Origin: Pirellula sp.
GTDB taxonomy: Bacteria; Planctomycetota; Planctomycetia; Pirellulales; Pirellulaceae
Assembly (NCBI GenBank): GCA_021299695.1
Contig: JAJTEK010000042.1
Coordinates: 1-42,354, forward strand
Direction of reading: 5' to 3'
Length of the DNA stretch: 42,354 bases
The notes under the pieces are model-generated. The model was given only the letters and a program-made list of their open reading frames with translations, searched no databases and was not told the DNA's origin. A program made the position numbers and the translations under genes. The first letter of the stretch is position 1; each line of letters opens with the position of its first letter. Below are positions 1 to 42,354 of this stretch, one piece after another.

Positions 1-108
1 AACTGGCTCTTGAGCGACTGGCTCTTGAGCGACTGGCACTTGAGCTACCGGCACTGGAGCGACCGGCACTTGGGCAACGGGCACTGGGGCAACTGGCACG
101 TGAGCAAC
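1..108 (-). repeat. 15-bp tandem repeat (about seven units) inside the left-edge gene
   Basis: Seven consecutive 15-bp units, e.g. CCAGTCGCTCAAGAG on the minus strand, with near-identical copies at the extreme left edge and more diverged copies further in. Each unit encodes five residues (P-V-A-Q/P/H-V/E). The array may continue beyond the window. Confidence 0.85.
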
Positions 109-360
109 TGGCGAGGAGTGGGCGATCGGTTCGAGGGTCTCCGACGCGGGGGCGACGGCAGCGAGTTGGGCGTTGGCGGCTGGATCCAAGGGCTTGGATT
201 GGAACTTATCCCGTTTCTTGATCTTGGGTGGATTGCTCACGACGTAGGGGAGATCCGCGAGGATTGCTGCAGCCATTGCGTGGTCTTGTGAGTTGGGTTT
301 TTCCTGAAACTCTTGGGAATTGTTCGAAGAGTTCGAGGCGTTTTGCGGAGGCTTCTTCAT
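1..360 (-). CDS. Hypothetical protein with Pro/Val/Ala pentapeptide repeats (3' end outside window)
   Basis: Minus-strand reading frame open from an ATG at 360-358 to the window edge, 120 codons with no stop; an in-frame TGA at 372-370 lies just upstream. The N-terminus is polar (MKKPPQNASNSSNNSQEFQE), followed by a short hydrophobic stretch around residues 29-41 (AMAAAILADLPYVV) and a basic patch (KIKKRDK). From about residue 85 it becomes a run of five-residue units of the form VAQVP, VAPVP, VAQEP. The units vary mostly at third codon positions (CCA/CCC/CCG for Pro, GTT/GTC/GTA for Val, GCT/GCC for Ala), which argues that this frame is translated. I do not recognise the family. The repeat could be a flexible linker. 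No clear Shine-Dalgarno is visible, so the start is tentative. Confidence 0.6.
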   Translation of the reverse strand, partial: MKKPPQNASNSSNNSQEFQEKPNSQDHAMAAAILADLPYVVSNPPKIKKRDKFQSKPLDPAANAQLAAVAPASETLEPIAHSSPVAHVPVAPVPVAQVPVAPVPVAQVPVAQEPVAQEPV

Positions 361-815
361 GAAGGACTTTCAGATGGGAGAATGCGCGACGAAGCTCCAG
401 GATCGGACCATTCCGATTTGGACGTATCGAGGCGGAGAGTCGAGCCGTTAAAATCAATCACTTTCCAGTTTTAGGGCCAGCAATATGGCCCGCTTGAGGG
501 GAGGTCGTCCCCTGAAGCAAACGTCGGAAAGTGGGGCTCGTGCCGATGGGGCTACCATCGATGGCCTACTGAAGTAGAAGCCTAAGAACCATGGGCTTTC
601 CAAGCGTTTCACACAAAAGTGTTTCACATACTTGCGAATCGTAGTGGGAGGACTCGAATTGGGGTAGTGCCAAGCTTGTGAAAATCCCAGAATTCCTAAT
701 ACGAATGGTCAGATTTTGCAAGGTTGTTATAAAAGAGGGCAGGGGCTTAGAGTCCCAGATAGGACATGTTTTTCCACGCACATCAGAACCCTTAAGGCAG
801 TTAGGATTTGAAGCA
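361..815. other. Intergenic region upstream of fumC
   Basis: 455 bp between the left-edge minus-strand gene and fumC. I see no convincing gene here: the open frames are short and lack family resemblance. It should contain the divergent promoters of both flanking genes. A direct repeat GTTTCACA occurs at about 605-612 and 620-627, and a sigma70-like promoter candidate lies at 706-733. Confidence 0.5.
706..733 (+). promoter_or_regulatory. Candidate sigma70-type promoter for fumC
   Basis: TGGTCA at 706-711 and TATAAA at 728-733 separated by 16 bp, about 80 bp upstream of the fumC ATG. Based on pattern only; planctomycete promoters are poorly conserved, so this is weak. Confidence 0.3.
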
Positions 816-2240
816 ATGTCAGAGTTCCGAACCGAAGTCGATTCGATGGGTGAAGTCCTCGTCCCTGCTAGGGCTTATTACAGCGCACAGACGCAGCGTG
901 CGGTGGAAAATTTCCCCATTTCTGGCTGGAACCTACCGGTGGCCCTGATCCGGGCGATGGGACGCGTCAAGCTCGCGTGTGCTGTGGTCAATCACGATTT
1001 GGGCAAGCTGACCAAGACAGGCAAAAATCCGCTCAATGATCAACAGGTCCAGGCCCTGTGTGCGGCTTGTCAGGAAATCATCGACGGCAAAATGGACGAT
1101 CAGTTTCCCGTCGATGTATTCCAGACCGGTTCAGGGACATCGAGCAACATGAACATCAACGAAGTGATCTCGAATCGAGCGATCGAGATCCTCGGAGGGG
1201 ACCGTCTCGACAAGATCAAGCCGATCCATCCGAACGACCATGTGAATATGGGCCAGAGTACCAACGACACGTTTCCGACGGCCATCCATGTCGCTGCCGC
1301 TTATGAAATCCATACGCGGCTGATTCCGCAACTAGAGCGCCTGCATGCTGCGTTTGCGGAAAAAGCAAAGGCTTGGGACAAGATCATCAAGATTGGACGC
1401 ACCCACTTGATGGACGCGACCCCATTGCGACTAGGGCAGGAATTCGGAGGATTTGCAAGGCAGATCGCATTGTCGATCGAGCGAGCCAAGCAAGCGGCCA
1501 GGGCCGTCTATGAATTACCCGTCGGGGGCACGGCCGTCGGGAGTGGAATCAATACCCATCCGGAATTCGGCAATCGGGTCAGCCAAGCGTTGGCCCAGCA
1601 GACCTCGATCCCGTTCGTCGAGGCCGTGGATCACTTCGAAGCGAACGCTCAGCGCGATGGGCTCGTCGAATCCCATGGACAGATCAAGACGATCGCAATG
1701 ACCTTGTTCAACATCGCCAACAACATCCGATGGCTGGGCTCAGGTCCTCGCTGCGGTTTCTTCGAGGTCATCCTGCCCGACCGGCAACCAGGTTCCTCGA
1801 TCATGCCAGGAAAAGTCAATCCGGTCATGTGCGAGAGTCTCATGCAATTGACCGCTCGGGTGATTGGGAATGATGCGACCATGACCCTCTCGGGCGCAAC
1901 GGGAGGGAATTTCCAGCTCAACATCATGATGCCTGTGATGGGACATGCGATCCTCGAGAGCATTCAATTGCTGTCCAACGGCACGAGTGCGTTCATCGAG
2001 TTTTGTATGGACGGATTGGAAGCCAACCAAGCTGCTTGCGAGGCGAGTGTCGAGCAGAGCTTGTCGATGGTCACGAGCTTAAACCCCTACATCGGGTACG
2101 AAAAGGCCGCCAAGCTGACCAAAGAAGCGTTCGCTTCGGGCAAGACCATCCGCGAGTTGTGCATCGAGCAGAACATACTCGACCACGAACTGCTTGCCAA
2201 AGCCCTCGATCCGTTCTCGATGACCGAACCCCAGGGATAG
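816..2240 (+). CDS. fumC: Fumarate hydratase, class II
   Basis: Class II fumarase, 474 aa, interconverting fumarate and L-malate in the TCA cycle as a cytoplasmic homotetramer. Visible motifs: GSGTSSNMNINEV (residues 105-117), HPNDHVNMGQSTND (138-151), IGRTHLMDATP (193-203, with the catalytic-base His at 197) and the superfamily signature GSSIMPGKVNP (326-336) containing the catalytic serine. Length matches E. coli FumC (467 aa). The frame is open upstream to 678, but the family N-terminus (SEFRTEVDSMGEV) begins at the ATG at 816, which has AGGA about 9 bp upstream, so that start is chosen. The next gene, a photolyase, starts on the base after the stop codon, implying cotranscription, although the two functions are unrelated. 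Confidence 0.96.
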   Translation: MSEFRTEVDSMGEVLVPARAYYSAQTQRAVENFPISGWNLPVALIRAMGRVKLACAVVNHDLGKLTKTGKNPLNDQQVQALCAACQEIIDGKMDDQFPVDVFQTGSGTSSNMNINEVISNRAIEILGGDRLDKIKPIHPNDHVNMGQSTNDTFPTAIHVAAAYEIHTRLIPQLERLHAAFAEKAKAWDKIIKIGRTHLMDATPLRLGQEFGGFARQIALSIERAKQAARAVYELPVGGTAVGSGINTHPEFGNRVSQALAQQTSIPFVEAVDHFEANAQRDGLVESHGQIKTIAMTLFNIANNIRWLGSGPRCGFFEVILPDRQPGSSIMPGKVNPVMCESLMQLTARVIGNDATMTLSGATGGNFQLNIMMPVMGHAILESIQLLSNGTSAFIEFCMDGLEANQAACEASVEQSLSMVTSLNPYIGYEKAAKLTKEAFASGKTIRELCIEQNILDHELLAKALDPFSMTEPQG

Positions 2241-3743
2241 ATGATTACCCTCAACACACCGTCGATCCGAGTTCGATCCGCGACCCAATGCGACCTGCGC
2301 ACTGATGGTCAGTATGTCCTGTACTGGATGACAGCCTACCGGAGGCTCGCGTCGAACTTCGCCCTGGATCGTGCGGTCGAACTAGCGGTCACCCTGAACA
2401 AACCACTTTTGGTTTTCGAGGGGCTACGTATCGGGTATCGATGGGCGAGCGATCGGTTCCATCGGTTTGTGCTCGATGGAATGCTCGACAATCGGAAAGC
2501 CGCAGAAAAGTTGCCGTTAACGTACGTGAGCTATGTAGAGCCAACCTCGGGCGATGGTCGTGGGCTTGCCGAGACCTTGGCCAAATACGCTTGCGCGACG
2601 GTCACTGACGACTTTCCATGTTTCTTCCACCCGAGGCTCTATGGATCGATTGTCAAAAGCTGGCCCAGTGCGGTCGAATTGGTCGACAGCAACGGGATTC
2701 TCCCGATGCGCAATACCGACCGGACATTTACCGTAGCGCATTCCTACCGTCGTTACATGCAAAAGGAGATCTATCGCGAGACTCCGGTTTTTCCGCATGC
2801 CGATCCCTTTCGCCATGTCGTGCTTGAGAGGCTCAAGGCTCTCCCAGAGGAGGTTTCCAAGCGTTGGAAGTTTGTCGATAGCAAGGAGCTCGAACAATAC
2901 GATTTGAGCAAGTTGGATATCGACCATAGCGTTCGACCGACCGAAACGAGGGGTGGGCGCATCGAGGGACTCAGGCTACTGAAGGAATTCGCCCAGAGCA
3001 AGCTTGCCGATTACGACCAAGCCCGCAACGAACCGGATCAATATGGTTCGAGTAGTCTTTCGGCACATCTACACTTCGGGCACGTCAGTGCCCACGAGGT
3101 GTTTGACGCGATTGCATCGAGCCAAAAGGGATGGACTTTTGAGAAGATTTCAAAGCCCAACGGAAAGATGAATGGATTCTGGAACATGGGACAAAGCGCC
3201 GAGGCGTTCATGGACCAATTGATGACGTGGCGTGAAATCGGCTTGAATATGTGTTGGCGCGAATCGAATTATGACCGCTACGAGTCGCTTCCAGATTGGG
3301 CGCAGAAGACCCTCGAGGAGCATGCTGGCGACCGGCGTCCTTTCCTCTATTCGCCCGAAGAATTCGAGTCGGCTCGAACGCACGATGCGCTTTGGAATGC
3401 AGCTCAGCGACAACTCGTCGGTGAAGGGCGTATCCATAACTACCTGCGGATGCTCTGGGGCAAGAAAATCCTTCATTGGAGCCAATCTCCTCGGGAGGCT
3501 CTGAACATCATGATCCACTTGAACAACAAATACGCATTGGATGGTAGGGATCCGAATTCCTACAGCGGCATCTTTTGGGTTTTGGGGCGGTACGATCGAG
3601 CTTGGGGGCCTGAGCGCGAGGTCTTCGGCAAGATCCGATACATGACCAGCGAATCGACGCGATCGAAATTCTCCGTCAAAGGTTACCTTCAACGTTACGC
3701 GGAACTTACGGACACCAAAGGGCTCAAGGCCAAGACATCTTGA
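2241..3743 (+). CDS. Class II cyclobutane pyrimidine dimer photolyase
   Basis: 500 aa flavoprotein expected to repair UV-induced cyclobutane pyrimidine dimers using blue/near-UV light and FAD. The N-terminal half is the Rossmann-like antenna domain (YVLYWMTAYRRLASNFALDRA near residue 26; GYRWASDRFHRFVLDG near 65-80). The C-terminal half is the FAD-binding helical domain, with class II hallmarks YLRMLWGKKILHWSQSPREA, NNKYALDGRDPNSYSGIFW and GRYDRAWGPEREVFGKIRYM (about residues 400-470). These features separate it from class I photolyases and cryptochromes. The ATG at 2241 directly abuts the fumC stop. A second, different photolyase-type gene follows after 13 bp, so the two form a light-dependent repair pair. 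Confidence 0.93.
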   Translation: MITLNTPSIRVRSATQCDLRTDGQYVLYWMTAYRRLASNFALDRAVELAVTLNKPLLVFEGLRIGYRWASDRFHRFVLDGMLDNRKAAEKLPLTYVSYVEPTSGDGRGLAETLAKYACATVTDDFPCFFHPRLYGSIVKSWPSAVELVDSNGILPMRNTDRTFTVAHSYRRYMQKEIYRETPVFPHADPFRHVVLERLKALPEEVSKRWKFVDSKELEQYDLSKLDIDHSVRPTETRGGRIEGLRLLKEFAQSKLADYDQARNEPDQYGSSSLSAHLHFGHVSAHEVFDAIASSQKGWTFEKISKPNGKMNGFWNMGQSAEAFMDQLMTWREIGLNMCWRESNYDRYESLPDWAQKTLEEHAGDRRPFLYSPEEFESARTHDALWNAAQRQLVGEGRIHNYLRMLWGKKILHWSQSPREALNIMIHLNNKYALDGRDPNSYSGIFWVLGRYDRAWGPEREVFGKIRYMTSESTRSKFSVKGYLQRYAELTDTKGLKAKTS

Positions 3744-3756
3744 AAGCCAAATCATC

Positions 3757-5265
3757 GTGAAAGCCAAGCCGTCGACTCGCAAACCACTCGAAGCGGTGAT
3801 CGTCTATCCCCATCAGTTGTTTCCCGATCCGAAATGGATGGGTCCAATCGAGCATGTCTACATCGTTGAGGATCCGCTCTTGTTTCGGCAGTACCGATTC
3901 TGTCGGCAGAAGCTCTTGCTCCATAGGGCTTCGATGAAGCGCTATGCCGACGGGCTCAAGAAACTCGGTAAGGCAGTCGTGTACATCGATGCCATGGCGA
4001 TCGATCATTCGGCCGACATCGGCCAACGCCTCTCGGACGATGGAGTCGACAGACTCCGAGCGATCGACCCCGAAGACCACAACTTGCTCGTCAGGCTCAG
4101 GGCAGCTTGCAAGCTCCATCGGATCGATTTCGAGCTGGTTGCGGATCCTCATTTTCTGACCCCTTTGGATGCTATCGAGAGTTTCGTCGCCAACAAGAAA
4201 AAGCTTTTCTTTACGAATTTCTATATCGAGCAACGCAAACGCCTGAATGTCCTCTTGGATGGTGACCAAAAGCCCCTGGATGGGAAATGGAGTTTCGATA
4301 CCGAGAATCGCAAGCGTTTACCGACAGGCCACATGCCCCCAGAGTGTGATCTTGCCAGCGAGGACGCTTATGCCGTCGAGGCCAGAAAGTATGTCGATAA
4401 GAATTTCAAGGACGCTTGGGGGGACACCGAACCGCTGTGGTATCCGACCAGCGTCGAGGGCTCCGAGGCGCACTTAAAACGCTTTCTGTCGGAACGGTTG
4501 TCTAACTTTGGAGACTATGAAGATTCGATCAGTCGGGAGCACACTTTCTTGTACCATTCGGTCCTGACGCCCATGCTCAATGTCGGGCTCCTTTCGCCTA
4601 GCCGTCTGGTCGATGCAGTTCTGGAGTCTGGGCTAGAACCAAAGCGAGGTTCAAGTCCCGTGCCGATGAACTCGCTCGAAGGTTATGTCAGGCAAGTGAT
4701 CGGATGGCGCGAGTACATGCGATTGGTGTATCGCAAACTGGGAACCCAACAGCGGACTCGCAATTACTGGGGGCATGATCGCCAATTGCCCAGTTCTTTC
4801 TACGATGGGACGACCGGAATTGTGCCGGTCGACCAGACGATCCATCGGGTGCTGCGATACGGATATTGCCACCATATCGAGCGATTGATGATTTTAGGAA
4901 ATTTCATGCTGCTGTGCGAGTTCCATCCCGATGCGATCTACCGCTGGTTTATGGAGATGTTTGTCGACGCCTACGATTGGGTGATGGTGCCCAACGTCTA
5001 TGGAATGAGTCAGCATGCGGACGGCGGACTGATCACGACCAAACCCTACATCAGCGGATCGAGTTATGTGCTCAAGATGAGCGACTACAAGAAGGGGGAT
5101 TGGACGGGGGTTTGGGATGGATTGTATTGGCGTTTTGTTTCCAAGCATCGGGATTTTTTCGAACGCAATCCGCGAATGAAGGTCATGGTCAGCCAAGTCG
5201 ATCGGATGGGAGAGAAACTCCAAGTCCATGAGCGAACTGCAGATGCTTTTTTGAACTCCCTGTAA
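3757..5265 (+). CDS. FeS-BCP/PhrB-type photolyase-related protein lacking most Fe-S ligands
   Basis: 502 aa member of the deoxyribodipyrimidine photolyase-related (DPRP; bacterial (6-4) photolyase, FeS-BCP) family. The N-terminal antenna domain begins AVIVYPHQLFPDP, and the C-terminal FAD domain carries EGYVRQVIGWREYMR, NYWGHDRQLPSSFYDG, RYGYCHHIERLMILGN and MVPNVYGMSQHADGG. Family members repair (6-4) photoproducts and normally bind a [4Fe-4S] cluster through four Cys. Here only the first is present (Cys371, in YGYCHH). The region that normally holds the other three reads MSDYKKGDWTGVWDGLYW (residues 441-458) with no Cys, so the cluster is probably absent. The start is a GTG 13 bp after the preceding photolyase stop; no strong ribosome-binding site decides it. 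Probably cotranscribed with the class II photolyase. Confidence 0.9.
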   Translation: MKAKPSTRKPLEAVIVYPHQLFPDPKWMGPIEHVYIVEDPLLFRQYRFCRQKLLLHRASMKRYADGLKKLGKAVVYIDAMAIDHSADIGQRLSDDGVDRLRAIDPEDHNLLVRLRAACKLHRIDFELVADPHFLTPLDAIESFVANKKKLFFTNFYIEQRKRLNVLLDGDQKPLDGKWSFDTENRKRLPTGHMPPECDLASEDAYAVEARKYVDKNFKDAWGDTEPLWYPTSVEGSEAHLKRFLSERLSNFGDYEDSISREHTFLYHSVLTPMLNVGLLSPSRLVDAVLESGLEPKRGSSPVPMNSLEGYVRQVIGWREYMRLVYRKLGTQQRTRNYWGHDRQLPSSFYDGTTGIVPVDQTIHRVLRYGYCHHIERLMILGNFMLLCEFHPDAIYRWFMEMFVDAYDWVMVPNVYGMSQHADGGLITTKPYISGSSYVLKMSDYKKGDWTGVWDGLYWRFVSKHRDFFERNPRMKVMVSQVDRMGEKLQVHERTADAFLNSL

Positions 5266-5292
5266 TTCGAGGAACTCGGTGTCCGACTACGT

Positions 5293-5754
5293 TCAACTCA
5301 GGAGACCATGAATCGGGATCGCTTGGGCAAATCCCCGAACCCAGACCCCTTGTCCAGGTAGCAATTCGACGAGCCGGAAATCGGAAAGTCCGATCAAGGT
5401 CTCGATGGTCGGTCCGAATTGGTCTCGCATTTTGCCAAAGACGATTGGGGCCAGGGGGGCATCCCGGGGCACGACTTGGACCTCGCAAGTGTAGCTGACC
5501 CGTTTGCGTGCAAAGACGTTGACCGAATCTTTTTCGTCGGCGATGAACATCGCGTGGCATTGGCCCGTCGAGAGCAGGTTCGAGGTGTGCTTGGCCAACC
5601 CGCTGACCAGAACGTAGATTGCGCCGGCCTCATGGACAAATGGAGCATAGCTTGCGTTCGGTTCCCCGTTCCCTGAGACGGTCGATAGGATAACGGTTTT
5701 GCATCGGCTGATGAATTCACGCACCTCGGAGGCGACTTCGTTTGGCTGGTTCAT
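5293..5754 (-). CDS. HugZ/pyridoxamine 5'-phosphate oxidase-like FMN-binding split-barrel protein
   Basis: 153 aa, a small split-barrel protein resembling the HugZ/HutZ haem-utilisation branch of the pyridoxamine 5'-phosphate oxidase-like superfamily. Typical elements are CKTVILSTVSGNGEPNASYAPFV (residues 18-40, first barrel strands), IYVLVSGLAKHTSNL (46-60) and FARKRVSYTCEVQVVPRD in the middle. HugZ-like proteins bind haem or flavin and take part in haem breakdown; the exact cofactor here cannot be read from sequence. Its 3' end faces the photolyase gene across 27 bp. NAD synthase lies just upstream on the same strand, but no functional link is evident. Confidence 0.75.
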   Translation of the reverse strand: MNQPNEVASEVREFISRCKTVILSTVSGNGEPNASYAPFVHEAGAIYVLVSGLAKHTSNLLSTGQCHAMFIADEKDSVNVFARKRVSYTCEVQVVPRDAPLAPIVFGKMRDQFGPTIETLIGLSDFRLVELLPGQGVWVRGFAQAIPIHGLLS

Positions 5755-5792
5755 GATTTGGTTTTCAAGAAAGAGTGGAGCGTTTGCATCGG

Positions 5793-7811
5793 TTAGAGAT
5801 CGGCGACCCAGGCGGCGACATCGGCGTCGCTAGGCATTCGCCAATCGCCCCGTGGAGACAACGAAACACTTCCGACTTTAGGGCCATCTGGAACGCACGA
5901 ACGTTTGTATTGCGAAGCGAAAAATCGCTTGAGGAAAACTTTTAATGTGCTGCGTATTTGGTCGGGCGAATAATCGCGATCGAATACGGCATGCTCGGCC
6001 AAAAGCAGGATTTTTGAGGGGGTTGCCCCGCCACGGACCAGATGAAACAGGAAAAAATCGTGCAGTTCGTAGGGCCCAATGGTATCTTCGGTCGATTGCA
6101 GGACATTTTGATCGGAGCTCAAGGGGAGCAATTCCGGGGTGATCGGCGTTTGAACGATATCGATGAGAATCTTGCCGACAGCATCCTTGACGAGGTACTC
6201 CGCCACGTAGCGAATCAGAAATTTCACGAGGGTTTTGGGGATCGAACCGTTGACGTTGTACATCGACATGTGGTCGGCGTTGTAAGTGCTCCAGCCGAGA
6301 GCTTGTTCGGACATATCGCCAGTCCCAAGCACGAATCCTCGATTCATCAGGAGCATGGTCCGCATTCGAGCCTGTACGTTCTCAAACACTAGATCGTTGC
6401 GTTGGTTCTCGGGTAGTTTCTCCAAGCGACTTTGGAGGGTCTGCGAATCCAGGCCCTCGAGGCAAACGCCGAAGGGAGCATGTTGAAGACTCCGGAAGGT
6501 TTCGAAGCAATTGTCTCGAATATCGATCGTCTGCGAGGTGACCTCCAGGTGCTTCATCAGTTCGATCGCATTGGATTTCGACTGCTTGGTCGTTCCGAAT
6601 CCAGGCATGGTCATGCCGATAATTCGGGTCGTCGGCCAACCCATCTTCCTGCACATTTCGACAGCCACCAAAAGAGCCAAGGTGCTGTCGAGGCCCCCGG
6701 AGACTCCGATGCTCAGGGGGGTGTTGGCGGGTAAGAGCCCCACCCTTTTGGCGAGGGCTGCGCATTGGATTTCAAAGATCTCCGCGCATCGCTCGTGCAA
6801 CTGGTCCTTGGAAGCAGGAACGAACGGGTGCGGATCGATCCTTCGGCACAAAGAACCCGGAGTCAGACGCGTCTCGAAAGCAACGCGACGGAACTCGAGC
6901 GGGTTTCGATCGGCTGTCTGATGCATGGTTTGAAACGCTCGACGGTCTCGATCCAGTTTCCCCAGGTCGATATCGGCCGTTGCGAAACTCACCACTGGAC
7001 TCTCGGAGGGGAGCGAATGGATCTCCAACCCTGTGCCGATCCGCTTGGACTCGGCCAAGATCGCACCGTTCTCAGCGATCAGGCAGTGGGCGCCGAAGAC
7101 CAAATCGGTGGTGCTCTCGGAGGGACCCGCGCTTGCGTAGGCGTAAGCTGAGATGCACTTGCCCGATTGCATCGCAACGAGTTGCTTACGGTAATTGGCT
7201 TTCCCAATCGTCTCGTTGCTTGCCGAAAGGTTCAGCAGGATGTTCGCCCCAGCGATCGCCTGTTGGCTGCTCGGAGGGATAGGGACCCAAAGATCTTCGC
7301 AAATCTCAACCCCAACGGTGGCGTTTCCGCACTCGAAGAGCAAATCGGTCCCAAAGGGGACTTGGCCGATTCCCTCGATTCGCACGGTGTCGAAGTCCGC
7401 ATCAGCACCCGAATGAAACCAGCGTGCTTCGTAGAATTCGCTGTAGTTGGGCAAGTGGGTTTTTGGGACTAGGCCCAAGACCGATCCGCCCGAAAGCACT
7501 GCTGCAACGTTGTAGAGTCGGCCCCGGACCGCAAGCGGCAGCCCGACGACGACGAGCTGTTGGTCGACGCCCGCTGCCAATTCAGACCGTGCCAATTGAA
7601 CAAGAGCGCTGCGGCACGAATCGAGCAAACGATCTTGGAGGAATAGCTCACCGCATGTGTATCCGCTGATGCACAATTCGGGCAGCAGCACGATGTCCGA
7701 AGACTGAAAGGAAACCAAAGCTTGCTCGATCGCCTTTGCGTTGCCCTCTGGGTTGGCAACTGAAGTGGACGTCGAGAGGGTGCTGATCCGAAGAAAACCT
7801 GCAGGATGCAT
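5793..7811 (-). CDS. nadE: Glutamine-dependent NAD(+) synthase
   Basis: 672 aa two-domain enzyme that amidates nicotinic acid adenine dinucleotide to NAD+ using glutamine-derived ammonia and ATP. The N-terminal nitrilase-type glutaminase carries the Glu-Lys-Cys triad: Glu45 in LLPELCISGY, Lys117 in LVPKTHLPNYSEFYE and Cys171 in VGVEICEDLW. The C-terminal synthetase has the PP-loop SGGLDS at residues 371-376 and GTGDMSEQALGWSTYNADHM further on. The size matches the long glutaminase-fused form (about 680 aa in Mycobacterium). The frame is open to a TTG at 7847, but the ATG at 7811 has AAAGGA 8 bp upstream and begins the family homology, so it is preferred. The upstream gene ends at 7848, consistent with an operon. 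Confidence 0.95.
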   Translation of the reverse strand: MHPAGFLRISTLSTSTSVANPEGNAKAIEQALVSFQSSDIVLLPELCISGYTCGELFLQDRLLDSCRSALVQLARSELAAGVDQQLVVVGLPLAVRGRLYNVAAVLSGGSVLGLVPKTHLPNYSEFYEARWFHSGADADFDTVRIEGIGQVPFGTDLLFECGNATVGVEICEDLWVPIPPSSQQAIAGANILLNLSASNETIGKANYRKQLVAMQSGKCISAYAYASAGPSESTTDLVFGAHCLIAENGAILAESKRIGTGLEIHSLPSESPVVSFATADIDLGKLDRDRRAFQTMHQTADRNPLEFRRVAFETRLTPGSLCRRIDPHPFVPASKDQLHERCAEIFEIQCAALAKRVGLLPANTPLSIGVSGGLDSTLALLVAVEMCRKMGWPTTRIIGMTMPGFGTTKQSKSNAIELMKHLEVTSQTIDIRDNCFETFRSLQHAPFGVCLEGLDSQTLQSRLEKLPENQRNDLVFENVQARMRTMLLMNRGFVLGTGDMSEQALGWSTYNADHMSMYNVNGSIPKTLVKFLIRYVAEYLVKDAVGKILIDIVQTPITPELLPLSSDQNVLQSTEDTIGPYELHDFFLFHLVRGGATPSKILLLAEHAVFDRDYSPDQIRSTLKVFLKRFFASQYKRSCVPDGPKVGSVSLSPRGDWRMPSDADVAAWVADL

Positions 7812-7847
7812 TCGGTGGTCCTTTGGAGAAGTTCGGTCGATCCACAA

Positions 7848-8252
7848 CTAGCGAGTCGGACTGCGGTGAAAATGGACGTGCTTCCATTTGCCCATCTGCT
7901 TTTGCCATACACGGGTTTCCTCCATGGCCACCGTCGTCGGTTTTCCGTCGGCGATCTTCTGGGTCAGACGAACGTAGGCGATCACGGCCGTATCCCCCAT
8001 GACCCGGATATGGGGCGCGACGATAGTCGATTGAACGGGCGTCGATCCGCCTGGCAAATTGAAATAGTATTGGTGGAAATCCAGTCCGTCGACAAGATTC
8101 CCCATCGCCTCGGGTTCAAAGCACGTCAAGCTCGGGCAACAGATTTCCTTGTAGGTATCCCAATCTCCACGGGTGATCGAAACGAGTAGCTTTTGGGTTA
8201 GATCCAGGATTGTGTCCCGATCGGCAGAGGTGGCCATCGCAGTGTTTCCCAT
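7848..8252 (-). CDS. CaMKII-association-domain / SnoaL-like (NTF2-fold) protein
   Basis: 134 aa from the ATG at 8252 (alternative ATG at 8237; the frame stays open to 8327). The whole protein fits the calcium/calmodulin-dependent kinase II association-domain type of NTF2 fold: ILDLTQKLLVSITRGDWDTY, CPSLTCFEPEAMGNLVDGLDFH, then a strand-rich half with IRVMGDTAVIAYVRLTQ and ETRVWQKQMGKWKHVHFHRS. In bacteria such domains occur as stand-alone proteins of unknown substrate. The gene ends about 36 bp before the nadE start on the same strand. Upstream it is divergent from the helicase gene. The conserved WKHVHFHRS end is intact, so it looks functional. Confidence 0.75.
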   Translation of the reverse strand: MGNTAMATSADRDTILDLTQKLLVSITRGDWDTYKEICCPSLTCFEPEAMGNLVDGLDFHQYYFNLPGGSTPVQSTIVAPHIRVMGDTAVIAYVRLTQKIADGKPTTVAMEETRVWQKQMGKWKHVHFHRSPTR

Positions 8253-8327
8253 CGTCGACAAATAAATGCTAGCGGTCGTTTCAAGGCGACCGTTCTGCCT
8301 CGAAATCACGCTCCTTGTGACGTCCAC

Positions 8328-8333
8328 TATAAT
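8328..8333 (+). promoter_or_regulatory. Perfect TATAAT -10 candidate before the XPB-type helicase
   Basis: TATAAT occurs 27 bp upstream of the GTG start of the helicase gene, in the divergent intergenic region. No good -35 sits at 16-18 bp spacing, so this is only a candidate for the repair operon promoter. Confidence 0.35.
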
Positions 8334-8360
8334 AACTCAGAAGAAACGCTTACCGTAGCC

Positions 8361-9932
8361 GTGAGCGTGTCGATAAGCAACAATTCCCGGACGAAATACC
8401 CCCTAGATTTTGATCCCAGGGTACAGTGGATCGATACAGAAGTTCGATCCAAAAGTTTTGACACAAGAGTTCGCCAGAGGAGTTCGGAGCAGTTGACCGA
8501 CGCATCGAGTTCGAACCGTTTGGTTTTTGATTCGGGAACCTTGCTGCTCGACCGCGGCACCATGGACCAGCTTGAGGCTTGGTTTGGGCCCAAGGTCTGG
8601 ATGTGGGACCACCGCGTGCTCAAGTGGCGGTGCGATGCGATTCATTACGGACAGATCCGCCAAGGACTTGCGGCCTTCGATACAGGGATTCTCGATGAAG
8701 TCCCGAAAGTCGATTCAGGGGCCCCCGGCGGATTGCTGACCTTTGCATCCGAACCGAAACTGCCCCCTTTACGCCTCGAGCAGCAGCAAGCCATCGAGGC
8801 ATGGAGCCAATCCAAGCGAGGCATCATCGTCATGCCTACCGGGACGGGTAAGACCGAAGTGGCCCTTGCGATCATCGCGCAGAGTGGAATTCCTACCTTG
8901 GTCGTCGCTCCGGTCAGGGACCTGATGTACCAATGGCATCGCCGCATCCTACGAGGGCTCGGGATCGATGCCGGGATACTCGGGGATCAACGCAACACCA
9001 TCCGGCCACTGACGGTCACGACCTACGCCAGTGCTTGTATCCATGCGACGGAGCTCGGATCGCAATTCGGTCTGCTCGTCTTTGACGAGTGCCACCATTT
9101 GACCGGACCGATTCGGGCTGATGCTGCACGTTGCTCGATTGCCCCGCAACGCTTGGGACTGACCGCGACGCTCAACGCCGATGCCAGGGAACTCGAGGTG
9201 CTCATCGGGCCGGTCTGCTACGAACTGGGGTTGCAGCAGGTCAAAGGAAGTACGCTGGCCGACTACGATGTCGTTCGCATTCCAGTCGCACTCGGACCGA
9301 GCGAGCGCGTCCGGTACAAAGAGATCTCAGGTCAGATTGCAAGTTACGTCCACGAACGCCGGGAGCAAGACCCCCTGTTTGAATGGAAGGACCTGTGCAA
9401 TGAAGCGGCCAAAGGGAGCCAAGCTTCCCGCATCATGCGATTGTATCGAGAGAAGGAGTCCATCGAGGATCGGGCCGACGAAAAGCTCGAGGTGCTCGAA
9501 GATCTGTTTCGGCTTCATCTGGGCGAGCCGATGATCATCTTCACCGGTACGAACGCGATGGCTCGCAAGATATCGCTGCGATTTCTTATCCCCTGTTTGC
9601 TTAGTCATTGCGGAAAAGCCGAGAGACTCGACTATCTCGAAGGGCTTCGCGACGGAGTTTATCCAGCCTTGGTCGCCAACCAAGTGCTCGATGAAGGGGT
9701 CGACCTGCCCGAAGTCAAAATCGCCGTAGTCCTCGGAGGCAAAAGCTCGACCAGGCAATCCAAGCAGCGGCTCGGTCGGATCCTGCGAAAACGCGGAAAT
9801 GCTCGCGCAGTTCTCTACGAAGTCGTCACGGCCGAAACCAAAGAAGTCCAAAAGTCCCGTAACAGAAGGCGCAACGATGCTTACCAAGGAACTAGCCATC
9901 GCAAGCTACGTCGACGGCCAGATCCTTCCTGA
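8361..9932 (+). CDS. XPB-type superfamily 2 DNA helicase
   Basis: 523 aa SF2 helicase resembling archaeal/bacterial XPB, a 3'-5' DNA unwinding enzyme of nucleotide excision repair. Motifs in order: Q-like LRLEQQQAIEAW (residues 137-148), Walker A MPTGTGKT (158-165), motif Ia VVAPVRDL, Walker B with DECH (242-245, in VFDECHHLTGP), motif III LTATLN (267-272), motif V VANQVLDEGVDLPEV and motif VI QSKQRLGRILRKRG (466-479). About 135 residues precede the helicase core, where XPB proteins carry a damage-recognition-like domain. The start is a GTG with no clear ribosome-binding site; the next ATG would cut into the N-terminal domain. Its 3' end overlaps the next gene, a DUF790/Bax1 nuclease, by 56 bp, matching the XPB-Bax1 gene pairing known from archaea. 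Confidence 0.9.
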   Translation: MSVSISNNSRTKYPLDFDPRVQWIDTEVRSKSFDTRVRQRSSEQLTDASSSNRLVFDSGTLLLDRGTMDQLEAWFGPKVWMWDHRVLKWRCDAIHYGQIRQGLAAFDTGILDEVPKVDSGAPGGLLTFASEPKLPPLRLEQQQAIEAWSQSKRGIIVMPTGTGKTEVALAIIAQSGIPTLVVAPVRDLMYQWHRRILRGLGIDAGILGDQRNTIRPLTVTTYASACIHATELGSQFGLLVFDECHHLTGPIRADAARCSIAPQRLGLTATLNADARELEVLIGPVCYELGLQQVKGSTLADYDVVRIPVALGPSERVRYKEISGQIASYVHERREQDPLFEWKDLCNEAAKGSQASRIMRLYREKESIEDRADEKLEVLEDLFRLHLGEPMIIFTGTNAMARKISLRFLIPCLLSHCGKAERLDYLEGLRDGVYPALVANQVLDEGVDLPEVKIAVVLGGKSSTRQSKQRLGRILRKRGNARAVLYEVVTAETKEVQKSRNRRRNDAYQGTSHRKLRRRPDPS

Positions 9933-11145
9933 TCGGTTAAACCGCAACGAGCATGCCCAATACATCGACTTGGCCAAGCAGATGTGCGAGGCCTACCGCC
10001 AAGGAATAGGCACTACGAGAAAAAACCTCCATGGCCAAATCCAAAGGATCCTCGAAGCCGATGCGGCTTGCCCGATCCGTAGGGTCGGCGCGTTTTGCAA
10101 ACTGCTCGATGATGCCTCAATTTTCGATGCCGGAAAACCCAAGCAGACTGCAGAACTCCGCAAGCGAGTGTTTCGCCAAGCCGCAGCGCTTCATCCGCTA
10201 GTGAACAATCTCGAGTCGATCCTCGACCACTCCCAGACCGAAGTCAAAGAGCAGATCGCCGCTCTGGAAAAAACGACCTGGCCGCAACTCGAGCAACAGC
10301 TCTTCTCGGACATCATCGACCACCATCGCTTGATCGAATTCCCGTATCCCTCCGACACCAACGAACTCCTGGCCCGCTACAACGTCGCACAGACCCAAGC
10401 CGCCTTGCTAGGCGCAAGGCAGATGATCATCGATGCGACGGGAGATTGGAAAGCGATCCTTCGCTACGCCAAACTCGCAAACTTAATGCACCGCATCGAG
10501 TCGATTTCCAGCGGGTATCGAATCACCCTCGATGGACCCGCCTCGGTCCTCCGGGGAACCCACCGCTACGGAGTCCAAATGGCAAAACTCCTCCCAGGAC
10601 TGCTCTCGTGCACCGGTTGGTCCCTGGTCGCTACGATCGTCCCAAAAGGGTTCGCCAAATTCATCGATACCCCTTGGGGACGCAAACAGCGTTGGACACT
10701 CAAGCTCGATGACCGCTGCGGACTCCAATCCTCAGTAGCGTCTCCCGAACTTGCCGATTCGCAGATCGAGACAAACCTGATCGAAAACTGGGAACTCATG
10801 CGAGTCCTCCATGCTCGTGAGTCCGGGCTCGAAAGCTGGCAATTGCTACGCGAAGGGGATATCCTGGTCCGAGGCCAGCGGGTCTTTTTCCCCGACTTTA
10901 CCGTCGTTAGCCCATCCGGCACCCGCATATTGCTGGAAATCGTCGGGTTTTGGACCCCCGAGTACATCCGCCACAAATCCGAGGTCCTCCATACCTTTGC
11001 CGACACACCCCTGCTCCTGGCGATCCCCCAAACGTTAAAGGCGCAATGGAAGAAACACGCTTTTTCTAAAAACCACCTGGTCATCTACTATCGCCAAGAG
11101 ATTTCCCCCGGCGAAATCATTCAGGCAATCGAAGAAAACAGCTGA
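9877..11145 (+). CDS. Bax1-like nuclease (DUF790)
   Basis: 422 aa protein of the DUF790 family, represented by archaeal Bax1, a structure-specific endonuclease that binds XPB and stimulates it. The C-terminal nuclease region shows a PD-(D/E)xK-like pattern: FFPDF (residues 337-341) and LLEIVGFWTPEY (352-363), the most conserved part of the family. The N-terminus MLTKELAIASYVDGQILPDRL is also family-like. The frame is open upstream to 9799, but the ATG at 9877 has AGAAGG 7 bp upstream and starts at the expected position. It overlaps the helicase by 56 bp in another frame, suggesting translational coupling. Inferred role: incision partner of the helicase in bulky-lesion or bubble repair, complementary to the two photolyases nearby. 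Confidence 0.87.
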   Translation: MLTKELAIASYVDGQILPDRLNRNEHAQYIDLAKQMCEAYRQGIGTTRKNLHGQIQRILEADAACPIRRVGAFCKLLDDASIFDAGKPKQTAELRKRVFRQAAALHPLVNNLESILDHSQTEVKEQIAALEKTTWPQLEQQLFSDIIDHHRLIEFPYPSDTNELLARYNVAQTQAALLGARQMIIDATGDWKAILRYAKLANLMHRIESISSGYRITLDGPASVLRGTHRYGVQMAKLLPGLLSCTGWSLVATIVPKGFAKFIDTPWGRKQRWTLKLDDRCGLQSSVASPELADSQIETNLIENWELMRVLHARESGLESWQLLREGDILVRGQRVFFPDFTVVSPSGTRILLEIVGFWTPEYIRHKSEVLHTFADTPLLLAIPQTLKAQWKKHAFSKNHLVIYYRQEISPGEIIQAIEENS

Positions 11146-11268
11146 ACTAATGTCCGGCCTTGCCGACCTAGAGTCTTGGCTTATGGCGCTTTTTGTAACA
11201 TACTATCGGAACAGATCCACCGAAACCCACCTGCATCTCCCACCCGTCGAACTATCCGGACTTGATCC

Positions 11269-12210
11269 ATGCTCTTCAAAAAAGCCAAGTTGACCTTTCC
11301 AGCGATCCTCTTCCTGGTTCTCTTGCGATTGGTCATTGGATGGCATTTCTTCCAAGAAGGTGCCGTGAAAGTCAAAGAAGGCTTCTCATCGACCCCCTTT
11401 CTTTCGGCCGCAAAAGGGCCATTTGCCAAGCAGTTCCAGTCGATGATCCCCGACCATGACGGCGCGATTCGAATCGATGCCAAGTCGATGTCGGATGCTT
11501 GCGAAGCGTATGGAGAGCAGATCAAGCGGGAGTTTTCTCTCAACGAGGATCAGTGCAAGGAAGTCGATACGATTCTGGCCGATGCGAAGGCCAAGCGAAA
11601 AGAGACCTACGACACGTGGAAGCCTCAGATCGAGGAATACAAAAACGGATTCGAACGCATCGCCAAACTTCAAAGCGAACCTTCCCGTACCAAAATCGAA
11701 TCGCTCCGAAAGCAACAGGAGGATATCGAAGGGAAATGGCGAGCCTTGGGACGTCCGGTTTTGGCCGAGATCGACAACTCCATTCCTGAGATGGTCAACA
11801 AACTCAATGCGATCGCTACGGACGAGCAAGCCAACCCGAAGCCTGAGAAACCCCTAGCGAAAGACGCCCAAGGAAAGCCGATCCGCAAGAGGGTCGAATT
11901 TAAATTCGAGGGTCAAGGACCGATCTCGGTCAAGCTGGTCGATAAAATCATCCCAATATTCGATATGTCGGTCGGTATTCTGTTGCTGCTCGGACTGCTA
12001 ACTCCGCTGGCCGGCTTGGCCGCTGGTCTGTTCTTGGCATCGGTTGTTGTTAGCCAATTCCCCGGTTTTCCGGGTACTAGTCCGACTTACTACCAAGCCA
12101 TCGAGATGCTAGGCTGTTTCGTTGTGGCTTTTGCCGACGCTGGACGCTACGCGGGGTTGGACTTTATCCCGTGGAGCTTCTGGAATCGCAAATCCACCGC
12201 TCCGGCTTGA
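11269..12210 (+). CDS. DoxX-family membrane protein with a large soluble insertion
   Basis: 313 aa. The first membrane helix (about residues 9-27, FPAILFLVLLRLVIGWHFFQEG) and the last three (about 228-295, including FDMSVGILLLLGLLTPLAGLAAGLFLASVVV and YYQAIEMLGCFVVAFADAGRYAGLD) follow the DoxX pattern; the RLVIGWHFFQEG and AGRYAGLD motifs are typical. Between helix 1 and helix 2 lie about 200 mostly charged, probably helical residues (Lys/Glu-rich, roughly 60-190), absent from ordinary DoxX proteins of about 130-150 aa. DoxX proteins sit in the cytoplasmic membrane and are linked to redox or quinone functions, but the biochemical role is not settled. It starts 123 bp after the Bax1-like gene and precedes a Tat-exported oxidoreductase, with which it may be cotranscribed. 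Confidence 0.8.
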   Translation: MLFKKAKLTFPAILFLVLLRLVIGWHFFQEGAVKVKEGFSSTPFLSAAKGPFAKQFQSMIPDHDGAIRIDAKSMSDACEAYGEQIKREFSLNEDQCKEVDTILADAKAKRKETYDTWKPQIEEYKNGFERIAKLQSEPSRTKIESLRKQQEDIEGKWRALGRPVLAEIDNSIPEMVNKLNAIATDEQANPKPEKPLAKDAQGKPIRKRVEFKFEGQGPISVKLVDKIIPIFDMSVGILLLLGLLTPLAGLAAGLFLASVVVSQFPGFPGTSPTYYQAIEMLGCFVVAFADAGRYAGLDFIPWSFWNRKSTAPA

Positions 12211-12259
12211 GCTCCATCCCAAGGGCCGCACGATCTCCCCAAAAGAACGCTGCAAAACC

Positions 12260-12318
12260 AATACCGTAAAAATAACACTGTCGAAAACAACATCGTAAAA
12301 AACAACACCGTAAAAAAC
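12260..12318. repeat. AT-rich 15-bp tandem repeat, four units
   Basis: Four units of about 15 bp (AACACCGTAAAAAAC, AACATCGTAAAAAAC, AACACTGTCGAAAAC and a 14-bp AATACCGTAAAAAT) fill the space just before the Gfo/Idh/MocA gene. The array is A-rich against a GC-richer background and ends 19 bp before the ATG, so it lies in the 5' leader. Confidence 0.8.
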
Positions 12319-12337
12319 CCTATTCCGAGGTGATCGA

Positions 12338-14125
12338 ATGCGAACGTTAAGTGCAGAAGACAAGGCAGTTGGTCAGGACAATTATCACGAAGCCGTAGGC
12401 TTTACCCGCCGCGAGTTTCTCCAAGGGGTCATCGCCGCCGGTGCCGTCAGCGGAGCAGGCCTCGGGGCGATGTACTTCGGTTATGAAAAATTTGCCAATC
12501 CCGTTCGAGTTGGCGTCATCGGCACGGGTGATGAAGGCAACGTACTTATCGGCGGTTGTACCCCGGAGTACGTCCAAGTCACGGCCGTTGCCGATATTCG
12601 GCCCTACAGCATCTACCGCGCGTTCCACGGCGACTGGACCACCCCGACGCGACCGGGTTTGATCAAGCAATACAAGTACTCCGGTGAGGAAGAAGCCCGC
12701 AGGAATGTCAAGGTTTACGATGCGTCCAACGGGGGCGTCGAGGCTTTGCTCAACGACGATAGCATCGAAGCGATCATCATCGCCTTGCCGTTGCACCTGC
12801 ACGCTCCGATTGCGGTCCAAGCCATGTTGAAAGGCAAGCACGTCCTAACCGAGAAACTCATGGCCCACAATGTCGCTCAGTGCAAGGTCATGGCGAGGCT
12901 CGCCGAGGAATTGAAGGGCCCATCGGGCGAATCGTTGTATCTAGCCACAGGCCACCAACGCCACTACAGCGTTCTCTACGACAACGCAGTGCATTTGATC
13001 CGCTGGGGAATGCTCGGACAATTGCACCACATCCGAGCCCAATGGCATCGCGGAAATCTACCCGGAAACGACTCCTGGCAACCACCGATGGTCGGAGGAG
13101 ATCCAGATTCCAAAGTCGATCGCATCAAGTCCGACTTGGATAAATATGTCAAGGAATTGGAAAAGGCCAAAAGCCCATCGGAAATCGAACAACTCGAGCG
13201 CAAAATCGCCCAGCAAAGGGCCTGGATGTCCGACGAAGTAGACGCTGCCCGATTCGGCTATGTGGAAAAATCCATCGGCAACCGAACTGTCTCGGCCATG
13301 GAGGAACTTATCCGTTGGCGGTTGTTCAATCGGACAGGTGCCGGCCTGATGGGTGAACTCGGTAGCCATCAACTCGATGCGGCGACCATCTTCTGCAGCG
13401 CCCTGCGTACCGATGGGAAAAAAGCCCATCCGCTGACCGTCCACGCCGTCGGCGGACGCCATATCTTCCCGGCCGATCGCGATGCCGAAGACCACGTCTA
13501 TTGCACCTACGAGTTCCCCGGTCCAGAGTACAACGAGAAATTCGATTTGGGGTATCGCCAAGCCGGCGGACTCAAGGGAGTTCCAAGCTACGAGCAGGAT
13601 CCGAACAAGAAAATCGTCGTCACGTATTCGTCGATCAACGGGAACGGATACGGCGGGTACGGTGAGGTCGTCATGGGGACCAAGGGAACCTTGGTCCTGG
13701 AGAAAGAGCAAGAAGTCATGCTCTATGCCAAGAGCGACACAAGTGCTGCAGCGGGGGTCAAGGCTGCCGGTGCCGGCTATGCGCTCGACACCCAAGCAAG
13801 CGGTGGGGCTTCCTCGCCGGTTTCCAAAGCCGCCGCTACCTCAGGACCAGTCAGCCGAGGATACACCGAGGAAATCGAACATTGGGCGTATTGCATACGC
13901 AACAATTCGCCAGAGAATAAACCCCGTTGCTATCCCAAGGTCGCCATGGCCGATGCGATCATCTCGCTGACGACTAACGTGGCCTTGCAAAAATCCGCTC
14001 GGGGTGAGTCCGGTTACGTCAAATTCGAGGAGTCCTGGTTCGATATCGCCAGCGATGACACTCCCGATGGCAGCAGCGTAGCCGATGAGATGCAACGCCT
14101 CAAAGAGTACAAGATCCACTCGTGA
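12338..14125 (+). CDS. Gfo/Idh/MocA-family oxidoreductase with Tat-type signal
   Basis: 595 aa. An N-terminal twin-arginine motif (FTRREFLQG, residues 22-30) is followed by a hydrophobic stretch rich in Ala/Gly (VIAAGAVSGAGLGAMYFG), indicating Tat export or membrane anchoring. The Rossmann domain follows, with VGVIGTGDEGN (58-68) for NAD(P) binding, AVADIRPYS, IIIALPLHLHAPIA and GKHVLTEKLMA (usually EKP in the family). The long C-terminal alpha/beta domain contains MGELGSHQLDAATIFC. Planctomycetes carry many such proteins, presumed to act on sugars or sugar derivatives; the substrate is unknown. The length exceeds the 350-450 aa norm, partly from a charged helical stretch near 245-290. Its stop codon overlaps the next start (GTGA). 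Confidence 0.88.
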   Translation: MRTLSAEDKAVGQDNYHEAVGFTRREFLQGVIAAGAVSGAGLGAMYFGYEKFANPVRVGVIGTGDEGNVLIGGCTPEYVQVTAVADIRPYSIYRAFHGDWTTPTRPGLIKQYKYSGEEEARRNVKVYDASNGGVEALLNDDSIEAIIIALPLHLHAPIAVQAMLKGKHVLTEKLMAHNVAQCKVMARLAEELKGPSGESLYLATGHQRHYSVLYDNAVHLIRWGMLGQLHHIRAQWHRGNLPGNDSWQPPMVGGDPDSKVDRIKSDLDKYVKELEKAKSPSEIEQLERKIAQQRAWMSDEVDAARFGYVEKSIGNRTVSAMEELIRWRLFNRTGAGLMGELGSHQLDAATIFCSALRTDGKKAHPLTVHAVGGRHIFPADRDAEDHVYCTYEFPGPEYNEKFDLGYRQAGGLKGVPSYEQDPNKKIVVTYSSINGNGYGGYGEVVMGTKGTLVLEKEQEVMLYAKSDTSAAAGVKAAGAGYALDTQASGGASSPVSKAAATSGPVSRGYTEEIEHWAYCIRNNSPENKPRCYPKVAMADAIISLTTNVALQKSARGESGYVKFEESWFDIASDDTPDGSSVADEMQRLKEYKIHS

Positions 14126-14703
14126 GAAACTTCGACGAAATCATCGACGTAGAGGCGATTCCCAAGGCCGTCGAAAAGGAAGTCCCAGTCGAGGAAGTCG
14201 ACCGCATTCCCGGAAAGATTGCCGTCGTCGCCTTCTCAATCATTTTGGTCTTGGGGCTGATTTCCGTCCTTGCGATCGGACTTCAGTTCCAAACCATCAT
14301 GAACCGACTCGATGCGTCCCGATCGGCGTGGCCCGAAGCGTCCAAGGAACTGGCGCAAAGGTTCGATCAAGCCGAGCAATATCTTGCCAGTGTAGACTAC
14401 CTGGGCAATTCGCCGACGCTGATGGACTGGAGATATCACTATTCTCAATTCTCAGAGAGTCGCCAGTTTGACAGGCAAGTCATGCCCGCGACCAAACTCG
14501 AAGATATGCTCGAGGCACTCCTCTCACAGCGATCACTTCCCCCGACAGCACCCATCACGGCAATCAAAGCGGGTAGCGGCCTGCTGAATCTTTTAGAAAA
14601 AGAGCAACTGAGAAAATCCAGCGAACAAGGGTTTCTTGGGACTTGGACCAAAGCCTTGCTGAGACTCAAGACCCCTCCTTATTTTGAACCGGTAAGCAGG
14701 TAA
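14122..14703 (+). CDS. Hypothetical single-pass membrane protein
   Basis: 193 aa, family not recognised. An acidic N-terminus of about 30 residues precedes one clear transmembrane helix (about 32-54, GKIAVVAFSIILVLGLISVLAIG). The rest is a mainly helical soluble domain of about 135 residues with Trp/Tyr-rich WRYHYSQFSES in the middle. The GTG start overlaps the stop of the Gfo/Idh/MocA gene (GTGA), and its own TAA shares a base with the ATG of the delta' gene, so it sits in a tightly coupled operon. That translational coupling is the main evidence it is real. Function unknown. Confidence 0.7.
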   Translation: MRNFDEIIDVEAIPKAVEKEVPVEEVDRIPGKIAVVAFSIILVLGLISVLAIGLQFQTIMNRLDASRSAWPEASKELAQRFDQAEQYLASVDYLGNSPTLMDWRYHYSQFSESRQFDRQVMPATKLEDMLEALLSQRSLPPTAPITAIKAGSGLLNLLEKEQLRKSSEQGFLGTWTKALLRLKTPPYFEPVSR

Positions 14704-15746
14704 TGGACTGGACGACTTTCCTGGGCCACCAACGTCAAAAAACGTGGTTTGCCAACGCGATCGGACAGAGCAAACTTGCAAGCACGTTTCTAATGGTCGG
14801 ACCGACAGGGATCGGGAAGAAGACCTTTTGTAAATTGATCGCAAAGTCTCTTCTTTGCACGCAAACGGATCCCAAGGAATTGAGCGTCTGCAACCGCTGC
14901 GAAACCTGCGTTCAGGTCGAAAAACAGACGCATCCAGATGTTCTCTATTTGGCCAGGGACCCCGAAAAGTCGGTTTTGACGATCGACCAATTGCTCGGTT
15001 CGGATGGAGCGAGGATGCGGGAAGGTTTCTGCTACGAACTGCGCATTAGACCCTATTCGAATCGCCGCAAAATCGCCATCATCGACGATGCAGACACCCT
15101 CAAAGAGGACACCGCCAACAGTTTGCTAAAAACTCTCGAGGAACCTCCTCCGGGTGCGGTGATCTTTCTGCTGGGAACCTCTGAGAAACGACAGCTCAGC
15201 ACGATCCGCTCGAGATCTCAAATCGTCAGATTCTCTCCGCTGGCCGATGCACATGTCACCGAATTGATCCTTAGGCACAAACTCGTCAGCGAACCATCGG
15301 GGGCTCGCGAGCTTGCACAACGCGCCCACGGATCGATCCAATATGCCCAGGAACTCAATGACCCGACACTTCTGGAATTCCGAAACCAAATCCACGCTTA
15401 CTTGCAACAACGCCCCATGGATTTCATCGGATTTACTAAGTCGATCATCGATCATCTCAATCAATCAACTCCCGAAGGGCAACCTAGACGCGACCGACTC
15501 AAGTGGTGTCTCGATGAGGTCATCGATGTCCTCCGCAACTCGCTCTGGACGCAGTTGCACATCGGATCGCAAAAGGGAACAGAGCCCGAGGATCGATTTG
15601 CACCGATGAGGAATTTGTCTACTCGGACAATCATCGAGCTGATCGAATTGACACAGGAGGCTCGCGAAAACATTCAGCGGTTCATCGCTCCGGCCGCATT
15701 GCTGGAAGCTTGGTCGGCCAACATTTGCAGGACGGCTCGATTGTAA
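14703..15746 (+). CDS. holB: DNA polymerase III delta' subunit
   Basis: 347 aa AAA+ clamp-loader subunit that helps load the beta sliding clamp. It begins TTFLGHQRQKTWFANAI, typical of delta'. The P-loop is GPTGIGKKT (residues 33-41). A zinc-binding cluster C52, C63, C66, C69 (LCTQTDPKELSVCNRCETC) is the usual feature of delta' and gamma/tau. Further on are IIDDADTLKEDTANSLLKTLEEPPPG (Walker B and SRC-type region) and the conserved LRPYSNRRK-like segment ahead of it. The ATG shares one base with the preceding stop. Length is near E. coli HolB (334 aa). Often seen next to tmk in bacteria, but tmk is not adjacent here. Confidence 0.9.
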   Translation: MDWTTFLGHQRQKTWFANAIGQSKLASTFLMVGPTGIGKKTFCKLIAKSLLCTQTDPKELSVCNRCETCVQVEKQTHPDVLYLARDPEKSVLTIDQLLGSDGARMREGFCYELRIRPYSNRRKIAIIDDADTLKEDTANSLLKTLEEPPPGAVIFLLGTSEKRQLSTIRSRSQIVRFSPLADAHVTELILRHKLVSEPSGARELAQRAHGSIQYAQELNDPTLLEFRNQIHAYLQQRPMDFIGFTKSIIDHLNQSTPEGQPRRDRLKWCLDEVIDVLRNSLWTQLHIGSQKGTEPEDRFAPMRNLSTRTIIELIELTQEARENIQRFIAPAALLEAWSANICRTARL

Positions 15747-15819
15747 TCGAGGCGATTGCTCGCAACGGTTTTAAGATCAAGAATTTAGAACCCGCTCAAA
15801 CCAATACTAGAGGATTCAC

Positions 15820-16038
15820 TTGTCCAAGCCCACCGACCAACGACTGACCGACGTCGAATGCATCCTGATGCATACACAAAAGACGCTTTCCGACCTGAAT
15901 CAAGTGATCATCGATCAGGGCCGTCAAATCGACCAGTTGCGACGCGAGCTCCAACAACTCGCAAGCGACTTCCGTCAGGTGCAGGACTCGAATCGTCCTA
16001 CTCGATCGGCCCAGGACGAGATCCCACCTCACTATTGA
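15820..16038 (+). CDS. slyX: SlyX-like small coiled-coil protein
   Basis: 72 aa, consistent with SlyX: an N-terminal helix with heptad spacing (RLTDVECILMHTQKTL, LNQVIIDQGRQIDQLRRELQQLA) and the characteristic C-terminal PPHY. SlyX function is unclear; the name comes from its position near slyD in E. coli. The start is a TTG at 15820 with AGAGGA 5 bp upstream. The gene follows holB by 73 bp and ends 21 bp before the stop of the convergent DUF6580 gene. Confidence 0.75.
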   Translation: MSKPTDQRLTDVECILMHTQKTLSDLNQVIIDQGRQIDQLRRELQQLASDFRQVQDSNRPTRSAQDEIPPHY

Positions 16039-16059
16039 TGCGGAGTTTGCTAGATCGAA

Positions 16060-16770
16060 CTACGATCGATCAACCTTCTGATGGGCCAGAGTACGGGGTT
16101 TGGCGACCGATGCAAACATTGAGGCAAAGCCCCAAAAGCCAACAGCAAACAGCACGTCGCTGACCAGGGTGGCTCTCCAGAAGGGCAGGCCTGCGACGTA
16201 GCATTGAAGTAGCCCTGCTGGGCTCTTTTCATACTGCATGAGTGGATCGAGCCAAGCGCCGAAATTGCTCAGCAGGAAAAAACATGCCGAGGCGATCAGG
16301 GCGATCGCTGCAGTCCTGGCGACTGCTAGCGGAAGGGAAGTCCCGAAAAAGGCCCTACCGGAACCAAAAACGCCGCGACTAGACGCGCTTCCCAAGACCG
16401 CTCCGACGAGGGTCATCACGGCCAGACCAGCGTAGTTCAACAGCATCGACTCGGGATGGTAAAAACCCATGCCTGGCACGCGAGCCAGTTGGCCGATGCA
16501 ATCGGCTGCGAACAAGGCCGCCAGCGGGAACCACCATCGCAGTCCCCCCCGAGCGAACATCCCGCAAAAAATCGCCAGGGCCCCGAAGGCCGAAAAGTTT
16601 TCAGGCAAGGGGGCAAAACGCAATGCCAACGTCAGTCCGAGCAAAAGGACCAACAGCACCAAACGCAGGCCCGGAGTCAGACTCGCCGTCAGACTCGCCG
16701 TAGAACTCGCCGAAAGACTCGATGAAGTGGATTCGGACAAGCGAGAATCCTCACGAAAAGGGGTCGGCAT
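16060..16770 (-). CDS. DUF6580-type multi-pass membrane protein
   Basis: 236 aa from the ATG at 16770, chosen because AAAGG lies 9 bp upstream; the frame is open to 16866. After a Ser/Thr/Ala/Leu-rich N-terminus of about 30 residues come five or six membrane helices. Recognisable family features are RFAPLPENFSAFGALAIFCGMFARGG near the first helices, FPLAALFAADCIGQ, and later FFLLSNFGAWLD and YVAGLPFWRATLVSDVLFAVGFWG. The pattern resembles S-component-like membrane proteins, but the transported compound, if any, is unknown. Isolated on the minus strand between slyX and pyrG. The N-terminal Ser-rich stretch is encoded by a 12-bp repeat (16679-16726). Confidence 0.75.
   Translation of the reverse strand: MPTPFREDSRLSESTSSSLSASSTASLTASLTPGLRLVLLVLLLGLTLALRFAPLPENFSAFGALAIFCGMFARGGLRWWFPLAALFAADCIGQLARVPGMGFYHPESMLLNYAGLAVMTLVGAVLGSASSRGVFGSGRAFFGTSLPLAVARTAAIALIASACFFLLSNFGAWLDPLMQYEKSPAGLLQCYVAGLPFWRATLVSDVLFAVGFWGFASMFASVAKPRTLAHQKVDRS
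16679..16726. repeat. 12-bp tandem repeat, four units, in the DUF6580 gene
   Basis: Units AGACTCGCCGTC, AGACTCGCCGTA, GAACTCGCCGAA and AGACTCGATGAA on the plus strand, encoding a Ser/Leu/Thr/Ala-rich stretch near the N-terminus of the minus-strand protein. Confidence 0.75.
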
Positions 16771-17019
16771 GACAAGCAACCTTTGAAACGTTTTTGGATG
16801 GATAATTGAAGACCCGGGTCTTGGCGATAGCTTATGGGAAAACCGAGTCTGTGCAAGCTCTGACATTGTAGCAGACAGGGAATTCCTCGTCCCGGTCCAA
16901 AGGGAACCGACTTGGAACCTAAGCTGCGGTTTGTCGAACCTTGAAAAAAACGTTACGATGTCGTTTTCGGGGGTTAGAATCTCACGCGAACAGGCCTAGC
17001 ATCGGGGGGTTTGGAAGTC

Positions 17020-18705
17020 ATGACCAAGCATATTTTCGTCACCGGAGGCGTGGTCAGTTCGATTGGAAAGGGCCTTACAAGTGCCTCGATCGGTATGCTG
17101 CTAGAAGCCCGTGGATTGAGGGTTCGGATGCAGAAACTCGATCCCTACATCAACGTCGATCCAGGAACGATGAGTCCCTACCAGCACGGCGAAGTCTACG
17201 TGCTCGATGACGGAAGTGAAACCGATTTGGACCTCGGACACTACGAGCGGTTCACCAGCGGAATACTCAACCGGGATTCGAACTACACGACCGGACAGAT
17301 CTATCTGAGAGTCATCGAGAAGGAACGTCAAGGCTTCTTCTTGGGCAAAACCGTTCAGGTGATTCCCCATATCACCAACGAGATCAAAGAGGCGATTCTG
17401 AGGCTAGCCGATTCCAAAACCGACATAGTCATCACGGAAATAGGAGGAACCGTCGGAGACATCGAAGGCTTGCCGTTCCTCGAAGCGATTCGCCAGTTCC
17501 CACAAGACGTAGGCCGAGAAAACTGCCTGTTCATCCACCTGACCCTGGTACCCTACCTTAAGGCCGCCGCAGAGATAAAAACCAAACCGACACAGCACTC
17601 GGTCGGTCAACTCCGCCAAATCGGCATCCAGCCCGATATGCTCATCTGCCGTTGCGAGCAGAGTATCTCACGCGAGGAACAAGAGAAAATAGCCTTGTTC
17701 TGCAACGTGCCAATTGAAGCGGTCATCGAGGAGAAAGATCGCGATTTCTCGATCTACGAAGTCCCCTTGTCCCTCAGGGACCACCGGCTAGACGAATTCA
17801 TCATCAAACGCTTCGGGATCGTAACCCCTCCGCCGAAACTCGAGGCCTGGGATAATCTCCTGTTCTCTCTGAGAAACCCCAAGCACGAAGTGAGCATCGC
17901 CGTCGTCGGAAAATACGCCGAACACAAGGACGCTTACAAGTCGATCTACGAATCGATCGATCATGCAGGAATCCATCACCAAACCAGTGTCCGGGTAGCT
18001 CGGATTCAAAGCAGCGATGTCGAAGAAGAAGGCCCTGAGAGGCTCCTGTCAGGTTACGACGGAATTCTCATCCCAGGCGGATTCGGCGAGCGGGGCATCG
18101 AAGGGAAACTCCAAGCCATACGCTATGCAAGGCAACGCGATATCCCTTTCTTCGGAATCTGCCTTGGCATGCAATGCGCAGCGATCGAATTCGGCCGATC
18201 GGTCGTCGGACTGACCGATGCACATTCGACAGAGTTCAGCAAAGATACACCCCATCCTGTGATCTGCCTGCTCGACGAACAAAAGAACGTCACTTCCTTG
18301 GGAGGAACCATGCGATTAGGTGCCCAACCCTGCCAACTGATCCCCGATTCGATCGCCAGTTTCGCTTACCAATCCGATTCGATTAGCGAACGCCATCGGC
18401 ACCGCTACGAATTCAACAACCTCTACCGAAAACAATACGAAGCCCACGGAATGCGATTCTCCGGACTGAGCCCCGACGGAAGCTTGGTCGAAATCCTCGA
18501 ACTCCCCTCCCACCCCTTCTTCCTAGCTGTCCAATTCCACCCCGAGTTCAAGAGCAAGCCGACCAAAGCCCATCCGTTGTTTGCAAGGTTCGTCGCTGCT
18601 ACCATCGAACGGAGACTCGGACGAAAGTCCAAAGCAACCGCCGAAAACTCCACCGAAAACTCCAGCGAGTCGGATTCCTCCAAGTCCAATCCGCTCGCGC
18701 ACTAA
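17020..18705 (+). CDS. pyrG: CTP synthase
   Basis: 561 aa enzyme that converts UTP to CTP using ATP and glutamine. The N-terminal synthase domain has [20 protein letters not shown] (P-loop, 1-20), [21 protein letters not shown] and [10 protein letters not shown]. The C-terminal class I glutaminase has [15 protein letters not shown] with the nucleophile Cys381, and FHPE with His507 and Glu509. The frame is open to a TTG at 17011, but the ATG at 17020 gives the canonical N-terminus. Beyond the family end it carries a tail of about 30 residues rich in Ser, Glu, Asn and Thr, partly encoded by a 12-bp duplication (GAAAACTCC repeated at about 18642-18663). The tail is likely disordered. Confidence 0.96.
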
Positions 18706-18789
18706 ATGCACCCTACCGTCCTATCCATCCGAACCCGGATGGAACGGTCCTTGCAACACTCCTCCGCAGTCCGATAGCCCTGAGTTCCG

Positions 18790-19617
18790 ATGATCGATCT
18801 TCGAGGGAAAACCGCACTGGTCACCGGGAGCACCCAAGGGGTCGGCTCCCAGATCGCAATCGCCTTGGCCAGCGCCGGAGCGAAAGTCCTGATTCATGGA
18901 ATCCATGAGGATGATCATGCAAAAGGAACCTTGGAACGCTGCCGATCGTTCTGTCCGGATTCCCAATTGGTATGCTTCGACCTGCTTGCACCAATCCCGG
19001 AACTTCTCGACGGCCTCGTCGCTCCCTTGCTTCGCGAGCATCCTGAAATCTCGATCGTCGTTTCCAACGCTGGGGTCTACATCGATCCACCGTTCCTCGA
19101 AGTCTCCGAGGTCGGCTTCGATCGGACCATGCACTTGAACGTCAAGGTGGGTTTCTTTTTGGCACAAGCCTTTGCCAAGCATTGGGTCGAGAGACGCATT
19201 CAAGGACGACTGCTCTTTACCGGCTCGATCAACGGATTGCTCGCCGAAGCCGACCATTCGGTCTACGACACCTCCAAAGGGGCCCTTGCTGCGATGGTCC
19301 GATCGTTGTGCGTGGCACTTGCTCCCCTGCGGATTCGAGTCAACGCCATCGCCCCAGGGTTGGTCCGCACTCCACTGACGAACCAAATCCTCTCAAACGA
19401 TCCAGCAGCGCTCGAGTGGATGGCACTTCATACGCCCAACGGCCAAGTCCCCGAGGCGCACGTCTGCGGCCCTCTGGCTGCATTCCTCGTGAGCGACCTT
19501 GCTGAGCATATCCACGGGCAGACGATCTATGTCGACGGTGGGATGAGCGCATGGCAACAACCGGATATCCCCTCTGCCTACCGTGCTTGGCGAAACCAAC
19601 GACCTAGCGAAATCTGA
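18790..19617 (+). CDS. Short-chain dehydrogenase/reductase (SDR)
   Basis: 275 aa classical SDR. The NAD(P)-binding motif is TGSTQGVG (residues 12-19), followed by SNAG (92-95), Asn117, and the catalytic Ser146, Tyr159 and Lys163 (YDTSK). PG...TPL and the C-terminal VDGGMSAWQ are as in 3-oxoacyl-ACP reductase-like members. The substrate cannot be assigned. The start ATG at 18790 has no strong ribosome-binding site. It follows pyrG after 84 bp and precedes a response-regulator gene by 12 bp, so the latter two are probably cotranscribed. Confidence 0.88.
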   Translation: MIDLRGKTALVTGSTQGVGSQIAIALASAGAKVLIHGIHEDDHAKGTLERCRSFCPDSQLVCFDLLAPIPELLDGLVAPLLREHPEISIVVSNAGVYIDPPFLEVSEVGFDRTMHLNVKVGFFLAQAFAKHWVERRIQGRLLFTGSINGLLAEADHSVYDTSKGALAAMVRSLCVALAPLRIRVNAIAPGLVRTPLTNQILSNDPAALEWMALHTPNGQVPEAHVCGPLAAFLVSDLAEHIHGQTIYVDGGMSAWQQPDIPSAYRAWRNQRPSEI

Positions 19618-19629
19618 TATCGGATCGAA

Positions 19630-20370
19630 ATGAAACCTCGCATATTGGTCGTCGAAGACGAAACTCACTTAGCCCAAGGCTTGAAATACAACCTTGAAGC
19701 CGAGGGATACAAAATCTCCCTCGTCGACAGCGGTACGACCGCCATGAAACTTCTGGAGAACGACTCCCAAGCCTACGATTTGCTGATCCTCGACCTGATG
19801 CTCCCAGGATTGAGCGGTTATGCCATCTGCGAACGCTTAAGGACCATCGATGAGTCCCTCCCGGTGCTGATCCTCAGCGCCCGAAGTCTGGCCGAAGATC
19901 GCTCGCGAGGATTCGACGTCGGAGCCAATCAGTACCTGACCAAACCGTTCGACCTCGATGAACTCCTAGCCCGCGTCAGGAACCTGCTGCGATTGCACCC
20001 TCGGCGCGATATAGCCCCGAAACCCAAACCGTTGACGGCCAAGGTGACCGAAATCCGATTCGGTCGAGCGACGGTCAATTTCGAAACCTACGAAGTGACC
20101 GTCGATTCCAAAGAGGTCAAATTGACCCACAAGGAACTCTCGCTCCTGAGGTATTTTGTAGAAAACGAAGGTCGGGTCATCAGCCGACAGGAACTCCTGA
20201 CAGAGGTCTGGGACCTCAGCGGTGAGATGCAAACCCGAAGCGTCGATCAGTTCATGCTCCGACTCCGCAAAACCTTCGAAATCGACCCGGCCAATCCCAA
20301 GCATTTCCTTACCATTCGCGACGCAGGATATCGGTTCGTGGAAGCTCCCGCGGAGGCCGAGGAATCCTGA
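19630..20370 (+). CDS. OmpR/PhoB-family response regulator (orphan)
   Basis: 246 aa. The receiver domain (1-118) has the acidic pair at residues 9-10 (VVEDE), phosphoacceptor Asp55 (LILDLMLPG), Ser83 (ILSARS) and Lys105 (LTKPF). The C-terminal winged-helix domain (about 140-240) has KEVKLTHKELSLLRYFVENEGRVISRQELL and TRSVDQFMLRLRKTFE, matching PhoB-type DNA-binding proteins. All phosphorylation residues are present. No histidine kinase gene lies in the flanking genes, so its cognate kinase must be elsewhere or it is an orphan. It starts 12 bp after the SDR gene. Confidence 0.93.
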   Translation: MKPRILVVEDETHLAQGLKYNLEAEGYKISLVDSGTTAMKLLENDSQAYDLLILDLMLPGLSGYAICERLRTIDESLPVLILSARSLAEDRSRGFDVGANQYLTKPFDLDELLARVRNLLRLHPRRDIAPKPKPLTAKVTEIRFGRATVNFETYEVTVDSKEVKLTHKELSLLRYFVENEGRVISRQELLTEVWDLSGEMQTRSVDQFMLRLRKTFEIDPANPKHFLTIRDAGYRFVEAPAEAEES

Positions 20371-20685
20371 ACTTTGCGACATTCCGGAATTCAAAACACA
20401 GAATTTTGAACCACAGAGGCACCAGAGCCCACAGAGAGAACAAGAGCATTTCACTCTGTGATCTCTGTGCCTCTGTGTTTCCCTTTGTTGTTCTGCCATG
20501 GGTAAGCGTAGGCGATCCTCATCGACCGGTCCTGGAGGGCCCGAGTCGCCTTGCGGTGAATCCATCGAATCTGGTATGCCAAGAGCCCTGTAGCGACGCA
20601 TAACCTTTGAACTCAAACCGGTGAGATCCAATCGCATTGATGAGTAAGGCTTTGTCGGACAACGTTTTTGCAGCGGATCCCTAGG
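20371..20685. other. Intergenic region with palindromic repeat
   Basis: 315 bp between the response regulator and the TPR gene. It contains an inverted repeat TTCAAAA/TTTTGAA at about 20390-20409 followed at once by the larger CACAGAGGCA palindrome (20410-20480). The rest shows no gene; the long minus-strand frame across it is a continuation of a shadow of the regulator. Confidence 0.6.
20410..20480. repeat. Dispersed palindromic element of the CACAGAGGCACAGAG type
   Basis: The left arm (20410-20436, containing CCACAGAGGCACCAGAG) and right arm (20454-20480, containing CTCTGTGCCTCTGTG) are imperfect inverted repeats of about 27 bp around a 17-bp loop. Sequences of this type occur as intergenic palindromes in many bacterial genomes. 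It could act as a transcript hairpin downstream of the response regulator. Confidence 0.8.
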
Positions 20686-21687
20686 ATGTTCCATCGCACC
20701 GCAACGCTGGTTCCTATCCTAGCGGTTCTAGCGATATCGACTTTCTGCGGTTGCCGTATGCTCGTTGGTAAAGCGAGAAACCAATCGCTGGTCAACGCCA
20801 GGCAACTCTCGCTGCGCGGAACCGACGCGTTCCAAAGGAACCGCGACCAAGATGCCGAATTGCTGTTTTCCCAAGCGCTCTCGGAATCACCTCAGGACGA
20901 ACGTGCTCATTGGGGTTATGCGAGCGTTCTTTGGAAAAGCGGCGATAAACGCAAAGCCCTCGAGCACATGAATGAGGCATTTCGGCTCTCGGGTCGCAAC
21001 CCGGACTACGCGATCCAATTGGGCCAAATGCACCTGGATCTAGGCCAATTCGATTCGGCCAAGTCCCTCGCGATTGACGTGCTGGCCGTCAACCGCAACC
21101 ATAACAACGCCTGGGCCTTGCTCGGCGATGTCCATCGCACGCAAAAGGACTGGCCGAGTGCCCTGGAGTGCTACCATCATGCACTGCTTCTGCGCAGCGA
21201 TAATCCCCAGGTTCAGTTTGCCGTCGCCGATATCTACCGCAAAACAGGGCGACCAGAGCGAGCCTTGGCAACCCTCGATCGCATGGTCGACCTCCATGCA
21301 GCGATCGTCGAAGATCCCGAGCATCTGCTTTTGCGAGGATTGACTTTCACGGATTTGGATCGGCCCAAGGAAGCCAAAGAACTCTTGGCCAAATGCTCCG
21401 AGAGGCTTGAGCCCACCGCTTGGGAAAAACAGCTTTTGGTCATCGAGGCCCAAGTGAGGCTTGCCGATCTGGTCCAGGCCCGAATGGCGATGGGTCGGAT
21501 CGCCCCGGAGCACACCAACGAACCGACGGTTTTGCGTTGGAAAAACCGCCTCGACAGCGATTTCGTTCGTTTGGCCAATTCCTCGACGCTGTTGTCGAAA
21601 CCCGATCCGAACCGCCCGGAAGAACCGGAGCTAATCCCTGGGGTTTATCTTTCGCAACCCGGCTCATGGCCTCGGCTCGGGCGGTAG
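20686..21687 (+). CDS. TPR-repeat protein, probable lipoprotein
   Basis: 333 aa from the ATG at 20686; a TTG at 20668 is also in frame. The N-terminus MFHRTATLVPILAVLAISTF ends at Cys21 and Cys23 (FCGC), giving a signal peptide with a loose lipobox. Residues of about 45-215 form at least four tetratricopeptide-like helical repeats, e.g. AFQRNRDQDAELLFSQALSESP, AHWGYASVLWKSGDKRKALEHM and AWALLGDVHRTQKDWPSALECY. Such proteins are scaffolds for protein-protein contacts in the envelope; the partner is unknown. A proline-rich tail (PDPNRPEEPELIPG) follows. It precedes lysC by 112 bp. Confidence 0.75.
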   Translation: MFHRTATLVPILAVLAISTFCGCRMLVGKARNQSLVNARQLSLRGTDAFQRNRDQDAELLFSQALSESPQDERAHWGYASVLWKSGDKRKALEHMNEAFRLSGRNPDYAIQLGQMHLDLGQFDSAKSLAIDVLAVNRNHNNAWALLGDVHRTQKDWPSALECYHHALLLRSDNPQVQFAVADIYRKTGRPERALATLDRMVDLHAAIVEDPEHLLLRGLTFTDLDRPKEAKELLAKCSERLEPTAWEKQLLVIEAQVRLADLVQARMAMGRIAPEHTNEPTVLRWKNRLDSDFVRLANSSTLLSKPDPNRPEEPELIPGVYLSQPGSWPRLGR

Positions 21688-21799
21688 GCTTGCACAAAAT
21701 TCTTGCATTCTCAAATAGTTGCCAATTGTTATGATTTCCCCTTTGCCATGCCGGTCGAAACGGCAGGATTCAAGGGTTTTGCGATTCGTGGAATAACCA

Positions 21800-23578
21800 A
21801 TGGCTTTGATTGTCCAAAAGTTCGGTGGGACGAGCGTCGCTACCCCAGAAAAGATTCAGGCCGCGGCGCGCAAAGCGATCCGCACCCAGCAAGAGGGCAA
21901 TCAAGTGGTCGTCGTCGTCAGTGCGATGGGCCATGAGACAGACCACCTGATCGATCTGGCAAGGAAACTCAACGAACAGCCCCCGGCTCGCGAGATGGAC
22001 ATGCTCCTGAGCACCGGCGAACAGGTCAGTGTTGCCCTCATGGCCATGGCGATTCATAGCTTCGGCCACCAAGCGGTCTCATTGACCGGTGCCCAAATGG
22101 GAATCCGCACCGATAGCTCTTATACCAAAGCTCGCATCAAAACGATCTCCACGGATCGGATCCGCAAGCACCTCGATGCAGGCAAGATCGTCATCGCAGC
22201 AGGCTTCCAAGGAGTCGACGACGAATTCAATATCACCACCCTCGGACGCGGCGGCAGCGATACCACCGCCGTCGCCCTAGCGGCCGTCCTGGGCGCCGAC
22301 GCTTGTGAAATCTACACCGATGTCGATGGGGTCTACACCACCGACCCGAGGCTCTTGCCAGAAGCCCGACAAATGGGGCTCATCAGCTACGACGAAATGC
22401 TCGAACTCGCGAGCTTAGGTGCCAGCGTCATGCACAACCGATCGATCGAGTTTGCCAAGAAATTCGATGTCCCCATCCGAGTCCGAAGCAGCTTCTCGGA
22501 TGCTCCAGGGTCTATGATCGTTTCGATGCCAGAGTCCCCCTCGGTGGCCGTCTGCGGCGCAGCCTTGACCAGGGACGAAGCTAGGTTAACGATCAAAAAT
22601 GTCCAAGACACACCAGGCATGAGCTACGAGATCTTCAAACGGCTCGCCGACCGAAAAATTACCGTCGATATGATCGTCCAAAACATCGGTATGGAGTCCC
22701 GTGCCGATGTGTCGTTTACCGTCCCGAGCGACGAACTCCGCGAAGCCCAAAAAGCCGTCCAGGAAGCCCTCCCCTTGGTCGGGGCCACCGAGGTCACCTG
22801 CGACGATGCGGTCGCCAAAGTCTCCGTCGTCGGCCTCGGAATGGCCGAACAGACCGGAGTGGCCGAAAAGATGTTCAGCGCCCTGGCAAACGCCGGGATC
22901 AACATCCAAATGATCACCACCAGCGAGATCAAAATCAGTTGCCTTGTCCAACGATCCGAAGGAACCCAAGCCCTTAGAGCCGTCCACCAAGCCTTCGAAC
23001 TCCACAAAAAACCCACCGATGCCAACACTTGGCTCATCGGCCAAATGGAACACACCAAGATGAGCCCGAGCGAAGTCGTCGAACGACTCCGATCCACCAA
23101 CCTCGAACAACTCACCCTCCTGGATATCAGCCTGCTAGACGACCAAGCTCGCGTAACGCTCAGCGGCGTGGCCGACAACCCTGGCCTAGCCGAACAAATC
23201 TTCCAAGCCGTCGCCGAAGCCGGAGCGGTCGTCGATATGATCGTCCAAAGCTGCGACGGACATCACGGCCAAACGGCCATCAGCTTCACCGTTCCAAGCG
23301 AACAACGGCAAGCTTGCTTGGGTGTCCTCTCGCAAGGAAAATTCGGGGTCCGCAAAGTGACCAGCGATGGAGATATCTCCAAGCTATCGGTAAGCGGGAT
23401 CGGCCTCCGCAGCCATACAAGCGTCGCGATCGCGTTGTTCAAAGCGTTGGCCGACGAAGGGATCAACGTCCTGATGACCAACACCAGCGAATTGCGAGTC
23501 AACGTCGTCGTTGCCGGTAAGGATAGCAAGCGGGCTCTCGAAGCCCTGAAAAAGACCTTCAAAGGCGCCTTGATCTGA
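21800..23578 (+). CDS. lysC: Aspartate kinase with four ACT domains
   Basis: 592 aa. The catalytic domain (about 1-245) phosphorylates aspartate, the first step to lysine, threonine and methionine; it has VQKFGGTSVA (5-14), GFQGV, TTLGRGGSDTTA and ASVMHNRSIEFA. After it lie two ACT pairs, recognisable by repeats such as NVQDTPGMSYEIFKRLADRKI and VVGLGMAEQTGVAEKMFSAL in the first and GVADNPGLAEQIFQAVAEAG and VSGIGLRSHTSVAIALFKAL in the second. Ordinary aspartokinases have one such pair and about 410 aa; the four-ACT form is known from cyanobacteria. ACT domains bind amino-acid feedback inhibitors, so end-product inhibition is expected. Confidence 0.95.
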   Translation: MALIVQKFGGTSVATPEKIQAAARKAIRTQQEGNQVVVVVSAMGHETDHLIDLARKLNEQPPAREMDMLLSTGEQVSVALMAMAIHSFGHQAVSLTGAQMGIRTDSSYTKARIKTISTDRIRKHLDAGKIVIAAGFQGVDDEFNITTLGRGGSDTTAVALAAVLGADACEIYTDVDGVYTTDPRLLPEARQMGLISYDEMLELASLGASVMHNRSIEFAKKFDVPIRVRSSFSDAPGSMIVSMPESPSVAVCGAALTRDEARLTIKNVQDTPGMSYEIFKRLADRKITVDMIVQNIGMESRADVSFTVPSDELREAQKAVQEALPLVGATEVTCDDAVAKVSVVGLGMAEQTGVAEKMFSALANAGINIQMITTSEIKISCLVQRSEGTQALRAVHQAFELHKKPTDANTWLIGQMEHTKMSPSEVVERLRSTNLEQLTLLDISLLDDQARVTLSGVADNPGLAEQIFQAVAEAGAVVDMIVQSCDGHHGQTAISFTVPSEQRQACLGVLSQGKFGVRKVTSDGDISKLSVSGIGLRSHTSVAIALFKALADEGINVLMTNTSELRVNVVVAGKDSKRALEALKKTFKGALI

Positions 23579-23623
23579 GTTCGAACTCTCGCCCTGTTGA
23601 AATCCCCCTCGGGAAAGCCCCAC

Positions 23624-24229
23624 ATGCAGCGTCCTGAATTTGTCTACTTCGACCTCGGCAACGTCCTCTTGTTCTTCGACCATGGCATCGCCGCAAGGTC
23701 GATGGCTTCCCTGATCGGAGTCGAACCCGAAGCGATCAAACGCTTGGTCTTCGACTCCGACTTTCAACTCGCCTACGAGCGAGGCGAATTGACCAGCGCC
23801 GACTTCACTGCCATCCTCTCGGAAAAGTTCCAAAAGGATCTGCCCTTCGAAGATCTCATGGTCGCTGCCGCCGATATCTTCGTTCCAAACATGAACATCT
23901 TGCCCGTCCTAGAGAAGATCCGAAAGCTCGGAATCCCTATGGGCTTGCTATCGAACACCTGCGATGCCCACTGGAACTGGATCGTCAAAATGGGCTACCC
24001 CCAGGTCCAAGGTTGGTTCGATCCGATCGTGCTATCCTACGAGGTCCGATCGATGAAACCCGAACCGGAAATCTACCGGGTCAGCACCCAGTTGGCCGGT
24101 AAATCCCCCCAAGGAATCTTCTTTACCGACGACCGCTTGGAAAACATCCAAGGCGCCTTGGACGCCGGTTGGAATGCAGTCCAGTTCACCAGCGCCGACC
24201 GATTGATGGATCTGGTAGATCGCTGGTAG
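23624..24229 (+). CDS. HAD-superfamily phosphatase (YihX-like)
   Basis: 201 aa from the ATG at 23624; a TTG at 23597 is also in frame. Motif I is FDLGNVLLFFD (Asp10 nucleophile, with Asn at 13 where most phosphatases have Thr or Val), as in the YihX group of glucose-1-phosphate phosphatases. Motif II is LLSNT (Ser110), motif III Lys145 (SMKPEPEIY) and motif IV FTDD (167-170). A helical cap lies between motifs I and II. The substrate is likely a small sugar phosphate but is not fixed by sequence. It follows lysC by 45 bp. Confidence 0.85.
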   Translation: MQRPEFVYFDLGNVLLFFDHGIAARSMASLIGVEPEAIKRLVFDSDFQLAYERGELTSADFTAILSEKFQKDLPFEDLMVAAADIFVPNMNILPVLEKIRKLGIPMGLLSNTCDAHWNWIVKMGYPQVQGWFDPIVLSYEVRSMKPEPEIYRVSTQLAGKSPQGIFFTDDRLENIQGALDAGWNAVQFTSADRLMDLVDRW

Positions 24230-24238
24230 ATCTTTTTT
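24217..24238 (+). terminator. Weak terminator-like hairpin after the HAD gene
   Basis: A 5-bp stem AGATC/GATCT (24217-24221 and 24229-24233) with a 7-nt loop is followed by a T run (24233-24238) and overlaps the stop codon. The stem is short, so this is only suggestive; it lies between convergent genes. Confidence 0.3.
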
Positions 24239-24285
24239 AATCGCAGGTCGATCGCCTAAATCCCCGAAGGGCATGACAAGAGCAC

Positions 24286-25341
24286 TCAACGACGGACGCT
24301 ACCCGGGGCGCCATCCTCGAGCCATCGCACGATGTCCTGCTTGTGCACAATCGGCATATCGCCAGGAATGCTGTACTTCAAACCCGCCATGGCGTTTGCC
24401 CAACGGAGCGTCTCGTCCATAGGCAACCCCTGCAGCCGAGCGTAAAGGAATCCCGCAGAGAACGCATCCCCTCCGCCGAGTCGCCCTGCCCCGTCGACCC
24501 TCTTGGTTCCGACGCTGCAAACCTGGCCCGATTCAGCCGCGATCGCACCCTGCTGACCAAGCGTGACGATCGAGCATTTCCCCCCGCGAAGTTTCGCGAG
24601 GGCTTCGACGACCCCCTGGTCGCTTGTATCCGACGCGAGTTCCAGAAACGCGATCGCATCGCGCTTAGCAAAAAAAACCAAGTCGGAGGATTCGACCCAG
24701 GGTAAGCATCCGACTCGGGCTTGTTCGATGCTCCAGAGCTTGCTCCGATAGTTGAAATCAAACGAGACACATGCCCCATGCCTGCGCGCATAATCTCGAG
24801 CGAATTCCATGGTCGTGCGAACCGTAGGATTCAATGCCAGCGAAATCCCAGTGGCATGAAACCAACGGCAGGATTCGAGAGGATGACAAGGAATCTGCTG
24901 GTAGGTGAATTTCGTAAATGCGGAATCCTTGCGATCGTAAATGACCTCTCCAGACCTCGGGAAACATGCAGGCTCGTAGTAGTAAACACCCAATCGGTCC
25001 TCGGAGGTCCAAACCACATGCGATGTATCGACACCATGCATCGCGATGAGCCGGGCGACTTGCTGCCCCAAGCTGTGGTCGGGCAGGCGAGAGATCCAAC
25101 ATGCCCTAGCTCCCAGGCGGGATAATCCGACGAGCGTGTTCGATTCGCTTCCACCGATATGCAATTCCATCAGGTTGGCTTGCTCGAGCCGAAGCGGAAT
25201 CGGTGGGGAAAAGCGAAGCATCGTCTCGCCGATCGAAACGAAATCGTAGAGCTTACTGCAGGGGAGTTCGTCGGCTGCGCCTTGATATTGGCCGCATGCT
25301 TTCGAGCCCGAGGCGTCGATCTCTGGGGTCTTAGGTTCCAT
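24286..25341 (-). CDS. kdgK: PfkB-family sugar kinase, 2-keto-3-deoxygluconate kinase-like
   Basis: 351 aa ribokinase-fold kinase. About 30 leading residues precede the domain start SIGETMLRFSPP, and LRLEQANLMELHIGGSESNTLVGLSRLGA is the sugar-binding half. The C-terminal ATP-site signature is GAGRLGGGDAFSAGF, with the catalytic Asp in GGGDAF, the form usual in 2-dehydro-3-deoxygluconokinase rather than the DTxGAGD of fructokinases. It would phosphorylate KDG to KDPG for entry to the lower Entner-Doudoroff route. The start ATG at 25341 has only weak upstream GAAG. It lies downstream of, and in the same direction as, the OmpA-domain gene (32 bp gap). Confidence 0.8.
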   Translation of the reverse strand: MEPKTPEIDASGSKACGQYQGAADELPCSKLYDFVSIGETMLRFSPPIPLRLEQANLMELHIGGSESNTLVGLSRLGARACWISRLPDHSLGQQVARLIAMHGVDTSHVVWTSEDRLGVYYYEPACFPRSGEVIYDRKDSAFTKFTYQQIPCHPLESCRWFHATGISLALNPTVRTTMEFARDYARRHGACVSFDFNYRSKLWSIEQARVGCLPWVESSDLVFFAKRDAIAFLELASDTSDQGVVEALAKLRGGKCSIVTLGQQGAIAAESGQVCSVGTKRVDGAGRLGGGDAFSAGFLYARLQGLPMDETLRWANAMAGLKYSIPGDMPIVHKQDIVRWLEDGAPGSVRR

Positions 25342-25373
25342 TCGGCACTTCGCAAAGGTGAGCGGTCAGCACT

Positions 25374-26603
25374 CTAAAGAGGCTCGGTTAAGATGAATTC
25401 GATGCGTCGGTTGGCCGCCCGACCGCTCGGCGACTGGTTGTCCATCAGCGGTCCCTCCGAACCGTTCGAGCGAATCGTCACGCCGCTGGAATTCCAACCA
25501 CCACGCGACACGAAATATCGCATCACCGCATCGGCTTGCTGGGATGTCAATTGCTCCGCACTGCCTGCCACAGAAAGGGCATTCGTCGAGTTGTCGGTGT
25601 AGGAGTCGATCAGAAGCTGCGCATTGGGCGATGCAGTCCGCAGGGCATTGCTGACTCGCTCCAAAAGCGATCCTGCACTGGCCGTCCACTGCGAACTGCC
25701 CGGTTGAAACAACTGGTCGGCCGGAATCCGAACACGCAAACTCGTCCCATTGGTTTCGACCGGGTACCCCAAGGATCGAAGCGGTTCGATCGATGAAGCA
25801 CCCCCCAAACTTACAGAACCACCCGAACCGGGGGGGCCACTGGTATTGGCCGTGAGCCGAGCACCGCTGCGTTGCGACGGGTTTTGAGACGGATTTTGAA
25901 GCGAGCTTTTCGGTGGAACTGAAGAAGGCGAAGGCAGAGCCGGGGACGATGTGGCTAAAGAACTTACCCCAGGCAAGGCCGGTGGACCCGCAATCGGCGA
26001 ACTCGAAGGAGCCGGTCGCGCTGCGGCGATCCTAGCTTGCTGCAACTGCGCAGACATATCCCCGAGCTGCTGTTGCATCAAGTCGGATCGCTCGCGATAA
26101 GTCTGAACCTGCTGCTGGGACTGGGCAAGCTGGCTATGAAGCTGGCGGTTGTTCTCGTCGAGCAATTTGGCCCGCCGCTCCAGTTCGGAAATCTGCGCCG
26201 CGTATCCAAAGCCCGTCGGATCACTGGCCGGATTGGCAGTTCCGCTCGGGAACCCAAATGCCGATGCGATCGATGAAGTCCCTGCGGATGGTGTTGCTGG
26301 CTGAGGTACCGGTGCTGCTGCCTGCGGGGATCCAGAATATGGCGATCCAGAATACGGCGATCCAGAATACGGTGCGGAGGGTCCGACCGAAGCGCCCTCA
26401 GGAGGGACCATCGGTGCGCCAGGACTATATGGACGCAGGTAACTCGGAGCAGATCCGAGCAAGTTAGGTTGGCTCTTCTGGCAACCGAGCCATCCCGACA
26501 TGCACAGAAAAAGCATGCAAGAAAAAACCGCAACGCGAACCCGATTGGCATCCGGGCCACTTGCTATCTCGGCTCGCTGTAATTCGCATTGGTTTCTTGC
26601 CAT
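25374..26603 (-). CDS. OmpA-domain lipoprotein with coiled coil
   Basis: 409 aa from the ATG at 26603; the frame is open to 26666 and the start is uncertain. The signal peptide ends at a lipobox MSGWLGC. A Pro/Ser/Gly-rich linker contains SPYSG repeats, then a coiled coil of about 60 residues follows (ISELERRAKLLDENNRQLHS to MQQQLGDMSAQLQQARI). A second low-complexity linker leads to a C-terminal OmpA-like domain (last 130 residues) with LLIDSYTDNST and GRAANRRIEFIL. The family's peptidoglycan-contacting LSxxRAxxV helix reads LTSQQADAV, so the usual Arg is replaced by Gln. It probably anchors the outer membrane to the wall. It is divergent from the flagellar cluster. Confidence 0.82.
   Translation of the reverse strand: MARNQCELQRAEIASGPDANRVRVAVFSCMLFLCMSGWLGCQKSQPNLLGSAPSYLRPYSPGAPMVPPEGASVGPSAPYSGSPYSGSPYSGSPQAAAPVPQPATPSAGTSSIASAFGFPSGTANPASDPTGFGYAAQISELERRAKLLDENNRQLHSQLAQSQQQVQTYRERSDLMQQQLGDMSAQLQQARIAAARPAPSSSPIAGPPALPGVSSLATSSPALPSPSSVPPKSSLQNPSQNPSQRSGARLTANTSGPPGSGGSVSLGGASSIEPLRSLGYPVETNGTSLRVRIPADQLFQPGSSQWTASAGSLLERVSNALRTASPNAQLLIDSYTDNSTNALSVAGSAEQLTSQQADAVMRYFVSRGGWNSSGVTIRSNGSEGPLMDNQSPSGRAANRRIEFILTEPL
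26329..26373. repeat. 15-bp tandem repeat, three units, in the OmpA-domain gene
   Basis: Three near-identical units GATCCAGAATACGGC (one base varies in each of two copies), encoding the SPYSG repeats in the linker of the minus-strand lipoprotein. Confidence 0.9.
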
Positions 26604-26764
26604 GCACTTGCATAGCAACAACTCCAAACCCTTCGCAACCCCAATCGAATCCCCGAACGCTAGCATAACGAGTTTCCCTCTAGCGTTTCGGAACGGGTTT
26701 CCGCTACAACTCGACGCGAAGTCTTTTTTTGATCCCCCCTACGAGCAATGATGGCAAGTCGCTG

Positions 26765-27814
26765 ATGGAAGCTTCGACCGAACATCGAATTCGCCTGCTT
26801 GCAATCGCCATCGATGGGTTGGATTCGGTCGATGCTGCGCTGCTGCTCGAGTGCTTGCCCGAGTCGATCTCAACTCGGGTCGGTCAGTCGCTCAAAGACC
26901 TTGGAGAAATCTCCCCACACGAACGCCGATTGGCGATCGAAACGATCGAAGGTCTGATGGCCTCGGTGCCCGAGTCCGAACACCCCGAGTCCGAGCATCC
27001 CGAGACCGAATACGCCGAGTCCGAACACCCCGCGACGACAGTAAACCAAAATCGCTCTGCGTTCCATGCTGCCAAGCTTCATGCTGCCGATATCGATTCG
27101 AGAGAACATCCCCAGCAATCCGCATCCACAAAAGTCGACCGACTGGCTTCGAACGACTCAGTCCCACGATCGCTCCTGCTCGAATCCCAACCGATCGAGG
27201 TGGTTGCAAGTGTTCTGAGCGAACAGAGACCCATCATCATTGCGACGGTCCTGAGGCATGTCCCAAGCCGACTCGGGCAGTCGATCGTTCAACGGCTCGA
27301 AATCGGATTGGCTAAGGCCGCCTTGGATTGGATCCCCAAGTTGTCGCCGACACCGGAGTTGGTGCTCGATGAGGTTCTTTCAGGGATCGAATCGCAAGTC
27401 CTTCAACTCCGCAGCGCCAATGAGAGTCGGGACCAAGGAGACGAGAAGATGCGTGAGTTGCTCTCGGTGCTCAAGGTCTCCGAAGAGGTCCCGACGTTGA
27501 ATTTCGAAGAGCTGAACGGACCGACCAGCAGCCCTAGCATCAGCGCGATCCCTCAAGCGTACTTGGCACCATCGACCACCGGCCCGGTCTCCACAGACCC
27601 CGCCACAGCTTTCGTGATTCCGCTGCATCGCAAAACGGATCGCGAGGAATTGCTCGCTGAACTCTTGGGCCTCGACGATTTGGATTTGCTGCGAGTCCTC
27701 TACAGCCATAGCATCGACGATGTGAAGCGATTTCTTGCCGGAGCCAACAAGGCGATGCGTTCGCGGATCGAAAAGCTCACTCCTCCAAACGCTCTGAAAC
27801 GACACCGCCCATGA
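26765..27814 (+). CDS. fliG: Divergent FliG-like flagellar switch protein
   Basis: 349 aa from the ATG at 26765; a TTG at 26729 is also in frame. The FliG identity rests on position (directly before fliH, fliI and fliJ) and on two FliG-like stretches: ESQPIEVVASVLSEQRPIIIATVLRHVP (about 140-167), resembling the middle domain HPQTIA...VL..LP, and ELLGLDDLDLLRVLYSHSIDDVKRFLAGANKAMRSRIEKL near the C-terminus, resembling the torque-helix region. The N-terminal domain (about 1-67) is followed by a repeat-rich acidic linker (PESEHPESEHPETEYAESEH). The protein ends about 12 residues after the C-terminal match, so the last helices of FliG-C appear absent. The stop overlaps the fliH ATG (ATGA). Confidence 0.7.
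   Translation: MEASTEHRIRLLAIAIDGLDSVDAALLLECLPESISTRVGQSLKDLGEISPHERRLAIETIEGLMASVPESEHPESEHPETEYAESEHPATTVNQNRSAFHAAKLHAADIDSREHPQQSASTKVDRLASNDSVPRSLLLESQPIEVVASVLSEQRPIIIATVLRHVPSRLGQSIVQRLEIGLAKAALDWIPKLSPTPELVLDEVLSGIESQVLQLRSANESRDQGDEKMRELLSVLKVSEEVPTLNFEELNGPTSSPSISAIPQAYLAPSTTGPVSTDPATAFVIPLHRKTDREELLAELLGLDDLDLLRVLYSHSIDDVKRFLAGANKAMRSRIEKLTPPNALKRHRP
26969..27028. repeat. 15-bp tandem repeat, four units, in the FliG-like gene
   Basis: Four 15-bp units of the type CCCGAGTCCGAACAC, encoding PESEH, PESEH, PETEY and AESEH in the linker between the N-terminal and middle domains. Confidence 0.9.
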
Positions 27815-28620
27815 ATTGCAGCCCGAGCCATCGCTGCGAATTCCAGCCTAGCCGCACACCTATCCGTCCGCATACCCCTTTGAACCTTTTCCGCAGGACT
27901 AAAGTATTCGGCATGGCATCGATCCTCAAACCCAAATCGTTTTTCGGATCCAGAACGACGACCGCCGAAACCGAAGCGATCGTTCCGGCAATCGGCTCGC
28001 AAAACGCTACTCCCAATCCGAAGAACCCCGGGTCTCTGGCAAGCTCCTCTGAGCCGATGATCGCCCAAGCCCGCGCGATTCTCGAACAGTGCCAAAAGGA
28101 TTGCGAGCAATTGCGTGAAACCACCCGAAGGGAGGCCGTCGAGGAGGGTAGGGCGGTGATCGATCAACTGGCCAAACAGCGCGCAGAAATCCTCGTTGAA
28201 GAACGGATCTCCGATATCGTCGCACGGGTCGATTCGATCTGCTTGGCACTCGAAAACGCCACCCAACAATGGCTTCGCGAATGGCAGCACGAAACAGTCT
28301 CTCTGGCGATCAAGATCTCCGAAAAACTGCTTGTCCGTCAGATCGAAAGCGATCCGACGATCCTGCTTCAATGGATCGAAGAGATGGTCCGATTGGTCCA
28401 GAGCCAACGCCGAATGACGATCAAACTCAGCTCGGCCGATGCGATGAAGTTATCCGAAGCCTTGCCCGCCTTGATCGAACGATTATCCCCTGGGATGGAA
28501 TTCCAGATCATTGATGATCCGAACCTGCAGGACTGCAGCGTGGTTTTGCAGACTCCGGATACCACTCTGGATCGTTCGCTGCGCACGCAGCTCGAACGCT
28601 TGGAGCAGGAGCTCGCCTAA
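27811..28620 (+). CDS. fliH: FliH-like flagellar assembly protein
   Basis: 269 aa from an ATG that overlaps the fliG stop (ATGA). An alternative ATG at 27913 would give 235 aa; the 34 extra residues look poorly conserved (Arg/Pro/Cys-rich), so the shorter form is possible. The central region is a long helix (AQARAILEQCQKDCEQLRETTRREAVEEGRAVIDQLAKQRAEI), and the C-terminal half matches the FliH/YscL globular region (LAIKISEKLLVRQIESDPTILLQWIEEMVRLV ... DDPNLQDCSVVLQTPDTTLDRSL). FliH binds and regulates the FliI ATPase of the flagellar export apparatus. The next gene, fliI, starts immediately after its stop codon. Confidence 0.85.
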   Translation: MNCSPSHRCEFQPSRTPIRPHTPLNLFRRTKVFGMASILKPKSFFGSRTTTAETEAIVPAIGSQNATPNPKNPGSLASSSEPMIAQARAILEQCQKDCEQLRETTRREAVEEGRAVIDQLAKQRAEILVEERISDIVARVDSICLALENATQQWLREWQHETVSLAIKISEKLLVRQIESDPTILLQWIEEMVRLVQSQRRMTIKLSSADAMKLSEALPALIERLSPGMEFQIIDDPNLQDCSVVLQTPDTTLDRSLRTQLERLEQELA

Positions 28621-29973
28621 GTGACCCAAACACCCTTTGCCGAAATCGCATCGAGGCTCCCGAGCCTTGCAAAAAGCTCCGATTGGAACGGTGCAATCCA
28701 GCGTTTCATTCCCTACCGTGTCCAGGGCCGTGTCTGCTTGCTCCAAGGCGGGATCATCGCAGTCGATGGATTGCCGCTAGCCATCGGATCGGTAACCCGG
28801 ATCCTACGACAGGGGCACAGTCCGTTGGAGGCCGAGGTCATCGGATTCGATAAGGGGCGGACCCTCCTGGCTGCCTTGGATTCCCTCGAAGGAGTCCGCG
28901 CCGGGGATCCCGTGGAGCTCACGCAGTCCTGCCGATCGATCAAAGTCTCCGAAGAATTGTGCGGTCGAGTCTTGGACGCAACAGGAACCCCGATCGACCA
29001 CGCAGGATCGATGGGCTCTGGCAGACGCGTCTTTTGCGAAGCTCCCCCGGTGAGTCCTTTATCCAGAAAGCCTATCCGAACCGGATTATCTACCGGTGTT
29101 CGGTCCATCGATACGCTCCTGAGCGTCGGCCAGGGCCAACGTTTGGGGATCTTCTCGGCTGCCGGAGTAGGCAAAAGCACGCTCCTTGGGATGCTCGCAC
29201 GCGGGACCCAGGCGGACTATGTGGTCATCGGATTGATCGGTGAGCGGGGCAGGGAAGTCCGCGATTTTCTGGAAAACGATTTAGGGCCCCAGGGCCAGGC
29301 GCGTTCGATTACGGTCGTCGCTACAAGCGACCAATCGGCATCGAAACGAATCCTCGCTGCCAAGACAGCAACGGCGATCGCCGAGTCGCTTCGGGATCAA
29401 GGCAAATCGGTCCTGTTGCTCATGGACTCCCTGACTCGCTTTGCCACGGCCCAACGCGAGATCGGTCTTGCCGCCGGCGAGGCACCCACGACCCGCGGAT
29501 ACCCGACGAGCGTCTTCTCGTCCCTGTCGCATTTGGTCGAACGCGCTGGCAACAGCGCTCGAGGTTCGATCACGGCGATCTATACCGTTTTGGTCGAAGG
29601 GGACGACAACAACGAACCGATCAGCGATGCCGTCCGAGGATTCCTCGACGGGCATATCGTCCTTTCCAAGTCCCTTGCCGATGGTGGGCAATATCCTGCT
29701 ATCGATGTTTTGAGAAGCCTGAGCCGACTCCAGCACCAGTTGCTCGACCCTGACCAAATCGCTCTGGCAAACGAACTGCGCAAATGGCTCTCGATCTACG
29801 ATGAGCATCGCGAACTCATTCAGATCGGGGCCTATCGCTCGGGCTCCAACCCCCAAATCGATCGTGCGATTGCGATCAAACCACGGATCGAGGGGTTCCT
29901 AGCGCAATCCCGCGATGCGATCATGCCCTGGGATGATTCGTGGGAAAGACTGCGGATCCTCGTCGGCAGTTAA
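28621..29973 (+). CDS. fliI: Flagellum-specific export ATPase
   Basis: 450 aa, related to the F1 beta subunit. Walker A is SAAGVGKST (179-187), followed by IGERGREVRDFLEND, Walker B LLLMDSLTRFA, and AQREIGLAAGEAPTTRGYPTSVFSSL, a segment strongly conserved in FliI and type III secretion ATPases. The flagellar assignment comes from neighbours (FliG-like, FliH, FliJ). It powers unfolding or delivery of export substrates at the cytoplasmic gate. The GTG start lies right after the fliH stop, with AGGAG about 10 bp upstream inside fliH. Confidence 0.93.
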   Translation: MTQTPFAEIASRLPSLAKSSDWNGAIQRFIPYRVQGRVCLLQGGIIAVDGLPLAIGSVTRILRQGHSPLEAEVIGFDKGRTLLAALDSLEGVRAGDPVELTQSCRSIKVSEELCGRVLDATGTPIDHAGSMGSGRRVFCEAPPVSPLSRKPIRTGLSTGVRSIDTLLSVGQGQRLGIFSAAGVGKSTLLGMLARGTQADYVVIGLIGERGREVRDFLENDLGPQGQARSITVVATSDQSASKRILAAKTATAIAESLRDQGKSVLLLMDSLTRFATAQREIGLAAGEAPTTRGYPTSVFSSLSHLVERAGNSARGSITAIYTVLVEGDDNNEPISDAVRGFLDGHIVLSKSLADGGQYPAIDVLRSLSRLQHQLLDPDQIALANELRKWLSIYDEHRELIQIGAYRSGSNPQIDRAIAIKPRIEGFLAQSRDAIMPWDDSWERLRILVGS

Positions 29974-29987
29974 CCCAACTCGAATCG

Positions 29988-30440
29988 ATGCCCCGTGAAA
30001 ATCCACATTCCGGTCTGCTCAAGATCCGCCGATGGCAGAGGGATCAATCCGTTGCGTCGGTCCAGAGCACCCAGAGAGAAATACAAATGCTTGCTGAGCG
30101 AATCGACGCCTTGAGCGAATCGATCACCCAGTGGAGCCAAGCGCGCAGAAAATTGCAGGCAGGGGTCGTCAAACTTGAGCAATGGCGAGAGAACGAACTC
30201 TATCGAAACGGCTTGCTCGATCAAAAGCGGACGCTGGTCGAACAATTGGCCGTCGTCCAAGTAAAACTCGAGCAGCAGCGAGCCGTTCTTTTGGAACACG
30301 AGCTGGAACTCAAACAGGTCGAGAAACTAATCGAACAGGCCGAGTCGACGCTCGATGCCCATCGATTGGCCACCGAACAAGCCTCCCTCGATGAATGGTC
30401 CGGAGTTCAAGCGAGGATCTCGCGAACCACTCGACCGTGA
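29988..30440 (+). CDS. fliJ: FliJ-like coiled-coil flagellar export protein
   Basis: 150 aa from the ATG at 29988, 15 bp after fliI; a GTG at 29940 is also in frame and overlaps fliI. The whole protein is predicted as two long antiparallel helices with heptad-like spacing (SVASVQSTQREIQMLAERI and LAVVQVKLEQQRAVLLEHEL), matching FliJ in length (about 147 aa) and in gene order after fliI. FliJ links FliI to the export gate FlhA and escorts chaperones. Sequence similarity in this family is low, so position is the main evidence. The 3' end overlaps the convergent DUF1501 gene by 34 bp. Confidence 0.75.
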   Translation: MPRENPHSGLLKIRRWQRDQSVASVQSTQREIQMLAERIDALSESITQWSQARRKLQAGVVKLEQWRENELYRNGLLDQKRTLVEQLAVVQVKLEQQRAVLLEHELELKQVEKLIEQAESTLDAHRLATEQASLDEWSGVQARISRTTRP

Positions 30441-31852
30441 ACATCGGTAAGTCGAAAGTCTCGGCCCGCGTACCGATAAGTCAGCTTCTCATGATCGAAA
30501 CCCATCAGGTGTAGGATCGTCGCATGGAGATCGTGGACGCTCGTCGGGGACTCCTGGGCTCGAAAACCAAACTCATCGGTCGCCCCATGCACGCATCCGC
30601 CCCGAATTCCGCCACCAGCAAGCCACACGGAAAAACCCCAATGGTTGTGGTCTCGCCCCGACCCCCCTTCGGATACCGGGGTGCGTCCGAACTCGCCCCC
30701 CCAAAGCACTAACGTATCCTCGAGCATACCGAGCCGTTTGAGATCGGTCAGAAATGCGCTGATGGGTTGGTCGATCTCGCCACAGTTGGTCCTCAGGTTC
30801 TTCTCGATGTCGCCATGATGGTCCCAAGGTTGGCCAGCACCATGCCACAGTTGCACGTAGCGCACTCCTCGCTCCAGAAGCCGTCGAGCCATCAAGGTCT
30901 GGCGTCCATGGACGGTATCTCCATAAAGCTCTCGGATCTCCTTGGGCTCCCTGGAAACATCGAACGCTTCGGAAGCTTGTGTCTGCATCCGGAAAGCGAG
31001 TTCAAAGGACTCGATCCGGGATTCAAGTCGCGAGTCGACCGAGGCTGCCGCACTTTGCATGGCCAGTTGCCGAAGCAATTTCAATTGACGAGCTTGAGCG
31101 TCCAAGTTCGCATGGGGACTTCGAATGTTCTCGATCAGTTTCTCGACCTCGGTGTGCTTGGGATCGACGAACGTGCCTTGGAACGCACCCGGCAAAAAAC
31201 CGCTCTGCCAGTTGGCGGTGTCCTTGATCGGATAACCACCCGGACACATCGCCAAGAATCCTGGCAGATTTTGGTTTTCAGTACCTAGACCATACATCAA
31301 CCAAGAGCCTAGGCTCGGGCGCGATTGCACCGAGTCGCCGCAGTTCATGAGCATCAGCGATGGCTCATGGTTGGGGACTTGAGCAACCATCGATCGAATC
31401 ACCGCAATGTTGTCTGCATGCTCAGCGGTTTTTTGAAAAAGTTCGCTGATCTCCAAACCGCTTTGCCCGTACTTCTTAAATGCAAAGGGACTCGGTAAGG
31501 CACCTCCGGTGCGACGCTCAGTCAGGTAACTCGTCGGAATTGGCTTACCGGCATACTCAAGGAGTTTGGGTTTCGGGTCGAAGGTATCGACATGCGAAGG
31601 CCCCCCGTTGAGAAAGAAATGGACCATTCGCTTGGCTTTCGGCGCAAAGTGCGGCGCATGGGCCCGTAGCGAATTGCCGGTCGTTTGCGTTTCCATACCA
31701 CCCTGCAATGCACCATTGGGTACAGAGGGATCCTGTCCAAACGAAAATTCGTTGAGCAATGGAACTAGGCCGAGCATCCCCAATCCCATCCCTGAGGATC
31801 GGAGCAGGTCGCGTCGTGAAGTAAGCATCTCGAGAGGGGCTCTAGGGTCCAT
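30407..31852 (-). CDS. DUF1501 protein with Tat-type signal
   Basis: 481 aa (alternative ATG at 31828). The N-terminus has the twin-arginine type SRRDLLRSSGMGLGMLGLVPLL. The body fits DUF1501, a family related to the alkaline phosphatase/sulfatase fold and abundant in planctomycetes: MVHFFLNGGPSHVDTFDPKP (near residues 70-90), SLGSWLMYGLGTENQNLPGF, WDHHGDIEKNLRTNCGEIDQPI and VLWGGEFGRTPVSEG with DHNHWGFSVWLAGGGIRGG. It is usually encoded next to a PSD1/DUF1549/DUF1553 cytochrome protein, as here (62 bp downstream of it on the same strand). Role unknown; possibly polysaccharide or sulfate-ester metabolism in the periplasm. Confidence 0.92.
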   Translation of the reverse strand: MDPRAPLEMLTSRRDLLRSSGMGLGMLGLVPLLNEFSFGQDPSVPNGALQGGMETQTTGNSLRAHAPHFAPKAKRMVHFFLNGGPSHVDTFDPKPKLLEYAGKPIPTSYLTERRTGGALPSPFAFKKYGQSGLEISELFQKTAEHADNIAVIRSMVAQVPNHEPSLMLMNCGDSVQSRPSLGSWLMYGLGTENQNLPGFLAMCPGGYPIKDTANWQSGFLPGAFQGTFVDPKHTEVEKLIENIRSPHANLDAQARQLKLLRQLAMQSAAASVDSRLESRIESFELAFRMQTQASEAFDVSREPKEIRELYGDTVHGRQTLMARRLLERGVRYVQLWHGAGQPWDHHGDIEKNLRTNCGEIDQPISAFLTDLKRLGMLEDTLVLWGGEFGRTPVSEGGSGRDHNHWGFSVWLAGGGIRGGCVHGATDEFGFRAQESPTSVHDLHATILHLMGFDHEKLTYRYAGRDFRLTDVHGRVVREILA

Positions 31853-31871
31853 AAAGGGGCCTGTGCAGTGT

Positions 31872-31926
31872 GAGTCGATGTTGTTTCAGTCGATGTGGTT
31901 TGAGTCGATGTGGTTTAGTCGATGTA
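31872..31926. repeat. 15-bp tandem repeat spanning the PSD1 gene stop
   Basis: About 3.7 units of GAGTCGATGTGGTTT on the plus strand. The last partial unit covers the stop codon of the PSD1 protein (31915-31917); the others lie in the 62-bp gap before DUF1501. The array is therefore mostly outside coding sequence. Confidence 0.9.
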
Positions 31927-34854
31927 GATCGTCTCGTTGCCGATCAAGAGGACTTGGGCCAATTGCTCGCGCGGCGTGAGGACTTTCGGATCGGAGTGCT
32001 GATTTTCGTGGCCTAGGAACTCCAGCGCCAGTTCCATTTCATACAGGCTAGGCGTGCGCTGCAAAACTCGGCGGTGCAGGGCGGTAATGAAATCCTCATC
32101 GCTGAGTCGGGAGGAATCCGAGCGTTTAGAAGCTTCCATCCCTTCGGAGCGTTCGATCCATCCGACGAGACTTCGGGCCGCTTGGGCTGGCAACGGATGA
32201 TTGAGCAAAAATAGCGCCTGTTGGGGTACGACGGTCTCGGATCGTTTGGGGTTGTGCATATCGGGGTTGGCGAAATCGAAGTTTTGCAGAGTCATCGGCA
32301 AGTACTGGCGGTCGATGGTCGTGTAGAGGGAACGTCGGGCCAAGGAGGCTTGGTCGCTCGCTAGTGGATCGACCGACTTTCCGCCGATCCGTTGGATCAT
32401 CATTCCGCTGAGTGCCGAAAGCGCATCGCGGGATTCCTCCCAGGTGAGCCGATGGCGATTCATTCGCCAAAGACTTCTATTCGCAGGATCGATTTCCTGC
32501 GCTCGAAGGTTCTGGCCGAAGGATTTCCTTCGGAACGCTTCGGTCGTGACCAGTTCGCGGATCAGCCACCGGGTACTCCAACCATGCTCGATGAATGCTA
32601 GGGCCAGCGCGTCGAGAAGCTCGGGGTGCGAGGGTGGATCGGAACGCAATCCGAAATCGCTCGCGCTCTGGACTAGTCCTTCGCCGAAGACCTCTTGCCA
32701 TATACGGTTGACCCAGACGCGGGCCGTCAGAGGGTTGTCGTTCGAGGCGATGCGCCGGGCCAATTCCAATCGACCGCTTCCGTTCTGAAACGGGGCAGGG
32801 GGGTCGGATTCGAAGAACTCGAAGAAGCCTCGGGGAACCGACTCGGCCTTGAGATTGGCGTTGCCCCGTCGAAGGATCCTCGCATCGCTGACCACGGAGC
32901 GGTCGCGGAGAACCCCAAGCTCGGGAGGGAACTCGTTGGCTTGCATAAGCCATTGATCGATATCGGCCTGGGCTTTCCAAATCTCGACGCATGTCCCGTT
33001 GTCCCATAGCCATTCGGTACTGTCGATCGGTTCGTCGGGGATGTAAAAAGCAGAATCGCGGTCCAGGAGCATGGCCCTCAAGGGCTCGAGCGATGGGTCC
33101 TGGGATCGCTCTGGTCGGCTACCGGGCTGTGCCAATTCGACTTGTGCCAATTCAGCCTGCCAGCGTACCGATGCATTTTCGACCAAGGCTCCGTAGCGAT
33201 CCGCAGCTTCTCGAATACTCCTCGGCGGAGTGTCAAAGGCTTGAAGAACTTCAGGATGGCAAGCGCCAGGTTGTTCTCGAAGCTTCGCGAGCACTTCGGC
33301 AGCGCGGGTTGGAAAATCGGTCTCGGGAAGTTTCGACAGTTCGGTCCAAAGACGCATCACCGGATGCTTGGCGATCGTTTCGAGGCCCAAGTACCATTCC
33401 CAACGGTGGACCAACGCCGGGATCAGGTCCTCTTTGGTCGAGAGTTGATTGAAATTGCCTTCGGGATATTTCTCGAGTTGGACCTGGGTCTCGAGATAGT
33501 CGGCAAAGCGTTTTTGGATCCGATCGTTCGCTTCGGTGCGATGCTTGGCCGTGACTTCTTGGAGTTTCGTCCTGCGCTGTGCAAGACCTTCTCGATACTC
33601 GGTCGACTGCAATTTCAGGTTGCTTGGGATCTCCTCGCGAAGATCGATGCAGCTTTGAAAGACGCCGGAAAACGCGTAGTAGTCTCGGGCGCTGATCGGG
33701 TCGAATTTATGGTCATGGCAACGGGCGCATTGGACCGTCAAACCCATAAATCCCCGGAAGGTCGTGTCGATTCGATCGTCGATAATATCGTATTGGATCG
33801 CCAGGAAGCGGCGGCCGAGGGTTAGGAAACCCATGGCCGCAAGGTCCCGCGAACCAGCGGGGACAAGCTGATCGGCGGCCAGTTGCAGTTCGATGAAGCT
33901 GCTGTAAGGAAGATCGGATTGGAAAGCCTCAATGAGCCAATCGCGGTAGGCGCGAGAAAAGACAAAGGTTCGCTCTTCTCGCCCGTAGACGTAGCCTTTG
34001 GTATCCGAGTAGCGAGCGATGTCCATCCAGAGACGTGCCCATTTTTCCGCGTACTGGGGTTGGCAAAGAAGCTGATCGACATTTTTTTCCCATGCGTCTG
34101 CTGCTTGGTCCTGTTCGTAATCTTGGACCTGTTGCCAAGTGGGGGACAGTCCGGTCGCGACACGGTGGAGGCGACGAAGCTGCGTGCGTCGATCGGCCGA
34201 TGCGAGGGGTTCGAGACCCAATTCCAACATCGAGGAATCGAGGTAGGCATCGATCCAGTGCTCGCTTGGCGATATGTCTTTGGATGGTTCGTTGCTCACC
34301 GGTTGCTTGAGCACCGGTTGCTTGAAGGCCCAATGCAGCTTGGCGTTCTTTGCGATCGTATCGTGGGAGTTTTCCGCAGGATTTCCTTGGTTGTTTTGGG
34401 GTGGAAAGTAAGCTCCCTGGAGGATCCAAGTTTTGAGAATGTCTCTCTCCGAGGGGCTCAGGGATTGTTTCGAGTCGGGAGGTGGCATCCGATGCTCCGG
34501 GTCCTCCGAGAGTATTCGATCGAGCAGGGGGCTCGATTCGGGTTGGGTGGCTAGGACAACAGGACCAGAGTCTCCTCCTTTGGCGAGGGCTAGAGCCGAG
34601 TCCAATCGCAGGCCCGACCATTGCTTAGTAGGACCGTGGCAGGAGAAGCATTTTTCGGCAAGGAGCGGGCGGATATGGGTTTCGAACGCATCGTTATCTT
34701 GGACGATCGGACTTTGGCCCATGGCAACGGAGGCCGGAACCAGAACGGAGGCCAGTACCAACAGATGCGAGAGCAACGATCCAAAGAAGAGAAGGGCAGG
34801 GGAGAGGATCCCGATGCGGAAAGCTTGCGGAAAAAGATGCTGAAGGTGGAACAT
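31915..34854 (-). CDS. PSD1 / planctomycete cytochrome c domain protein (DUF1549-DUF1553)
   Basis: 979 aa secreted protein. A hydrophobic signal stretch (LLFFGSLLSHLLVLASVLVPASVAMG) is followed by an N-terminal planctomycete cytochrome c-like domain with one haem site CFSCHG (about residue 70; HRMPPPDS is the distal part). Then come the DUF1549 region (WARLWMDIARYSDTKGYVYG, LTVQCARCHDHKFDPI, a second CxxCH) and the C-terminal DUF1553 region (LARRIASNDNPLTARVWVNRIWQEVFGEGLV, RMNRHRLTWEESRDALSALSG). The domain order is standard for PSD1 proteins. It is upstream of and co-directional with DUF1501, its usual partner. Electron transfer linked to extracellular substrate degradation is often suggested but unproven. 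Confidence 0.93.
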   Translation of the reverse strand: MFHLQHLFPQAFRIGILSPALLFFGSLLSHLLVLASVLVPASVAMGQSPIVQDNDAFETHIRPLLAEKCFSCHGPTKQWSGLRLDSALALAKGGDSGPVVLATQPESSPLLDRILSEDPEHRMPPPDSKQSLSPSERDILKTWILQGAYFPPQNNQGNPAENSHDTIAKNAKLHWAFKQPVLKQPVSNEPSKDISPSEHWIDAYLDSSMLELGLEPLASADRRTQLRRLHRVATGLSPTWQQVQDYEQDQAADAWEKNVDQLLCQPQYAEKWARLWMDIARYSDTKGYVYGREERTFVFSRAYRDWLIEAFQSDLPYSSFIELQLAADQLVPAGSRDLAAMGFLTLGRRFLAIQYDIIDDRIDTTFRGFMGLTVQCARCHDHKFDPISARDYYAFSGVFQSCIDLREEIPSNLKLQSTEYREGLAQRRTKLQEVTAKHRTEANDRIQKRFADYLETQVQLEKYPEGNFNQLSTKEDLIPALVHRWEWYLGLETIAKHPVMRLWTELSKLPETDFPTRAAEVLAKLREQPGACHPEVLQAFDTPPRSIREAADRYGALVENASVRWQAELAQVELAQPGSRPERSQDPSLEPLRAMLLDRDSAFYIPDEPIDSTEWLWDNGTCVEIWKAQADIDQWLMQANEFPPELGVLRDRSVVSDARILRRGNANLKAESVPRGFFEFFESDPPAPFQNGSGRLELARRIASNDNPLTARVWVNRIWQEVFGEGLVQSASDFGLRSDPPSHPELLDALALAFIEHGWSTRWLIRELVTTEAFRRKSFGQNLRAQEIDPANRSLWRMNRHRLTWEESRDALSALSGMMIQRIGGKSVDPLASDQASLARRSLYTTIDRQYLPMTLQNFDFANPDMHNPKRSETVVPQQALFLLNHPLPAQAARSLVGWIERSEGMEASKRSDSSRLSDEDFITALHRRVLQRTPSLYEMELALEFLGHENQHSDPKVLTPREQLAQVLLIGNETIYID
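33129..33158. repeat. 15-bp direct duplication in the PSD1 gene
   Basis: Two copies of a 15-bp unit (TGTGCCAATTCGACT and TGTGCCAATTCAGCC), encoding the repeated LAQ segments of ELAQVELAQPG. Confidence 0.7.
34297..34326. repeat. 15-bp direct duplication in the PSD1 gene
   Basis: Two copies of CACCGGTTGCTTGAG (last base differs), encoding LKQPV twice in the region just after the cytochrome domain. Confidence 0.85.
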
Positions 34855-35151
34855 GGATCAGGGGGAGGGAGGGGAGCTGCGGTCCGAGAGACTAGATCTC
34901 ATTATACGCCCTAATCGGCCAGAGAACCTCTCGGATATCAAAACTGTAAGCTTCGGGTTCCTAGCGATCTAGCATGAAAATCAGGTCCCGAGCGCACTCC
35001 AAGCAGCGGACCGTTCAAGTTTCTTCGGATAATTTCAATATTGCTCGCCACATGTTGGATCTGCTTTGGCCAATGACTCCATGGCGGTAATCAGGACCGA
35101 TCTTGGATCATCCCGATGGACGATGTTGTTCCCGCGAATTCCCTTTGACCT
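34855..35151. other. Divergent intergenic region, PSD1 / zinc-ribbon gene
   Basis: 297 bp without a supported gene, between divergent genes. A TATAAT -10 candidate for the minus strand is at 34901-34906; nothing clear was seen for the plus-strand gene. Confidence 0.5.
34901..34906 (-). promoter_or_regulatory. TATAAT -10 candidate for the PSD1-DUF1501 operon
   Basis: A perfect TATAAT on the minus strand, 47 bp upstream of the PSD1 start. The -35 position has no good match. Confidence 0.35.
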
Positions 35152-36012
35152 ATGGGACTTACAAAAATGCCCATCGAACATGCATGCACTTGTGGAGCCA
35201 AGCTAAAAGTCAAAGACGAACTAGCTGGTAAGAAAATCAAATGCCCCAAATGCTCTGAGGTCTCCACCGTTGCAGAGCCCAAGATTCAAACCGAAATGAT
35301 TCCGGTACGCTGCCCGTGCGGGAAATCGTATCAAGCAAAGATATCGATGTCTGGAAAATCGTTCAAATGTTCCGCCTGCGAACAGATGGTATCGATTCCC
35401 AAACGCAACGAACCGAAACCAGCGGATCTAGATCCCTTCGGCTCGGATCTTCCATCCAACAATCTGGCGAACCTTTTCGATCAAAACTTTCCTGAACTAG
35501 GCATTCCGACCGCGACTCATGTACCCTATCAAACGCCCATCAAAGCAACCGCAGCGAAAAAGGAGTCTGCGGAAAAGCCGAAAGGAATCACCCTGCAATT
35601 CAATCAGGACACTCTCGTCTTGATCACAGCGATTCTTTGCATCCTATTCGGATTGAGTCGACTCGCATTCTTGAATCCATTAGCCATTCTGTTAGTGCCT
35701 AAAGCCATGCTTTCCGTCGGTGGGATGCTGTTTATTGCCAATTCTCTAGTTTGCATAGGCATCCTTATGGCTGGAATCGGTTTGTTGCTCGACCAGGAAT
35801 GGTCGATTAGTGTTGGGCAGATCGCAGCTTCCATGTACTTTGTTTTGCTGCTGATCAATTTCGCAATATTTTTCGCGAATATCGCTACTGTAATGGATGG
35901 GAAAGCGGGTGCCACCTCCTTTGCGAGAATTCTATCGAGCTTATTGGGCACACTCACTGGTACATCCATCGTTCCTGGATTATTGCTGTACGTCACGCTA
36001 CGCAACGATTAA
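35152..36012 (+). CDS. Membrane protein with two N-terminal zinc ribbons
   Basis: 286 aa (alternative ATG at 35167, which removes five residues). Two treble-clef/zinc-ribbon-like Cys sets are visible: CTC at 12-14 with CPKC at 31-34, and CPC at 54-56 with CSAC at 73-76, each separated by about 17 residues with a conserved KIKCPKC or SFKCSAC pattern. A Pro/Lys-rich linker (about 85-145) leads to four or five membrane helices in the C-terminal half (LVLITAILCILFGLSRLAF, LLVPKAMLSVGGMLFIANSLVCIGILMAG, ISVGQIAASMYFVLLLINFAIFFA and a last one ending LLLYVTLRND). Small zinc ribbons on membrane proteins are common in planctomycetes; function unknown. Confidence 0.8.
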   Translation: MGLTKMPIEHACTCGAKLKVKDELAGKKIKCPKCSEVSTVAEPKIQTEMIPVRCPCGKSYQAKISMSGKSFKCSACEQMVSIPKRNEPKPADLDPFGSDLPSNNLANLFDQNFPELGIPTATHVPYQTPIKATAAKKESAEKPKGITLQFNQDTLVLITAILCILFGLSRLAFLNPLAILLVPKAMLSVGGMLFIANSLVCIGILMAGIGLLLDQEWSISVGQIAASMYFVLLLINFAIFFANIATVMDGKAGATSFARILSSLLGTLTGTSIVPGLLLYVTLRND

Positions 36013-36172
36013 AAAATGGCGCAGTCCGCGATATTTATTGATCCGATCATGCATACAACTCGAACGGTATCGAGGAAAACGCGACAGATCAGGTCACTTA
36101 AACTTTTTTCAACTCACAAGTCCTGCGGGGAGCAGAAAAATTAGCTTTTAATAAAGAGGACAGGTCAACTAG

Positions 36173-37267
36173 ATGGAAACAAAAACCGAAGTCGAGTTCA
36201 TCCCCGAGAATGCATTGCTGTTGAGGGCCGAGAAAAAAAGTGCAACGAGCAAAGCGTTCCTACGAATGGCCCTCTTGTTCTTTCTCGGAGGGATAGGATC
36301 GTATGGATGGTGGTTGTACCAAGACCTACGGTTTATTGGAGAAGGGGCCAATGCCACAGGCCGCATCACCTCATCGAGTACGCAAACGAGTTCAAGAAAG
36401 GGGAAGTCGTTCACGACCCAAATCATCCACTACAATTACGAAGTCGAAGGTGGAGCATCGCAACAAGGTAAAGACTCCGTCAAAACTTGGAGGCATAAGC
36501 CCAGTAGTGCTTCTGCTTTCAAACCGCAAAACAATGACGAAATCGTCGTGGAGTATCTGAAATCCTCGCCTGAAAAGTCTCGCATCGTCATCCCGAATCG
36601 ATACGGCGAAGAGTACTTGCTTTCGTTCTTGGCGATGGTTGCTGGAGGTTCGTTTTATCTGACCAGATTCATCAACTCTCAGTCAACCCGCGCGAGGTTG
36701 CGATTCTACGGTGGTCTGTTGATGCTGATGGGCTCGGCGCTGATCGGCTGGTTCGTATACGTGCTTTTCCAATCGAACTCCGAAGTTCAACGGCCGGGCG
36801 ATTTCCCGCTATTGGTCATGGCTTTTTTCTTCATGATAGCGATCGCAACCATGCCCATTTGGTTTGGTTGGTCTTTGATTCGTAGTAGCCGATTGGCATT
36901 TACGGATCCTCGCGAGCTGTTGGACTTGGAGTGGATGCCCCGTTGCCCGGGCCGTACGTCGATCATGCCACGAAGTTGGTTTGGGGCGGATGCGGCGATC
37001 ATTTTAGATCATGAGAACCGTGTGATCCACTTCTTCAACTGCCATGTCTTGAATGGATTCATACCGAGGAACCAATTGATTTATTCGTGCAAAATCAATC
37101 AAATAGAGAGAATCGAAAAGACCTACTCGAGCAAAGGCGGAAGGATCACACAAGTGACACTAAAGTCTCCAGCCGGGGCAACAAGGCTCGATTTGAAAGA
37201 AGCGGGAGTCGAAGAGCTCATCGATTTACTCGACTCTATGGGCTCCAAGGCTGACCGTTCGACTTGA
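36173..37267 (+). CDS. DUF3592-type membrane protein
   Basis: 364 aa. An N-terminal membrane helix (about 31-50, MALLFFLGGIGSYGWWLYQD) is followed by a beta-rich extracytoplasmic domain typical of DUF3592 (GANATGRITSSSTQTSSRKGK, IIHYNYEVEGGASQQGKD, NDEIVVEYLKSSPEKSRIVIPNRYGEEY). Two more helices lie near 180-250 (LLMLMGSALIGWFVYVLF, LLVMAFFFMIAIATMPIWFGWSLI), then a soluble C-terminal domain of about 110 residues that I do not recognise. GACAGG lies 8-13 bp upstream of the ATG. It follows the zinc-ribbon gene by 160 bp. Confidence 0.78.
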   Translation: METKTEVEFIPENALLLRAEKKSATSKAFLRMALLFFLGGIGSYGWWLYQDLRFIGEGANATGRITSSSTQTSSRKGKSFTTQIIHYNYEVEGGASQQGKDSVKTWRHKPSSASAFKPQNNDEIVVEYLKSSPEKSRIVIPNRYGEEYLLSFLAMVAGGSFYLTRFINSQSTRARLRFYGGLLMLMGSALIGWFVYVLFQSNSEVQRPGDFPLLVMAFFFMIAIATMPIWFGWSLIRSSRLAFTDPRELLDLEWMPRCPGRTSIMPRSWFGADAAIILDHENRVIHFFNCHVLNGFIPRNQLIYSCKINQIERIEKTYSSKGGRITQVTLKSPAGATRLDLKEAGVEELIDLLDSMGSKADRST

Positions 37268-37338
37268 AATAAAATTCGGTCCGACTCTTGTTAAGGATGA
37301 ACTTTCATTGGATAAGCCTCCCGTCGAATGGCCTTATG

Positions 37339-37617
37339 TTAAAAGCGGAACGGCGCAAGCCGTCCGGTGAACAACATTGCGATATCGAGGTCATTCCATC
37401 GCTCACCGGAGTGCTTGCGCACTTCCGCTTCTACGAATTCAACCCCCCGTCGGGCTTGCACGGCAGAAAAACCGCCGTAGGTCGCACGGAACTCGGAGGT
37501 GCCAAGCGGCCTATCGAGATCGATGCCCAGGACGCGGCCGACGGCTTTTGGGAATAACAGGCCGAGGAATCCGAGCACCACGGTCAAAACAGCTCCGAGG
37601 TTTGGCAACAGCATCAT
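37339..37617 (-). pseudogene. Remnant of a DUF4345-like small membrane protein, ended by REP palindromes
   Basis: An open frame of 92 codons. Residues 1-50 look like the start of a genuine small membrane protein: helix LGAVLTVVLGFLGLLFPKAVG, then GIDLDRPLGTSEFRATYGGF, which resembles DUF4345-type proteins. The expected following helices are missing. From about residue 55 the frame runs into two REP-like palindromes (37343-37430), whose sequence supplies the last residues (RKHSGERWNDLDIAMLFTGRLAPFRF). The likely explanation is a gene that lost its 3' part to a deletion or repeat insertion. The alternative, a real short protein with a REP-derived tail, cannot be excluded. Confidence 0.5.
37343..37430. 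repeat. Pair of inverted REP-like hairpins (BIME-like)
   Basis: Two 28-bp arms, 37343-37370 and 37403-37430, are inverted copies of each other (24 of 28 positions match), separated by 32 bp. Each arm also folds on itself: the left arm pairs ACGGC with GCCGT around GCAA, the right arm GTGC with GCAC around TTGC. The four mismatches between arms fall in these inner stems and compensate each other. A third copy is at 40413-40440. Confidence 0.85.
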
Positions 37618-37749
37618 CGAGGGGTGGCTCCAGCAATCTCCAGGAATCTCAATCGCATCCCTACGGTGGCCATAACCGTTGGGGGTCCTTGCCGTGAAAG
37701 ATTTTTCAACGATCCCATTCGTTTTGTGACTTAACCCAATGCGATCGCG

Positions 37750-37755
37750 TACAAT
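37750..37755 (+). promoter_or_regulatory. Weak -10 candidate before the SHD1 gene
   Basis: TACAAT, 57 bp upstream of the SHD1 gene ATG, next to a GCGATCGC palindrome (37741-37748). TTGTGA lies 20 bp upstream of it, longer than the usual spacing. Confidence 0.25.
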
Positions 37756-37812
37756 GACTCCAAACTCTTCTGCCCGAAACTACTCTTCCAAAACACTCTC
37801 ATCGGTGAATCT

Positions 37813-39771
37813 ATGAAGAACAACTCCTCGATATCGTACGGCATCCTGTGGGTACTCTATGTCATTTTCTTCCAAAGCTATGTTCATGCCCAAGAGCCAA
37901 CTCGGACATGGAAAGATGCTGCCGGGAAGTACTCCATCGACGCGAAGCTGATCGATTTGCAAACCGATTCGGTTCGCTTACAGAAGACCAATGGCGATAC
38001 GATCAGCGTTCCTCTTTCAAAGCTGAGTTCGGAAGATCAAGCCTACGTCAAGTCGATCGCAGATTCGAAAACCACCAAAGCTACCGAGACGGTCAATCCG
38101 TTTGAAACGTCCGATCGGATCAAAATAGAAGCTGTGCAAGCCACGTTTTCATTGCAAACGATCAAACCCAGTCAAGACATCCAAGATCTGCCCGATACTG
38201 GAAACATACTTTTGCTCCCTAAATCGACCGTTTGCGAACCCTTGACCCCCGATCCGGCGACCGCGATACCCAATCTAAAAGCCTCGCTTTCTATGCTCGC
38301 AGCTACGGACCCCTACGATGATTTGTCGGAGCTGGTGACCTTAAATTCCAAACAAGCACTTGTTGCTATAAGCATCGGACGTCGTGTACCCGGCCAACCC
38401 AAACCACCGTCGGGCAAATTGCTCGTCGGCCAATTGCCGAAAGGTCCATTTACTCTTGTGAGCGACGGTGCTGAAGCCATCCGGATTTTTGATCATAACG
38501 AATCGACCGGACAAACTCTCTTGGTAAGTAATATCGACGAATTGAAGCGCGGGGGTGAATTGGTCGTCATGGACGGGCTAGCTACTGGCAAGCCGGTCGA
38601 ACTCTACCGACGCCGACTCCCTGGAATCGAAAAACCAGGTTTCAAGCCAAAGGTTGAACAGGCTAAGTTGCTCGGTGAGGATCTTGCATTGGTCGTTGTC
38701 GATTCGGTCCTCTATTGTTGGAATCTTAAATCTTGCCAATTGATCTATCGAACGGATAAATCGCTCATCGGATTATCGCAAGTGACCTTTAGCGCCAATG
38801 GCAAGTGGTTGGCGGTACCCCAGCAGGACGGCTTCAGTTTGCTTGAAGCCGCTACCGGAGAAGATGTTGGCTATGTCGATGCGGGCACGTCTTCTAGGGC
38901 TGCGTTAGCCTTCCACCCTGACGGACGACGTATCGGCTACTGCTCAGGAAACACTTGGGGGGTTTGGGACATTGTCGAAGCCAGGAAGATCGCTTCGGGA
39001 GTCGTTACCGAGCATCTCGGGGATCAACTGACAGGGTGGGTTGGCAATGACTTGTTGTTGACGGACATGGGAAATCTTCTCGATACGAAATCGGAAATGT
39101 TATTTTGGTTTTACTATGTGGGAGCTACCGATTCTCGTAAGCTATGGAATAACTGGTTGATTTTCACAACCAAGAATAATGGTCTGAAACTGACCATCCT
39201 GCCTATCCCCGACAAAAAAGCGCTAGCGGCATTGGGGAAACTCGATCAACAAAAGAACGCTATGGTCACCGCACCAGGAACCGAGGTGCGAATCGAGATC
39301 GAGTCGAGCGAACCGGTCGACAAAGATGCACTCACGGAAGCTTTGACAACATCGATCGAACGCGCCGGTTGGATTGTCAAGCCGACATCGAAACTGGCCG
39401 TCGTCGCGAAGATCGGGCGAGGAAAACCTTACACCTTACAATACTCATCTTCCCCGATCGGAGGGACTGGAAATGACAAACAGATCCAAAACGTCAACAT
39501 CAATCCTTTCACCGCAGTGCTGGAGATACGTTCTGGGAAAAACGTGTTGTGGACCCGCAACACCGAAAATATCGCTCCGCCGATGATCTTCCTACGGGGA
39601 GATGAGACGGTCCAAGAATCCGTTAAAAGGTACGAGCGGCCGCAACCCGAGTTCTTCTCTTCGCTCCAAATTCCTCCGAGAATCCCCAAACCCGAAATCG
39701 CTAAAGGATTGGGTAGCAGTCGAGAAGACAACGGCATTTGGGTCGATTTCCCACGACAACCTCGACCATGA
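37813..39771 (+). CDS. Secreted SHD1-domain protein with beta-propeller-like region
   Basis: 652 aa. A signal peptide (SYGILWVLYVIFFQSYVHAQ, cleavage near residue 26) is followed by an SHD1 (SLA1 homology 1) domain, residues 28-85: RTWKDAAGKYSIDAKLIDLQ, VRLQKTNGDTISVPLSKLSSEDQAYV. This domain is very common in secreted planctomycete proteins. The middle (about 200-420) has WD40/beta-propeller-like segments (LSQVTFSANGKWLAVPQQDG, RAALAFHPDGRRIGYCSGNTWGVWDIVEARKI). The C-terminal 170 residues contain LTEALTTSIERAGWIVKPTSKLAVVAKIG, which I do not assign. Likely periplasmic or cell-surface. Stand-alone gene between REP elements and a minus-strand gene. Confidence 0.85.
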   Translation: MKNNSSISYGILWVLYVIFFQSYVHAQEPTRTWKDAAGKYSIDAKLIDLQTDSVRLQKTNGDTISVPLSKLSSEDQAYVKSIADSKTTKATETVNPFETSDRIKIEAVQATFSLQTIKPSQDIQDLPDTGNILLLPKSTVCEPLTPDPATAIPNLKASLSMLAATDPYDDLSELVTLNSKQALVAISIGRRVPGQPKPPSGKLLVGQLPKGPFTLVSDGAEAIRIFDHNESTGQTLLVSNIDELKRGGELVVMDGLATGKPVELYRRRLPGIEKPGFKPKVEQAKLLGEDLALVVVDSVLYCWNLKSCQLIYRTDKSLIGLSQVTFSANGKWLAVPQQDGFSLLEAATGEDVGYVDAGTSSRAALAFHPDGRRIGYCSGNTWGVWDIVEARKIASGVVTEHLGDQLTGWVGNDLLLTDMGNLLDTKSEMLFWFYYVGATDSRKLWNNWLIFTTKNNGLKLTILPIPDKKALAALGKLDQQKNAMVTAPGTEVRIEIESSEPVDKDALTEALTTSIERAGWIVKPTSKLAVVAKIGRGKPYTLQYSSSPIGGTGNDKQIQNVNINPFTAVLEIRSGKNVLWTRNTENIAPPMIFLRGDETVQESVKRYERPQPEFFSSLQIPPRIPKPEIAKGLGSSREDNGIWVDFPRQPRP

Positions 39772-39868
39772 AAACCCAACGATGACACTTTTGTGCCCGT
39801 GCCCAATCGCTCGGGTTCAACTCACCTGGATGCGTCGATCGAGCGTTTGCTCCAGACCATTCGATGCA

Positions 39869-40339
39869 TCAAGACTTCCCATGGTTCTTGCCAAATCCTG
39901 CGAACAGGTCCCATACCGAAAGCATGACTAGCAGACCTGAGGCAATTCCTAGCCAGATCCGCGCTCGACGCTCGGAGAGCGCTTTTTCCGATCTCCTGTT
40001 TTCTTCCAACGCTTGTCGCTCCTCTTGGCTTTTTTCGATTCGTTGGTTCAAGCTCTTTTGCTCTGCGAGGAGCCGCTTCAATTCGTCTTGATCCGCACCC
40101 TCGATCGCTCGGGATAGGCTCGCGGTTTTTTCGAGGTATTCCTTGATCTCCGCCATCGTTCGCTCCGAATCCTGGATAGTGCTTTGGACGGTATCCCTAT
40201 GCAACCATCCAGGACCGTCAGGCCGGATCGCCTCCCACCCAAAGAACAGGCCCAGGCCGAGCAAGGCAACGGATGGCAACCATCGGGGTATAGCGCGGTG
40301 TGCGTTGAGCGTTTTCTCTAGACTCATCAAATGACTCAC
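39869..40339 (-). CDS. Hypothetical two-TM protein with coiled coil
   Basis: 156 aa (an alternative start at the fifth codon gives 152 aa). Helix 1 (about 18-35, RWLPSVALLGLGLFFGWEA) and helix 2 near the C-terminus (about 127-148, IWLGIASGLLVMLSVWDLFAGFG) flank about 90 mostly charged residues with heptad-like spacing (MAEIKEYLEKTASLSRAIEGADQDELKRLLAEQKSLNQRIEKSQEERQALEENRR in segments). No family is recognised. It lies alone on the minus strand between the SHD1 gene and the AbiE remnants. Confidence 0.6.
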   Translation of the reverse strand: MSHLMSLEKTLNAHRAIPRWLPSVALLGLGLFFGWEAIRPDGPGWLHRDTVQSTIQDSERTMAEIKEYLEKTASLSRAIEGADQDELKRLLAEQKSLNQRIEKSQEERQALEENRRSEKALSERRARIWLGIASGLLVMLSVWDLFAGFGKNHGKS

Positions 40340-40412
40340 TTACTGGTATTGTTGGATCGTTTTAGGGACGATTGGATTTGAATGGTTTTCGGCGCATGCC
40401 GAGGGATTTTTG

Positions 40413-40440
40413 AAAGCGGTTGGGCGCAAGCCCTCCGGAT
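40413..40440. repeat. Third REP-like hairpin
   Basis: Begins AAAGCGG, with inner stem GGGC/GCCC around GCAA, and ends TCCGGAT. It belongs to the same family as 37343-37430, with the stem changed in a compensated way. It touches the stop codon of the abiEii-like remnant (40440-40442). Confidence 0.8.
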
Positions 40441-40624
40441 CAATCCGGCAAGGGAAAGGTGAACGGTACAATCCGCTGCGTCTCCAAAAAGCTGACGAAG
40501 GCACCGAGCGTTGCCTCCGCTTCATCAAATGAAATATCCTTCGGGATGGTTGTGAGGCGGCCAAGGCAGCGAAAATTTCGTCAAGTACCCGGGACTTCCA
40601 GTGGTCTCTGTCTTTTTGGTTCAT
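40440..40624 (-). pseudogene. Remnant of AbiEii-type toxin (nucleotidyltransferase), internally deleted
   Basis: The first 23 codons from the ATG at 40624 (NQKDRDHWKSRVLDEIFAALAA) match the N-terminus of AbiEii-type toxins. At about 40556 the reading shifts: in another minus-strand frame the sequence continues RLTTIPKDISFDEAEATLGA and ends FTFPLPD plus TGA at 40442-40440, matching the usual C-terminus. The nucleotidyltransferase core with its catalytic acidic residues, roughly 200 codons, is gone and the total length (185 bp) is not a multiple of three. The start overlaps the stop of the upstream AbiEi-like frame (ATGA), the normal operon arrangement. Non-functional as a toxin. Confidence 0.75.
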
Positions 40625-41118
40625 GGGGTGCTCACCAGCCAGGATTTGTTTACGTTCTGGTAGTCGACACCGGGTAGCAAGGAGATGCATGCATGAGGAC
40701 TCTGGCGGTCGATCGCCTCCTGGGATGCTTGGAGGAACTGCTGCAACTCGGCACTTGGAGTCCCGCCTGCGAGTTCCAGCATGACGGCAAGGCGGCGCGT
40801 CGTAGCCGGATAATTCATGGCCTGCAGATACGTTACGAGACGTTCTTCATCGATGCGCCGAGAGTCGACGGCTTCTTGCCAAGCCTCGAACACCACTTCG
40901 GGACCGCCACAGTGGAACGGCTTGTAGAGACTGTCTAGGAGTGTTTGCTCCAAGGTTTGACGATCGGGCCAGGGCGTTCTACCAGCGATGGGATTTCGCA
41001 CAACTGTCGGGCAATCCCTACCGCCTGTACCGGCTCTTTTGTTGTTCGAAAATCGAACACGAAAGCCAATCTCTTGCAAAAATGTTCCGATGATGCAATA
41101 GTAGGAGTGTGGAGTCAT
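40621..41118 (-). pseudogene. AbiEi-type antitoxin, probably 5'-truncated
   Basis: The frame is open from 41196, but only the part from about 41040 down has family similarity: CPTVVRNPIAGRTPWPDRQTLEQTLLDSL, CGGPEVVFEAWQEAV, ERLVTYLQAMNYPATTRRLAVMLELAG and the C-terminal ISLLPGVDYQNVNKSWLVSTP, typical of the AbiEi C-terminal antitoxin domain. The N-terminal winged-helix DNA-binding domain is not recognisable, and the open frame upstream would overlap the divergent regulator gene start at 41182. AbiEi normally represses its operon and counteracts AbiEii. Because the toxin next door is deleted, this gene is probably a relic, though its C-terminal domain could still be expressed. Confidence 0.6.
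41043..41059. promoter_or_regulatory. Perfect inverted repeat, possible operator
   Basis: TGTTCGA-AAA-TCGAACA, a 7-bp perfect dyad with a 3-bp centre, 123 bp upstream of the XRE regulator gene. Its size would suit a dimeric helix-turn-helix protein. It lies within the AbiEi-like frame, so it may be a chance match. Confidence 0.3.
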
Positions 41119-41181
41119 CAGACGGAGGATCTTCTCCGGCACGGCCCGGATCCTATTTGGGCAGCAAACAGGGAGAAAACC

Positions 41182-42354
41182 ATGAACATCGACCAAATGA
41201 CCTTAGCGTCCAGGTTGAAGGACGCACGAACCACTGCCAGTTTCACTCAGGAACAAGTCGCCAAAGCCTTGGAGCTGCCTCGAACTGCCATTGTCCAATT
41301 TGAGTCAGGTAATCGAGCCGTAAGCACGCTGGAGCTGGCAAGACTCGCTCAGATCTACGGACGACCTATCGCCAGCTTTTTCTCAGAGGCACCACCGTCT
41401 GAAGAAGAGGACGTACTGGTCGCTCTGTTTCGCGCCGCTCAGGTGGAGGGACAGGATATGCCCTGGCAATCTGAAGTGTCTCGCTACTTGGGAATTTGCC
41501 GTGCTGGTGTCGAGCTTGAGCGTCTTCTCGATCGCCCTCCTCACGTCGGTCCGCCATCCTACGACTTGCCTCAGCCGCGAAACGTCATGGAGGCGGTTGA
41601 GCAGGGCACTATTGTTGCGGAGCAGGAACGTCGCAGACTTTCGTTGGGGCACAATCCCATTCCCGATATGTCGGACCTGATCAACAGCCAAAACATCTGG
41701 GCTTCCGGTGCGAACCTCCCGGACGATATGTCCGGTCTCTTTCTGAAGCACTCATCGATTGGATTGTTCATTCTCGTAAACTTCGGACATCCGCGTGCTC
41801 GTAAGCGATTCTCGTATGCGCACGAATACGCCCACGCTTTGCTAGACCGACAAGACTCTGCGACCGTGTCACTCGAAGAGAACCGACGTAAGCTTCCAGA
41901 GGTCCGAGCCAATGCGTTTGCAGCGGCTCTTCTGCTTCCACGCACTGGGGTTTGGTCGTTTCTAAACTCTCGATTCAAAGCGGGGCCAAGCCTTATTGAG
42001 CAAAGTGTCTACGATCCAACCTCTGAACAGAATGCGGAAGAGGTTAGGGCATCTCGAAGAGCCGCGCCCGGCTCGCAGGTACTGACGTTTGAAGACATCG
42101 CTGCGCTGGCTCATCATTTTGGCGTCAGCTATCAGGCTGCGCTGTTTCGTCTTAAGAGCTTGTCCATTGTGAATGAAGCCGACTTCACCGAACTCCGAGA
42201 TAAGGAAAGCTTCGGCAAGCGATACCTGGACCTCCTGGAACTCCTCGTGGATATTGAGGGGCACGACAAACGAAAGCCGGATCGCGAGATTGTAAGCCAG
42301 GTTGTGCATTTAGCTTTGGAAGCTTTCCGTCGCGAAGAGATTTCCAAGGGCAAA
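41182..42354 (+). CDS. XRE-type regulator fused to ImmA/IrrE metallopeptidase (3' end outside window)
   Basis: Open for 391 codons from the ATG at 41182 (GGGAGA 5-10 bp upstream) to the window edge without a stop. Residues 8-65 form an XRE helix-turn-helix (LASRLKDARTTASFTQEQVAKAL ... RTAIVQFESGNRAVSTLELARLA). The central part (about 190-255) is an ImmA/IrrE (DUF955) zinc peptidase: HEYAH at 214-218 and Glu240 in LPEVRANAFAAALLLPR as third ligand. Such fusions act as regulators cleaving or controlling repressors, often in phage, mobile-element or toxin-antitoxin loci. Codon use seems less rich in GATCG-type words than the neighbouring genes, a hint of transfer. A partner gene, if any, lies beyond the window. 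Confidence 0.88.
   Translation, partial: MNIDQMTLASRLKDARTTASFTQEQVAKALELPRTAIVQFESGNRAVSTLELARLAQIYGRPIASFFSEAPPSEEEDVLVALFRAAQVEGQDMPWQSEVSRYLGICRAGVELERLLDRPPHVGPPSYDLPQPRNVMEAVEQGTIVAEQERRRLSLGHNPIPDMSDLINSQNIWASGANLPDDMSGLFLKHSSIGLFILVNFGHPRARKRFSYAHEYAHALLDRQDSATVSLEENRRKLPEVRANAFAAALLLPRTGVWSFLNSRFKAGPSLIEQSVYDPTSEQNAEEVRASRRAAPGSQVLTFEDIAALAHHFGVSYQAALFRLKSLSIVNEADFTELRDKESFGKRYLDLLELLVDIEGHDKRKPDREIVSQVVHLALEAFRREEISKGK

Follow-up and report, generated by a model that had tools for sequence, protein, structure and literature searches.

The window analysed here is the whole of contig C167 (42,354 nucleotides) of a 5.5-Mb planctomycete genome, Pirellula sp. (G000; 95% complete, 229 contigs). 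All open reading frames of the initial annotation are present at the coordinates it gave. The arrangement it described, in which three minus-strand genes separate two photolyases of different classes from an XPB-type helicase gene overlapping a Bax1 gene, was borne out by reading frames and family matches alike (Table 1). The stop of the first photolyase gene is separated from the second by 13 bases. On the 3′ side of Bax1 lie a DoxX-like gene and a gene named gfo (called by eye), followed farther downstream by ordinary genes, e.g., those for a DNA polymerase III delta'-like protein and CTP synthase.

Table 1. Features of the locus with their window coordinates, strand and supporting matches.
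Feature	Coordinates	Strand	Evidence
Class II-like CPD photolyase	2241..3743	+	TIGR00591 E 4e-106 (below cut-off); PDB 8oet E 1.5e-69
PhrB/DPRP-type photolyase without the four Fe-S cysteines	3757..5265	+	PF04244 E 8e-49; PDB 9hnk E 8e-78
HutZ/HugZ-like PNPOx-fold protein (intervening)	5293..5754	-	PF01243 E 1e-15; TIGR04110 below its cut-off
NAD+ synthase with amidase domain (intervening)	5793..7847	-	NF002730 794.8 bits, cut-off 473
CaMKII-association/SnoaL-like protein (intervening)	7848..8327	-	PF08332 E 5e-39
XPB-type (archaeal XPBII-like) SF2 helicase, start uncertain	8361..9932	+	PF18458 and PF16203 over cut-off; PDB 6p4f E 8e-76
DRD (damage recognition domain) of XPB	8520..8702	+	PF18458, residues 54-114
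Bax1/DUF790 PD-(D/E)XK nuclease	9877..11145	+	PF05626 E 5e-87; PDB Bax1 chains E 2e-26 to 6e-25
Acidic residues of the Bax1 nuclease domain	10768..10938	+	E 10768-10770, D of PDF 10894-10896, E 10936-10938

The first photolyase scores 355.9 bits against TIGR00591, under the model's cut-off of 550, which is passed by only 6 of the 202 matching planctomycete genomes. It matches no Pfam family at 1e-3. Its structural matches are 8oet and 2xry (E 1.1e-68), both of which we take to be class II photolyases. In the second, PhrB-like photolyase all four Fe-S cysteines are absent, the corresponding columns reading P, K, gap and G. The comparison drew on the window sequence, two close relatives and those DPRP loci, out of 73 DPRP genomes, that scored best or were chosen; six duplicates and one fragment (L176) were omitted from the motif comparison. 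All four cysteines are also absent in 11 relatives, nine from planctomycetes and two from Persicobacter plasmids (Bacteroidota), and the 12 cysteine-less sequences form one group with supports of 0.95 and 1.0; all four are present in the other 28 of 28 aligned sequences. The active-site HH and R and the inner tryptophan of the electron path are kept (HHIERLM, RWFMEMF), and the position of the outer Trp341 is occupied by tyrosine. The idea of a new, Fe-S-less kind of PhrB was dropped, as cysteine-less relatives, PromaPL and a minor 'subgroup M' of PhrB homologues, are already described in passages of two reports (PMC9426592, PMC9178010); homologues without these cysteines are also mentioned elsewhere (PMC4619345). 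The tandem of a class II-like and a DPRP gene recurs independently, in at least 5 of the 73 DPRP genomes (G000, G118, G134, G242 and G387, judged by eye).

Archaeal XPBII (6p4f) is the closest solved structure to the helicase. Its DRD scores 32.4 bits against a cut-off of 26, and the C-terminal domain PF16203 also exceeds its threshold. Candidate starts are GTG at 8361 or 8367 and TTG at 8493 or 8520. Helicase motifs I, II and VI are intact (PTGTGKT, DECHH, QRLGRIL), and a sequence alignment to StXPB spans the ThM thumb region without large deletion. The arginine of the RED motif, a motif of XPB that a passage of PMC3353954 describes as absolutely conserved, is missing here: no R-x-D follows motif III in 10 of 10 XPBs compared from this genus, and R-x-D is present in 50 of 66 other planctomycete XPBs. 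The XPB of G657 keeps the arginine. This comparison comprised distinct frames of >380 aa, so defined that the XPB of the genus member G680 (L199, with a 76-aa frame recovered) is not among the 10. Because the RED arginine is lost, the junction contacts of this XPB may differ from those of the archaeal enzyme. The helicase also matches PADLOC PbeA models (E 2e-45), far more weakly than XPBII (E 8e-76), and its identification as a defence system was rejected on that comparison.

The mechanically called reading frame of Bax1 begins at 9799; family homology begins at the ATG at 9877, which falls inside the 3′ end of XPB and gives an overlap of about 56 bp (9877-9932). Besides solved archaeal Bax1 chains, the protein matches 8gy8 (E 2e-27), which is deposited under the name of a putative translation initiation factor. 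With the roles of the nuclease residues taken from a part of PMC7293015, the equivalents of AfBax1 D305 and E318 (D of PDF and E of EIVGFWT) are aligned in three archaeal alignments. At the position of AfBax1 E275, the glutamate at 10768-10770 aligns with StBax1 and not with AfBax1. AfBax1 E135, the second N-terminal acidic residue, aligns with isoleucine.

The distribution of the two genes was examined in a phylum sample of 392 planctomycete genomes, in which DUF790 is present in 54 and XPB (threshold E 1e-25) in 55. Both genes occur in 53 genomes, Bax1 only in 1, XPB only in 2 and neither in 336; by these counts (Fisher p 5e-62) the pairing clearly exceeds chance. The sole Bax1-only genome (G123) is 59% complete. 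XPB lies upstream of and adjacent to Bax1 on one strand in 44 of the 53 genomes, the gap, measured between matches, ranging from -53 to 574 bp. In the remaining nine the genes are not on the same contig and strand, G279 and G312 among them sitting at contig edges; in G107, a single contig, the genes are ~850 kb apart. The order sample gave Bax1 in 24 of 296 genomes. Among the 22 order genomes beyond the phylum sample, XPB is adjacent (within about 300 bp) in 19, lies 5 kb from Bax1 in G627 and is on another contig in two. When the 12 genomes without XPB at the Bax1 locus are considered, 11 carry it elsewhere, including G107 and the 99% complete G353, the one miss being G123. One member of the genus (G608) has neither gene. 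Sequence distances of XPB and Bax1 correlate over 62 loci (Pearson 0.90, Spearman 0.83), in a set from which XPB frames up to 380 aa, Bax1 frames up to 330 aa and listed duplicate loci had been removed, with the near-identical L155 and L204 kept. The correlation in part reflects shared species history, as shared ancestry alone would partly produce it. With three exceptions to co-occurrence in the phylum sample, the claim that archaeal-type XPB and Bax1 form a conserved pair in planctomycetes stands.

Neighbouring genes were clustered for 83 loci (the window, L002-L005, L035-L090 and L143-L164, some of them the same record twice). Judged by where their representatives lie, cluster 0 corresponds to Bax1 (61 loci) and cluster 1 to XPB (47 loci). 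Cluster 2 (21 loci), represented by an antisense frame lying over the pair, is an effect of longest-ORF calling in GC-rich DNA. No third partner emerged, as no cluster beyond those covering XPB or Bax1 exceeds 9 of the 83 loci; the next largest (9 loci) looks like an ABC ATPase. Nor was a recurring mobile or defence gene recognised by eye beside the planctomycete copies in these clusters.

Bax1 relatives were also found in 40 plasmid records, 11 of them from Deinococcus. Immediately before Bax1, 11 of 11 Deinococcus plasmid regions have a gene that matches the window XPB at E 1.5e-69 or better, and an XPB match occupies the same place in the two haloarchaeal plasmid regions inspected. One plasmid region of this Deinococcus and haloarchaeal set has a BREX-annotated gene about 5 kb away. 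A search of 50,697 phage records at 1e-3 gave no Bax1 match. A description from 2005, in a passage of PMC1189080, placed DUF790 almost exclusively in archaea and cyanobacteria. XPB-Bax1 in bacteria is therefore not new, and the notion that its bacterial occurrence is noteworthy in itself is not supported. On plasmid P1 of Deinococcus gobiensis, XPB is preceded at a distance of 54 bp by a spore photoproduct lyase gene in the same orientation; a tblastn search of the planctomycete loci at 1e-5 gave no match to this lyase. A D. gobiensis genome paper discusses the lyase, and the words helicase and XPB are absent from its main text (PMC3314630). Enzymes of direct reversal seen near the pair are the class II-like and PhrB-like photolyases here and the spore photoproduct lyase in D. 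gobiensis.

The survey of Bax1 surroundings covered 83 genomes: 54 came from the phylum sample, the order added 22 and the genus another 7. By tblastn, both window photolyases lie beside the pair only in G000, G685 and G612, all of one genus, with proteins 87-98% identical across the whole block. The photolyase neighbourhood is a real arrangement in these three genomes. Photolyases were not found beside the pair in the other 80 genomes examined, in which many flanks are cut by contig ends. The sequence extends for >5 kb to either side in 40 of the 78 phylum and order Bax1 loci that gave a tblastn match, so that the photolyase count is a lower bound and the absence is weaker for the rest. Among the matches listed, 20 Bax1 genomes have a class II match, and only G000 has it on the Bax1 contig (by eye).

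The genus itself comprises 27 genomes, of which 20 were fetched around gfo and three were already counted, with G681, G682, G694 and G695 outside the survey. The pair lies directly upstream of doxX-gfo in 11 genomes. On the photolyase side the sequence can be read in seven of these; three have photolyases and four show none. Both G684 and G517 keep the pair with hugZ-nadE-camk, and upstream of hugZ no photolyase is seen over 3.2 kb in G684 and over about 19 kb in G517; G689 and G683 show none within 7-8 kb upstream of nadE. In the more distant members G697, G691, G698 and G687, nadE-camk-doxX-gfo is found without the pair, the gap being filled by another reading frame. G657 and G627 lack the pair at this site and carry it elsewhere in the genome, and in the XPB tree as in the Bax1 tree these copies fall among those of the genus; inheritance with relocation or loss would fit this pattern. 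The initial annotation had suggested that the four repair genes form a UV-damage island. In the synteny check across planctomycetes, XPB and Bax1 are kept together, whereas the photolyase neighbourhood is not conserved, and an island as a conserved unit is not supported. The photolyases appear to be a cassette distinct from the pair, present at this site in a few close relatives only. Counting against the view of a separate cassette, in the three photolyase genomes these genes have stayed beside the pair at protein identities as low as 87%.

Excision repair proteins were searched in 22 Bax1 genomes; UvrA is over cut-off in 21, UvrB in 20 and UvrC in 20. All three were found in G000, UvrB being in two pieces through a frame break. 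This break was rejected as a sign of replacement, since UvrB is whole in three of four near relatives; in the fourth (G393), UvrB was not detected. G026 (85% complete) is the only one of the 22 in which UvrA, UvrB and UvrC are all undetected; its XPB and Bax1 are on different contigs. Family f30 was covered in this search by G026 alone. Replacement of UvrABC in G000 was rejected on the finding of all three proteins, and the suggestion of an excision route standing in for UvrABC is not supported. As UvrABC is also present, XPB-Bax1 adds to it rather than replaces it.

We consider it probable that the locus encodes an archaeal-type XPB-Bax1 helicase-nuclease for distorted or forked DNA, which operates beside UvrABC and lies next to a separate photoreactivation cassette. 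From the overlapping genes, which would presumably be co-transcribed and regulated together, the two proteins are predicted to assemble into a complex of the archaeal type. By homology, XPB would grip the double-/single-strand junction of distorted or forked DNA and widen the bubble, and Bax1, held via its N-terminal domain, would incise a strand at the junction. Working beside UvrABC, the complex may serve as an extra and perhaps dispensable repair tool for bulky lesions or stalled forks. The class II-like and PhrB-like cassette would then have landed, or been kept, three genes away in one species group.

Other explanations were weighed against this one. If the photolyases and XPB-Bax1 acted together under common regulation, with photoreversal in the light and XPB-Bax1 excision in the dark, the co-location in G000, G685 and G612 and the parallel of the lyase next to XPB in D. 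gobiensis P1 would be accounted for. This is nevertheless improbable. The arrangement occurs in 3 of 83 Bax1 genomes examined and, within the genus, in three of the seven genomes whose flank can be read; in G684 and G517 the pair and the intervening genes are present with no photolyase in view, and the class II match shares a contig with Bax1 in 1 of the 20 genomes noted above. Three minus-strand genes intervene, and photolyases and pair can therefore not form a single transcript. Moreover, D. gobiensis is one of 11 Deinococcus plasmids, and its lyase is unmatched in the planctomycete loci. A joint UV response is thus not favoured by the comparative evidence. That XPB-Bax1 substitutes for UvrABC as the main excision pathway of these bacteria would be suggested by G026, which has both genes and no detected UvrABC, but the prevalence of all three Uvr proteins in the tested genomes, together with a UvrB break in G000 that is not common to three near relatives, makes it very unlikely.

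The pair might alternatively be a mobile accessory module that serves mainly in defence or in the maintenance of plasmids and not in lesion repair. Its patchiness (54 of 392 and 24 of 296 genomes), the different sites within one genus and related genomes without the pair at this site, its presence on Deinococcus and haloarchaeal plasmids, one with the BREX-annotated gene, and the PbeA match all speak for such a role. Nevertheless, the helicase matches XPBII far better than PbeA, no mobile or defence gene was recognised as a recurring neighbour of the planctomycete copies, the phage records are free of matches at 1e-3, and the grouping of the genus copies in both trees is consistent with inheritance plus relocation or loss; we give this reading little credence. 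Similarly improbable is the broader idea that, in bacteria, XPB-Bax1 serves as a portable additional machine for excision, which has been recruited time and again to the side of enzymes that reverse UV damage directly and which can take over in lineages without UvrABC, as G026 of family f30 might hint.

The probable reading, an additional helicase-nuclease next to a separate cassette, separates a solid result on the pair from an attractive but unsupported story of an island. XPB-Bax1 is a co-inherited unit in scattered planctomycetes. Most of these also have UvrABC, and they are therefore suited to asking what XPB-Bax1 does in a cell that already has the basic pathway of excision repair.

Among known systems, the tandem of two different photolyases is reminiscent of the Synechococcus PCC 7335 operon, which, in the part of PMC9649867 describing it, pairs other photolyase types than those of the window. 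In the absence of the Fe-S cysteines, the PhrB-like protein resembles PromaPL and subgroup M as presented in passages of PMC9426592 and PMC9178010. By the same absence it differs from FeS-BCP, the prokaryotic (6-4) photolyase with an Fe-S cluster. As for the pair, the gene order XPB directly followed by Bax1 is shared with other bacterial examples, those of Deinococcus plasmids (e.g., D. gobiensis P1, D. radiophilus pRadio3). These differ from the window pair in being plasmid-borne, in having Bax1 proteins only 28-30% identical to that of the window and in having no photolyase annotated within the 6-7 kb flanks inspected. The Mycobacterium-type XPB is likewise a bacterial XPB helicase, but, according to a passage of PMC3353954, a eukaryote-like N-terminal domain replaces the DRD there, whereas the window XPB has a DRD and its best match is archaeal XPBII. 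The closest counterpart is archaeal XPB-Bax1 (Sulfurisphaera tokodaii, Archaeoglobus fulgidus; 6p4f, 6p4o, 6p66), with which it shares the gene pair, a DRD-bearing XPB with two RecA-like domains and a Bax1 with the conserved C-terminal nuclease motif. In contrast to the archaeal systems, the window pair is bacterial and coexists with UvrABC, the RED motif of this genus is without its arginine and AfBax1 E135 is replaced. Taken together, the locus holds a well-supported bacterial XPB-Bax1 pair of known kind beside what looks like a separate photolyase cassette.

XPB and Bax1 were both found, on separate contigs, in the planctomycete genome G026 (family f30, 85% complete), in which none of UvrA, UvrB and UvrC was detected. 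In the source genome of the window, the uvrB reading frame is interrupted, whereas it is intact in the genomes G392, G394 and G395, and because the gene is whole in these three, the frame break in the source genome is possibly due to an assembly error.

In three members of the genus (loci L204, L205 and L206), a gene named by eye as GlmS-like lies immediately 5′ of XPB; this gene is absent from the corresponding place, directly upstream of XPB, in the window. The 3′ end of glmS is the target of Tn7 in other bacteria. A degenerate copy of XPB-Bax1, with Bax1 interrupted by stops, was also observed in genome G524 (L164).

Coordinates of the repair genes discussed
Feature	Location	Position	Strand
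Interrupted uvrB reading frame	L097 (source genome G000, contig C211)	near base 10333	
Second class II-like photolyase of G000, 906 aa	L235 (contig C48)	1522-4242	
PhrB-like photolyase, 0/4 Fe-S cysteines	window	3757-5265	
Spore photoproduct lyase, XPB and Bax1	L219 (Deinococcus gobiensis plasmid P1)	4501-8260	one common strand

On the Deinococcus gobiensis plasmid, 54 bp separate the spore photoproduct lyase gene from XPB, which overlaps Bax1, and the three genes are a possible UV operon.

The second class II-like photolyase of the source genome carries a fused C-terminal part, judged by eye to be FAD-dependent oxidoreductase-like; reading frames that match class II and are 836-979 aa long occur repeatedly in other planctomycetes. 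In the alignment of PhrB-like photolyases, the first Fe-S cysteine column is occupied by proline in all 12 of the 12 cysteine-less sequences. The best plasmid relatives of the window enzyme come from Persicobacter (45-48%), and this cysteine-less photolyase resembles a minor subgroup that is already known.
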